In this document: positions 1 through 48,660 of the stretch, piece after piece
Layout of the letters: the number at the start of each line of letters is the position of its first letter
Position numbering within the stretch: position 1 is the stretch's first letter
DNA from: Candidatus Omnitrophota bacterium
GTDB taxonomy: Bacteria > Omnitrophota > Gorgyraeia > JAHIPI01
Direction of reading: 5' to 3'
Length of the DNA: 48,660 nucleotides
Assembly: GCA_018894435.1 (NCBI GenBank)
Contig: JAHIPI010000056.1
Span: 1 to 48,660 of the forward strand
Notes under the pieces: generated by a model
What the model was told of the DNA's origin: nothing
Databases searched by the model: none
What the model saw: only the letters and a program-made list of their open reading frames with translations
Position numbers and translations under genes: made by a program

Positions 1-1
1 A

Positions 2-25
2 CTCCGTAAGTTGTGGGCTCATTTA
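2..25 (-). repeat. End of composite hairpin repeat (copy C, partial)
   Basis: Read on the - strand, this stretch gives AAATGAGCCCACAACTTACG followed by GAG. It matches the left arm of the composite repeats at 16,294 (copy A) and 22,136 (copy B) with only a few mismatches. The rest of the element lies outside the window. It ends right at the rplY Shine-Dalgarno. Confidence 0.6.
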
Positions 26-38
26 GGAGCTAACAAAA

Positions 39-755
39 ATGGAAACAATTCAGCTTAATGCAGAAATAAGAGAGGCCGTAGGAAAAAAATCGACTAAGCA
101 GGCGAGGAATGCGGGATTGATCCCTGCCGTGGTATACAAAGAAGGCAAGGATACCGTGCACCTGAAGATCAATTCAAAGGAACTCATGACCGCCCTTAAG
201 ACGAAGGCGGGGGCAAACGTCCTTGTCAATCTTAAAATCGGCGGCGCGGCAAAGGAAAAGCGAAATGAGCGAACCGTGCTGATAAAAGAGATCCAGATCC
301 ATCCCTTAAAAGACAAGATCCTGCACGTTGATTTTCAGGAAATATCATTGAGTGAAAAGATGACATTTGATGTGCCGCTTGTGACGAAGGGCGAGGCGGA
401 AGGCGTAGTCAAAGACGAAGGCGTCCTTGAACACGTTCTTTGGGAACTTAAGATAGAATGTCTGCCTACCGCAATACCCGCAAAGATAGAAGTAGATGTC
501 ACGTCTCTTAAAATAGGCGATTCGATACTCGTAAAGGATATAGTGGTTTCGCCGGATGTTAAGATATTGAATGCGCCTGACCAGACGGTCATAACGGTCA
601 AGATGCCGCATGTTGAGGAGACCAAAGAAGAGGGTGTGGAAGAAGTCAGCGAACCCGAGCTTATCAGGGAAAAGAAGGAAAAAGAAGAAGCTGAGGGCGA
701 GGAAGAGGCCGCCGGCGAAGAGAAAAAAGAAGATAAGAAGGAAGAGAAGAAATAA
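39..755 (+). CDS. rplY: 50S ribosomal protein L25/CTC family (5S rRNA-binding)
   Basis: The product is 238 aa, the long CTC form of L25, which binds 5S rRNA in the large ribosomal subunit. The N-terminal part (about residues 1-95) has the L25 barrel pattern with the conserved GKKSTKQARNAGLIPAVVY stretch. It is followed by the CTC beta domain (about 96-190) and a very acidic/lysine-rich tail (about 195-238) that is low complexity and probably disordered. The ATG at 39 has a good Shine-Dalgarno AGGAG at 25-29. The gene is followed by a heptamer-repeat hairpin and then pth, the usual neighbour of rplY. The tail is longer than in most family members. Confidence 0.95.
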   Translation: METIQLNAEIREAVGKKSTKQARNAGLIPAVVYKEGKDTVHLKINSKELMTALKTKAGANVLVNLKIGGAAKEKRNERTVLIKEIQIHPLKDKILHVDFQEISLSEKMTFDVPLVTKGEAEGVVKDEGVLEHVLWELKIECLPTAIPAKIEVDVTSLKIGDSILVKDIVVSPDVKILNAPDQTVITVKMPHVEETKEEGVEEVSEPELIREKKEKEEAEGEEEAAGEEKKEDKKEEKK

Positions 756-761
756 AGTTAA

Positions 762-832
762 GCTATCAGTCATCAGCTATCAGCTATCAGCGAAGAAGCT
801 GAAGACTGAAGGCTGAAAGCTGAAAGCTGAAA
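762..832. repeat. Heptamer-repeat inverted repeat between rplY and pth
   Basis: The left half is built of repeated CAGCTAT units (about 762-792) and the right half of repeated GCTGAAA units (about 796-832). The two halves are imperfect reverse complements, so the transcript can fold into one long hairpin. The right half runs to within 2 bases of the pth start codon and leaves pth without a recognisable Shine-Dalgarno. Confidence 0.8.
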
Positions 833-833
833 A

Positions 834-1454
834 ATGAAACTTATAATCGGACTGGGCAATCCGGGGGAAAAGTACAGAGACACAAGGCATAACATAGGCG
901 CAAAAGTAGTGAAAGCGCTGGCGGGCAAAAACGCTATAAACTTAAGAAGAAAAAAGTACTTTTCCAGTTTTGGCGAAGGCAAGATAGGTGATGAAACCGT
1001 TCAGCTTATCCTGCCGATGACATATATGAATCTATCCGGAGAGGCCGTTATATCTATTGTAAAGGATAAGGGTATAGCGCTTTCCGATATTTTAGTAGTC
1101 TGCGATGACGCGGACCTCGAATTTGGCAGTATAAGGATGAGGCCTTTCGGCTCTGACGGAGGGCACAAGGGGTTGCGGTCCATAATAGAAAGAGTAGGGA
1201 CGGCTTCATTCGCGAGGCTGCGCATAGGAATAGGATCCGCCAGAGGCTGGTCCCCGCCACAAGGCGTAGGCGGGCACGGCGCCTCGGGCGGGAAAAGTAG
1301 AGTCCTTAAAGACTATGTTCTCAGGCCTTTTAACAGAGATGAGGCCAAAAAGATCGTAAAGGTCCAAGAGAAAGCGCTTCTTGCGGTACTATGCTGGATC
1401 AAAGACGGCATAGATAAGGCGATGAATAAATATAACGCCAATAGCCCAAAATGA
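834..1454 (+). CDS. pth: Peptidyl-tRNA hydrolase
   Basis: The 206-aa protein hydrolyses peptidyl-tRNA released from stalled ribosomes. It has the GLGNPGEKYRDTRHNIG signature with the catalytic His (about residue 20), the conserved TYMNLSG, and the CDDADL block with the catalytic Asp (about 93). The RLRIGIG motif is also present. Between RIGIG and the conserved DYVLRPF there is an extra Gly/Pro-rich segment (about residues 141-160) encoded by a CCCGCC/GGCGGG hairpin, apparently an in-frame repeat insertion. The gene follows rplY as in many bacteria. No clear Shine-Dalgarno is visible because a repeat occupies the upstream region. Confidence 0.96.
   Translation: MKLIIGLGNPGEKYRDTRHNIGAKVVKALAGKNAINLRRKKYFSSFGEGKIGDETVQLILPMTYMNLSGEAVISIVKDKGIALSDILVVCDDADLEFGSIRMRPFGSDGGHKGLRSIIERVGTASFARLRIGIGSARGWSPPQGVGGHGASGGKSRVLKDYVLRPFNRDEAKKIVKVQEKALLAVLCWIKDGIDKAMNKYNANSPK
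1253..1274. repeat. Hairpin module inserted in frame in pth
   Basis: CCCGCC (1253-1258) and GGCGGG (1269-1274) are perfect inverted arms around a 10-base loop. Arms and loop closely resemble the second hairpin of the composite repeat at 22,203-22,226. The encoded residues do not fit the conserved Pth alignment. Confidence 0.65.
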
Positions 1455-1468
1455 TGCCTATTTTAGTA

Positions 1469-1497
1469 TTGCCTTGAATAGTGCGGTGTGATAAGAT
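1469..1497 (+). promoter_or_regulatory. Candidate sigma70 promoter for the rpsF operon
   Basis: TTGCCT (1469-1474), a 17-base spacer, and TAAGAT (1492-1497) lie about 45 bases before the rpsF start codon. Confidence 0.5.
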
Positions 1498-1542
1498 AAA
1501 GAACGAAGACAGCGACCTCAACCATATTAGGAGGAAGTTACA

Positions 1543-1830
1543 TTGAATAAGTACGATGGTATATTCATATTCAAGCCGGATCTGTCGGAGAAGGACGTGG
1601 AGAGCGAGTACTCCAAAGCCGAAGAAATGATCCAAAAACACGGCGGGAAGGTAGAGAAAACCGAAAAATGGGGCAAGAAGAGGACGGCGTACGCCGTAAA
1701 GAAATTCCATGACGGATTTTTCCTTTACATCTTTTTTGAGGCCCCGCCCGAATCTATAAATGTCTTAACAGAACTCTTTAAACTGAACGTCAATATTTTA
1801 AGAGTGCAGTTTGTGAAGAAAGACGATTAA
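1543..1830 (+). CDS. rpsF: 30S ribosomal protein S6
   Basis: The 95-aa protein matches S6, which binds 16S rRNA together with S18 on the platform of the small subunit. It shows the YDGIFIFKPDLSE opening and the KWGKKRTAYAVKKFHDGFF core. The start codon is TTG at 1543, chosen because an excellent Shine-Dalgarno (AGGAGG, 1529-1534) sits 8 bases upstream. It begins the classical rpsF-ssb-rpsR-rplI operon, here extended by dnaB. Confidence 0.96.
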   Translation: MNKYDGIFIFKPDLSEKDVESEYSKAEEMIQKHGGKVEKTEKWGKKRTAYAVKKFHDGFFLYIFFEAPPESINVLTELFKLNVNILRVQFVKKDD

Positions 1831-1866
1831 AGAGCTTGCGGCGATACGGTATACAAAGGAGCTACA

Positions 1867-2334
1867 ATGGCTAATCTGAATAAAGTATTTCTGATAGGTA
1901 ATCTGACGCGAGACCCTGAATTGAGATATGTCCCCTCGGGAACAGCGGTGGCCAGCTTCGGGCTGGCGACCAATAGGACCTATACTGCAGCGTCGGGAGA
2001 AAAGAAGCAGGAGGTGTGTTTCGTAAGGATAGTCGTTTGGGGAAGGACAGCGGAGATATGCGGAGAGTATCTTTCTAAGGGAAGCCCCGCATTCATCGAA
2101 GGCAGGCTCCAGTACCGCGCATGGGATTCCCAAAACGGCGAAAAGAGAAGCACCCTGGAAGTAAGGGCGGAAAGGGTACAGTTTTTAGGTCGGAAAGAAA
2201 AAACGGGCGAAGCGCAGGCCGGGCAGGGTATTCCGGAAGAAGTAGAAAATATAAATCTGGATTCGGAAATAGCAGAGCCCAATATGGACACAGGATCAAA
2301 AACGAATAAGAGGAAAGACGAAGTTCCTTTTTAA
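1867..2334 (+). CDS. ssb: Single-stranded DNA-binding protein
   Basis: The 155-aa SSB has an N-terminal OB fold (about 1-105) with NKVFLIGNLTRDPELRYVPSG and FVRIVVWGRTAEICGEYLSKG, typical for ssDNA binding during replication and repair. A linker and a C-terminal tip ending in EVPF follow. That is a reduced form of the DDDIPF peptide that recruits partner proteins. An AAGGAG Shine-Dalgarno precedes the ATG. It lies between rpsF and rpsR as in most bacteria. Confidence 0.96.
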   Translation: MANLNKVFLIGNLTRDPELRYVPSGTAVASFGLATNRTYTAASGEKKQEVCFVRIVVWGRTAEICGEYLSKGSPAFIEGRLQYRAWDSQNGEKRSTLEVRAERVQFLGRKEKTGEAQAGQGIPEEVENINLDSEIAEPNMDTGSKTNKRKDEVPF

Positions 2335-2352
2335 ATTTTGGGAGAGAAAGAC

Positions 2353-2643
2353 ATGCCAGGAAGAATGATGATGAGGAGAGATTCCGAAGGACCGCCGAGA
2401 AGGCGCAAAGATTTCAAAAAGAGAGAGGGCACTTTTTTCAGGAAGAAGGTATGCAGGTTCTGCGGTGATAAACAAAAAGACATAGATTACAAAAATGTTT
2501 TACGCTTGCAGAAATTTCTGACCGAGAAAGGCAAGATAATACCTTCCAGGATATCCGGTAACTGCGCGAAGCACCAGCGCCGTTTGGCACGCTCCATAAA
2601 AAGGGCGCGCGCTATAGCGCTATTACCTTACGTAGCGGAATAA
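2353..2643 (+). CDS. rpsR: 30S ribosomal protein S18
   Basis: The 96-aa product contains the S18 core ([18 protein letters not shown], then [20 protein letters not shown] and [19 protein letters not shown]). A frame extension to a TTG at 2338 exists. The ATG at 2353 is preferred because GGAGAG at 2341-2346 is placed correctly for it. The arginine/methionine-rich N-terminus (residues 1-35) is longer than in Escherichia coli. The CxxC and the later CxxH form a probable zinc site, as in zinc-binding S18 variants. Confidence 0.95.
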
Positions 2644-2666
2644 ATAGTGTTTTAGAGAGGGCCAAA

Positions 2667-3110
2667 ATGAAGCTCATATTGATTAGCGACGTAGACAAAC
2701 TCGGCAAAATGGGCGACGTGGTAAATGTTGCGGACGGTTTTGCCCAGAATTACCTTTTGCCCAAGAATCTGGCGATAAAAGAGACAAAAGACTCACTCAG
2801 GGTGCTGGAAGAGAAAAAAAGAAAATATGCCAAGGAAATTCAGAAAGAAAAGGCAAAATTCGAGGAGATGGCAAAAAAGATAAGCGCCGCCTCTTTCACG
2901 ATATCTGTAGCATGCGGCGAAGAGGATAAACTTTTTGGCTCTGTTACGGCAGAAGATATCGCGGATGCCTTTTCTTTGGAAAATATTCAAATAGACAAAA
3001 AACAGCTTAATCTAAAAGAGCCGATAAAAAAACTGGGCGTTTACCAGGTTGAAGTAAAACTACATCCCGAAATAGTGATAGCAGCTAAGATCTGGGTAGT
3101 AAAGAAGTAG
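2667..3110 (+). CDS. rplI: 50S ribosomal protein L9
   Basis: The 147-aa protein has the standard length of L9. The N-terminal rRNA-binding domain carries LGKMGDVVNVADGFAQNYLL followed by PKNLAI. A long charged helix (about 50-85) links it to the C-terminal domain. It sits 23 bases after rpsR and 3 bases before dnaB, so all belong to one transcript. Confidence 0.96.
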   Translation: MKLILISDVDKLGKMGDVVNVADGFAQNYLLPKNLAIKETKDSLRVLEEKKRKYAKEIQKEKAKFEEMAKKISAASFTISVACGEEDKLFGSVTAEDIADAFSLENIQIDKKQLNLKEPIKKLGVYQVEVKLHPEIVIAAKIWVVKK

Positions 3111-3113
3111 TAT

Positions 3114-4478
3114 ATGGCAGAAAATAATATAACAACTCAAAAGTTCCATTTAGAGAAGATTCCGCCGCAGAACGTAGAAGCAGAAATGGCCGTTCTCGGC
3201 TCTATGCTTATAGAAGAATCTGCCGTAGGCAACGCCATTGAGCTTATAGATGTAGAATCTTTCTACAAAGAATCCCACCGTATAATATACCGCGTTATAA
3301 TCGACCTTTTTAGCAGAAATTCCGCGATAGATCTGATAACCGTGATAGAAGAGCTGCGCAAAAGAGGCGAGCTTGACTCCGCCTCCGGCGCGGCGTATAT
3401 TACTTCTCTGACATCATCCATTCCTACCGCCGCGAATATCGGATACTACGCCAAGATAGTGAAAGAGAAGGCCATTCTCAGGAACCTCATAAATAATGCC
3501 ACCGAAATAGTACAGGACTGCTACGAATCCACGAGCGACGCCGACGGCATACTGGATAAAGCGGAAAGGCTTATCTTTGATGTAAGTTCCAAAAAGATAG
3601 AACAGAAGACGGTCCTCTTAAAAGATATCATAAAAGACAGCATCGAGACCATAGATAACCTTTATCAGAGAAAAGAAAACATAACGGGTATACCGACGGG
3701 TTATCACGAGTTTGATATAAGGACCGCGGGGTTACAGCCTTCAGACCTGATCGTTATAGCGGGAAGGCCGTCAATGGGCAAGAGCGCCTTTGCCACCTGT
3801 ATCGCGGAATATGCCGGTGTAGTAGAAAAGATACCGGTTGCTTTTTTCAGCTTGGAAATGTCAAAGGAGCAGCTTGTGCAGAGAATGCTCTGTTCGCACG
3901 CAAGAGTCAATGCCCACAATGTGAGGACGGGGTTTTTATCGCAGGCCGATTGGCCGAGACTCGTTACAGCCGCGAGCAGGTTATCGGAAGCGCCCATTTA
4001 TATAGACGATACGCCGTCAATAAGCGTTCTGGAATTAAAAGCGAAGGCGCGGCGCTTAAAGGCCCAGCACGACATTAAACTGGTGGTTCTCGACTATATG
4101 CAGCTTATGAACGGCCCGGCAAAGTCGGAAAACAGGCAGCAGGAGATCTCCGAAATATCGAGGGCGTTAAAGGCCCTTGCGAGAGAGCTGGATGTCCCGA
4201 TTATAGCGATAAGCCAGCTCTCCAGAGCGGTAGAGCAAAGGCAGGATCACCGTCCGCAGCTTTCCGACCTGAGAGAGTCCGGCGCCATTGAGCAGGACGC
4301 GGATCTGGTAGTGCTTTTATTGAGAGAGGAATACTATACTCCAAACGCCGAGGATAAAAAGGGCCTCGCGGAGATTATAATAGCCAAACAGCGCAATGGT
4401 CCCGTAGGGACAGTAAACCTCACTTTCATAAGCGAATACACGCGCTTTGAAAACAGGTTTAAAGGAGAAGAAGAATAA
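3114..4478 (+). CDS. dnaB: Replicative DNA helicase DnaB
   Basis: The 454-aa protein has the N-terminal DnaB domain (PPQNVEAEMAVLGSML, about 18-120) and a RecA-like C-terminal ATPase. The Walker A is GRPSMGKSA (about 218-226), the Walker B region is VVLDYMQLM, and RESGAIEQDADLVVLL also matches. It is the hexameric fork helicase that recruits primase. No intein is present. The start lies 3 bases after rplI and the stop codon overlaps the bamA ATG (TAATG). Confidence 0.97.
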   Translation: MAENNITTQKFHLEKIPPQNVEAEMAVLGSMLIEESAVGNAIELIDVESFYKESHRIIYRVIIDLFSRNSAIDLITVIEELRKRGELDSASGAAYITSLTSSIPTAANIGYYAKIVKEKAILRNLINNATEIVQDCYESTSDADGILDKAERLIFDVSSKKIEQKTVLLKDIIKDSIETIDNLYQRKENITGIPTGYHEFDIRTAGLQPSDLIVIAGRPSMGKSAFATCIAEYAGVVEKIPVAFFSLEMSKEQLVQRMLCSHARVNAHNVRTGFLSQADWPRLVTAASRLSEAPIYIDDTPSISVLELKAKARRLKAQHDIKLVVLDYMQLMNGPAKSENRQQEISEISRALKALARELDVPIIAISQLSRAVEQRQDHRPQLSDLRESGAIEQDADLVVLLLREEYYTPNAEDKKGLAEIIIAKQRNGPVGTVNLTFISEYTRFENRFKGEEE

Positions 4479-6835
4479 TGCGCGTAAAAATTTATTTATC
4501 TTTATTTCTCATATCTTTTTTTATGCTGCTATGCCAGAATGTTTTACTTGCCGAGGCAGAAACGCCCGCCGAGAATGAGACAGCCGCTGCCGCAGTTTCC
4601 GAGAAAGTGGTTGTCGAAAATATAAAAGAGGTGAAGATAATAAACAATAAGATCGTCTCTACCCCCACTATTCGCTCAAAACTGAGGACTACCGAAAGCG
4701 CGCTCTTTTCGCAGGAAATATTGAACGAAGACCTGAAGAGGCTTTACGAAATGGGATTTTTTGAGGATATAGCCATAGATGTCAAAGAAGAACCCGATGG
4801 ATATATCGTCAGTTTTATAGTTTTGGAAAAACCTCTGGTCGAGGGCGTATTCTTTAAAGGCAATAAAGCCATGCCCGAGGCAAAATTAAAGACAGAAATA
4901 AGCACCAAGGCAGACGACATGCTTGACCTTTCAAAATTGAACCGCGACCTTACGGTCATAAGAAAATTATACGAAAGCCAGGGGTATCAGCTGGCGAACG
5001 TGGATTATACGATACAGAAGGACGAGGAATTAAACAGGGCCACGGTGACCTTTAACGTAAACGAAAAGCAGCGTATAAGGGTAAAAAGTATAACGTTCGC
5101 CGGTAATTATTCCGTAAAGCCGGAAGAGCTTTCCAAGTTGATGGTCACGAAAACGGAATTTTTGTTTTTTATCCAGCCGGGTTATTTTAAGACCGAAGAA
5201 TTTGAAAACGACATGGAGACTTTAAGGGCCTATTATCAGAGTATGGGATATCTTGACGTCGGGGTAGAGCCCGAATTTGATTATAATGCCGACGGGACCC
5301 AGATGTATATAACGGTCAAGATAGACGAAGGCAAGAAATACGTTGTCGGCGATATCGCAATAACCGGCGCCGAAAAATTTCCGGAATTTGACATAAGAAA
5401 TACCCTCAGGATGACGCCCGGTAAGCCATATAGCGAATTGGCAATGCGCGAGGATATTGTGGGCATACAGCAGTTCTATTATGATAAGGGATACATGAGC
5501 TGCGATATTACTCCGGATGCGCTTTTAGATGCGGCGACAGGGAATATAAATATCAGCTACGCCATAACCGAGGGAGAGCTGATTTACGTAGATAAGGTGA
5601 GGATACTGGGCAATACGAAGACCAGGGATATCGTAATAAGAAGGGAACTGCGCGCTTATCCGGGCGAGCCTTTCAACGGCTCTCAGATACGCAGGAGCAA
5701 AGAGAGGCTCTATAATCTCGGTTATTTCGAAGATGTTGTGTTTAATACGGAATCCGGCAGCGCGCCGGATAAAAAAGACCTTAACGTAAGCGTTAAAGAG
5801 ACCAAGACCGGTGAATTCTCGTTCGGCGGCGGCTATAGCTCCATAGACAGGCTGATAGGTTTTGTCCAGATAGAGCAGAGAAATTTCGACCTGCTTAATT
5901 TCCCTACCTTTACCGGCGGAGGGCAGAACCTAAACGTCAGGGCCGAATTAGGTATGGTCAGGCAGAATTATGTGGTCAGCTGGACGGATCCATGGATATT
6001 GGGGTTTCCGTATCTTTTTGGATTTGATTTTTACAGGACGGAGCACGCGAGGACGACAGACCTCGGATATCTTTTTGACGAAGCGCGGACAGGCGGCGAC
6101 TTCCGGCTTGGCAAGGAATTTACCGAACACTTAAGAGCCGACGCTATGTATAAGCTGGAGCTGGTCGACATATCCAATGTCCACGAAGATGCCGCTCAGG
6201 ATATAAAAAACGAAGACGGCAAGAACTGGTTAAGCAGGCTGTTTGGCGGCATAAGATACGATACGCGCGACAATGTTTACGTGCCCACAAGAGGATTTCT
6301 TTTGGGCGGTTCGCTTGAAAATGTAGGCGGATTTCTTGGAGGCGACAAGAACTTTTTAAAATACGGCGCGGATGGCGAAATATATTTCAATTTCTTTGAA
6401 AAGCGCATTGTACTTATGTTTGTAACCAGCCTGGATTTGATCCAGAAATACGGCGATACCTCCGAGGTTCCGATATACGAAAGGTTTTACGCCGGCGGCG
6501 CGACCACGATAAGAGGCTATAAGGAAAGATATGTAACCCCCAGAGACTCGGCGACGAACGAACCGCTGGGAGGCAACGCGCGCTTTTTGGCTACTCTAGA
6601 GGCGACTTTCCCGGTCTTTGAAGACTTAATAAAAGGAGCGCTCTTTGCCGATTCGGGAAATGTCTGGAAAGGTTTTTCGGATCTTGACGCGAAACTCCGA
6701 TATAGCATAGGGGCGGGCGTGAGGATCAAGACGCCGTTAGGGCCGGTAAAGCTTGATTACGGCTGGCCTCTTACCGAGAATTACGGAGACGCGAAGAGAG
6801 GGCGTTTCTACTTTTCGATGGCACATGGATTCTAA
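4478..6835 (+). CDS. bamA: Outer membrane protein assembly factor BamA
   Basis: The 785-aa protein has a signal peptide (about 1-27, hydrophobic LFLISFFMLLCQNVLLAEA) and five POTRA domains (about 45-420). An Omp85 beta barrel completes it. The family hallmark RFYAGGATTIRGY lies near residues 667-679 and the chain ends in phenylalanine, as expected for an outer membrane barrel. BamA folds and inserts other barrels into the outer membrane. It overlaps dnaB by one base and leads a bamA-skp-lpxD-lpxC-fabZ-lpxI block, the common gene order of diderm bacteria. Confidence 0.97.
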   Translation: MRVKIYLSLFLISFFMLLCQNVLLAEAETPAENETAAAAVSEKVVVENIKEVKIINNKIVSTPTIRSKLRTTESALFSQEILNEDLKRLYEMGFFEDIAIDVKEEPDGYIVSFIVLEKPLVEGVFFKGNKAMPEAKLKTEISTKADDMLDLSKLNRDLTVIRKLYESQGYQLANVDYTIQKDEELNRATVTFNVNEKQRIRVKSITFAGNYSVKPEELSKLMVTKTEFLFFIQPGYFKTEEFENDMETLRAYYQSMGYLDVGVEPEFDYNADGTQMYITVKIDEGKKYVVGDIAITGAEKFPEFDIRNTLRMTPGKPYSELAMREDIVGIQQFYYDKGYMSCDITPDALLDAATGNINISYAITEGELIYVDKVRILGNTKTRDIVIRRELRAYPGEPFNGSQIRRSKERLYNLGYFEDVVFNTESGSAPDKKDLNVSVKETKTGEFSFGGGYSSIDRLIGFVQIEQRNFDLLNFPTFTGGGQNLNVRAELGMVRQNYVVSWTDPWILGFPYLFGFDFYRTEHARTTDLGYLFDEARTGGDFRLGKEFTEHLRADAMYKLELVDISNVHEDAAQDIKNEDGKNWLSRLFGGIRYDTRDNVYVPTRGFLLGGSLENVGGFLGGDKNFLKYGADGEIYFNFFEKRIVLMFVTSLDLIQKYGDTSEVPIYERFYAGGATTIRGYKERYVTPRDSATNEPLGGNARFLATLEATFPVFEDLIKGALFADSGNVWKGFSDLDAKLRYSIGAGVRIKTPLGPVKLDYGWPLTENYGDAKRGRFYFSMAHGF

Positions 6836-6853
6836 CGAAAAAGGAGAAGGATA

Positions 6854-7375
6854 ATGAAGGCATTAAAAGTATTTTTGGCGGTGGTTCTTTTATCGGCGTT
6901 CATATTTTTTCAAGCAGCGCCGGTGCTTGCGAAAGATATCAAAATAGGCTATGTCTCACTCGGCAAGGCCTTTGATGAGTATGGAAAAACAAAAGAGGCG
7001 GATGCGGTGCTGGAAAAGAAGAGCAATGAAAAAGAAAAAGAGCGCGAGAAGATGGTAAATGAGATAAGCAAGCTCCGGGACGAACTGGAACTTTTGAACG
7101 AAAAATCCAAAAAGGATAAACAGGTAGTTATAGACGATAAACTGAAGAAATTGCAGGAGTTTGTCAACGCGACGAGAGAAGAGCTGGCGAAAGAGCGCGA
7201 CGAAATGGTCAAGGATATAGTTCGGGAAATAGACAAAGTCATACAGGATTACGGAAAAGCAAACGGTTATACGGTCATACTGAATGACAGGGTCCTCGTC
7301 TACGGCGAAGATGCCCTTGACGTTACTCAGGATATCGTAGATATATTGAATAAAAGTGCAGGTAAGCGCAGGTAG
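6854..7375 (+). CDS. skp: Periplasmic chaperone Skp/OmpH family
   Basis: The 173-aa protein has a signal peptide (about 1-26, ending VLA-KDI) and the OmpH opening [16 protein letters not shown] long Lys/Glu-rich coiled coil (about 45-130) forms the tentacles that hold unfolded outer membrane proteins. The C-terminal strand ([14 protein letters not shown]) closes the body of the chaperone. AAGGAGAAGG precedes the ATG. It follows bamA by 18 bases, its usual place. Confidence 0.93.
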
Positions 7376-7385
7376 GAAAATTATA

Positions 7386-8411
7386 ATGGCGATTACAGTT
7401 AAAGAGATAGCCGAACTTATAAAAGGCGAACTGGTGGGCGACGGCTCTCTTGAGATCACTGGCGTTTCGGGTGTAGAAGATGCCGCAAAGGGCGAGATAA
7501 CTTTCATAGAAAGCCCCAAGTTCAAAGACCGCGTCCTCAAGACGAACGCATCATGCATAATCGCGTCGTTTGACTTAGAAGGCGTTGATAAGCCGGTCAT
7601 AAAATGCAAAAATCCCTCTTTAGCCGTAACAAAAATAATAGAATCACACTTTCCACAAAAGATAAACCATCCGCGCGGCATAGCCAAAAGCGCAGTTATC
7701 GGTAAAAACGTGAAACTTGCGAAGGATGCCGCCATTGGGGCAAATGCTGTCATAGAAGATAACGCATCTATAGGAGACAAAAGCGTTATCTATCCTTTGG
7801 CGTATATCGGCGAAGGCGTGACTATAGGTAAAAATACCGTCATATACCCCAATGTCACCATACGCGAGCGAGTCACGGTCGGAGATAATGTCATTATACA
7901 CGGAGGCGCGGTCATAGGGGCGGACGGTTTCGGTTTTACAAAAGATGGAGCTACGCTTCGCAAGATACCGCAGACGGGCACAGTCGAGATACAGGACAAT
8001 GTTGAAATAGGCGCATGCGTTACTATAGACAGGGCGAGATTCGGGAAGACCGTTATAGGTAAAGGATCCAAAATAGACAACCTTGTTCAGATAGCGCACA
8101 ATGTGAAGATCGGAGAGAGCAGCATTATTGTCGCTCAGGTCGGAGTGTCCGGAAGCGTGAATATAGGCAACAATGTCATGCTGGGCGGTCAGGTCGGCAT
8201 AACAGACCATGTAGATATAGGTGACAACGTAATGGTAGCGGCAAAAGGTGGTGTCACCAAATCGATCCCCCCAAATACCATAATGAGCGGTATGCCCGCA
8301 AGGCCTCATCATCTGACGAAGAGGCTTATTGCATACATAGACAATCTGCCCAAGACGGCCGAGCGGCTGGATGAAATAGAAGAGAAGCTCAAGGGCCTTC
8401 TTAATAAATAA
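7386..8411 (+). CDS. lpxD: UDP-3-O-acylglucosamine N-acyltransferase
   Basis: The 341-aa protein is LpxD, the third step of lipid A synthesis. It starts with the uridine-binding domain ([13 protein letters not shown], about residues 38-50) and continues with left-handed beta-helix hexapeptide repeats (about 100-300). The catalytic His is in [14 protein letters not shown], and a short C-terminal helix follows. The open frame begins at 7356. The ATG at 7386 is chosen because AGGAAA lies in front of it and the family start motif [11 protein letters not shown] begins there. Confidence 0.95.
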
Positions 8412-8423
8412 AGCACTTACATT

Positions 8424-9275
8424 ATGAGGCTTCAAAGGACGATAAAAAATCCCGTAACTTTGGAAGGAAGGGGCATCCATACAGGCTCCAAGGTAAAAAT
8501 CACAATAAAAAGCGCCCCTCCCGATGAGGGCATACACTTTGTAAGAAAAGACCTTAAGACTTCTTCCCGCCTTTTGGCAGATGTGTCGAACCTGCGCGAT
8601 TATTCAAATAAGTTGAGATGCACATCTTTAGGAAAGGGCAGCGCGGGCGTTCATACAATAGAGCACCTCTTGGCCGCCCTTTATGGTTTGAGCGTAGATA
8701 ACGCGGATATCGAAATAGATAACGCGGAGCCGCCGGCCCTTGACGGGAGCGCTTCAGAGTATGCCGCGGCTATAAAAATGGCTGGCAGCGTAGAGCAGGA
8801 TAGAAAAAGAAAAGAACTTTTACTAAAAGATATTGTTTGGGAAGAAATGAGGGGTTCTTTTTTAATAGCTCTTCCGTACGCGGGTTTTAAGATATCATAT
8901 TTGCTTCATTATAGCGGCGCCAATTTGTCGTCGGAATACGCCGAATTTTCATTTGATTCCGAAAAAGAGAAAGAAAAGATATTTTTAGATGAAATAGCTC
9001 CCGCCAGGACATTCTGTCTTTATAAGGAAGTTTTTTTAATAAAGGCGTTGGGGCTCGCGAAAGGGGTGGGGCTGGGGAACGCGCTTGTTATAAAAGACGG
9101 CAAGCCGATAAAAAATAAATTTCGCCTAAAGGATGAGCCGGCGCGCCATAAGATATTGGACCTTTTGGGCGACCTCGCGCTTTTAAACAAAGACATAAAG
9201 GCGCATATAATTGGGATTAAAAGCGGCCATTCGCTGAATAGAAAATTATTAAAAAAGCTGGAAAGGGGTATTTGA
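8424..9275 (+). CDS. lpxC: UDP-3-O-acyl-N-acetylglucosamine deacetylase
   Basis: The 283-aa protein is LpxC, the zinc-dependent committed step of lipid A synthesis. It has GRGIHTG near the start and a zinc His in TIEHLLAALYGL. LDGSASEYAAAI and the DEPARHKILDLLGDLALL block with the other zinc ligands His and Asp are also present. It is slightly shorter than the roughly 305 aa of the Escherichia coli enzyme. Its TGA overlaps the fabZ ATG by one base, which suggests coupled translation. In some lineages the two are fused. Confidence 0.96.
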   Translation: MRLQRTIKNPVTLEGRGIHTGSKVKITIKSAPPDEGIHFVRKDLKTSSRLLADVSNLRDYSNKLRCTSLGKGSAGVHTIEHLLAALYGLSVDNADIEIDNAEPPALDGSASEYAAAIKMAGSVEQDRKRKELLLKDIVWEEMRGSFLIALPYAGFKISYLLHYSGANLSSEYAEFSFDSEKEKEKIFLDEIAPARTFCLYKEVFLIKALGLAKGVGLGNALVIKDGKPIKNKFRLKDEPARHKILDLLGDLALLNKDIKAHIIGIKSGHSLNRKLLKKLERGI

Positions 9276-9760
9276 TGGAAAAGACCAGAAACGCTGGGCT
9301 AAGAGTAAAGGAATTCATCGAACCGAAAAATGGTGAGCTTGATATAAACGGCATCATGAAGATACTTCCGCACAGGTATCCTTTTTTAATGGTGGATAAA
9401 ATAGTCGAGTGGGAAAGCACGAAAAGAATCGTGGGCGTCAAGAACGTGACTATAAACGAGGAGTTTTTTAAAGGCCACTTTCCGGACAATCCCATTATGC
9501 CGGGTGTTTTGATACTTGAAGGCCTGGCGCAGGTAGGGGGAATACTGGCGTTCAGCACCAAAGAAACCCTCGGCAAATCCATATATTTTGTAGGCATTAA
9601 TGACGTCAAGTTTAGAAAGGCCGTTATCCCCGGCGACATACTTAAGCTGGAAGCTACTATTAAAAATTTGAGAAGCCGCCTCGCGATACTGCGCGGCGTA
9701 GCGACAGTGGATTCGGAGATAGTCGCCGAAGCGGACATTATGTTCGGCATAACAGGATGA
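9275..9760 (+). CDS. fabZ: 3-hydroxyacyl-ACP dehydratase FabZ
   Basis: The 161-aa hot-dog fold protein removes water from beta-hydroxyacyl-ACP during fatty acid elongation. The catalytic His lies in ILPHRYPFLMVDKI and the catalytic Glu in GVLILEGLAQVGG. It starts at the ATG 9275 that shares a base with the lpxC stop, and a purine-rich AAAGGGG site lies 8 bases upstream. The N-terminus is about 20 residues longer than in Escherichia coli. The lpxA gene that usually follows is missing here. Confidence 0.95.
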   Translation: MEKTRNAGLRVKEFIEPKNGELDINGIMKILPHRYPFLMVDKIVEWESTKRIVGVKNVTINEEFFKGHFPDNPIMPGVLILEGLAQVGGILAFSTKETLGKSIYFVGINDVKFRKAVIPGDILKLEATIKNLRSRLAILRGVATVDSEIVAEADIMFGITG

Positions 9761-9764
9761 TTAT

Positions 9765-10577
9765 ATGAAGAGATTAGAAAAGATAGGGCTTTTTGCCGGC
9801 GGGGGCGAGCTGCCCCTTGTCTTCGGAGACGAAGTAAGAAAGGGCGGCACAAAAGTCGTAGCCTTCGCAGCCAATGGGATAACCTCAAAGGATCTGGACG
9901 GGCACGTCGATAAGATCTATTGGCTCGAACTTACGGAAACGGCAAAACTTCCGTTCATATTTTTAAGCGAGCGCTTAAAAAACTTTGTCATGCTGGGCAA
10001 GATCCCGAAGACGATCCTGTTTAAAAAGGACTTATCCAGGAGCAAGGAGATAAGTTCTGTATTAAGTGACGCGAAAGACCATCTTGACGATAACTTGATG
10101 AGGGAGATAGCCAATAAAGCGAAGAAATTCGGGATCAACTTTTTAAACCCTGCCGATTTTTTGCAGAATCTCCTGCCGGAAAAAGGCGTCCTTACCAAAA
10201 GAAAACCCACGCGCGATGAATTGCAGGATATAGAGTTCGGAAGAAAAATCGCAGCGGCGATAGGTAATCTCGATATAGGCCAGGCAGTAGCGGTGAAAAA
10301 CAAAGATGTCGTGGCTGTTGAAGCGCTGGAGGGGACAGACGAGATGATAAAACGCGCAGGCAAATTGGCCGGTAACGGCGTTGTCTTTGTAAAAATGATC
10401 AAGCCGAAGCAGGATCCGCGCTTCGATATGCCGACGGTGGGCGTAACGACGATAGATTCCCTGATAGAAGCAAAGGCGGCCGTTCTTGCTATTGAAGCGG
10501 GTAAGACATTTTTTGTCAACAAAAACGAGGCGGTGAAGAGGGCTGATTCGCACGGCATCAGCATAGTGGCGATCTGA
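9765..10577 (+). CDS. lpxI: UDP-2,3-diacylglucosamine pyrophosphatase LpxI
   Basis: The 270-aa protein matches LpxI (formerly DUF1009), which cleaves UDP-2,3-diacylglucosamine to lipid X in organisms without LpxH. Recognisable blocks are IGLFAGGGELPLVF at the N-terminus, then DIGQAVAVKNKDVVAVEALEG, GVVFVKMIKPKQDPRFDMP and VGVTTID in the C-terminal domain. It starts 4 bases after fabZ in the same operon. In many genomes lpxA stands between fabZ and lpxI, but not here. Confidence 0.92.
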   Translation: MKRLEKIGLFAGGGELPLVFGDEVRKGGTKVVAFAANGITSKDLDGHVDKIYWLELTETAKLPFIFLSERLKNFVMLGKIPKTILFKKDLSRSKEISSVLSDAKDHLDDNLMREIANKAKKFGINFLNPADFLQNLLPEKGVLTKRKPTRDELQDIEFGRKIAAAIGNLDIGQAVAVKNKDVVAVEALEGTDEMIKRAGKLAGNGVVFVKMIKPKQDPRFDMPTVGVTTIDSLIEAKAAVLAIEAGKTFFVNKNEAVKRADSHGISIVAI

Positions 10578-10578
10578 C

Positions 10579-11328
10579 ATGCAAAAGAGTAAAAACGAAT
10601 TAATAAAATTCATAAAAGAGACAGTGCAAAAATCCGGCGCGAAAAAGCTGATACTCGGCCTTTCCGGCGGGGTGGACTCTGCCGCAACCGCTTATCTTTC
10701 AGTTTTGGCGCTGGGACGCGAAAATGTCATAGCGGTACTTATGCACTACAAAGATTTTGATAAAGAAGGCGCCGAATTGGCAGACTTAATGGTGAAGAAT
10801 CTCGGGATAAAGTCGTACAATGTAGATATAGCGCCCGGCGTGGACGCGTATTTTAAGAATTTTCCCGACGCCGATGATATAAGGCGCGGCAACAAAATGG
10901 CGCGCGAGAGGATGTCGGTTTTGTACGACCTTTCAAAGAAAGAGGAAGCGCTTGTGATCGGCAGTGGCAATAAGACCGAGATATCACTCGGCTATTGCAC
11001 CCTGCACGGCGATACTGCCTGCGCGCTGAACCCTTTGGCAAGACTTTATAAGACGGATATTCTTAAGCTGGCAGAGGAATTGGGCGTGCCCGAGAGTGTA
11101 ATAAAACGGAAACCCACGGCGGGACTCTGGAAGGGCCAGACCGACGAAGAAGAGCTGGGTTATTCTTATAAAGAGATGGACCGGCTTTTGTCTTTAATGT
11201 TGGATTCGAAAAAGACGTATGACGAACTTAAAAAAGAAGGCTTCAGCGAAAAATTTATACGCGATATAAGAGAACGCATTACGATGAGCGATTTTAAAAG
11301 AAGACCTACTTCTATACCCGAGGCTTAA
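10579..11328 (+). CDS. nadE: NH3-dependent NAD+ synthetase
   Basis: The 249-aa protein is an N-type ATP pyrophosphatase that amidates deamido-NAD+ with ammonia. The PP-loop is LGLSGGVDSA (about residues 24-33). The family blocks GSGNKTEISLGYCTLHGD, CALNPLARLYKTDIL and PTAGLWKGQTDEEELGYSY are all present. There is no glutaminase domain, so free ammonia is the likely donor. Glutamine synthetase follows directly, which may matter for nitrogen supply. The ATG comes one base after the lpxI stop codon. Confidence 0.94.
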   Translation: MQKSKNELIKFIKETVQKSGAKKLILGLSGGVDSAATAYLSVLALGRENVIAVLMHYKDFDKEGAELADLMVKNLGIKSYNVDIAPGVDAYFKNFPDADDIRRGNKMARERMSVLYDLSKKEEALVIGSGNKTEISLGYCTLHGDTACALNPLARLYKTDILKLAEELGVPESVIKRKPTAGLWKGQTDEEELGYSYKEMDRLLSLMLDSKKTYDELKKEGFSEKFIRDIRERITMSDFKRRPTSIPEA

Positions 11329-11345
11329 ATTCGAGGAGAGATATA

Positions 11346-12683
11346 ATGAAAACAAAAAAAGAGGTAATAAGTTTCGTAAAAAAACACAAGATCACCAATA
11401 TACAGCTTTGGTTTACCGATATCCTCGGCGGCTTAAAATGCTGTGTTATCTCTGACAACGAATTGGAAGGCGCGCTTGACCACGGCAAGGGCTTTGACGG
11501 CTCAAGCGTCGCCGGTTACGCTGAGGCAGAGGAGAGCGATATTCTTGCTATGCCCGACATCTCTACATTTAAGATCGTCCCCTGGGAGAGTAAAAAAGAG
11601 CCTGTCGCGAGGATGTTCTGCGACATACTTACGCCTGAGAAAAAGCCTTATCCCGGAGACCCGCGATATGCGCTTAAAAGGAACCTTGCAAAGGCAAAAA
11701 AGATGGGTTTCGATTTCTATGTCGGGCCGGAATTGGAATATTTCTATTTTAAGCGTAATGACAAACCGGAGATACTTGACGAAGGCGGATATTTTGACCT
11801 TGTTCCCAATGACGTAGCGAATGAACTGAGAAAAGACACTGTGAAGATGCTTGATGCTATTGGGATAAATGTAGAAACGAGCCACCACGAGTGCGCTCCT
11901 TCGCAGCATGAGATAGACCTGCGCTATGCCGATGCTTTGACGATGGCAGATACCGTTATGACGTACAAGATGGTCGTAAAGGAAGTGGCGCAGAGGCGAG
12001 GATACCACGCCACGTTTATGCCGAAACCGATATTCGGAGTGGCCGGAAGCGGTATGCATACGCACCAGTCCTTATTCTCCGCCTCCGGCGGAACCAAGGG
12101 GAAAAACGCATTTTTCGACAAAAAAGACAAGCATCATCTTTCCAAAATAGCGAAGCATTTTATCGCCGGCGAGCTGAAACACGCCAGAGAAATATGTGCC
12201 ATAACCGCCCAGTGGGTAAATTCTTATAAGAGATTGGTACCGGGATATGAAGCACCTGTTTATATTTCGTGGGCGACGAAGAATAGAACGGCGCTTATAA
12301 GAGTGCCTGTTTACCGTCCAGGAAACGAAAAAGCGACGAGGGCGGAATTACGCTGCCCGGATCCGGCGTGTAACCCGTATCTGGCGTTCAGTGTTATGCT
12401 GGCGGCGGGACTCGAAGGCATAGAGAAAAAATATAAACTCCCCGAACCCATAGAGCCCAATCTCTACAAAATGGAGATGGAGGAGCGCGACAGAAAAGGC
12501 GTGAAGTCGTTGCCCATCGATCTATTTGAGGCGATAAAGGAGACGGAAAAAAGCAGGCTGGTAAAGGATGCGCTCGGCGAGCATATCTTCAAGAGATTTC
12601 TCCACAATAAGATCAAGGAGTGGGAGGAGTACCGCATTCAGGTTACCTCGCAGGAAATAAAGAAGTATTTGCCGATATTATAG
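11346..12683 (+). CDS. glnA: Glutamine synthetase type I
   Basis: The 445-aa protein is a class I glutamine synthetase (ATP-dependent glutamate plus ammonia to glutamine). It has the beta-grasp domain with GFDGSSVAGY. The catalytic domain shows VGPELEYF, the His-loop region around GSGMHTHQSL, and NRTALIRVP. Length and the sequence NLYKMEMEERD resemble the GSI-alpha type. The adenylylation tyrosine motif NLYDLP of GSI-beta is not seen, so feedback control rather than adenylylation is likely. GAGGAG precedes the ATG. Confidence 0.95.
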   Translation: MKTKKEVISFVKKHKITNIQLWFTDILGGLKCCVISDNELEGALDHGKGFDGSSVAGYAEAEESDILAMPDISTFKIVPWESKKEPVARMFCDILTPEKKPYPGDPRYALKRNLAKAKKMGFDFYVGPELEYFYFKRNDKPEILDEGGYFDLVPNDVANELRKDTVKMLDAIGINVETSHHECAPSQHEIDLRYADALTMADTVMTYKMVVKEVAQRRGYHATFMPKPIFGVAGSGMHTHQSLFSASGGTKGKNAFFDKKDKHHLSKIAKHFIAGELKHAREICAITAQWVNSYKRLVPGYEAPVYISWATKNRTALIRVPVYRPGNEKATRAELRCPDPACNPYLAFSVMLAAGLEGIEKKYKLPEPIEPNLYKMEMEERDRKGVKSLPIDLFEAIKETEKSRLVKDALGEHIFKRFLHNKIKEWEEYRIQVTSQEIKKYLPIL

Positions 12684-12703
12684 GGACGTGTCACAAAGGG
12701 ACA
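12683..12703 (+). repeat. Left inverted repeat of the RAYT transposase unit
   Basis: GGGACGTGTC followed by ACAAAGGGACA begins on the last base of the glnA stop codon. It pairs with the inverted copy at 13,386-13,406 except for a few positions in the middle. Short repeats of this kind are the expected partners of RAYT transposases. Confidence 0.8.
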
Positions 12704-12748
12704 GACAACCCCAAACATAAAAAAATTTAAAAATAATTGAAAGAAAAG

Positions 12749-12784
12749 TACCTCCTCATACGTATATATTAGTGAAAGGAGGTA
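12749..12784 (+). promoter_or_regulatory. Hairpin that hides the transposase ribosome binding site
   Basis: TACCTCCT (12749-12756) and AGGAGGTA (12777-12784) are perfect 8-bp inverted arms. The right arm contains the Shine-Dalgarno AGGAGG of the transposase, so folding would block translation. The 20-base loop contains the palindrome ATACGTAT. Confidence 0.7.
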
Positions 12785-12789
12785 TTTTT

Positions 12790-13380
12790 ATGCCTAGAAC
12801 CAAGAGAATTTTATATGATGGAGCAATTTATCACATAGTAAACAGGGGACACAATAAGCAGGTTTTATTTAAAAATCACGAAGATTATATAAGGTTTAAA
12901 AGCATGGTATCTATCTACTTAGAACGGTATGCTTTTAAAATCTTCAATTACTGCCTTATGATCAATCATTTCCATTTTCTTATGCAAATAGGTAAAGCAG
13001 CTGATTTACCGCTTATTATGAAAGGAGTTTCGCAAACTTATGCGAATTATTATAAGCGAAAATACGGAACCATAGGATACCTGTTTCAGAATAGGTACAA
13101 AAGCATTCTTATCGAGAAGGATGCACATCTATTGGTGTGCGCTCGATATATAGAACGGAATCCTTTGAGAGCAAGCCTTGTAAGCGAATTGTCAGAATAT
13201 CCATGGTCAAGTTACCATTACTACGCAACAGGTAAGAAAGATGATATCATCACGCCAAATATTTTATATGATAATTTTGGTAACTCCTCGGAAGAAAAGA
13301 GGCGGAATTATATTGAATATATATCCGAGGAACAGCCCTATGAATTGTTATTAGATGAGGCAATAGCAAAAATGAAATAG
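12790..13380 (+). CDS. REP-associated tyrosine transposase (RAYT, Y1_Tnp/IS200-like)
   Basis: The 196-aa protein is a single-strand DNA HUH transposase of the RAYT group. It has GAIYHIVNRGHNKQVLF at the start, the HUH pair in MINHFHFLMQ, the nucleophile Tyr region SQTYANYYKRKYG, and RYIERNPLRASLV near the end. The frame can be extended to a GTG at 12772. The ATG at 12790 is preferred because AGGAGG (12777-12782) precedes it. RAYTs act on short hairpin repeats, and this window is full of them. The gene is intact and lies between inverted repeats. Confidence 0.93.
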   Translation: MPRTKRILYDGAIYHIVNRGHNKQVLFKNHEDYIRFKSMVSIYLERYAFKIFNYCLMINHFHFLMQIGKAADLPLIMKGVSQTYANYYKRKYGTIGYLFQNRYKSILIEKDAHLLVCARYIERNPLRASLVSELSEYPWSSYHYYATGKKDDIITPNILYDNFGNSSEEKRRNYIEYISEEQPYELLLDEAIAKMK

Positions 13381-13385
13381 TGGAG

Positions 13386-13406
13386 TGTCCCAAAGCGACA
13401 CGTCCC
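13386..13406 (-). repeat. Right inverted repeat of the RAYT transposase unit
   Basis: On the - strand it reads GGGACGTGTC, GCTTT, GGGACA, matching the left repeat at 12,683. It begins 6 bases after the transposase stop codon and ends 12 bases before the 3' end of the prepilin gene on the other strand. Confidence 0.8.
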
Positions 13407-13418
13407 CTATTCACTACT

Positions 13419-14117
13419 TTAATCAGTGGAACTGGAGGTGCCGTTCGGATCTGATATTACCGGTTTTGTAGTATTCGGGTTGTAAAGTTCAAAATCATTC
13501 ATTCGGAAAGGTCCTGCTACGTGTCCGTCCACAAAAAGTACCATAACAGGTGTTGTACTACCCACGTTCCCCCTTCCTCCGTGACCCGGTATATTATCGT
13601 CGTTATCACGTTCCAGCCAGACTTTATTGCGCGGTGAAGTTATCGTGGAAAGCGGCCTTGTGCTGTAGATGTTTGTGGTGTATAGAAAAACACGTGGGTT
13701 GCCATAGTATGAATTGCCTATAGCTTCAAAAATCGTAGTTTTTTCAAAATTCGGAGCCACATACTCTGTCCATGAAACGGGCCTTGCGTCATCGAGGCAG
13801 TGAAAAACTTCTGTATTTGGGCTCTCGAAATCCGTAATTTGCAAATAAGGATTTAGCGGGCGGGAGCCCTGCGGTACCTTGCCGCCGAAGTAGAACTCCA
13901 TCGACCCACCCATTGATGGCGGAAAACAATCATTATGATCATCCAAATATAAATACCACGCAATCCCGTGCTGCCTGAGATTATTTATGCACATTGCCCG
14001 CCGCGCGGCTTCTCTTGCCTTGCCAAAAACAGGCAAAAGTATAGCCGCAAGAAGCCCGACGATGACTATTACCACGAGAAGTTCGATTAGGGTAAAGGCT
14101 TTTTTATTCATATTCAT
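13419..14117 (-). CDS. Prepilin-type protein with N-terminal methylation motif and H-X9-DG tail
   Basis: The 232-aa protein has a type IV/type II secretion prepilin leader: [20 protein letters not shown] with the cleavage/methylation pattern KAFTLIE. A hydrophobic helix (about 8-30) and the [15 protein letters not shown] helix follow, as in DUF1559-like pseudopilins. The C-terminus carries [10 protein letters not shown], the H-X9-DG style motif. It is probably exported as a minor pseudopilin. No pilus assembly genes are nearby. Its upstream region was taken over by a repeat (14,123-14,172), so no Shine-Dalgarno is visible. Confidence 0.85.
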
Positions 14118-14122
14118 AATTA

Positions 14123-14172
14123 TGGGGTCAGACCCTCGTTATGTTAACTACAATAATCAGGGTCTGACCCCA
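14123..14172. repeat. GGGGTCAGACCC inverted repeat between prepilin and lpxB
   Basis: TGGGGTCAGACCCT (14123-14136) and AGGGTCTGACCCCA (14159-14172) are perfect 14-bp inverted arms around 22 bases. Each arm also contains the short palindrome GGGTC-A-GACCC. This type of repeat is often seen with RAYT transposases. The element reaches into the lpxB 3' end and supplies its stop codon. Confidence 0.9.
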
Positions 14173-15305
14173 ATGAGTTTAATCACTGCCTTTGCCGCGC
14201 GGCGGGAGGCGCCTTCAGAGCCGAGTGACCTTCTGAGCGCGTCAAGATCTTTTCTTATAGCACCGCTTACCGACGGGTTTGTGAGTATTTTAAGCGCTTC
14301 CTCATAAATCTTATTCGGCGTGGCGTCGAATTGGATCAGTTCGGGGACGATCTTCTTTTTGGGAAGTATGTTTACAAGCCCGATGTGGGGAACTCTTATA
14401 AAGGGCTTCATCAAAATAGCGTTAAGTAACGATATCTTATATACGATCACCATCGGTACATCCATTATTGCGCACTCAAGCGTTGCGGTCCCCGAACTAA
14501 CCAGAGCCAGATCCGCAATAGATAAATAATCGTAAAGTTCAGTACCTCTATTTTCCGCTATGCGGCAGGGAAGGTCAAACCCCCTTAAATGCGTGTCAAA
14601 TATCTCCGGCGCTATGGCTTGCGAACGCACAAGTATTACCTGTATATCCTCGCGCAAGTTGTGAATTTTTAGAGCGGCCGATAACATCATGGGAAGGAGC
14701 GCATTTATCTCGCTTTCGCGTGAGCCGGGGAGAAGGATTATGGTCTTCTTTTCCGGGTTGAAGTGCAACTCTTCAAAAACCGCGTCTTTTCCTATGGACG
14801 GCTTTGCTATATCCAGAAGCGGGTGCCCCACGCACTCGACGGGAACCCCGTATTTTTTATAAAGTTCGCCTTCAAAGTCGAAGAAGACAAGCATTTTATC
14901 GACGTATTTCTTTATTGTGTAAATGCGGTTTTTGCCCCAAGCCCACAACTGCGGGCTTATGTAGTAGATTATCTTCACTTTCCGTTTTTTTAATTCTTTC
15001 AAAAGCCGCAGATTGAATCCCGGGTAATCGACCAGTATTACAATATCGGGTTTTTCCTTATCGACCTCTTTTAAAAATAAAAAAAACATCTCTTTTATTT
15101 TCTTGAAATGTTTAAAGATGTCCCAGACGCCCACTATGGCAAGCTCGTCCGCCCTGTAAAAGACGCGCACGCCGGCAAGCGACATATTTTGGCCGCCTAT
15201 GCCCATAAATACGACCGACGGCTCACACGACTTTATCTCTCTCACAAGCCGCGATGCGTGCAGATCGCCGGAGGCCTCGCCGGCGACTATGAATATCTTC
15301 TTCAT
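14157..15305 (-). CDS. lpxB: Lipid-A-disaccharide synthase
   Basis: The 382-aa GT19 glycosyltransferase condenses UDP-2,3-diacylglucosamine with lipid X, the step after LpxI. It has the IFIVAGEASGDLHASRLV opening and MGIGGQNMSLAG. YISPQLWAWGKNRI, FDFEGELYKKYGV, HPLLD, ILLPGSRESEI and VSSGTATLE also match. Length equals the Escherichia coli enzyme. The last residues (GVRP) and the stop codon come from the inverted repeat at 14,123-14,172. Its ATG overlaps the stop of the upstream oxidoreductase by 4 bases, so the two are co-translated. Confidence 0.96.
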   Translation of the reverse strand: MKKIFIVAGEASGDLHASRLVREIKSCEPSVVFMGIGGQNMSLAGVRVFYRADELAIVGVWDIFKHFKKIKEMFFLFLKEVDKEKPDIVILVDYPGFNLRLLKELKKRKVKIIYYISPQLWAWGKNRIYTIKKYVDKMLVFFDFEGELYKKYGVPVECVGHPLLDIAKPSIGKDAVFEELHFNPEKKTIILLPGSRESEINALLPMMLSAALKIHNLREDIQVILVRSQAIAPEIFDTHLRGFDLPCRIAENRGTELYDYLSIADLALVSSGTATLECAIMDVPMVIVYKISLLNAILMKPFIRVPHIGLVNILPKKKIVPELIQFDATPNKIYEEALKILTNPSVSGAIRKDLDALRRSLGSEGASRRAAKAVIKLIGVRP

Positions 15306-16225
15306 GTCAATTTCGCTTTTATCTCTTCGGTTATGTCTATGGCCACTTTGAGGGCCTTGCGCGCTTCCTCGCCCGAAACGATGGGCCGTTTTCCGTTAAG
15401 CGCGCATTCCACGAATGACTCAAGCTCTTTTCTGAGGGGCTCTTCTTTCCTGATTTTGATGTTCTTTTTTTTCATTATATCGCGGTGTCTTCGGTATAAA
15501 GTGGCGGATTGCGTGAGGTAGTTTAAAAGGATGTACGAATCTTCCTGAAATATCTTTATGGTGCGCACTGGTTTTTTTGTTACGCGGCTCGCCGTAAGGT
15601 CGCACACGGTCTTGTTGGCAAATACCATGCGCACGTTTGCGGTGTCCTCATGCTGTGACACTATCCTTACGCCGACTGATTCTATGGACTCTACGGAACT
15701 TTTTATGAGCCCCAATATTATATCTATGTCGTGTATCATGAGGTCGAGTACCACTCCTATATCGGCCGCGCGCGCGACAAAAGGGCCGGAGCGGGTGCAT
15801 TCTATGAATTTCGGCTCTTTTATATAGGGCTCTATGGCTCGGACCGCTGAATTGAAGCGCTCTATGTGGCCCACCTGGATGATGACATTCTTCTTTTTTG
15901 CAATCTCCAGGAGTTCGTCCGCCTCTTTAAGGGTCTTTGTGATGGGTTTTTCTATTAAAACATGGATGCCGTTATTTATGAAATCCTTGGCTATTTTGTA
16001 ATGGAGAAATGTCGGGACCGATATGCTTACCGCCTGGACCTTGTCGAATAGGTCCCGGTAATCGGCATAGTAAGCCGTACGGTACTTTTTGGCTATCTTT
16101 TTGCCGTGGTCCGCGTTTATATCGCACACACCTACAAGGTGGATGCCTTTTAGCCTGGAATACACTTTGGCGTGTTTGGAGCCCAGGTGCCCCGCGCCTA
16201 TTACCGCTACATATAGCCTGCTCAT
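15302..16225 (-). CDS. Gfo/Idh/MocA family NAD(P)-dependent oxidoreductase
   Basis: The 307-aa protein has an N-terminal Rossmann fold (VAVIGAGHLGSKHAKVY, VGVCDIN) and the sugar dehydrogenase motif HVLIEKPIT with the conserved Lys. The C-terminal domain begins around VGHIERFNSAVR and includes DLMIHDIDIILGL. It is translationally coupled to lpxB. In Acidithiobacillus and Leptospira a relative called GnnA oxidises UDP-GlcNAc for 2,3-diamino lipid A and sits near lpx genes. GnnA is therefore possible here, but the partner transaminase GnnB is not in the window. AGGAG precedes the ATG on the - strand. Confidence 0.88.
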   Translation of the reverse strand: MSRLYVAVIGAGHLGSKHAKVYSRLKGIHLVGVCDINADHGKKIAKKYRTAYYADYRDLFDKVQAVSISVPTFLHYKIAKDFINNGIHVLIEKPITKTLKEADELLEIAKKKNVIIQVGHIERFNSAVRAIEPYIKEPKFIECTRSGPFVARAADIGVVLDLMIHDIDIILGLIKSSVESIESVGVRIVSQHEDTANVRMVFANKTVCDLTASRVTKKPVRTIKIFQEDSYILLNYLTQSATLYRRHRDIMKKKNIKIRKEEPLRKELESFVECALNGKRPIVSGEEARKALKVAIDITEEIKAKLT

Positions 16226-16293
16226 GAGACTCCTTATAAATTAGTAAAATTATATCATTAAGTGCCGCTTCGGGCAAGGAAAAATTGCTTGTT

Positions 16294-16380
16294 AAATGAG
16301 GCCCAAGCTTACGGAACAAAGTGAACGTAAGCTTGGCAGGCCGAATTTAATCCCGCCAACGGCGGGGCGATGCGAGTCCC
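16294..16380 (+). repeat. Composite two-hairpin repeat, copy A
   Basis: The element starts with AAATGAG. Hairpin 1 has arms CCAAGCTTACG (16303-16313) and CGTAAGCTTGG (16326-16336). A spacer GAATTTAATCCCGCC leads into hairpin 2 (CCCGCC-AAC-GGCGGG). The same order of parts occurs at 22,136. It lies between the divergent Gfo/Idh and msbA genes and could also stop transcription in both directions. Confidence 0.75.
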
Positions 16381-16389
16381 ACAAATGAC

Positions 16390-16418
16390 TTGTAGGGATA
16401 CCTCAAATATGCTATAAT
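16390..16418 (+). promoter_or_regulatory. Promoter of msbA leaving almost no leader
   Basis: TTGTAG (16390-16395), a 17-base spacer and a perfect TATAAT (16413-16418). The msbA ATG is at 16429, so the transcript would start about 4 bases before it and carry no Shine-Dalgarno. Confidence 0.7.
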
Positions 16419-16428
16419 ATCCAGACAT

Positions 16429-18357
16429 ATGAAAGACTATTTAAGGCTTTTAAAGTTTCTAAAACCGCATATATGGATCCTGTGCCTCGCCATCATATTT
16501 ATAGCGCTTTTCAGCCTCTTTGAAAAGGCGTCGCTTGGGACCATCATACCGGTCGTCGATAGCATCATAGCCGGCAAAGAAATAGTCATGCCCGGTGAAA
16601 AATACGCGCCCGAGTTCATAGTGGGGCTCGTCAATAAGATCAATATCCTCGCGATGGGTCCCCAGGATTTCAGGCTTAAACTTCTTTTTTGGGTGGTGGG
16701 GATAGGCGCCCTTTTCCTGCTTTTGCGGGAGATATTCTCGTTCTTCAAGACCTATTTTATGCGCGACCTTAGCGAGCGCGTAGACAGAGACGTCAAAAAC
16801 GCCATCTACACAAAATTCCTTTCTTTATCGCTTGATTTTTACAGCCGAAACCCGACGGGGAAAATGGTATCCCACATAACGTACGACGCCACGCTGGTGC
16901 GCGATTCTATTACAAGCGGGCTCACCGACCTTCTGGAACAGCCGATGCAGATCTTTATGGGCCTCGTGGTGATAATAGCGCTGAAATTCTATTTTGATAT
17001 CTCCTGGAGCCTCATAGGCATCAACCTGCTCTTGATACCGACAATATTATATCCGGTCAGGATACTGGCCAAGCGCCTGAAGAAACTGAGCACGCAGAGC
17101 CAGGAGAAAATGGGCGACATAAACGTTACGCTCTACGAGACGATATCGGGCATAAAGATCGTCAAGGCCTTTTCAATGGAGCCTTATGAAATACAAAAGT
17201 TCGAAAATAACACAAACCAGTTTTATACATTGAGCATGAAGACGGTAAAAAGGCTGGAAATAATAAGCCCGCTTGGCGAATGCGCGATGATATTCTGCAT
17301 AATGGCGGTCGGCCTGATGGCCGGGAACGAGATATTGAAAGGCTCGCTTTCGCCCGGAGCTTTTGCGGCGTTCGCGGCGGCGATAATGCTTTTGGCCAAG
17401 CCCTTAAAGAGGCTGGCAAAGGTTTACGGCGTCATGCAGACCGCGCTCGCGGCCGGAAAGAGGATATTTGATGTCCTCGACGAAAAACCCAATGTCAGCG
17501 AGAAGCCGGGCGCAAAAACACTGCCGCATTTCGCGAAAGAAGTCTCCTTTGATAAAGTCGGCTTCAGGTACGGAGCCGCGGATAGCGCCGAAGTGCTTAA
17601 GGATGTATCGCTAAAGATCAAAAAAGGCGACATACTCGCCATAGTGGGCCCGAGCGGAGTAGGCAAGACTACGCTCGTAAACCTGATACCCCGTTTTTAT
17701 GACGCCGCGTCCGGCGCAGTCCGCATAGACGGAATCGACATAAAGGACGTCACCCTAAAATCGCTTATGGACAATATAGGGATAGTCACGCAGGAGACAG
17801 TTCTTTTTAATGATACCGCGGCCGCCAACATAAGCTACGGCAATAACACAGTCAACAAAGAGAGCGTAATAAACGCGGCCAAAATCGCCAACGCGCACGA
17901 CTTTATAATGAAGATGCCGCAGGGCTACGACACCGTAATAGGTGAACGCGGCTTCCGGCTCTCGGGCGGGGAGAAGCAGCGGCTCTCCATAGCAAGGGCC
18001 GTATTTAAAAACCCCCCTATTTTAATACTTGATGAAGCCACTTCCCAGCTTGATACCGAGTCAGAGATGCTCGTTCAGGGCGCAATAGACCGGCTGATGA
18101 AGGGTAGGACTGTCTTTGTCATAGCTCACAGGCTCAGTACTATAAAGAATGCTACCAGGATAATCGTCCTAGACAGGGCCGGTATAGCCGAAGAGGGTAC
18201 CCACGAGGCGCTAATGGCTAAAAGCGGCCTTTATAAGCGGCTTTACGAAATGCAGTTCTCTGCCGCCGAAGGCAGATCCGCCCGAAATGGCGGAAGAGAC
18301 GCAGAAGGCGGATTCGCCCGAAATGGCGGAAGAGACGCAGAAAATGCTTGCAAATAG
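16429..18357 (+). CDS. msbA: Lipid A export ABC transporter, MsbA-like (permease-ATPase fusion)
   Basis: The 642-aa half transporter has six predicted membrane helices (about 15-330) and a C-terminal ABC ATPase. The Walker A is GPSGVGKTT (about 407), the signature is LSGGEKQR (about 511), the Walker B is ILILDEATS, and the switch His is in VIAHRLST. Its place next to lpxB fits flipping of lipid A-core across the inner membrane, although other lipid or peptide substrates cannot be excluded. The last about 28 residues come from two tandem 36-base units (RSARNGGRDAEG type) that look like a repeat expansion. Confidence 0.88.
   Translation: MKDYLRLLKFLKPHIWILCLAIIFIALFSLFEKASLGTIIPVVDSIIAGKEIVMPGEKYAPEFIVGLVNKINILAMGPQDFRLKLLFWVVGIGALFLLLREIFSFFKTYFMRDLSERVDRDVKNAIYTKFLSLSLDFYSRNPTGKMVSHITYDATLVRDSITSGLTDLLEQPMQIFMGLVVIIALKFYFDISWSLIGINLLLIPTILYPVRILAKRLKKLSTQSQEKMGDINVTLYETISGIKIVKAFSMEPYEIQKFENNTNQFYTLSMKTVKRLEIISPLGECAMIFCIMAVGLMAGNEILKGSLSPGAFAAFAAAIMLLAKPLKRLAKVYGVMQTALAAGKRIFDVLDEKPNVSEKPGAKTLPHFAKEVSFDKVGFRYGAADSAEVLKDVSLKIKKGDILAIVGPSGVGKTTLVNLIPRFYDAASGAVRIDGIDIKDVTLKSLMDNIGIVTQETVLFNDTAAANISYGNNTVNKESVINAAKIANAHDFIMKMPQGYDTVIGERGFRLSGGEKQRLSIARAVFKNPPILILDEATSQLDTESEMLVQGAIDRLMKGRTVFVIAHRLSTIKNATRIIVLDRAGIAEEGTHEALMAKSGLYKRLYEMQFSAAEGRSARNGGRDAEGGFARNGGRDAENACK
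18271..18342 (+). repeat. Two tandem 36-base units at the end of msbA
   Basis: Units 18271-18306 and 18307-18342 differ at three positions and add 12 residues each in frame. Each unit contains the small inverted repeat CCGCC or CGCC around GAAAT followed by GGCGG. Confidence 0.8.
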
Positions 18358-18375
18358 GCGGGATTTTGGTATAAT
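18348..18375 (+). promoter_or_regulatory. Candidate promoter of rpsB
   Basis: TTGCAA (18348-18353), a 16-base spacer and a perfect TATAAT (18370-18375). The -35 box lies inside the last codons of msbA. Confidence 0.6.
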
Positions 18376-18384
18376 ACTCGCCAC

Positions 18385-18401
18385 TTTTGGCAAAGCCAAA
18401 A
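18385..18401 (+). promoter_or_regulatory. Small hairpin in the rpsB leader
   Basis: TTTTGGC (18385-18391) and GCCAAAA (18395-18401) form a perfect 7-bp stem with loop AAA near the 5' end of the leader predicted from the promoter at 18,348. S2 often represses its own operon through the leader, so this is a candidate site, but the resemblance to known S2 leaders was not tested. Confidence 0.4.
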
Positions 18402-18440
18402 AATAGGCAAAAACACAAAAAACAACATGGAGGCGACAAT

Positions 18441-19349
18441 TTGGAAGCAAATACCCAAACACTCATAAAACAACTTCTTGAAGCAGGGGTACATTTCGGC
18501 CATCAAAAGAACAAATGGAATCCCAAGATGAAGGAGTATATATTTGCCGAGAAAAACGGTATATATATAATAGACCTGCAGAAGAGCGTGGGCTACCTGG
18601 CAGCGGCGTGCGAATTTATCAGAGGCATGGCGGCCCAGGGCAAGAATATCCTTTTTGTGGGCACGAAAAAGCAGGCGCAGATCATCATAAAAGAGGCCGC
18701 GGAGAAATGCGGCATGTTTTATGTATCGAACAGATGGCTCGGCGGGTGCCTGACCAATTTTGACACTGTGAAAAAGAGTATCACCCATTACGAGAACATA
18801 GAAAAGATGAAAGAGGACGGATCCATCGACAAGCTTTCCAAGAAAGAGGCGTCCCAGATAAACAAAGAATATATGAAGATGAGAAAGAACCTGGAAGGCA
18901 TAAGGGCCATGAAACGTCTTCCGGCGGCGCTCTTCATAATAGACCCGAGCAAAGAGATCATTGCCGTAAAAGAGGCGCGCAAACTCAAGATCCCCATAGT
19001 GGCGCTTGTTGACACCAATTGCGATCCGGACCTCATCGATTATATCATCCCGGGTAACGACGACGCCCTAAGGTCTATAAAACTCATGACAGAGATAATT
19101 ACAGAGAGCGTCATTAACGGCAAAAATGAATTTATGGCGGGAAAGGCCGCCGTGGCAAAGGAAGAAGAGGAGCTGGCGGCTCAGGAAGCGGCGCGCGTGG
19201 GAGATGGCGACGAGCTGGTTGAGAGCGCGGAGACCCTGGAACAGCGGGCCAGGCGCGGCAGGAAAGAAGAGAAGATAGAAGAAGATAAGACCATAAAACA
19301 CAAGCCGGCAAGCAAGCCGATTAACAAATCGATCAAGAATAAGGAATAA
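18441..19349 (+). CDS. rpsB: 30S ribosomal protein S2
   Basis: The 302-aa protein is S2, with [39 protein letters not shown] and [20 protein letters not shown]. The frame is open from 18387. The TTG at 18441 is chosen because GGAGG (18429-18433) is spaced 7 bases before it and the family start follows at once. A charged tail of about 70 residues (about 230-302) extends beyond the usual S2 length. The gene begins the rpsB-tsf-pyrH-frr operon. Confidence 0.94.
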
Positions 19350-19354
19350 TAAAC

Positions 19355-20672
<1,318 letters not shown>

Positions 20673-20680
20673 TATATGAA

Positions 20681-20732
20681 CCCCGCTACACCTAAGAATA
20701 GGTATGGCGGGTTTAAAGGAGGTGTGGCGGGG
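20681..20732 (+). promoter_or_regulatory. Alternative hairpins covering the frr ribosome binding site
   Basis: CCCCGCTACACCT (20681-20693) can pair with AGGTGTGGCGGGG (20720-20732, one wobble), which contains part of the Shine-Dalgarno AAAGGAGG and the first base of the frr GTG. It can instead pair with a second, less perfect copy at 20700-20711, which would leave the site free. Regulation is an inference. Confidence 0.5.
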
Positions 20733-21304
20733 TGAATATCGTTATGAATAATGTTAGAGATGTTTTGCACGACGTAGAATCAAAGATGAAGAAGACCGTT
20801 GAGGCGACAAGGCGCGAATTCTCAACCATAAGGACGGGCCACGCCTCCACCGCCATTGTGGAGGGCATAAGGGTGGACTATTACGGCACGGACGTGCCGC
20901 TAAGACAGCTGGCCGGCATATCGACGCCCGACGCAAAACTGATACTTATACAGCCATGGGACCCGAAGTCTTTGGGCGAAATAGAAAGAGCGATTCTGAA
21001 GTCTGATGTCGGCATAACGCCTACAAACGACGGCAAGGTCATACGCCTGAGCGTTCCGCCGCTCACCATAGAAAGGCGCGAGGAGCTCATAAAGATAGTG
21101 AAGAAGATGGAAGAGGACGGCAAGGTTTCCATCCGCTCGGCGCGCCACTCCGGCATCGAGGTCGTGGATAAGCTGGAAAAAGATAAGAAGATCCCCGAAG
21201 ACGAAAAGTTCAAAGGCCACAAAGACATCCAGAATCTTACCGACAAGTACGGCAAAGAAATAGATACGCTTTTCAAAGCAAAAGAAAAAGAAATTACAGG
21301 TTAA
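20732..21304 (+). CDS. frr: Ribosome recycling factor
   Basis: The 190-aa protein splits post-termination ribosomes together with EF-G. The three-helix part (MKKTVEATRREFSTIRTGHA, SIRSARHSGIEVVDKLEKD) and the small domain (YYGTDVPLRQLAGISTPD, PWDPKSLGEIERAI) are typical. Start is the GTG at 20732 with AAAGGAGG 8 bases upstream. An ATG at 20744 is a possible alternative. The usual length is about 185 aa. Confidence 0.95.
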   Translation: MNIVMNNVRDVLHDVESKMKKTVEATRREFSTIRTGHASTAIVEGIRVDYYGTDVPLRQLAGISTPDAKLILIQPWDPKSLGEIERAILKSDVGITPTNDGKVIRLSVPPLTIERREELIKIVKKMEEDGKVSIRSARHSGIEVVDKLEKDKKIPEDEKFKGHKDIQNLTDKYGKEIDTLFKAKEKEITG

Positions 21305-21312
21305 TATCCCAT

Positions 21313-21525
21313 ATGCGCAACTGGCAGGCCTACCACAATTTTGAAGAGAAAGAAAAGGCATCTCTTTTAAGAAAGATGTCGGAGAAAGACTCTACAAATA
21401 TTTTGCGCCAGCTTTATAAATTTGCCGACGGTATGAAAAGAGAACCATATTTCACCCAATCGGACGAAGATAAAATAAAAAGTCTTATAAGAGTGCACCG
21501 CATGTTCGGAAAGATAAAGAAATGA
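21313..21525 (+). CDS. Small charged protein paired with a nucleotidyltransferase
   Basis: The 70-aa protein (MRNWQAYHNFEEKEKASLLR...) is not recognised. It is rich in Lys, Glu and Arg and looks helical, with no signal or membrane segment. Its stop codon overlaps the ATG of the next gene by 4 bases, so the pair is co-translated. A small protein in front of a minimal nucleotidyltransferase is the layout of several toxin-antitoxin systems, but the role is not shown. Confidence 0.7.
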   Translation: MRNWQAYHNFEEKEKASLLRKMSEKDSTNILRQLYKFADGMKREPYFTQSDEDKIKSLIRVHRMFGKIKK

Positions 21526-22091
21526 TTTCGCTGGATTTGCAGTTGAAATCCCTGGCGCAGTGCCTATCGGCGCAAAAGATAAAATATGCGGTTATCGGCG
21601 GAATAGCGGTGTTTGTTTACGGCGAGCCTCGTTTCACGGCCGATATAGACGTTAACATAATCCTCGAAAGCCGAAAAATAGAAGATTTTCTTAAGCAGGC
21701 CAAGAAATACGGATTTTTACCGCGCTCGCCGAGAGTTAGAAGGATAGCCCAAAAAGACGGCGTTATTCCTCTATTTTTTAAAAAGAGCGGACTAATAGGA
21801 AGAATCGATATTATTTTAGCGGAAAATCCGCTCGAATATTCGGGGATCAATAGAGCAGAGACTAGGAAAGTAAGTGCAGTTAAAGTAAAACTGGTGACTC
21901 CGGAAGATCTGATCCTGCATAAGATAACGAGCCAAAGGCCGCGGGACAAAGAAGATATAAGAGGCATCCTTATCAGACAAAAAGGCCGGCTGGACTTACG
22001 ATATATAAGGTCTTGGCTTGTAAAGATAGACAAGGCAAATTCAACGAAGCTCCTCAGTCGTTTCAACGGTTTGCTAAAAAAGATTATTTAA
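21522..22091 (+). CDS. Nucleotidyltransferase-fold protein (AbiEii/MNT-like)
   Basis: The 189-aa protein has the polymerase beta-like nucleotidyltransferase signature. YAVIGGIAVFVYGEPRFTADIDV supplies the GG and the two Asp of the metal site (about residues 23-45). VKLVTPEDLILHKITSQRPRDKEDI follows, which is usual in this family. Relatives include AbiEii toxins and MNT/DUF6036 proteins, which transfer nucleotides to tRNA or proteins. Substrate unknown. It forms a pair with the upstream 70-aa gene. Confidence 0.82.
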   Translation: MISLDLQLKSLAQCLSAQKIKYAVIGGIAVFVYGEPRFTADIDVNIILESRKIEDFLKQAKKYGFLPRSPRVRRIAQKDGVIPLFFKKSGLIGRIDIILAENPLEYSGINRAETRKVSAVKVKLVTPEDLILHKITSQRPRDKEDIRGILIRQKGRLDLRYIRSWLVKIDKANSTKLLSRFNGLLKKII

Positions 22092-22123
22092 GACATATAA
22101 ATTTTTGATATGATATTTTGTGT

Positions 22124-22237
22124 GGGCCGCTAGCTAATGAGCACATAACTTACGGAGCTATCAAACCCGTGTTTGCGACGTAAGTTATAAGTGCGAATTA
22201 ATCCCGCCACACGAAGTATGGCGGGACTCATCTGGTA
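22124..22237 (+). pseudogene. Partial tRNA-Lys duplicate interrupted by a repeat
   Basis: GGGCCGCTAGCT (22124-22135) plus about 20 bases before it duplicate the 5' flank and first 12 bases of the intact tRNA-Lys at 22,274. After a 93-base insert the match resumes with CATCTGGTA (22229-22237), the next tRNA bases. The rest of the tRNA is missing, so it is not functional. Confidence 0.8.
22136..22228 (+). repeat. Composite two-hairpin repeat, copy B, inserted in a tRNA fragment
   Basis: It opens AATGAGCACATAACTTACGG. Hairpin 1 pairs ATAACTTACG with CGTAAGTTAT around about 22 bases. The spacer GAATTAATCCCGCC leads into hairpin 2 (CCCGCC/GGCGGG). The junctions share CT on both sides, a possible 2-bp target duplication. 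Confidence 0.8.
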
Positions 22238-22273
22238 TGGCATTGTAAGTTTTTTTAATATGGTATTTTGTGT

Positions 22274-22349
22274 GGGCCGCTAGCTCATCTGGTAGAGCAC
22301 CGCTCTTTTAAGGCGGGCGTGGAAGGTTCAAGTCCTTCGCGGCTCACCA
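22274..22349 (+). tRNA. tRNA-Lys (anticodon TTT), CCA encoded
   Basis: The 76-base cloverleaf has acceptor GGGCCGC/GCGGCTC (one G-U) and a D-arm GCTC...GAGC. The anticodon stem is CCGCT/GGCGG with loop CTTTTAA, and the T-arm is GAAGG-TTCAAGT-CCTTC. Discriminator A is followed by an encoded CCA. The T run right after it begins a T8/A8 hairpin (22350-22370) that probably ends transcription. Confidence 0.96.
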
Positions 22350-22370
22350 TTTTTTTTCGAAGAAAAAAAA
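22350..22370 (+). terminator. T8C/GA8 hairpin behind tRNA-Lys
   Basis: TTTTTTTTC (22350-22358) and GAAAAAAAA (22362-22370) are perfect arms with a 3-base loop. The T run follows the CCA end directly. Confidence 0.5.
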
Positions 22371-22373
22371 TGA

Positions 22374-22411
22374 CCCTGAGCAAGGCCGCCTTCGGCGGCC
22401 GCGTCGAAGGG
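22374..22411. repeat. CCCTGAGC...GTCGAAGGG hairpin repeat
   Basis: GGCCGCC (22384-22390) and GGCGGCC (22394-22400) form a perfect 7-bp stem with a TTC loop. It lies inside CCCTGAGC and GTCGAAGGG flanks. Repeats with these flanks are widespread in bacterial genomes as interspersed elements. Confidence 0.65.
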
Positions 22412-22433
22412 CCATAATTCGACGCGAGGACTT

Positions 22434-22712
22434 ATGTGGTACCTATATATCCTCAGATGCAAAGACGGCAACTTATACACCGGTGTCACAATCGACATTC
22501 CTCATCGCATAGCTCGCCATAATGCCAAAAAAGCCTCAAAATATACAAGGGTTCGCACGCCTGTAGCCTTGGCTTATAAAGAAGTTTATAGGACAAAATC
22601 AAAAGCGCTCATTCGTGAGGCCCAGATTAAGCGCTGGACCAAGAAGAAAAAACTCGCCTTAGTAACCCACGACAAATCCCAACTTATCGAACTTAGCAAA
22701 TCCCGCGATTAA
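22434..22712 (+). CDS. GIY-YIG domain protein (UPF0213 type)
   Basis: The 92-aa protein is a stand-alone GIY-YIG domain: WYLYILRCKDGNLYTGVT holds the YI(L) and YTG motifs, with Arg in HRIARHNAKKASKYT and Glu in LIREAQIKRW. The family binds or cuts nucleic acid, and the biological role of the short forms is unclear. GCGAGGA lies before the ATG. It is the first gene 3' of tRNA-Lys. Confidence 0.88.
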   Translation: MWYLYILRCKDGNLYTGVTIDIPHRIARHNAKKASKYTRVRTPVALAYKEVYRTKSKALIREAQIKRWTKKKKLALVTHDKSQLIELSKSRD

Positions 22713-22779
22713 TCAACTCCCGCCCCTCCAAGCTCGCCCTAATAAGCCGCTGAATCCTATTGCTCAAACAAAATTTTAC

Positions 22780-22808
22780 TTGACAAATGCTATAGCATGT
22801 GCTATACT
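22780..22808 (+). promoter_or_regulatory. Strong sigma70 promoter with operator (O1)
   Basis: TTGACA (22780-22785), a 17-base spacer and TATACT (22803-22808). The 19-bp sequence TGCTATAGCATGTGCTATA (22788-22806) fills the spacer and overlaps the -10 box. It contains the palindrome TATAGCA-TG-TGCTATA, a good repressor site. Transcription would start about 5 bases before the ATG at 22820. Confidence 0.8.
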
Positions 22809-22819
22809 CCTTTTTAGAA

Positions 22820-22996
22820 ATGAGCGATAAGCTAATAGGGGACATCAAGTACTATTTACAGCGCGAGAAGATTAGCCAGGAAGATTTTGCTCATAAGATC
22901 GGCGTTTCGTTTTCAACGCTAAACAGGTGGCTTAATAAGAAAACGAAACCGAAATCTAAAGCAATAATCGAAGCAGTAAAAAGAGCAATTGGCTAA
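22820..22996 (+). CDS. Small XRE-family HTH regulator
   Basis: The 58-aa protein is essentially one helix-turn-helix domain: LQREKISQEDFAHKIGVSFS, then TLNRWLNKKTKPKSKAI. The frame extends to a GTG at 22799 inside the promoter, so the ATG at 22820 is the real start. There is no Shine-Dalgarno and the promoter leaves a leader of only about 5 bases. Two inverted copies of a 19-bp sequence flank the gene, one in its own promoter, so it is probably a self-repressing regulator. Confidence 0.87.
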   Translation: MSDKLIGDIKYYLQREKISQEDFAHKIGVSFSTLNRWLNKKTKPKSKAIIEAVKRAIG

Positions 22997-23018
22997 GACA
23001 TATTTTTTTAACCTAAAA

Positions 23019-23037
23019 TATAGCATATGCTATAGCA
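23019..23037 (-). promoter_or_regulatory. Second operator copy (O2), inverted
   Basis: On the - strand it reads TGCTATAGCATATGCTATA and differs from O1 at one of 19 positions. It contains the perfect palindrome TATAGCATATGCTATA (23019-23034). It stands 9 bases before the start codon of the small membrane peptide gene. Confidence 0.75.
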
Positions 23038-23046
23038 GGTGAGATA

Positions 23047-23187
23047 ATGGATTTGAGAAAAGTGATCATATTCTCTACTTTGATAAGCCTGAATATTGTA
23101 ATCTGGCATGAAATACTGGGTACAGAGTTTTTACACCTTGTGTTAGCAGTGATTTTGTTACTACTTTTTATCGTCGGAGAGAAATAG
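23047..23187 (+). CDS. 46-residue two-helix membrane peptide
   Basis: A short open frame encodes MDLRKVIIFSTLISLNIVIW, then HEILGTEF and a second hydrophobic stretch LHLVLAVILLLLFIVGEK. Two membrane helices of 15-18 residues are likely. AGGTGAG lies 4 bases before the ATG. The O2 operator directly upstream links it to the XRE regulator. Small hydrophobic peptides next to an HTH gene may be toxins, holin-like or signalling peptides. The family is not recognised. Confidence 0.6.
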   Translation: MDLRKVIIFSTLISLNIVIWHEILGTEFLHLVLAVILLLLFIVGEK

Positions 23188-23216
23188 CTATTGGTGGCAG
23201 TACGCCAAAAATGAAA

Positions 23217-23272
23217 ATATTTTAAAAAAGTTTGAAAGAAAATAGCTACCCCATACGTATATATAGGTGAGA
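23217..23272 (+). repeat. Remnant of a RAYT leader sequence
   Basis: The bases TTGAAAGAAAA, TAGCTACCCCATACGTATAT and AGGTGA match the leader of the intact transposase (12,725-12,776) at most positions, including the ATACGTAT palindrome. The Shine-Dalgarno half and the transposase gene are gone. The remainder of 23,188-23,350 holds only the promoter region of the next gene. Confidence 0.65.
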
Positions 23273-23365
23273 GATAGAAAGCCAATAAGAATTTTAGCCT
23301 TGTAACATATTCGTATATTTATATGTAGAAAATATATGCTATAATACTATATGATGAGGACAAAT

Positions 23366-24277
23366 ATGGAACTACTTACTAATACCAGTGAGAAAATGCT
23401 AACTCTAAAAGACGTTGCTATTTTGACTGATAAATCCGAAGGCTTTATTAAATCAAAAATAGCGAAAGATGAACTAAAAAAATATGACAAATGGGGTAAA
23501 CCTCTAGAAGATCCGGTTAAATACAAAGGATATTTCAAGCTCTGTGATATAAAATATGTATTTCATATAGAACCTGATTTAAAACGATTGGCAATTCCTC
23601 ATTATAATAACAATACTCATTATGAAGATAAAGACGTTCATCCAAAAGAAGTAGTTAGAATTTTTCCTCCGAACGTTTATAAGAAAATAGAGAATGTCAG
23701 AACCAATCGATTTGATGTTTGTATAATGACAGCCAAGATTGCAACTAGCGAGCTTCTAGTTCCTTTTAAGTATGAGAACAATCAAAGCATCAACAACAAT
23801 CTTAAGGAGACTTTTAGGATTATAGAAAGAGCGAGTGGCTTACTTACAGATAACGGTTCACTTTTAATATATGACATTCCTAGATGGTTGCCTTATTATG
23901 CCGTTCATTTAGCCGAGAAATTAGTATTCAAATATTGGATTGCCATTCGTACATTTGATATTTATGAGAAGAAAATGTTTGACCCTGTATCATTAGGAGT
24001 TTTATTTATGGTAAAGAAGAACGAACGTTTTGTTATTAATACTGTAAGAGAGCCTCATAAATATTGTAAGTATTGCAAAGAAATTCTGAAAGATTATGGA
24101 GGGAAAAAACACCTGATGCATCAAAAAGGTGCAGCGCTTTCGGACGTTTGGAAATTTATGAAAACCGACCATCACAATATTAGCCAGTTAAATGAAATAC
24201 CACGCCCCGTACTCAGGAGACTCATTAACTTAACTTGTACAGATAAAAACCGTTTACTGATGCTGAAATTAGATTGA
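23366..24277 (+). CDS. HTH plus catalytically degenerate DNA methyltransferase-like subunit
   Basis: The 303-aa protein (ATG at 23366 after GAGGA; an ATG at 23351 just behind a TATAAT at 23340 would be leaderless) has an N-terminal MerR/excisionase-like HTH (LTLKDVAILTDKSEGFIKSK, about 11-65). From about residue 115 it aligns with the methyltransferase encoded next. FDVCIMTAK stands where that enzyme has VDLTFADPPY, GSLLIYDIPRW matches GSLYVLNLPKW, and LSDVWKFM matches VSDIWFDL. The catalytic DPPY is lost and the chain stops before the SAM-binding FxGxG region. It retains a CKYC motif and DYGGKKH. It is probably a DNA-recognition partner, not an enzyme. Confidence 0.75.
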   Translation: MELLTNTSEKMLTLKDVAILTDKSEGFIKSKIAKDELKKYDKWGKPLEDPVKYKGYFKLCDIKYVFHIEPDLKRLAIPHYNNNTHYEDKDVHPKEVVRIFPPNVYKKIENVRTNRFDVCIMTAKIATSELLVPFKYENNQSINNNLKETFRIIERASGLLTDNGSLLIYDIPRWLPYYAVHLAEKLVFKYWIAIRTFDIYEKKMFDPVSLGVLFMVKKNERFVINTVREPHKYCKYCKEILKDYGGKKHLMHQKGAALSDVWKFMKTDHHNISQLNEIPRPVLRRLINLTCTDKNRLLMLKLD

Positions 24278-24288
24278 GAATTCAGACC

Positions 24289-25080
24289 ATGAAAAATGTG
24301 GAATTAAATAGAGTATATATAGAAGACTGCATAGAGTTTATGAAGAAAATGCCCGCAGAATCGGTAGACTTAACATTTGCAGATCCTCCCTATAATCTGC
24401 AAAAAAGTTATTCACGCTATAAAGATGATAAAACTAGTCATGAGTATATTGCTTGGTGTAATCTTTGGCTTGAACAGATGGCAAGAATACTTAAAAAAAC
24501 AGGATCGTTATATGTTTTAAATCTACCAAAATGGGCTGTCTATCATGCTGTCTTTCTTGATAGGCTTCTCTGTAGACAGAACTGGATAGTTTGGGATGCT
24601 CTGTCAACCCCTCTTGGAAAACTAATGCCCGCACACTATGCCTTACTCTTTTATACAAAACAAAGAAAAGATTACGTTTTTAATCCTCAAACCACGGTCA
24701 ATGATTATGATTCATGCTATAGAGAAAAATGTGTCAGAATGAGAAAAGATATAGAGGGCCGCCCGGTATCTGATATTTGGTTCGACCTTCATAGGATAAG
24801 ACATAGTAGAAAACGCGATAAACACCCCTGCCAACTACCATTGAAATTATTAGAGAGGATTATTTTGGCATCAACGAATATGGGCGGTATAGTATTCGAT
24901 CCGTTTATGGGAGTGGGAACAACCGCTGTAGTTGCAAAGTTATTAAATAGAAATTTTATAGGTTGCGAAATAGACAATAAGTATGAAAAAATTATCAGTG
25001 ATAAGGTAGAAGATTATAATAACTATAGGAGGGAGCTCAGTACGATAGCAGATTTGGAAAGGTCAGGAAAGTTCTTTTAA
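24289..25080 (+). CDS. Beta-class DNA adenine/cytosine-N4 methyltransferase
   Basis: The 263-aa enzyme has motif IV DPPY at residues 32-35, a central target region, and then the SAM-binding motif I FDPFMGVGTTAVVAK near 203. Motif IV before motif I is the beta-class order (as in M.RsrI, CcrM). It transfers a methyl group to the exocyclic amine of A or C. A TTG at 24274 overlapping the preceding stop is also open, but the ATG at 24289 fits the family start (NRVYIEDCIEFM). Its 3' end overlaps the convergent nuclease gene by 18 bases. Target sequence unknown. Confidence 0.92.
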   Translation: MKNVELNRVYIEDCIEFMKKMPAESVDLTFADPPYNLQKSYSRYKDDKTSHEYIAWCNLWLEQMARILKKTGSLYVLNLPKWAVYHAVFLDRLLCRQNWIVWDALSTPLGKLMPAHYALLFYTKQRKDYVFNPQTTVNDYDSCYREKCVRMRKDIEGRPVSDIWFDLHRIRHSRKRDKHPCQLPLKLLERIILASTNMGGIVFDPFMGVGTTAVVAKLLNRNFIGCEIDNKYEKIISDKVEDYNNYRRELSTIADLERSGKFF

Positions 25081-25752
25081 GAATTTTTTTCTATCTTTTT
25101 TAGGAATATGTTTTATATGTTTCTTTATAATTCTTCTTGATCTATAAACATCTGTTCCACTGCGTAAATCCTCAAATTGTTCCAATGTTGTAATAGGCGA
25201 ATCAGCATAAAAATCTTTTGGCCTCAAGTTTCCATCCTTCTCTCTATAACGTAACGCCCCATCTTTATTCAAGGCTAAGAATTTATAAAATAAATCAATT
25301 TGCACTTCCACAATCTTTTTTATGGTATCATCAAAGTGATATATAACGAAGAGATAGTATATATTATCGCCACCAAACTGTTTTAATTTTTTCTCCCACA
25401 TATTTAACGTACCCATATCATTTTCACTATTTTTACATTTTATCCATTTCTTATCTTTTAGTTCAACGACATTACCACATTTATATTCAATGGCTAGCTC
25501 CGGGGAAGTTTTTAATGTAAAATCTGGAAATTGGTTTTTATCTTTTGCAATGGCATAATTTATAAGCCCCTGCTTTTTGAAATGATCAGCTAAAAATGCT
25601 GAAATATAAGGTTGGATTTCTGTACCAAAACTTACGTAATTGAAATCTCTAGTTTGGAGAGTCTTTTGAAGATGATCTTTAAGTGGCTTATGACAGGTCT
25701 TCAGAACTTGTTTTGCTTTTTTCAAGTCACCCATATTATCTAGCCTTTTCAT
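25063..25752 (-). CDS. Probable PD-(D/E)XK restriction endonuclease
   Basis: The 229-aa protein has the nuclease metal site PDFTLKTSPELAIEYK, with Asp77, Glu89 and Lys91. DIYYLFVIYHFDD-like strands follow (actual text NIYYLFVIYHFDD), and DSPITTLEQFEDLRSGTDVY lies near the end. Convergence with a methyltransferase and lack of other domains fit a type II restriction enzyme. It resembles no enzyme I can name. A strong promoter (25761-25789, - strand) would start the RNA within a few bases of the ATG, with no Shine-Dalgarno. The gene is AT-rich compared with the core genes. Confidence 0.78.
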   Translation of the reverse strand: MKRLDNMGDLKKAKQVLKTCHKPLKDHLQKTLQTRDFNYVSFGTEIQPYISAFLADHFKKQGLINYAIAKDKNQFPDFTLKTSPELAIEYKCGNVVELKDKKWIKCKNSENDMGTLNMWEKKLKQFGGDNIYYLFVIYHFDDTIKKIVEVQIDLFYKFLALNKDGALRYREKDGNLRPKDFYADSPITTLEQFEDLRSGTDVYRSRRIIKKHIKHIPKKDRKKFLKELS

Positions 25753-25760
25753 CAGTTTAT

Positions 25761-25789
25761 AGAATACTCCATATAAAAGAGGTTGTCAA
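25761..25789 (-). promoter_or_regulatory. Promoter of the nuclease gene
   Basis: On the - strand TTGACA (25789-25784), a 17-base spacer and TATTCT (25766-25761). Only 8 bases separate the -10 box from the start codon, so the transcript should be leaderless. Confidence 0.7.
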
Positions 25790-25823
25790 TAGTAGAGGAG
25801 CAATATATAATCACTAATAGTCA

Positions 25824-25852
25824 TTTACGATCAATAGGAAGTATGGCATAAT
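25824..25852 (+). promoter_or_regulatory. Promoter of the Myb/HTH-like gene
   Basis: TTTACG (25824-25829), a 17-base spacer and CATAAT (25847-25852). The ATG follows after 6 bases, so the RNA would begin at or next to the start codon. Confidence 0.5.
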
Positions 25853-25858
25853 TACATT

Positions 25859-26137
25859 ATGGGACGAAAATGGTCTAAACAAGAACTGGATTATCTTACA
25901 AAGAAAAAAGGCCGGATGACCTATAGGAATATTGCAAGAGTTTTACACAGATCAGTTCGGTCCATAAAAATGACAACCATTCGTATTGACATAGCTAATC
26001 CTAAACCACGTTGGACAGAAAAAGAAGAAATTAAATTAAGAAAATTATTGCAACAATATCTATCTTATACAAATATAGGACGCTTAATGCATAGAAGCAG
26101 ATTTAGCATTGCTTCAAAAGCAAGGCGTTTGGACTAA
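25859..26137 (+). CDS. Tandem Myb/SANT- or HTH-like DNA-binding protein
   Basis: The 92-aa protein consists of two related units: WSKQELDYLTKKKGRMTYRN followed by IARVLHRSVRSIKMTT, and WTEKEEIKLRKLLQQYLSYT followed by NIGRLMHRSRFSIASKARRL. Each begins with a Trp helix and ends in an HRS-x(3)-I/S recognition helix, the pattern of Myb/SANT or GcrA-type domains. Placed divergently from the nuclease, it could be a controller protein of the restriction locus or a relic of a homing endonuclease. The role is inferred. Confidence 0.75.
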   Translation: MGRKWSKQELDYLTKKKGRMTYRNIARVLHRSVRSIKMTTIRIDIANPKPRWTEKEEIKLRKLLQQYLSYTNIGRLMHRSRFSIASKARRLD

Positions 26138-26168
26138 AAATAAAGTAAACCATAATCGTTTGGCGCGC

Positions 26169-26197
26169 AAATCCCAAGCAAATTCTGCTTGGGATTT
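26169..26197 (+). terminator. Perfect 12-bp hairpin after the Myb/HTH-like gene
   Basis: AAATCCCAAGCA (26169-26180) and TGCTTGGGATTT (26186-26197) form a perfect stem with a 5-base loop. GTGTTTTTG follows. It closes the restriction island. Confidence 0.7.
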
Positions 26198-26276
26198 GGT
26201 GTTTTTGGGGGTATAATTTGGGGTAGAAAAGCGCCACCCTGCGAAAAAGTGACCGGTAAAGTCGTATTTAGATACT

Positions 26277-26900
26277 ATGGGTTTCCCTGAAGGGGTAGAT
26301 ACGGTTTCGCTATTTGAGCAGCAGCTCCAAAAAGGTAAGAATTTTGTTCCTATTAGCATCTTAAAAAAGCAAGCCAGGGAGCAAAGAGAACGGCTAGAAA
26401 CAATCTTCTTGGAAATGATTTATAAAATCCTTGGCAACACAAAGGGAACAGAAAACGCAATTTATTATCCTGTAGCAGAATTTGTATCGAATATATTCGA
26501 TCATAGTAAAAAAGACGAAGGATTTGTTTTTGGCCAACTGTATCAGTCTAAGAATTTTTTGGATATGTGTATAGTTGATACTGGGAGAGGCCTATCAACG
26601 GCTTACAAAGAGGAGAATAAAATAGTATTATCAGACGAAGAGGCCATTAAAAAAGCGTTAGAAGGATATTCAACGAAGCCCGACAAAGAGCGCGGTTATG
26701 GAATACGCACTTCAATAAGAGTTGTTTGTGAGGCCTTAAAAGGCGGCTTTGTGTTACTTTCCGGTAGCGCTGCATTTTTATCGATTGAAAATAAAAAGAC
26801 CATAGTCAGCCTGCCGAATTTTTACTGGCAAGGCGTAATTATTGCCTACAGAATACCAAGACCGATGTATCCTGTCAGTATTATGCCCTATATTGAATAA
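26277..26900 (+). CDS. GHKL-type ATP-binding protein (RsbW-like kinase fold)
   Basis: The 207-aa protein has an HATPase_c fold. The N box is EFVSNIFDHSK (Glu68, Asn72, Asp75-His76), G1 is DTGRGL (101-106), and G2 is GYGIRTS (140-146). There is no histidine phosphorylation domain. Stand-alone GHKL proteins next to STAS proteins are usually serine kinases or switch factors in partner-switching. The two following genes encode STAS-like proteins, which supports this. A TATAAT lies at 26212. The N-terminus has no match I know. Confidence 0.82.
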   Translation: MGFPEGVDTVSLFEQQLQKGKNFVPISILKKQAREQRERLETIFLEMIYKILGNTKGTENAIYYPVAEFVSNIFDHSKKDEGFVFGQLYQSKNFLDMCIVDTGRGLSTAYKEENKIVLSDEEAIKKALEGYSTKPDKERGYGIRTSIRVVCEALKGGFVLLSGSAAFLSIENKKTIVSLPNFYWQGVIIAYRIPRPMYPVSIMPYIE

Positions 26901-26938
26901 TGCGGCTGAGTATGGTATAATCTTGCGAGGTTAAAAAT

Positions 26939-27295
26939 ATGAAAACAGTTAAGATAGCCGTTTCCAAAAAGTTAGCTCCGATTGTGGGATCTCGTGATGT
27001 GGCGTATAGCCTTAAGAATCTCATAGAGAAAATCCATGCCCGGGCCATCGATTTAGACTTTCAGGATGTGGAATTTGTTTCTCGCTCTGCTGCGCACGAG
27101 CTTTTAGTGTTAAAAGAAAAGTTTAATAAGAGACTTTTTTGGAAAAAAGCAATTAATTTTATTAATACCAGCGATAATGTTGCTGATATGTTTAGAACAG
27201 TTGCGGCAAATCGAGCCCTCCCTAAACAGAAAGAAATAGAACTAAATATACAGAAAGTAGACGTAAATTACCTTTCTAAATTAGCTGCCTCATAA
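26939..27295 (+). CDS. STAS-like domain protein (DUF4325)
   Basis: The 118-aa protein has the DUF4325 pattern: a short strand MKTVKIAVSKKLAPIVGSRD, helix VAYSLKNLIEKI, LDFQDVEFVSRSAAHELLVL with the switch-helix start RSAAHE, and a final helix. DUF4325 proteins are commonly encoded beside GHKL ATPases such as the one upstream. A TATAAT (26916-26921) sits just before the gene, with GAGG close to the start. Confidence 0.8.
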   Translation: MKTVKIAVSKKLAPIVGSRDVAYSLKNLIEKIHARAIDLDFQDVEFVSRSAAHELLVLKEKFNKRLFWKKAINFINTSDNVADMFRTVAANRALPKQKEIELNIQKVDVNYLSKLAAS

Positions 27296-27419
27296 TTTTG
27301 CCCTTCCAAATGTACATTCTAGAGATATGATATATCCAAAATCTGTCCAAAAACAGAGGCAAAGGTAGATATATTTTACTTTAGATTTGCCATTGATAGA
27401 GGTATAATGTTGTTAATAT

Positions 27420-27842
27420 ATGAGACGACCAAAAATCCTACGTAAGATAAAAAGCATAGTTAAAAAGCGACTTGCTCCAAACCCACCCGCAGAAACCCAT
27501 ATCAAAAGTATAGGCTCTTATAAAAGTGTTACTATTATACGCCTCATGGGCAGCATCACCTCACAAACCATCCATAATGCAAGAAGCGAGTTTTCCGCGA
27601 AAACGAAAAACAAAAAGATTAAAAATATCCTATTTGATTTAAAAGAAGTGACAGAGACTGATACATCAGGCATAGCTGTTTTGATTGATCTATTCCGAGT
27701 GATGAAGACCCGCCAAATGGGGGACAAGATAGGCCTTATTAACGTCCCTAAGAAGATAAAAAACCTGTTTTTGATCTCAAAGGCCAAAGGATTCTTTAAG
27801 GGGTACCCGTCGGAAGAAAAGGCCATAAAGGCGCTAGAGTAA
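27420..27842 (+). CDS. STAS domain protein (anti-anti-sigma factor type)
   Basis: The 140-aa protein has a basic N-terminus (about 1-30) and a STAS domain with VTIIRLMGSITSQT, NILFDLKEVTETDTSGIAVL and LINVPKKIKNLF. Ser83 in DTSG is the expected phosphorylation site of SpoIIAA/RsbV proteins. With the GHKL protein at 26,277 and the DUF4325 protein it completes a partner-switching set. The target sigma factor is not in the neighbourhood. TATAAT (27403-27408) leaves a leader of about 5 bases. Confidence 0.85.
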   Translation: MRRPKILRKIKSIVKKRLAPNPPAETHIKSIGSYKSVTIIRLMGSITSQTIHNARSEFSAKTKNKKIKNILFDLKEVTETDTSGIAVLIDLFRVMKTRQMGDKIGLINVPKKIKNLFLISKAKGFFKGYPSEEKAIKALE

Positions 27843-27868
27843 ATTTGCATTTTTTATGAGAATTTAGT

Positions 27869-27899
27869 TGACAAGTCAATAGTTGAGTGGTAAACTATC
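27869..27899 (+). promoter_or_regulatory. Promoter and candidate MarR operator
   Basis: TTGACA (27869-27874), a 17-base spacer and TAAACT (27892-27897). ATAGTT (27880-27885) and AACTAT (27894-27899) are inverted arms overlapping the -10 box, suited to autorepression. Confidence 0.6.
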
Positions 27900-27923
27900 T
27901 GGCAAAAGAGAGGTAGTTTTATC

Positions 27924-28400
27924 ATGAGCATTTTTCGTGAACTTGGTGTACGTGAAGGTAAAGACAGAGTAAATGAAGAGGTTATTTATAATATAGCGAA
28001 GGCCTACACGGTTATTGATGGTGTTATTTCAGGCTTTCTTTCCAAATACGATTTAAGCCCCGCAAAATTCAATATCCTCCTAATGGTCAAGCATGTCGGT
28101 AAAGATAAGGGCATATCCCAGAACGAAATATCGAAGCTCCTTCTCGTGACTACCTCTAATATTACGCGCATGATAGATAAACTTGAAAAAGATAAATATG
28201 TTGAGCGCATATCGCAGAAAGGTGATAGGCGGGTAAATCTTATAAAGATTACAAAGAAAGGCTCTGATTTGCTGGATAAAGTTTGGCCTCATTATAAAGA
28301 GAAGATAGATAAATTAATAGGTAATAGTTTTTCTGGCAGCGAGAAAAAAATACTGAATGATTCCTTGTGTAAAATAAAAAATATTATAAAGGAGGCATAA
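27924..28400 (+). CDS. MarR-family transcriptional regulator
   Basis: The 158-aa protein has the winged-helix MarR layout. The dimer helices lie at both ends, and the HTH GISQNEISKLLLVTTSNITR, recognition part MIDKLEKDKYVERI and wing QKGDRRVNLIKITKKG are clear. An inverted repeat sits over its own -10 box. It ends one base before the next start codon, so it probably controls the DUF2339 membrane protein and the protease behind it. AGAGAGGTAG precedes the ATG. Confidence 0.9.
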   Translation: MSIFRELGVREGKDRVNEEVIYNIAKAYTVIDGVISGFLSKYDLSPAKFNILLMVKHVGKDKGISQNEISKLLLVTTSNITRMIDKLEKDKYVERISQKGDRRVNLIKITKKGSDLLDKVWPHYKEKIDKLIGNSFSGSEKKILNDSLCKIKNIIKEA

Positions 28401-28401
28401 G

Positions 28402-30999
28402 ATGATAACGTGCCCAAAATGTAAAAAGGAATACGACGCTAGCTGGAAGGTGTGCATAAAATGTAACGTTTCGCTTATTGACGATAATATGACACCGGAG
28501 GCAAAGAACGAAATAATTTCTATAAAGACAGCTCTAACAAAATTAAGCGAAAGAATAAATCTCCTCGAATATAGTCTAAAGGCGAGGAAAGCTGAATCCG
28601 TACCGGCGCCTAAAGCTGTACCAGAAGTAACGCCTGAAATCGAGGCAGCGAGAAGGGAACTTCGCATCAAGGAGAAGCCTACATTTAAAGAAGAAATAGT
28701 AGAAGAAGTGATAGAAGAAGCAAAAGAAGTAAAAAGAGAACCGGTAATCCCCAAAAAGAAATGGTCCGAAAGCTTCGAGCAAATGCTTGGAGGCAAGTTA
28801 TTTAATAAATTAGGCATTCTTGCCGTTGTGATCGGCGTAGCGCTTTTAATAGGGTATTCCTTTAAATACCTGGGCCCTATCGGAAAAATCGCCATAGGAT
28901 ACGCATTCGGCCTCGGGATCCTTATTTTCGGAAATCATATCGAAAAGAGGGAGAATTTCTCTATTTATGGCAAGACTCTAATCGGAGGTGGCTGGGCAAT
29001 AACGTATTTTACTACATATGCCATGCACCACATTCCTGTAGTGCAGTTAATACAAAGCCCGATTTTAGGTATATTGTTATTAATGGGCGTTTCAATCGCT
29101 ACGGTCCTACACATCTATAGGTATAAATCCGAACTAGCGACAGCATTCTCATACCTATTAATTTTTATCACCCTGATGATATCACCGGTCACTTTGTATA
29201 CCATGCTAACGGCGGCCTTAGTGGCAATATCGCTTATTTTCTTTATGTATAAGGAGAGGTGGGCGAAGTTTGGTTTCTATGGCATGGCGATGACCTATAT
29301 TACCTATGCCGGCTGGCTTTTTTCTGTTCAGAATACCACTACCGGCATGAGAGAGTTTCTTGTCGCATCGGGGTTTTTAGGGCTTTACTGGACAATATTT
29401 ATCATAGCGACCTTCCTTATAAGGGACGAAGATAACGGGGATGAATTTTTCGGAATAAGAGAAAAGATCCATCTTCTTAATACGTTAGCCGCGTCATTTT
29501 TGATGTTTCTTGTATTGGAAAACGGCTTTATGCGCTACGCGCAACCTTCCTTATTAATACTGGCAGGGCTATATCTGGGCCTTACCGCGATTTCTTATCT
29601 TATTAAAAGGAGGTCACTATATATCATCAGTTCAACATTCTCAATCTTATTTACTTTAATTTTCCTATCAATGAAATATACGGGCTATCCCCTCACAGCG
29701 TCTTACATAATACTCGCCCAGGTCATATTACTGGCAGGAATAATGTTCAAGGAATCCTACTGGAGAATCTTCTCTTTTGGGTTTTTGCTATTGATTATAG
29801 GAAAAATATTCTTTATTGATTTCTATGTCGCGAAGAATGCGATATTGCTTAATAACATAAGCAAAAGGACACTGTTGCTTACATTTGCCTTCGCCGTTTA
29901 TTTAATAGATCACATCGTATATACAATCCTTCAGAAAAAAAACCTTCTCACCACCACAGAAAAAGACCACCCGGCTATATTATCATATGCCTATGTCCTT
30001 ATTTATATGGTAGGGACATGGCTTGATTTGCCGAAAGTTCTAACGGCTCCGGCATGGGCCGGCCTTGGTGTAGTACTTTTGCAAATAGGCATTTCGACGA
30101 ATAATAATCATCAAAGATTGCAAGGTTATATACTCGGCATAGGAAGCTTTGTGAGACTGCTTATGTCCAATATGACTATAGAAGGCGGCATGGGATCCAT
30201 AAGCTACAGGCTCTTAAGTACAATACCGGTTCTGATGCTCTTCTACTATTGTCTTATGATTTTAAATGATGAAAAGACAAAGGCAATCTTAAAAGACGCG
30301 GAAAGGAAGATGGGCGTACTTTATCCTTATATGGTATTTGTCGCTCTTATGTTCTTAACGCGATATGAAGCGCCTGAGGGCATGGTAGCGCCCACATGGG
30401 GCATTATAGCCTTGATATATTCGTTTGTTGGGGTTAAGTCTAAACAAGCGCATTATCTTTCAATAAGTTCTCTTGCCGCCATTTCGGCTGCCGTAAGAGC
30501 TATTTTTATAAACCTGTTTGCGGGGCGATATCTCGTGGGTGTTTCGACCGTCAATATAATGTACCCCATTTTCACTATCGGCGCATTATATATAGGTAAT
30601 ATCATTTATCTCACCGGAAAAGAAAAATTGATCGGCATAGAGGCTGTCGGAGAAGGCCCAAAGAAGCACTTGCGCTCGCCAAGACTCATATTTGGCCTGG
30701 CGGCTACGATTCTTTTAACTACACTCTTAGCGGTGAAATTAAAGGATGTAAGCCTTACGATAGGTCTGGGCTTGGAAGGCCTGATGCTATTTTTGGCCGG
30801 ATTTGGACTAAAAGATAAAAATTGGAGAATATACGGATTAATAGTGCTTCTTCTCACGCTTTTAAAGGCATTCCTGGTAGATCTGAGGCAACTTAGCACT
30901 CTGTACTATATATTGTCACTTATCGCGCTTGGGCTGGCCTTACTATTCGTATCTTTTATATATACTAAATATAAAGATAAGATCAAAAAGCTGATATAG
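28402..30999 (+). CDS. DUF2339 polytopic membrane protein with zinc ribbon
   Basis: The 865-aa protein starts with a zinc ribbon (CPKC at 4-7 and CIKC at 17-20), then a coiled, charged linker (about 35-120). More than 20 predicted membrane helices follow, typical of DUF2339: KLGILAVVIGVALLIGYSFK, and GWAITYFTTYAMHHIP. Family function is unknown; a structural or transport role in the inner membrane is assumed. It shares a transcript with marR, and AAAGGAGG precedes the ATG. Confidence 0.86.
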   Translation: MITCPKCKKEYDASWKVCIKCNVSLIDDNMTPEAKNEIISIKTALTKLSERINLLEYSLKARKAESVPAPKAVPEVTPEIEAARRELRIKEKPTFKEEIVEEVIEEAKEVKREPVIPKKKWSESFEQMLGGKLFNKLGILAVVIGVALLIGYSFKYLGPIGKIAIGYAFGLGILIFGNHIEKRENFSIYGKTLIGGGWAITYFTTYAMHHIPVVQLIQSPILGILLLMGVSIATVLHIYRYKSELATAFSYLLIFITLMISPVTLYTMLTAALVAISLIFFMYKERWAKFGFYGMAMTYITYAGWLFSVQNTTTGMREFLVASGFLGLYWTIFIIATFLIRDEDNGDEFFGIREKIHLLNTLAASFLMFLVLENGFMRYAQPSLLILAGLYLGLTAISYLIKRRSLYIISSTFSILFTLIFLSMKYTGYPLTASYIILAQVILLAGIMFKESYWRIFSFGFLLLIIGKIFFIDFYVAKNAILLNNISKRTLLLTFAFAVYLIDHIVYTILQKKNLLTTTEKDHPAILSYAYVLIYMVGTWLDLPKVLTAPAWAGLGVVLLQIGISTNNNHQRLQGYILGIGSFVRLLMSNMTIEGGMGSISYRLLSTIPVLMLFYYCLMILNDEKTKAILKDAERKMGVLYPYMVFVALMFLTRYEAPEGMVAPTWGIIALIYSFVGVKSKQAHYLSISSLAAISAAVRAIFINLFAGRYLVGVSTVNIMYPIFTIGALYIGNIIYLTGKEKLIGIEAVGEGPKKHLRSPRLIFGLAATILLTTLLAVKLKDVSLTIGLGLEGLMLFLAGFGLKDKNWRIYGLIVLLLTLLKAFLVDLRQLSTLYYILSLIALGLALLFVSFIYTKYKDKIKKLI

Positions 31000-31009
31000 G
31001 ATCCAAAAA

Positions 31010-31966
31010 ATGAAACCACGACACATATTCTTAATATTCAGCATTTTGGTAACTGTTTTTGCAATAGCTCTTATCATGTTTAAAGGGCACCCTACTGACA
31101 AGGTAAGCTTTGATTCCGTTGCGCAGGTTTTTGAGAGCGCCTTGCATCATATCGATAAGACGGGCCATATACTGACCTCAGTTACCGATCAGGAAGAGAT
31201 GCAAATAGGGGATGGGATAGCCAAGGATATCGCAAGAAATTATTCTTTTAGGCAATCCAAGAACGCACAGTTGGAGAAATATGTAAGTGATGTCGGCAAA
31301 AGAGTCGCGAGGGATGTAAATAGAAAGGGCATAAAATATACGTTTCACATTGTGGAACAAGACTACCCAAATGCGTTCGCCCTTCCCGGCGGGCACATTT
31401 ATATTACCACAGGCTTATTGAAGGAATTGAAATCTGAAGCTGAATTGGCGTCTATTCTGGGCCACGAGATAACACACGTAGATGCCAAGCATTGTATAGA
31501 GGCGATACAGTATAAGATTGCCGCTGAAAAAATAACCGGCGCAAATATGGATACTTTTGTCGATATCGGATATCAGATTTTCCTGAGGCCTGGGTATTCG
31601 GAGTTTCAGGAGCAGGAGGCGGATAAAGGGGGCGTATATCTTTCCTATATGGCTGGTTACCATCCTTTAGGCGCCATCGCTGCCCTTGAATGCCTGAAAA
31701 AACACGAGTCGGGCTATGATTACGGAGCAATGACGCCCATAGGGGATACGATAAGCGCAACTGTAGGATTATTGGGAAGGTATTTCGATACTCATCCGCC
31801 GGTTCAATCCAGGATAGAGTACCTTACCAGATATATTGCCGATAACGGATTAGTCGATAGTAAAAGAAAATATTACATCGGTCAGAAAAACTACAAAGAA
31901 AAGAAATGCCGCACCGGAAAACCTTATTCTGGCGAATTAAAAATTGACTATGTACTGGTAAAGTAA
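31010..31966 (+). CDS. M48-family zinc metalloprotease (BepA/LoiP-like)
   Basis: The 318-aa protein has an N-terminal hydrophobic segment (about 7-25). The zinc motif is LGHEITHVDAKHC (HEXXH near residue 152), the third ligand Glu is in FQEQEADKGGVY, and THPPVQSRIEYL is typical for this family. Relatives in the periplasm remove damaged outer membrane proteins. The gene begins 10 bases after the DUF2339 gene and 12 bases before the repeat protein, so one transcript is likely. Confidence 0.91.
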   Translation: MKPRHIFLIFSILVTVFAIALIMFKGHPTDKVSFDSVAQVFESALHHIDKTGHILTSVTDQEEMQIGDGIAKDIARNYSFRQSKNAQLEKYVSDVGKRVARDVNRKGIKYTFHIVEQDYPNAFALPGGHIYITTGLLKELKSEAELASILGHEITHVDAKHCIEAIQYKIAAEKITGANMDTFVDIGYQIFLRPGYSEFQEQEADKGGVYLSYMAGYHPLGAIAALECLKKHESGYDYGAMTPIGDTISATVGLLGRYFDTHPPVQSRIEYLTRYIADNGLVDSKRKYYIGQKNYKEKKCRTGKPYSGELKIDYVLVK

Positions 31967-31978
31967 AGGAGAGTTAAA

Positions 31979-34360
31979 ATGACCCAAAAATTTGTAATAA
32001 TAATTATAATTGCGATATGTACATTATTTTCTCCTTCCGAAATTAAAGCTGAGATATTAAATGCCAACACGACTGTTCAAGGAATAACTTTTCCAAAAGG
32101 AACCGATATATATTTTTATAAATCCGGCAAGCCTCGTAGCGCAATTATTCCATATGACCAAGTAATACAGGGCATTCCTTGCGCTAAAGGCACCATATGG
32201 CTATATGAATCCGGCAAGCTTAAAAATGCTACACTAGCCCAAAACGAAAAGATTCAAGGTATCGTTTGTGCTAAAAATCGCCAAGCACTTTTTCATGAAT
32301 CCGGGAAACTTACACAAGCAATATTGGCTGGTGATCAAAAAATACAAGGCATATTATTTAATGACGGAACTGAAGTATGTCTTTCCGAAGAGGGCAGGCT
32401 TTTAGTTGTGGTTCTTGCTCAAGAACAAGAAATTCAACAGATTCCTTGTGCTAAAGGTAGCCAAATACATCTTTCTGGTACCGGTAAACTTGAGGGTGCT
32501 GTTTTAGCCAAAGAACAAGTCATACAAGGCATCCTTTGCGCAAAAGCCCCTATAGAACTGTATGAATCCGGTAAGCTTAAAAAGGCAAGGCTAGCCCAGG
32601 ATCAGGAAATCCAGGGTATAAGATTTATCGCGGGTAGTGATATGTCATTTACCGAATCCGGCGCGCTCGAAAATGCTAAATTAGTTCAAGCGCAAGAAAT
32701 TCAGGGCATAAAATTTATCAAAGGAAGTCGCATTAACTTTGATGACTCGGGAAAAATTTTACTCTCAAATCTAGAGCGAAGCCCCGACATCCAAGGTATT
32801 ATATGCGAAAAAGGCTCAATAGAACTTTATGAATCAGGCAAGCTTAAATCGGGGCGATTACTTCGCGACCAAAATGTTCAAGGTGTGCAATTTCCTCGTG
32901 GTACCGGTATTCATCTCCTTGAATCAGGAGAGCTGATGAGTGTATGGTTAGGCCAAGATTATGAAAAAGATGGTATAAAATTTGCCAGAGGAAATTCCCT
33001 TTCTTTTTATAAAAGCGGCAAGATTTCAAGTGGAGTTCTGTCTGGCGACCAGATAGTGCAAAATATTCCGTGCGCAAAGGGCGCGATAACGCTTACTGAA
33101 GCAGGCAAACTTACGTATGCACTGCTGTCTCAGGATGCAAAAATCGATGGTATTCTATGTGCTAAAAATAATAAGTTGTTTCTTTATGAATCCGGCAAAC
33201 TAAAACAAGCGACGTTAGCCCAAAATCAGGACATTCAAGACATTCCTTGCGCGAAGGGCGAGGTAGAGTTTTATGAATCCGGCAAGCTCAAAAATTGTAT
33301 CCTAGCCCAGGATAAAGAGTTGCAAGGAGTTCGTTGTTTTAAAGATAGTAAGATATCTCTTTCTGACTCCGGGAAACTTGATAGTGATACTTTAACAGTA
33401 CAAAAATATTTAAAGGAATACGACAATGTGACTATTAAATTTTCAGTACCAAAATTTTTAGAAAACAATCGCATTGCGTGTTTGAAAACTATTAACTGTT
33501 GGAATATATGGGGCAAAAAGGCCTCGCTAAAAGAAATTAAAATAGTAGAAATAAATTTAAAAGATCCACAAGAAAAAATATTATTTCAGATAGCCCCCAA
33601 AGCCGGCACTGATCGCTGGGAATTTGATGACTTCCCTCGATTTGATATTAATCCAAAAGGGCAGATTTGTATTTTAGAACCAGCCTTAGATTTTAGTAAT
33701 CCGGAGGCGATGAAAATTACAATTATTAATTTAACTTCTAAAGAGACATCTACCATTACGCGTAGAGGCACAAATTATCGTATCTCGCCAAATGGAAAAT
33801 TTATGATTTATGGGGACGTGGGGAATTCCTCAAATAATTATTCCGATAAAAAGACATTATATTTGACCGATATCCGAGGGACAAGTAGGGAGGCAGTATA
33901 TGAAACTCAGGATTCTATTTTATCTTTCTGCTGGATTAATGAGGAAACAATAGCAGTGTATTGCGATTCAAAAGAAGGCCCCTACGTTAAGTTTGTAGAT
34001 ACACAAACCAAGGGAATACTCGATTCGATTGTGAGCGAGTATTATAAAGGATCAATACTTGTAAGTTCGGATGGAAGCGCTATTATTCTGGATGATAATA
34101 AGTTATTCGTGAAAAAAGATGCCACTCGGCCATTGTTAAAAACGGTTCAGAATCTGCCATATTTAAATTCCAACGAAAGATTGAATGGGATAAACAAGAA
34201 ATGGAATTGCTATACGATCATAGCGCGGTATATAGCGATATCATCCTGGTCTCCGGATAACGAATTTACTGTGGGATCAAATCTTGACGGCAACCTACTG
34301 TTAACAGATTTTAAAACCTTTGAAACTAAGGTATTGAAAAGAGGATATAAAAAATACTAA
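31979..34360 (+). CDS. Exported protein with fifteen 30-residue ESGKL repeats
   Basis: The 793-aa protein has a signal peptide (about 1-24, hydrophobic IIIIIAICTLFS). Fifteen tandem repeats of 29-30 residues fill about residues 32-478. Each has the pattern IQGIxCAKG, two strands, then LYESGKLKxAxLAQDQ. The repeat resembles MORN_2/YwqK-type units but is longer. The last about 300 residues look like PD40/WD40 propeller blades (YRISPNGKFMIYG, LVSSDGSAIILDD, ISSWSPDNEFTVG). Function is unknown. It is exported and probably binds a surface or polymer. AAAGGAG precedes the ATG. Confidence 0.85.
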   Translation: MTQKFVIIIIIAICTLFSPSEIKAEILNANTTVQGITFPKGTDIYFYKSGKPRSAIIPYDQVIQGIPCAKGTIWLYESGKLKNATLAQNEKIQGIVCAKNRQALFHESGKLTQAILAGDQKIQGILFNDGTEVCLSEEGRLLVVVLAQEQEIQQIPCAKGSQIHLSGTGKLEGAVLAKEQVIQGILCAKAPIELYESGKLKKARLAQDQEIQGIRFIAGSDMSFTESGALENAKLVQAQEIQGIKFIKGSRINFDDSGKILLSNLERSPDIQGIICEKGSIELYESGKLKSGRLLRDQNVQGVQFPRGTGIHLLESGELMSVWLGQDYEKDGIKFARGNSLSFYKSGKISSGVLSGDQIVQNIPCAKGAITLTEAGKLTYALLSQDAKIDGILCAKNNKLFLYESGKLKQATLAQNQDIQDIPCAKGEVEFYESGKLKNCILAQDKELQGVRCFKDSKISLSDSGKLDSDTLTVQKYLKEYDNVTIKFSVPKFLENNRIACLKTINCWNIWGKKASLKEIKIVEINLKDPQEKILFQIAPKAGTDRWEFDDFPRFDINPKGQICILEPALDFSNPEAMKITIINLTSKETSTITRRGTNYRISPNGKFMIYGDVGNSSNNYSDKKTLYLTDIRGTSREAVYETQDSILSFCWINEETIAVYCDSKEGPYVKFVDTQTKGILDSIVSEYYKGSILVSSDGSAIILDDNKLFVKKDATRPLLKTVQNLPYLNSNERLNGINKKWNCYTIIARYIAISSWSPDNEFTVGSNLDGNLLLTDFKTFETKVLKRGYKKY

Positions 34361-34376
34361 CTAAAGGAGTCATAAT

Positions 34377-37300
34377 ATGCTAAGATTAAAAATTTTGATA
34401 ATCGCTGTAGCTATTTTTTGCAACACTTCATCCTTTGCCGATGAAATAGACAATTATATAGAAGATTCTAAAAGCGAAAACCGCCAAGTAAGGGCTGGTT
34501 ATGCCGAAACACTGGGAAACTATAAAGATGAAAGAGCATTTAAAAGATTGCTTGAATTGGTCCAGGATAATGACGCCTATGTCCGATGGAGAGCGGCTGA
34601 GTCGTTGGCAAAATTTGGCGATAAAAGGGCAGTGCCAGTCCTTAAAGAAGTTATTATAAAAACAAAGGATTCAAAAGATGATTTAAGGGGCTACTTGGTA
34701 GAGGCGCTTTATCAATTAGACGACGAATCGCTGATGCCTTTTTGGATAGAATGCCTCCAAGAACAAGATAGGACCTTGACAGAAACATTTGTAAAAGCAA
34801 TGGTAAAATATGATTATCGCAGTAAGGTTGCTTCGGATATTTTGATAAAAGATCTACAAAATGAAAATGAATGGATAAAGAAGTGCGCGGCTTACGCATT
34901 GGCGTATACTCACGAGACCAAAGCATTTGACGCCCTATTGCCACTTCTAATAGATTCTTCCGCAGAGGTTCGCGAAATGGCAATTTTGGCTTTAGGCTTC
35001 CTGGGGAATAACGAGGCAACGCCCTATATAGTCTTAGCCCTGAAAGACGATAATTGGCGCGTGCAACAGGCAGCATTTTATAGTCTTTATCGTCTTGTCG
35101 ACCCCAGAGCTTCATTTGGTCTTATCGATGCTTTAAAATTGCCTAAAGATAGTTATTTTAGGGCATATGCTGTAGTTGCATTGGGCAGAATAAAAAGCAA
35201 GGAAGCCGTTCCTGTTCTATTGGCTATTCTTGAAGAACCCGTGCCTGACAATCTATCTAAGATGCCTCCTAGAGCTGATGCAGTAAAAGCTCTGGGAGAG
35301 ATCGGTGATGAGAGGGCCATGGAAAAGCTAGAGAAGCTCTTTAAAGATGTAACATCTGATAATGCACGGTTCTTTTCCTCTTCCGGAAGCGGCGGCAGCG
35401 ATAGCGGTAGTCCTGGTTATGGTATACCACCTTTGGAAAAAGGTTATCCCATAACAAGCCATGTTTCTAATAGCCCGGCCCTATTCAAGTATTCTTCGGA
35501 AGATAGCATTTTGAACGATCCTGATTACTCAAATGAAATAAGTGTAATTATTAAAAAAGCCATATTGAAAATTAAAGCAGCCAAAACCGAGCCAAATTCC
35601 GAAAACTTTACCAGAGAGCAGTATGATGAAATGATGAAAAATGCGCAGGCTAAACTTGAAAGCTTTAAACCGGCTTATTCTGACTCACTAATAAATCAGT
35701 TAAAAAACAGCAAAGAAGAATGGTTAAGAGCAGATGCAGCAAAAAAATTGGGTGACTTAAGAGAAGCTAAGGCGCTTCCTTATTTAATGGTAGCTCTTAA
35801 GGATTCAACAAGCGACAATGTTCGAGGTACAGTGGCGACCGCTTTGGGTAAATTAGGCCAGAAAGAAGCAATTGCTCCATTACAAGAGACTTTTCAGACA
35901 GACGACGAAAAGTTTGTTAGAGAAGATGCAGCAGAGGCGTTGTGTCTAATAGCAGACACCCATAACGACATAGAGTTTTTACGGAAGATGATATTAGAGG
36001 GGAAGGATGATGAAATAGCCGCTAATTGCCTCTGGAAATTAGGCGAAGAGAATAGAAAAAACTATAGATCAATTTTGCCGGAATGTCTAAATAGCAACAA
36101 ACAGATGCTCAAACAAAATGCCGAACGAATTATAGCTAAAATCAGTGATGAAGAAAAAAGTAAAGTAACAAAGGCGGCTAAGCCAGAAGAAAATTTGAGC
36201 GCTATTCCTCCGAAAGATTCCAATCTAGAGAAAATTAAAGTGGATTTAAAGAGTAATGATGTTAATGTGCGAAGAGATGCCGTGCAAGAACTTACGCAAC
36301 TTAGCGATGGGAACTTAGAAGCATCTCGATTGCTTGAAGGATACTTAAGGGATCCTGATATAAGAATACGGAGACGAGCAGCAGTAGCAGCGGCGTTAAG
36401 AAACAAAACCGCTATTCCCATTTTGCTTGAAATGTTAAAGGATGAAAAGGTAATAAACAATTATTTTTCATATGAAAAAATTATGACCGGTCCTTCGAGA
36501 GAATATAATAGCGCAGATATCGAAGAAATAGGCGACGATTTTGATATGGTAGGATCGGCTATAAGCGTACTGGGGATTATGAAGGTGCATGAAGCGGCTA
36601 ATGTTGTAACTAGATTTCTCAAGAAAGAATCCTCTTTTTCTCCCATTATTATACAGGCTTTAGGAAGTATGAATAACCCGGAAGTTATTTCTGCGATACG
36701 CCCGTTTTTAGATAATAAAGAAACACGAAAAGAAGCAATTGTAGCCCTTGCGAAACTCGGAGATGCAACAGTTCTCCCATTATTAATGGAGGAACTTAAA
36801 GGTGAACTTCGTGGCATATACTGGTACGAATTACAAACGGCTTTCATTGGCATAGGCAAGCCTGCCGTGCCCGAATTAATAAAATTATTAAAAAACGACA
36901 ATCCAAAAATTAAAGAAATGGCAATTTTAGCTTTAGGAGCCATAGGTGATAAATCTGCTACGGTACATTTACTGAAAATGATCGATGAAAATAACCCTAA
37001 AGTTACAGGTGATGTTGTGCTAGCACTCGGGCGATTAGGCGATAAAGATGCATTACCCAAGTTGATCGAGCTTTATAATAATAAAAAAGTAAATCTTCGT
37101 AAGGAGCTATTGATTGCTTTTAGTAATTTAGCCGATACGAGAATTAAGCCCATCCTTATCGAGGCAGCACAAGATCAAAACCTAGATTTCGAATTTAGAT
37201 GCGCGGCTATTCAAACACTGGGGAAGATAAAAGACGAAGATATTGCGCCTCTTCTAGAAGGTTATTTGAAGGAAGATAATAAAATGTTGGGATTAAACGC

Positions 37301-37535
37301 TGCATATGCCCTTTGCAAAAGCGGAAAGATGGAATACGAGTCTTATTTATGGAATGCCTTAAATGATGCACAACTTAGCATGCAGAGCATGATGTTTCTT
37401 ATCGATTTAAAGGGCGAGCCAGGAATAGAGCAGATTGTCGAAAAGACCTCTAAAAATAAGACTGCGGATGAAAAAGATATTATGCGGCAGCAACTGCAAC
37501 AAATGTACAATATGATGAAAAGAGAAAATATATAG
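34377..37535 (+). CDS. Large exported HEAT-repeat protein
   Basis: The 1052-aa protein has a signal peptide (about 1-21, ending SFA-DEI) and HEAT repeats over nearly the whole length. Examples are VRAGYAETLGNYKDERAFKR, VRWRAAESLAKFGDKRAVPV and LKEMAILALGAIGDKSA-like units. A Gly/Ser-rich linker (about 335-350) and a charged stretch (about 600-630) split it into three solenoids. HEAT solenoids bind proteins. The partner is not known. It follows the ESGKL protein by 16 bases. Confidence 0.88.
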   Translation: MLRLKILIIAVAIFCNTSSFADEIDNYIEDSKSENRQVRAGYAETLGNYKDERAFKRLLELVQDNDAYVRWRAAESLAKFGDKRAVPVLKEVIIKTKDSKDDLRGYLVEALYQLDDESLMPFWIECLQEQDRTLTETFVKAMVKYDYRSKVASDILIKDLQNENEWIKKCAAYALAYTHETKAFDALLPLLIDSSAEVREMAILALGFLGNNEATPYIVLALKDDNWRVQQAAFYSLYRLVDPRASFGLIDALKLPKDSYFRAYAVVALGRIKSKEAVPVLLAILEEPVPDNLSKMPPRADAVKALGEIGDERAMEKLEKLFKDVTSDNARFFSSSGSGGSDSGSPGYGIPPLEKGYPITSHVSNSPALFKYSSEDSILNDPDYSNEISVIIKKAILKIKAAKTEPNSENFTREQYDEMMKNAQAKLESFKPAYSDSLINQLKNSKEEWLRADAAKKLGDLREAKALPYLMVALKDSTSDNVRGTVATALGKLGQKEAIAPLQETFQTDDEKFVREDAAEALCLIADTHNDIEFLRKMILEGKDDEIAANCLWKLGEENRKNYRSILPECLNSNKQMLKQNAERIIAKISDEEKSKVTKAAKPEENLSAIPPKDSNLEKIKVDLKSNDVNVRRDAVQELTQLSDGNLEASRLLEGYLRDPDIRIRRRAAVAAALRNKTAIPILLEMLKDEKVINNYFSYEKIMTGPSREYNSADIEEIGDDFDMVGSAISVLGIMKVHEAANVVTRFLKKESSFSPIIIQALGSMNNPEVISAIRPFLDNKETRKEAIVALAKLGDATVLPLLMEELKGELRGIYWYELQTAFIGIGKPAVPELIKLLKNDNPKIKEMAILALGAIGDKSATVHLLKMIDENNPKVTGDVVLALGRLGDKDALPKLIELYNNKKVNLRKELLIAFSNLADTRIKPILIEAAQDQNLDFEFRCAAIQTLGKIKDEDIAPLLEGYLKEDNKMLGLNAAYALCKSGKMEYESYLWNALNDAQLSMQSMMFLIDLKGEPGIEQIVEKTSKNKTADEKDIMRQQLQQMYNMMKRENI

Positions 37536-37554
37536 CTAATTTGGTATCATAGAC

Positions 37555-38286
37555 ATGATAAAACATGGAAAATTCCTAAAAACTCAGGATAATCATAAAA
37601 TTGCATATGCTCATTATGATGAAGGGCATAAGAAAGCTGTTATCATTGCCCCAGGCTTCTTTAATAGCAAAGACGCGATTCTTCTCAAGAAGCTCAAAGA
37701 TCATCTGATCGATACTTATGATGTAGTGATGTTTGATTTTCGGGGCCATGGCGAGAGTTCAGGGCTTTTTACATGGACCGCAAAGGAGAGTTTGGATTTA
37801 GAGCGGGTAATAGATTACGCCAAGACTCGATACAGTAAAATCGGGCTTATAGGTTTTTCCTTTGGCGCGGCAATAAGTATCCAGGTAGTAGCAAAAGATA
37901 AGAGCATAGCGAGTTTTATCTCAATAAGCGCCCCCCAAGATCCCGCCAAGGTAGACTACCATTTCCTGGACCTCGATATCGAAAACGATATTATTTATAA
38001 CCTCCGTGAAGGCAGAATAGGTAAAGGCGTCCGGCCGGGACCCTTTTGGCATGCGAAGAAAAAGCCGATCGATTTAGTAGATAAAATTATGTGCCCCATA
38101 CTGTATATTCACGGTGACAATGATTGGGTTATCAGGCATGCGCATTCCCAAAAGCTATACGAAAAGACCAAGTCAAAGAAGAAAATCGCAATAATTAAAG
38201 ACGGTCCTCACGCAGAGTATCTTTTGCGGAAAAACACGGGTGAGACCATACCTCTTATACAAGAGTGGTTTAAAGAGACGTTGTAG
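37555..38286 (+). CDS. Alpha/beta hydrolase
   Basis: The 243-aa protein has the nucleophile elbow GFSFG (Ser near 103), the oxyanion part FRGHGES, the acid region ILYIHGDNDWVI and the catalytic His in GPHAEYLL. This is an esterase/lipase-like hydrolase without signal peptide. The substrate cannot be told. TATCAT (37545-37550) lies 4 bases before the ATG, and no Shine-Dalgarno is visible. Confidence 0.88.
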   Translation: MIKHGKFLKTQDNHKIAYAHYDEGHKKAVIIAPGFFNSKDAILLKKLKDHLIDTYDVVMFDFRGHGESSGLFTWTAKESLDLERVIDYAKTRYSKIGLIGFSFGAAISIQVVAKDKSIASFISISAPQDPAKVDYHFLDLDIENDIIYNLREGRIGKGVRPGPFWHAKKKPIDLVDKIMCPILYIHGDNDWVIRHAHSQKLYEKTKSKKKIAIIKDGPHAEYLLRKNTGETIPLIQEWFKETL

Positions 38287-38317
38287 AAATAAAAGAACAG
38301 TTTAAGAAAGAAAATAG

Positions 38318-39481
38318 ATGAAGTGCCCTGTTTGTAACATTGAAATGAAACTCTTCAGCCTAGAACATGTCGACGTGCATCTATGCGAGAAATGCCACGG
38401 GATATGGTTTGATAAAGACTCCTTTCATGCTGTATTAAAATTTCTTGAAGAAGACCCTACGGTCCTCCATGATACATACAATCCCTTTACTAAAAAAATC
38501 TGTGTTATCGATCCTAAACTTTACGTTCGCAGAAACTGCCCGCGATGCAGAAAGGCCATGGAGCAGTTTAATTACGCATATGATTCCAATATATTTCTGG
38601 ATAAATGCGCATCATGCGGAGGCATATGGACCGATAAGGGCGAGATACTGAAAGCGGCAAGGCATAATAAAGGTTATCCCAAGCTGGAAGCCATCGGCAA
38701 TGAAATGATAAAATCCGCAAAAAATGACGAGACTTTAAAAGAACTAAGCCAACTGGCCGATGATCTAAGCTCCTCTGGAACTCTTGCTATACTTATGCCC
38801 AAGATTATACTGCCCCTAAGCGATGATACGCCGCGGCAGCGATTTCCGGTAGTAACTTTGTCTATAATATTGCTGAATATTGTAGCATTTATAGGAGAGA
38901 TTACCGCGATTGGCAGAGGCGTGGATCTCACGCCCCTAACCGTCGTCCCGTCCGCAATAGCGCAAGGCAGGAATCTCTATTCGCTTATTACGGCTATGTT
39001 TATGCATGCGGGTTTTTTGCATTTGTTTTTTAATATGTTTTTCTTCTGGATTTTTGGAGATAATGTAGAAGATTATCTTGGGCATATAAGATATCTATTC
39101 CTATATTTAGTTTTCGGAATATGCGGCGGCCTGCTTTTTACCCTTACAAGCTTAAATACTCCATTAGCTGCAGTATCTTGCGTAGGCGCAAGCGGAGCCA
39201 TATCCGGTATTGTGGCGGCGTATTTTCTCATTTATCCTCACGCGCATGTAAACATCCTCTTTTTTACCAAAATCATTAGGGCACCCGCATTCTTATATAT
39301 CGGCTGGTATATAATAATGCAAATTATTTTTGTAGGAAGTAAGCTGGCAACCGGTTACGAGACAGTTGGTTACTCCGCGCATTTGGGAGGAATAATAAGC
39401 GCTTTAATCATAGTATATCTGATCAAGCGTCTTAAGGAAAAGACCAAAACAGATAATGAGGAAATGGCGGAGATATCTTAG
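38318..39481 (+). CDS. Rhomboid protease with two N-terminal zinc ribbons
   Basis: The 387-aa protein begins with two TFIIB-type zinc fingers: CPVC...CEKCHGIWFDKDSF (about 3-35) and CPRC...CASCGGIWTDKGEI (about 74-110). A linker and six to seven membrane helices follow, with HAGFLHLFFNMFFFWIFGD, the active Ser in GASGAISGIVAAY and the active His in GYSAHLGG. All rhomboid catalytic residues are present. The zinc part may recognise substrate or anchor the enzyme to a cytoplasmic partner. Confidence 0.9.
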   Translation: MKCPVCNIEMKLFSLEHVDVHLCEKCHGIWFDKDSFHAVLKFLEEDPTVLHDTYNPFTKKICVIDPKLYVRRNCPRCRKAMEQFNYAYDSNIFLDKCASCGGIWTDKGEILKAARHNKGYPKLEAIGNEMIKSAKNDETLKELSQLADDLSSSGTLAILMPKIILPLSDDTPRQRFPVVTLSIILLNIVAFIGEITAIGRGVDLTPLTVVPSAIAQGRNLYSLITAMFMHAGFLHLFFNMFFFWIFGDNVEDYLGHIRYLFLYLVFGICGGLLFTLTSLNTPLAAVSCVGASGAISGIVAAYFLIYPHAHVNILFFTKIIRAPAFLYIGWYIIMQIIFVGSKLATGYETVGYSAHLGGIISALIIVYLIKRLKEKTKTDNEEMAEIS

Positions 39482-39489
39482 CAAAATTG

Positions 39490-39515
39490 TGAAACTTTTT
39501 CTGTTCTCGCACGTT
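39490..39515 (+). promoter_or_regulatory. ECF-type promoter upstream of the sigma factor gene
   Basis: TGAAAC (39490-39495), exactly 16 bases, then CGTT (39512-39515). This is the TGAAAC-N16-CGTA pattern of ECF sigma factors such as SigW with one change. It points to autoregulation. Confidence 0.7.
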
Positions 39516-39551
39516 ATACTCTACGGAGAAAGGCAAAGGGCTTGAGAGCGT

Positions 39552-40127
39552 ATGCAGAAGCTTGGTGACGAAGCTGTAATGCTGAAATACCAGGATGGAG
39601 ACGTGTCGGCTATGGACGAATTATTGATCCGCTACAAAAGGCCGGTTTATCAATTTGCTTTCCGCCTCAGCCGGAATGAGGCAGAAGCAAAGGATATTGC
39701 GCAGGAGGTCTTTTTGCGGGTTCATCAATACCGCGCCGCCTACAGGCCTACAGGCAAGTTCTCTACATGGATATTCGGCATTGCGCACAATGTCTTCGTT
39801 GACAGGTTTCGCAAAGCTAAGTGGCTTATCAGTTGGCCGAAACGCCATGGATTACAAGAGGAAGACATAGAAGTTGAAAGCCCGGACCCTTCTCCGCTTG
39901 AAGTAGCAACGCAGAACGATCTGCAGGAAACAATTAAAAAATGCATACAGTCCCTGCCTTTTCTCCAAAAAGAAGCGATCATTCTGCGTGAGTATGAAAA
40001 TCTGGATTACGCTGAAATAGCGAAAATCCTAAAAAAACCCGAAGGCACAATCAAAACCTTAATATATCGGGCAAGGCAGCGCCTTAAAGAGAAACTTCTT
40101 CCCTATATAGAGGGAGGTTTACAATGA
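39552..40127 (+). CDS. ECF RNA polymerase sigma factor
   Basis: The 191-aa sigma70-like factor has region 2 (LLIRYKRPVYQFAFRLSRNE, AEAKDIAQEVFLRVHQY) and region 4 (LPFLQKEAIILREYENLDYA, EIAKILKKPEGTIKTL). There is no region 1 or 3, as usual for ECF factors. It starts an operon whose second gene encodes its probable membrane anti-sigma factor with a 4-base overlap. A TGAAAC-N16-CGTT promoter precedes it, so it likely activates itself. Confidence 0.93.
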   Translation: MQKLGDEAVMLKYQDGDVSAMDELLIRYKRPVYQFAFRLSRNEAEAKDIAQEVFLRVHQYRAAYRPTGKFSTWIFGIAHNVFVDRFRKAKWLISWPKRHGLQEEDIEVESPDPSPLEVATQNDLQETIKKCIQSLPFLQKEAIILREYENLDYAEIAKILKKPEGTIKTLIYRARQRLKEKLLPYIEGGLQ

Positions 40128-42097
40128 ATAAATGCCGTTTTCAGAAAGAATTGAGCAGCTATATCGACAACCAGCTTCCGGAGCAAGATAGGCGGAACCT
40201 TGAGGAACATATCAAGACCTGCTCCTCATGTACTCAGGAGCTCAAGCAGCTGAGGCTGGTACAAGACGCAGTCAGAAAATGGCAGGCGCCTGAGCCTGGA
40301 GCGTTTTTCGAGCATGCAGTTAAGGAAGAGATCGCCGGAGGGGCTAGGGAAAGAGGTGCGACTGAAATGAAAACAAAAACTATGACTAGATGGATCCCCG
40401 TAGGGGTTCTGACCAGTATACTGCTTGTGGCTTTTGCAGGTTTGCTTCTTAAAAGTGGGTATTTCAATACCGCTTTGACAAGAATAGCCCTGGAAAACAA
40501 GCAGGCTGCTGCGACAAAAACAAAAGAGCAAGAAAAAACCTTGACCGATAAAATCAGCCTGGCGGCACAAGCTCCCATATTGGCTAGGACCGACTTAAAG
40601 TCTTTCGTGGCAAAAGAAGAAAGACTTGGTTATGATTATGAAGGCACAGTTACCGGGGGGTGGGACCAGTATCAGCAGGTAGGCGAATTTAATACAGAGC
40701 AGTATAACCGCATCTACGATAACGAGTTTCTTATGGCAAAGGATAATCCTTTGTCGACGTTCTCTATAGATGTGGACACTGCATCCTACTCCAACATCCG
40801 CAGGTTCCTTAATAGTAACCAGCTTCCGCCGAAAGATGCCGTACGAATTGAGGAGATGATAAATTACTTCAGCTATGACTATCCACAGCCAAAGGGAGAC
40901 GAACCGTTCTCGGTTACGACCGAAGTAGCAGGCTGCCCGTGGAATAAGGATCATCAGTTAGTGCTTATAGGCTTACAAGGGAAAAATGTTGAGACAGCAA
41001 ATTTGCCGCCGAGTAACCTTGTATTCCTTATAGACGTCTCCGGTTCGATGAATACTCCAAATAAACTGCCGCTTTTGAAATCCGCGTTCAAGCTGCTAGT
41101 AGACCAGCTCAGGCCGCAGGATAGAATTTCTATGGTTGTTTACGCGGGTTCATCGGGGCTCGTGCTTGATTCCACTTCGGGAGACCAGAAGCAGGTAATA
41201 CTTCAGGCGATAGATAACCTTAAAGCCGGCGGCTCGACTGCCGGAGGAGAAGGCATAAAGCTTGCCTATGAAATCGCAAAAAAGAATCTCATGAAAGACG
41301 GCAATAACCGTATTATTCTTGCCACGGACGGTGATTTCAACGTGGGTATATCAAGTGACGGCGAGCTCATAAGGATGATAGAAGAAAAAAGGAACGACGG
41401 TATATTCCTGACCGTTCTTGGTTTCGGTATGGGCAATTACAAAGACGCCAAGATGGAGCAGCTTGCCGATAAGGGTAATGGCACAATCGCCTATATAGAC
41501 AATTTGCTGGAGGCGAAGAAAGTTTTCGTGAGTGGACTGAGCGGTACATTATTAACAATAGCCAAAGACGTGAAGATCCAGGTAGAATTCAATCCCACAA
41601 AGATAAAGGCGTATCGCCTGATCGGCTACGAAAATAGGATGCTTAAGAAGGAAGATTTCAATGACGATAAAAAAGACGCCGGCGAAATCGGCGCGGGCCA
41701 TTCCGTGACTGCTTTATATGAAGTCGTTCTTGCCGATTCAAAGGAAGAATTTGCGAACGTTGATGACCTAAAATATCAGCAAGTTACTACAAAGCCGAGC
41801 AAAGAGCTCATGACGGTGAAACTGCGATACAAAGAGCCGGACGAAGACGTGAGCAAGCTGATCACGAAGGAGCTTTCAGATACGCCAGTGAAGGCCATGT
41901 CAGAGAACATGAATTTTGCCACGGCAGTTGCCGAATTTGGGTTAATCCTAAGAGATTCACAGTATAAGGGAGATTCGTCTTATAAGGATGTTATGGAACG
42001 TGCCAAAACATCTATCGGTAAGGATACATATGGCTACCGCGCAGAGTTCATCAGACTTGTCGAAATCGCGGAGTTACTGACAGGAGGCACAAATTAA
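40124..42097 (+). CDS. Anti-sigma zinc finger fused to a von Willebrand A domain (YfbK-like)
   Basis: The 657-aa protein starts with an anti-sigma HxxxCxxC finger (His29, Cys33, Cys36), followed by one membrane helix (about 91-110). An extracytoplasmic part then has the YfbK N-terminal region (STFSIDVDTASYSNIRRFL), a VWA domain with a complete MIDAS site (DVSGS near 304, Thr near 371, ATDGD near 400) and the DUF3520 end. ATG overlaps the sigma gene stop. The fusion could sense an external ligand by VWA and release the sigma factor. That mechanism is inferred. Confidence 0.9.
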   Translation: MNKCRFQKELSSYIDNQLPEQDRRNLEEHIKTCSSCTQELKQLRLVQDAVRKWQAPEPGAFFEHAVKEEIAGGARERGATEMKTKTMTRWIPVGVLTSILLVAFAGLLLKSGYFNTALTRIALENKQAAATKTKEQEKTLTDKISLAAQAPILARTDLKSFVAKEERLGYDYEGTVTGGWDQYQQVGEFNTEQYNRIYDNEFLMAKDNPLSTFSIDVDTASYSNIRRFLNSNQLPPKDAVRIEEMINYFSYDYPQPKGDEPFSVTTEVAGCPWNKDHQLVLIGLQGKNVETANLPPSNLVFLIDVSGSMNTPNKLPLLKSAFKLLVDQLRPQDRISMVVYAGSSGLVLDSTSGDQKQVILQAIDNLKAGGSTAGGEGIKLAYEIAKKNLMKDGNNRIILATDGDFNVGISSDGELIRMIEEKRNDGIFLTVLGFGMGNYKDAKMEQLADKGNGTIAYIDNLLEAKKVFVSGLSGTLLTIAKDVKIQVEFNPTKIKAYRLIGYENRMLKKEDFNDDKKDAGEIGAGHSVTALYEVVLADSKEEFANVDDLKYQQVTTKPSKELMTVKLRYKEPDEDVSKLITKELSDTPVKAMSENMNFATAVAEFGLILRDSQYKGDSSYKDVMERAKTSIGKDTYGYRAEFIRLVEIAELLTGGTN

Positions 42098-42104
42098 AGC
42101 AGAA

Positions 42105-42141
42105 TTAAGGGTGATTCCAAGTATACAGGAATCATCCTTAA
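42105..42141 (+). terminator. 14-bp hairpin between the VWA gene and the DUF4139 gene
   Basis: TTAAGGGTGATTCC (42105-42118) and GGAATCATCCTTAA (42128-42141) pair along 14 bases with one wobble and a 9-base loop. No T run follows, so it may be an RNA stability or attenuation element rather than a full terminator. Confidence 0.5.
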
Positions 42142-42181
42142 GGTTCTAATACTCATAAAATCCTTACCGAAAGGGGCAAAA

Positions 42182-43468
42182 ATGTTAACAAAATTTCTTA
42201 GATACTGTTTAATATTAGGAGTGATAAATTTTATAATTTCTCCAATTTTTACAGTTGGCATGGCAGAAGAAGTTAATACGCCAAATTATGTTAGTCAGCC
42301 AAAAGAGATGATGATCCATGAAAGCGGTTTCGCCATTGTTAAGGATATCGCGAAGATAGATGCGCAAGACACGGTACAAGTAGAATTACCCAAAGAGACC
42401 ATATTAAGAACATTAATTATTCTTGATGGCGGGAAAAGGGTTAAATCATTTAATTCATCAAATATTGAGAATTTCCCACCGCCTACGATTATGTACGGAA
42501 GAGCACCAGAAAGTTCTGTTCGCAGTGATTTATCTCCCCAAAAAACGCCGACAACACCTTCTCCCCAACCTTCTCAGGAGAACATAATAAGCTGGAAAAC
42601 GGATATTAAAGGTCAAAGAGAGGTTACCTTGGAATATTCGGTTAGCGGGATCAGTTGGTCTCCGATTTATGATCTAAATTTGTCAAATAAAGAAAACTCT
42701 ATGCTAGTTTACAGTGCGCTTATTACCAACACAGTTATGCCATTTAAAGAGGTAAAGATAGGCCTAACTGCTGGTGATAGTAAGCAATGGCAAGATAACC
42801 CTTACTATGACCGACGCCTGCCGGCCGAGGTAGCTATTATATATGATATTACGTTAGATACCCCGATTCGCCAAGCACCTTCTCCACGTATTAATGTTGG
42901 CTGTAAGTACGAAGTAGGTAAGCGTAATTTAGACATTGGGACAACATCTATCGAGATATTAAGCGCAGATTTAAAATACAGAAAAGAGTTTGTCTGGGTG
43001 ACTCTTTTTGGGCAGAGGGTAGATATTCACTATGAAATAAAGAATACGACCGCGCAGACATTAGCTAAAGGCGGGGTGGACGTCTATCAAAACGGTACAT
43101 ATCTAGGGAAAGATAATATTCTCCTAACGTCTCCGGGCGAATTGGCGCATATCACTTTTTCCGGCGCGGATGCCATCAAAGTCAGTAAAGATATAAACTT
43201 GACTACCGTTGAAGATAGAAGCCAGAATAAAAACCGTCATGAAGTATCGTTAAATATAGGAAATATTAGCAAAGAAGACGTAGCCGTAAAGATTTTTGAT
43301 ATGAAATATCCATATACTTCGGATATCGAGTATAGCGTGAAACCCATAAAAGAAAGCGGTAACACGGTAATATGGGAAATAGCCCTTCCTCCCGCGGGAA
43401 AGAAATCAATTCTTTATGACTTTTATTCTGACGGTAGATATACCAATCCTTATGATGCGTCATATTAA
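42182..43468 (+). CDS. Exported DUF4139-domain protein
   Basis: The 428-aa protein has a signal peptide (about 1-29, ending GMA-EEV). A DUF4139 pattern follows: YVSQPKEMMIHESGFAIVKD, then WKTDIKGQREVTLEYSVSGI, SWSPIYDLNL and ITNTVMPFKEVKIGLTAGD. It closes with WEIALPPAGKKSILYDFYSD. A Pro/Thr/Ser linker (about 115-135) separates the parts. DUF4139 proteins are beta-sandwich surface proteins of unknown role. It follows the ECF/VWA genes and may belong to that regulon. GAAAGGGG precedes the ATG. Confidence 0.82.
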   Translation: MLTKFLRYCLILGVINFIISPIFTVGMAEEVNTPNYVSQPKEMMIHESGFAIVKDIAKIDAQDTVQVELPKETILRTLIILDGGKRVKSFNSSNIENFPPPTIMYGRAPESSVRSDLSPQKTPTTPSPQPSQENIISWKTDIKGQREVTLEYSVSGISWSPIYDLNLSNKENSMLVYSALITNTVMPFKEVKIGLTAGDSKQWQDNPYYDRRLPAEVAIIYDITLDTPIRQAPSPRINVGCKYEVGKRNLDIGTTSIEILSADLKYRKEFVWVTLFGQRVDIHYEIKNTTAQTLAKGGVDVYQNGTYLGKDNILLTSPGELAHITFSGADAIKVSKDINLTTVEDRSQNKNRHEVSLNIGNISKEDVAVKIFDMKYPYTSDIEYSVKPIKESGNTVIWEIALPPAGKKSILYDFYSDGRYTNPYDASY

Positions 43469-43498
43469 GCCGCTATTTTAACTGAAAGGACATGTTAT

Positions 43499-46400
43499 AT
43501 GATAAGGAAAAATAATATATTTTCTATCCTTATTTTTCTAGGGATAGTTTTGGTAACTACAATTATCTTTGCTGAAAGTTCCCCATCATCTAAAGATAAC
43601 GCAGATGCGCAGGAGCAATATTATATTGCCGTGAAACATTTTCGTGACAAAGAATATAAAATCGCTCTAGAGGAGCTTACCAAGATAATAAATGACTATC
43701 CTAAGACAGAAATAGCGGCAAAAGCGCAGTATACAATTGGCGAAATTTATTTAATACAAGACAAGCAAGATGAGGCGTTATTGGCATATAAGAAAGCCGC
43801 AGAATTAGATCCTTCGAATGAGTCTGCATGGCGAAGCATTGCTGAAATTTATGAAAAACGCAGGAAATATGACGATGCAGTAGAGGCATACAAAAAAGTA
43901 ATTTCATTAATAATCGAAAACAAAGAACCGGATGAAGAACTTATCCCTTTATACGAAAAAATCGCCGGTATACTACTAGATCGCAAAAAATACGAAGAGG
44001 CACTTGGTTGTTATAATAAGATACTAGCACTTGATAAAAACCAGCGTTATACTAGCCGGCGTTCAATAAAAGGCAAAATAGCTTCTATATACGAAAATTT
44101 AAATAAACCCGAAGAAGCCGAAAAAATTTATAGGGAAATAGTAAATGAGACCGGGGACACCGACTATATGTTGCGTCTCGCGAATATTTTGGTTAATCGG
44201 AAAGCAGATGCGGAAGTTTTTGATTTGTGCGCTATTAGCATGAATAAACATGGGCATACTTTCCTTTATCATAGGGGAACGGGAATTCAAGTCGAAGTCG
44301 GAAAATATTATATAGCTCATAATAGAACAGACGATTGGCTAGCTTTTTTACAGAAAAAATCCGAAGAATCCGAAAATAATGTCTATGCTTATATATTAAT
44401 CGCAGGTGCCTATGAAGCAAAAAAGGACATGGATAATGCCGCCCACTATTATGAACTAGCGTTGCAAAACATTTCGGCAAGCGATAAATATAGTTCATTA
44501 AGAGTAGGTGTATTAAAAATGGCAGCAAATTCGTATTTAGATGCTTCTAACTATGCAAAAGCTGCTGAACTATTCTTAGAACTGTCCAAATCGAACGTAC
44601 AAAATTATTTTAATTCATACAGTATATCAGAGGATTTAGCGGTTTGTTATCTTAAGAACGGCGAGGTTGATAAGGCAAATTCAATTTTTGACGAATTAAA
44701 TAAGAAATATCCCGATCGAGACGTCAAAGATAGATATCGCAGTGATTATTTAAAAATATATATTAGCCAGGGAAATTACGATGGCGCAATCGATGTAACG
44801 GTAGAACCCATGAGAAAATCAGAGCGATATTCTTATTCCCACAGCCCGAAAAGCATAATAGAACTAAGCAAAGCCAACGGTAAATCGGAGTTATTAATCA
44901 GCGCTTTGCAAAAGAGAATTGAGGCTGAGCCAAGTAATGCATTTTTATATGTTATTTTAGCCGCAGCTTACATGAGTCAGGAGAAATATACGTCAGCAGC
45001 GGAATGTTACGAAAAATTGCTGGAACTTATGCCGAATGAACTTGAAATTTATAAGTCGATATACTTTAGTAAAGTGTATGCCTGGACGAGTAATCCTGAA
45101 AAACAGATTTGGTGTTATAAAAAGATGATCGAACTGGATCCTGAGAATACAGATAACATACGCTATTATCTTGATATAGTACGGCAGTATAGCGCGAAAC
45201 ATAAAGAAGAAGAAGCGCTGGCAACGCTTACTGAGTTATTGAGCCGCTACGAGATCCAGGATGGAGATAATGCTAGAGAAATCGCTGAAACATATAAGTG
45301 TGTTTTTCATATGTGGAAAGAGGCGATCCCTTTTTACAAGAAAGCGATAGACTTAGGAGTTTATGACCCGATAAGGCGCAAACTAGAGATGGGGGAATGT
45401 TACTACTATATTAAAGACTTTGTTAATGCAAAAGAGGTGTTGCAGGAAGTGGTTGCAACAACAGACGATGAATATTACAAGAATGAAGCCTTGGCGAAGT
45501 TATGGAACATAGATCATCCGGATAAAAAACCCATAGTAGCATTTCCGCCGCCGAAACAGAGTTTCCATTTTAAGTCCACAGATGTTGATAGGATAAAAAA
45601 AACATACGAAAAAATGGTGCTTGAGTATAAAAGTTTATCCGATGACGAAAAGATTTATAAAAAACAGGAAGTTATCGCTACGGGATTATACCTGTCAAAG
45701 AAAATGATTGAACAGTCGCGAGCATCTGAAGCGTCAGAAGTTTTAACGGAACTCTCAAAGGTTGCCCCTGATCGCCCAGATATTTATTGTACTATCGGAG
45801 ATGTATATTTTTATGGTACTCCGAAAGGAACGGATAAAGCCATAGAATGGTACAAAAGGGCATTGGATCATAAAAATGATGATGTCGATATACTTTTACA
45901 TCTTGGCTATGCGTATGAGCGTAAAGGCGATTATAAAAATGCCGCCAAGTGCTATAGCGATCTGGTTAATGACAAAAATAGAGATAAAAAATTCTTCTGG
46001 TATAAGCATGGGGAAACGCGGCTTAAGACATTGGAACTTATAAATCAAAAACAGTTAATCAAAGATTGGCTAGTAATAGGCCCTTTTGCGAATGACGATG
46101 GCAAAGGGTTTGAAACAGCTTATCCGCCGGAGAAAGGTATTGATATAAAGGTTTCATATAAAGGCAAAAATGATATGACAATAAGCTGGACAAGGCCGTA
46201 TAAAGGTGAATATGGCTATGTGGACTTAGATAAAATTTTTGCACCCAACAATGATAAGACGGTAGCATATGCCTTAATCGATATCGTTTCTCCTGCAAAA
46301 AAGCAGGTACAATTCAAAGTTGGAAGCTGGGATACTATGACAATTTGGCTTAATGGCAATGTTATATGTAACCAGCGAAGCGGATTTTGGGTGATATTAG

Positions 46401-46555
46401 ACCAGTTTGTGGTTAACGCAGAATTAAATGAAGGTAGCAATCAGGTTCTTGTAAAGATTTGCGAGGACACAAAGGACTGGGGATTTTATTTCAGGGTTAC
46501 GGATATGAATGGAAATCCAGTAAGCGACTTGAAATATGCCGTACCTTCGAAATGA
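43499..46555 (+). CDS. Large exported TPR protein with a C-terminal beta-sandwich
   Basis: The 1018-aa protein has a signal peptide (about 1-25, ending IFA-ESS) and many TPR units over about residues 35-840. Examples are DEALLAYKKAAELDPSNESA, YDDAVEAYKKVISL and DKAIEWYKRALDHKNDDVDI. The last about 160 residues start with LVIGPFANDDGKGFETAYPP and contain VQFKVGSWDTMTIWLNGNVI and NEGSNQVLVKICE, which look like a galactose-binding-like/jelly-roll domain. It probably scaffolds other exported proteins and may bind glycan. Confidence 0.87.
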   Translation: MIRKNNIFSILIFLGIVLVTTIIFAESSPSSKDNADAQEQYYIAVKHFRDKEYKIALEELTKIINDYPKTEIAAKAQYTIGEIYLIQDKQDEALLAYKKAAELDPSNESAWRSIAEIYEKRRKYDDAVEAYKKVISLIIENKEPDEELIPLYEKIAGILLDRKKYEEALGCYNKILALDKNQRYTSRRSIKGKIASIYENLNKPEEAEKIYREIVNETGDTDYMLRLANILVNRKADAEVFDLCAISMNKHGHTFLYHRGTGIQVEVGKYYIAHNRTDDWLAFLQKKSEESENNVYAYILIAGAYEAKKDMDNAAHYYELALQNISASDKYSSLRVGVLKMAANSYLDASNYAKAAELFLELSKSNVQNYFNSYSISEDLAVCYLKNGEVDKANSIFDELNKKYPDRDVKDRYRSDYLKIYISQGNYDGAIDVTVEPMRKSERYSYSHSPKSIIELSKANGKSELLISALQKRIEAEPSNAFLYVILAAAYMSQEKYTSAAECYEKLLELMPNELEIYKSIYFSKVYAWTSNPEKQIWCYKKMIELDPENTDNIRYYLDIVRQYSAKHKEEEALATLTELLSRYEIQDGDNAREIAETYKCVFHMWKEAIPFYKKAIDLGVYDPIRRKLEMGECYYYIKDFVNAKEVLQEVVATTDDEYYKNEALAKLWNIDHPDKKPIVAFPPPKQSFHFKSTDVDRIKKTYEKMVLEYKSLSDDEKIYKKQEVIATGLYLSKKMIEQSRASEASEVLTELSKVAPDRPDIYCTIGDVYFYGTPKGTDKAIEWYKRALDHKNDDVDILLHLGYAYERKGDYKNAAKCYSDLVNDKNRDKKFFWYKHGETRLKTLELINQKQLIKDWLVIGPFANDDGKGFETAYPPEKGIDIKVSYKGKNDMTISWTRPYKGEYGYVDLDKIFAPNNDKTVAYALIDIVSPAKKQVQFKVGSWDTMTIWLNGNVICNQRSGFWVILDQFVVNAELNEGSNQVLVKICEDTKDWGFYFRVTDMNGNPVSDLKYAVPSK

Positions 46556-46600
46556 TAGAATAAAACATTTCACCCGTACCAAAGTAAAGGAGTTGTTTAA

Positions 46601-48337
46601 ATGAAAAAAAGGAATATTATATTAGTAACTATGCTTTTAATAGTTATGGTGATTTGTGTTGCCATTAAAGCAGAAAATAAACCAACTACTGGCACACATG
46701 CTTTAAGCGTCAAAGAACGAATTGAAAGAATAAATGATATTCTGGGGCGGATAACCGCGAAATATAAAGGACAATCGCAATATGGTGTAGATTTAAGTTT
46801 AATCTACTCGATGACATATTCAAAGGCTATAGAAAATGTTGCAAGTACGGCCAATGAAAATGATATAAAAGAAATTATACAAGAGTTGAATAAAGCTAAC
46901 CCTAGTTACAAAGGAACGATAATAAGCTTTTTGGGGTATACAAAAAATAAATTTGCTCAAGAAGCCTTATTGAAATTGATGAATGACGAAAATGAGCTGA
47001 TACGGAGTCAGGCGATTAGAGCGTTAATAATCAGCGGCAATAGGGATGAAAATGTGGTTGAAAAGGCAGTTGAAATCCAAAAAGCAAAATTAAAAAGCGA
47101 AAATTGGCAAGAGAGATTAGGCGCTGTATCGATGTTGCGGATAATTGGCGGCAAAAAGGCAGCCAAGGCTTTATTATTAGTGATAGATGACAGTGAACCC
47201 CAGGTGCGGCAGCAGGCTATATATGCTTTACGGGTTTTACATGAAGATAATATTGTAAAAGATCTAATATTGTATTTAAATACTAAAAAGGATAGTCCAA
47301 AAGCAGCGATTTTCCGTATTTTTGGCGAAACTGACAGCAAAGAAGCAGTACCCACGTTGATTCAGAGTTTACAGGATATGGACTCTAACGTGAGCCAAGT
47401 AGCGTCACGTCAAGAAGCTGCAATAGCCCTGGGCAAAATAAAGGATGAAAGAGCAATACCTTCTCTTATAAAAGCTCTTGAAGATGAAAATAAAAAAGTC
47501 CGTATTTATGCAGCGCGGTCTTTGGGCTTATTAGGAAGTAAAGAAGGTTATGATACTGTTTTAAAATACAAAGATGATCCTGATTGGATGATTCGAGAAG
47601 AAGTGGCGAAGGCCTTAAGATATATCGGCGATGAGAAAGCATTACCTATTTTGGAAGAAATGAAGAAAAGAGCAAGTGGAGCAACATATGAGCAAATCTG
47701 TGCAGCAATAATATCTATAAAATCTAAAAATATAAATGATATTGGAAAGATTAAAGTTGATATAGAATTCGAAAAAATGTTAGTCAGTTTTCGTGCCTGG
47801 GATCTTCCCGATAAAAGTTTACAAGAAGATATTGAAAAGATTACCGGCATGAAAATGAGAGATATTTTAATTAAAATGATAGAAGATTTCAAGGGGCCTG
47901 AAGGTTCGGATTGGTCCTTCCGGGAAAGTACAATTGCTCTTTTAAGTAAAGTAGAAGGCGAAGCAGCTTACCCTGTGCTTTTCAAGCTGCTTAAAGATGA
48001 AAATGGGGCAATCAGGAGGCGAGCGATTATAAGTTTGCAAAGATTAAATTACCGGAAAGAAGAGGTATTGCAGGAAATAGTAACTAATGAAACTGACGAT
48101 ACTGTACTAGGTGATGCTATTAAAGACAGTATAGGCATAGGTAACGATGCAATTCTTAAAAAATACCTCGAAATATTAGAAATGGAAAATTATCCTTACA
48201 CCAAGAGTGTTATACTCGATACACTCTCTATAATAGGAGATAGAAAAACAGTACTACGCATATTCACCGCTAATACAAATAATACCAATCAGCTTATTCG
48301 AGAGAAAGCCATACGGCTTGTTGATTTATTTAAATAA
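46601..48337 (+). CDS. Second exported HEAT-repeat protein
   Basis: The 578-aa protein has a signal peptide or anchor (about 1-23). HEAT repeats begin near residue 110: LIRSQAIRALIISGNRDENV, VRQQAIYALRVLH, KVRIYAARSLGLLGSKEGYD, and AIRRRAIISLQRLN. A helical non-repeat part (about 375-420) interrupts the solenoid. It resembles the HEAT protein at 34,377 in build. AAAGGAG precedes the ATG, within a leader similar to that of the next gene. Confidence 0.87.
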   Translation: MKKRNIILVTMLLIVMVICVAIKAENKPTTGTHALSVKERIERINDILGRITAKYKGQSQYGVDLSLIYSMTYSKAIENVASTANENDIKEIIQELNKANPSYKGTIISFLGYTKNKFAQEALLKLMNDENELIRSQAIRALIISGNRDENVVEKAVEIQKAKLKSENWQERLGAVSMLRIIGGKKAAKALLLVIDDSEPQVRQQAIYALRVLHEDNIVKDLILYLNTKKDSPKAAIFRIFGETDSKEAVPTLIQSLQDMDSNVSQVASRQEAAIALGKIKDERAIPSLIKALEDENKKVRIYAARSLGLLGSKEGYDTVLKYKDDPDWMIREEVAKALRYIGDEKALPILEEMKKRASGATYEQICAAIISIKSKNINDIGKIKVDIEFEKMLVSFRAWDLPDKSLQEDIEKITGMKMRDILIKMIEDFKGPEGSDWSFRESTIALLSKVEGEAAYPVLFKLLKDENGAIRRRAIISLQRLNYRKEEVLQEIVTNETDDTVLGDAIKDSIGIGNDAILKKYLEILEMENYPYTKSVILDTLSIIGDRKTVLRIFTANTNNTNQLIREKAIRLVDLFK

Positions 48338-48384
48338 TTGGCACTACACCTCATAAGCGCCACCAAAGCAAAGGAGCGATTTAA

Positions 48385-48660
48385 GTGAAAAAACGTACGA
48401 AGTTATATATCCTACTTATTCTTATTGCGTTAGGCATTACTATATTTACACTTCGGCCCCATCCTTTGCCAATCCTTGAAAATGAATTTGATAAAAGTAA
48501 TCTTAAGGGAAAAATACTATTTTGTGATGTCAAGGAAGAAAATTATTACCTGATTAACGCAAATGGCACCAACATGATTAATATTAATGCTGATGATATA
48601 CATAATCCAGTTCTCTCTCCGCAATCAGACAAAATAGCATGGCTCCTTAGAGATAAAGAT
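48385..48660 (+). CDS. Exported PD40/TolB-like protein, cut by the window end
   Basis: The first 92 codons of an open frame start with GTG at 48385 after AAGGAG (48371-48376). The N-terminus MKKRTKLYILLILIALGITI is a signal peptide or anchor. Downstream, ILFCDVKEENYYLINANGTN and PVLSPQSDKIAWLLRD match the start of a PD40 beta-propeller blade, like the C-terminal part of the ESGKL protein. The rest lies outside the window. Confidence 0.75.
   Translation, partial: MKKRTKLYILLILIALGITIFTLRPHPLPILENEFDKSNLKGKILFCDVKEENYYLINANGTNMININADDIHNPVLSPQSDKIAWLLRDKD

What the first reader, a model, noticed from the sequence alone, without database searches (positions are those of the whole stretch)
23366..25752. 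Restriction-modification locus with an active/inactive methyltransferase pair
Two adjacent genes encode related methyltransferase folds. The second has DPPY and the SAM motif. The first aligns through the middle (GSLLIYDIPRW with GSLYVLNLPKW, LSDVWKFM with VSDIWFDL) but has lost DPPY and ends before the SAM motif, and it gained an N-terminal HTH. Beta-class enzymes such as M.RsrI work as dimers in which one subunit methylates and the other reads DNA. Here the two jobs seem split into separate proteins, a bacterial parallel to METTL3-METTL14 and MTA1-MTA9. A PD-(D/E)XK nuclease completes the set. The alignment was done by eye and dimer formation is inferred.
Basis: partly seen in the sequence, partly recalled or inferred. 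Interest (0 to 1): 0.75.

Follow-up and report, generated by a model that had tools for sequence, protein, structure and literature searches.

The report
Methyltransferase split into reader and catalyst
A bacterial DNA-cutting defence locus encodes two crippled relatives of one DNA-marking enzyme, one keeping only the chemistry and the other mainly the DNA-reading part, so they probably work together where relatives use a single protein; no second example was found.

Summary
Gene 1 (23366-24277) and gene 2 (24289-25080) are related beta-class amino-methyltransferases. Their closest relatives are single-gene enzymes carrying, in one chain, DPPF, a C-x2-C...KDYGGKK...SDVW block (target-recognition position), a basic stretch and the SAM motif. 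The two window proteins have lost complementary parts. Gene 1 keeps the recognition block (11 of 13 conserved residues) but 14 of 60 elsewhere, with no DPPF and no SAM motif. Gene 2 is the reverse (5 of 13; 50 of 60). Fisher p = 1e-6; the smallest p among 7,140 pairs of ordinary relatives is 0.018. The AlphaFold model of gene 1 is a partial methyltransferase fold with a confident recognition block; in gene 2 that block is the poorly modelled part. The convergent gene (25063-25752) is PD-(D/E)XK-like; its only detected homologue sits beside one intact methyltransferase of this family. Best reading: a Type II restriction-modification system whose modification enzyme became two interdependent subunits. 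Complex formation, activity and target are untested. The N-terminal HTH is unsupported, the METTL3-METTL14 parallel is analogy, and the modified base is open because M.BamHI-type relatives make 4mC. No second copy of the pair was found.

The parts
23366..24277 (+). Gene 1 (P0001, ORF open from 23351): catalytically dead methyltransferase paralogue keeping the recognition block; proposed reader subunit
24053..24154 (+). Recognition block of gene 1 (REPHKYCKYCKEILKDYGGKKHLMHQKGAALSDVW), kept at 11 of 13 conserved positions
   Evidence: pLDDT about 90 over most of it
24289..25080 (+). Gene 2 (P0002): beta-class methyltransferase with DPPY and SAM motif but without the KDYGG block; proposed catalytic subunit
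25063..25752 (-). Gene 3 (P0003): PD-(D/E)XK-type protein, proposed restriction endonuclease, convergent with gene 2
22820..22996 (+). Small HTH_3 gene, possible C-protein-like controller
   Evidence: Pfam HTH_3 8.2e-10
22791..22806 (.). Operator-like palindrome TATAGCATGTGCTATA over the promoter of the HTH_3 gene
23019..23034 (.). Second, perfect copy of the palindrome (TATAGCATATGCTATA)
23318..23345 (+). Promoter-like site of gene 1 (TTTATA-16-TATAAT) overlapped by operator half-site 23334-23343
   Evidence: consensus matches only
25761..25789 (-). Promoter-like site of gene 3 (TTGACA-17-TATTCT)
   Evidence: consensus match only

Best explanation
A Type II restriction-modification locus whose methyltransferase has become two interdependent subunits. 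Relatives carry catalytic core and recognition block in one chain, and in at least one dimeric beta-class enzyme (EcoP15I Mod) one subunit already reads DNA while the other methylates. Here one copy (P0002) kept DPPY, the SAM site and the basic stretch and lost the recognition block; the other (P0001) kept the recognition block and part of the fold and lost the catalytic and SAM sites. Proposed mechanism: P0001 and P0002 assemble as a heteromer, P0001 positions the complex on the site, P0002 methylates the base, and P0003 cuts unmethylated sites. Shown: homology, motif losses, their complementarity, the predicted fold, and linkage of a P0003 homologue to an intact enzyme of this family. Inferred: heteromer formation, activity, specificity, base and restriction.
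For: Complementary retention of family-conserved residues, p = 4e-8 over 121 relatives and 1e-6 with a family chosen without the KDYGG pattern; smallest p among 7,140 relative pairs is 0.018. Nearest relatives of P0002 in searches anchored on P0002 alone are KDYGG enzymes. P0001 model: methyltransferase fold, top PDB match M.MboIIA 1.8e-11, recognition block pLDDT about 90; P0002 core confident but its recognition region 47-68. Tandem, nearly overlapping genes. P0003 homologue (2e-32) directly upstream of one intact enzyme of the same clade. EcoP15I precedent: one Mod subunit recognises, the other methylates (PMC4490356).
Against: Only one instance found, so conservation of the pair cannot be shown. 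P0001 lacks about half of the fold (the SAM half after the first strand), a more extreme reduction than METTL14 or MTA9. No complex prediction was possible. P0001's place in the tree is unresolved. The recognition role of the KDYGG block rests on its position between motifs VIII and X in beta-class order, not on experiment.
Confidence: 0.64

Rival explanations
1. Gene 2 is a self-sufficient methyltransferase with a new, shorter recognition loop; gene 1 is a decaying remnant of an older or duplicated enzyme.
For: Relatives of gene 1 are intact enzymes; gene 1 is truncated and very divergent (long branch); single occurrence; gene 2 keeps every catalytic motif.
Against: A 303-codon intact ORF; loss in gene 1 is not uniform, the recognition block being kept at 11 of 13 against 14 of 60 elsewhere (p = 6e-5); gene 2's recognition region is reduced and poorly modelled.
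Confidence: 0.2
2. Gene 1 is a DNA-binding regulator of the locus: a methyltransferase turned repressor that binds the recognition site in the promoter region, as M.SsoII does through its extra N-terminal domain, while gene 2 methylates alone.
For: Keeps the putative DNA-reading block, has an extra N-terminal region of about 95 residues, is the first gene of the tandem; regulatory methyltransferases exist (M.SsoII, abstract of PMC3978073).
Against: No HTH detected; a separate HTH_3 gene with operator-like palindromes already lies upstream; does not explain the loss of the block in gene 2.
Confidence: 0.11
3. The locus is not a restriction system but an orphan methylation module with an unrelated or inactive nuclease-like neighbour.
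For: P0003 matches no curated family; no cleavage evidence; genes 2 and 3 are convergent.
Against: P0003's only detected homologue is directly upstream of an intact methyltransferase of the same clade, with PD...(D/E)xK residues shared.
Confidence: 0.05

Closest known systems
M.BamHI-type / DPPF-KDYGG single-chain beta-class amino-methyltransferases (L003 Geobacillus, L007 Desulfocapsa, L008, L013)
   Same: Same fold, motif order and, between the two window proteins, the same conserved blocks; L003 and L007 likewise lie beside a small HTH gene and a nuclease, there BamHI-like
   Different: There one protein holds everything; here catalysis and recognition block are in two proteins, and the nuclease has no match to the BamHI family
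Type III EcoP15I Mod2, and dimeric beta-class enzymes generally
   Same: Division of labour between a recognising and a methylating beta-class subunit (PMC4490356)
   Different: Identical subunits there; two degenerate, non-identical subunits here; no Res helicase
METTL3-METTL14 and MTA1-MTA9
   Same: Active/inactive pair of related beta-class methyltransferases, one partner without catalytic and SAM residues (PMC9174199)
   Different: MT-A70 family, eukaryotic; both partners keep a whole fold; the window proteins are not members
M.AquI and M.EcoHK31I
   Same: Bacterial restriction-modification methyltransferases made of two polypeptides (PMC3404938)
   Different: C5-cytosine enzymes divided into two consecutive or separate pieces of one chain; here two overlapping paralogues with complementary losses
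Type I HsdM-HsdS
   Same: Separate catalytic and recognition subunits (general knowledge)
   Different: HsdS is not a methyltransferase paralogue

Membership tests
Beta-class amino-methyltransferase (gene 2) | Motif order IV (DPPY), recognition region, X, I (FxGxG) | tested here: met
   Sequence; Pfam N6_N4_Mtase 7e-49; M.BceJIV 7e-33, M.MboIIA 1.4e-31
Beta-class amino-methyltransferase (gene 1) | Catalytic DPPY/F and SAM motif I | tested here: not met
   Both absent
Beta-class amino-methyltransferase (gene 1) | Methyltransferase fold | tested here: met
   Partial fold; Foldseek M.MboIIA 1.8e-11, M.RsrI 1.2e-8. The model used an alignment of relatives, so it is not independent of the homology
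M.BamHI-like DPPF/KDYGG family (gene 2) | Placement inside the clade | tested here: met
   Within a 27-row branch, support 99/88; long end branch, so exact placement is uncertain
M.BamHI-like DPPF/KDYGG family (gene 2) | KDYGG recognition block | tested here: not met
   5 of 13 conserved residues kept; block of 40 residues against 43-48 in relatives
MT-A70 (METTL3/14, MTA1/9) | MT-A70 profile match and DPPW | tested here: not met
   No such Pfam match; the motif is DPPY
Type II restriction-modification system | Methyltransferase gene linked to a nuclease gene in a recurring pairing | tested here: met
   P0003 homologue immediately upstream of an intact relative in L013-L015, three near-identical contigs that count as one case
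Type II restriction-modification system | Site-specific cleavage blocked by cognate methylation | not testable with these tools
   Needs biochemistry
Heteromeric methyltransferase | Physical complex of the two subunits | not testable with these tools
   No multimer prediction was offered

The most novel reading that the evidence does not exclude
A bacterial beta-class DNA amino-methyltransferase that evolved by subfunctionalisation into an obligate catalyst-reader heteromer within a restriction-modification system, an independent bacterial counterpart of METTL3-METTL14, with a recognition subunit reduced to part of the fold.
Probability: 0.58. Interest if true: 0.78.

Novelty: new variant of a known kind. 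Interest (0 to 1): 0.62.

Why it matters
In homodimeric beta-class methyltransferases labour can be divided within the dimer, but each chain keeps both abilities. A natural pair in which each chain has lost what the other kept would be direct genetic evidence for that division. It would show a route from homodimer to METTL3-METTL14-like heterodimers and offer a two-part enzyme in which recognition and catalysis can be studied separately. A 2022 structural paper describes the well-studied bacterial adenine methyltransferases as monomers or homodimers (PMC9174199).

Tried and rejected
Further copies of the pair: none in 384 genomes of the phylum, 384 of the class (partly the same genomes), the order, or the 85k-species genome contigs by the LKDYGGK-based scan (the best 80 loci hold ordinary active-type enzymes, a few cut by contig ends or with one variant motif), IMG/VR, phages and plasmids. 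An orthologue with a changed KDYGGK would have been missed by the genome-contig scan. P0003 relatives: none in phages, plasmids or the phylum; only L013-L015 in IMG/VR. HTH in the gene 1 extension: no support. Selection bias was considered: the genome contigs set was chosen by a KDYGG pattern, so the test was repeated without it. Literature searches for a described bacterial active/inactive amino-methyltransferase pair found none in the library; subscription journals are largely absent from it.

Full report
What is there. Gene 1 (P0001, start best placed at 23366) and gene 2 (P0002, 24289-25080) are tandem on the + strand; a possible TTG start of gene 2 overlaps the stop of gene 1. Gene 3 (P0003, 25063-25752) is convergent. 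Gene 2 is a standard beta-class amino-methyltransferase (Pfam 7e-49; M.BceJIV and M.MboIIA). Gene 1 is related to it (blastp 9e-9; PADLOC MTase_II 2.7e-21) but has neither DPPY/F nor the SAM motif.

Relatives. Anchored on either protein, the nearest relatives are single-chain enzymes with DPPF, a C-x2-C...KDYGGKK...SDVW block, a basic RHxKxRDxHPCQLP stretch and DPFxGTGTT. Two sit beside nucleases matching Pfam BamHI (L003 and L007), so this is the M.BamHI-like branch. M.BamHI makes 4mC (it serves as a 4mC control in PMC8885841). DPPY is usual for adenine enzymes, but the modified base should be treated as open.

Complementary loss. In beta-class motif order the region between motifs VIII and X is the target-recognition region (established knowledge), which is where the KDYGG block lies. 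Across 121 relatives, P0001 keeps 17 of 22 well-conserved residues of that block but 1 of 17 around DPPF and 2 of 22 around the SAM motif; P0002 keeps 7, 14 and 16. With relatives gathered without the KDYGG pattern, P0001 keeps 11 of 13 and 14 of 60, P0002 5 of 13 and 50 of 60. Of the residues kept by only one of the two, the block gives 6 to 0 for P0001 and the rest 1 to 37 for P0002 (p = 1e-6). None of 7,140 pairs of ordinary relatives falls below p = 0.018. Decay of one copy alone would not be expected to produce this; it suggests that the two proteins now share one job. A remaining bias is that relatives were confirmed by similarity to P0001.

Structure. The P0001 model is confident over most of the stretch from about residue 101 on, apart from some loops, with the recognition block near pLDDT 90 and the N-terminal 95 residues or so unreliable. 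Its best PDB matches are M.MboIIA, M.BceJIV, M1.HpyAVI, CcrM and M.RsrI; MTA1/MTA9 and METTL3-METTL14 appear at about 1e-5. P0002 gives pTM 0.81 with a confident core, but its recognition region is 47-68. These models used alignments of relatives and are not independent of the homology.

The nuclease. P0003 has no credible family match. Its only detected homologues, in three near-identical viral contigs (L013-L015), lie directly upstream of one intact DPPF/KDYGG enzyme and share the PD...(D/E)xK residues. That enzyme falls in the same branch as P0002. In that relative the arrangement is one nuclease plus one methyltransferase; in the window the methyltransferase role is filled by two genes.

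Regulation. A small HTH_3 gene (22820-22996) lies upstream. A 16-bp palindrome overlaps its promoter and recurs at 23019-23034, and a half-site overlaps the -10 box of gene 1. A C-protein-like controller is plausible; it is inference.

Mechanism. EcoP15I shows one Mod subunit recognising DNA while the other methylates (PMC4490356). A pair in which one copy can only do the chemistry and the other can only read DNA is a natural end-point of such a dimer. I rate this about 0.64. The main weakness is that the pair was seen once, so constraint on gene 1 rests on the within-protein pattern alone. The rivals are a remnant gene 1 beside a self-sufficient gene 2 (0.20), and gene 1 as a regulator (0.11).

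Comparison. It works like METTL3-METTL14 in outline but is not a member of MT-A70. It differs from M.AquI and M.EcoHK31I, in which one enzyme is divided between two polypeptides without two overlapping paralogues (PMC3404938). I found no described bacterial amino-methyltransferase pair of this sort in the searchable literature, which is limited.

Noticed in passing
L050, L056, L061, L066, L100 (about 2600-5800 of each locus): A recurrent three-gene operon in very diverse phyla: a roughly 410-aa SPPY methyltransferase, a middle protein (about 325 aa in most) and the DPPF/KDYGG methyltransferase; the middle protein may be the nuclease.
   Followed up: partly
window 23047-23187: A short ORF for a 46-aa hydrophobic, membrane-like peptide just downstream of the perfect operator palindrome at 23019-23034; possibly controlled by the HTH_3 protein.
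   Followed up: no
window 25859-26137: A 92-aa protein with two weak Myb/homeodomain-like repeats beside the nuclease gene.
   Followed up: no
window 22001-28000: GC drops to 34-37% against about 43-49% in the preceding 22 kb, fitting a horizontally acquired segment downstream of the ribosome recycling factor gene.
   Followed up: partly
window 21313-22712: Small ORF plus a DUF2204/AbiEii-like nucleotidyltransferase, then a GIY-YIG protein, next to the restriction-modification locus; possible defence cluster.
   Followed up: no
L054 5715-7322 (-): An SPPY methyltransferase with an extra N-terminal domain resembling a MerR-type HTH by eye, convergent with and overlapping the KDYGG enzyme; no measurable similarity to the gene 1 extension.
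   Followed up: partly
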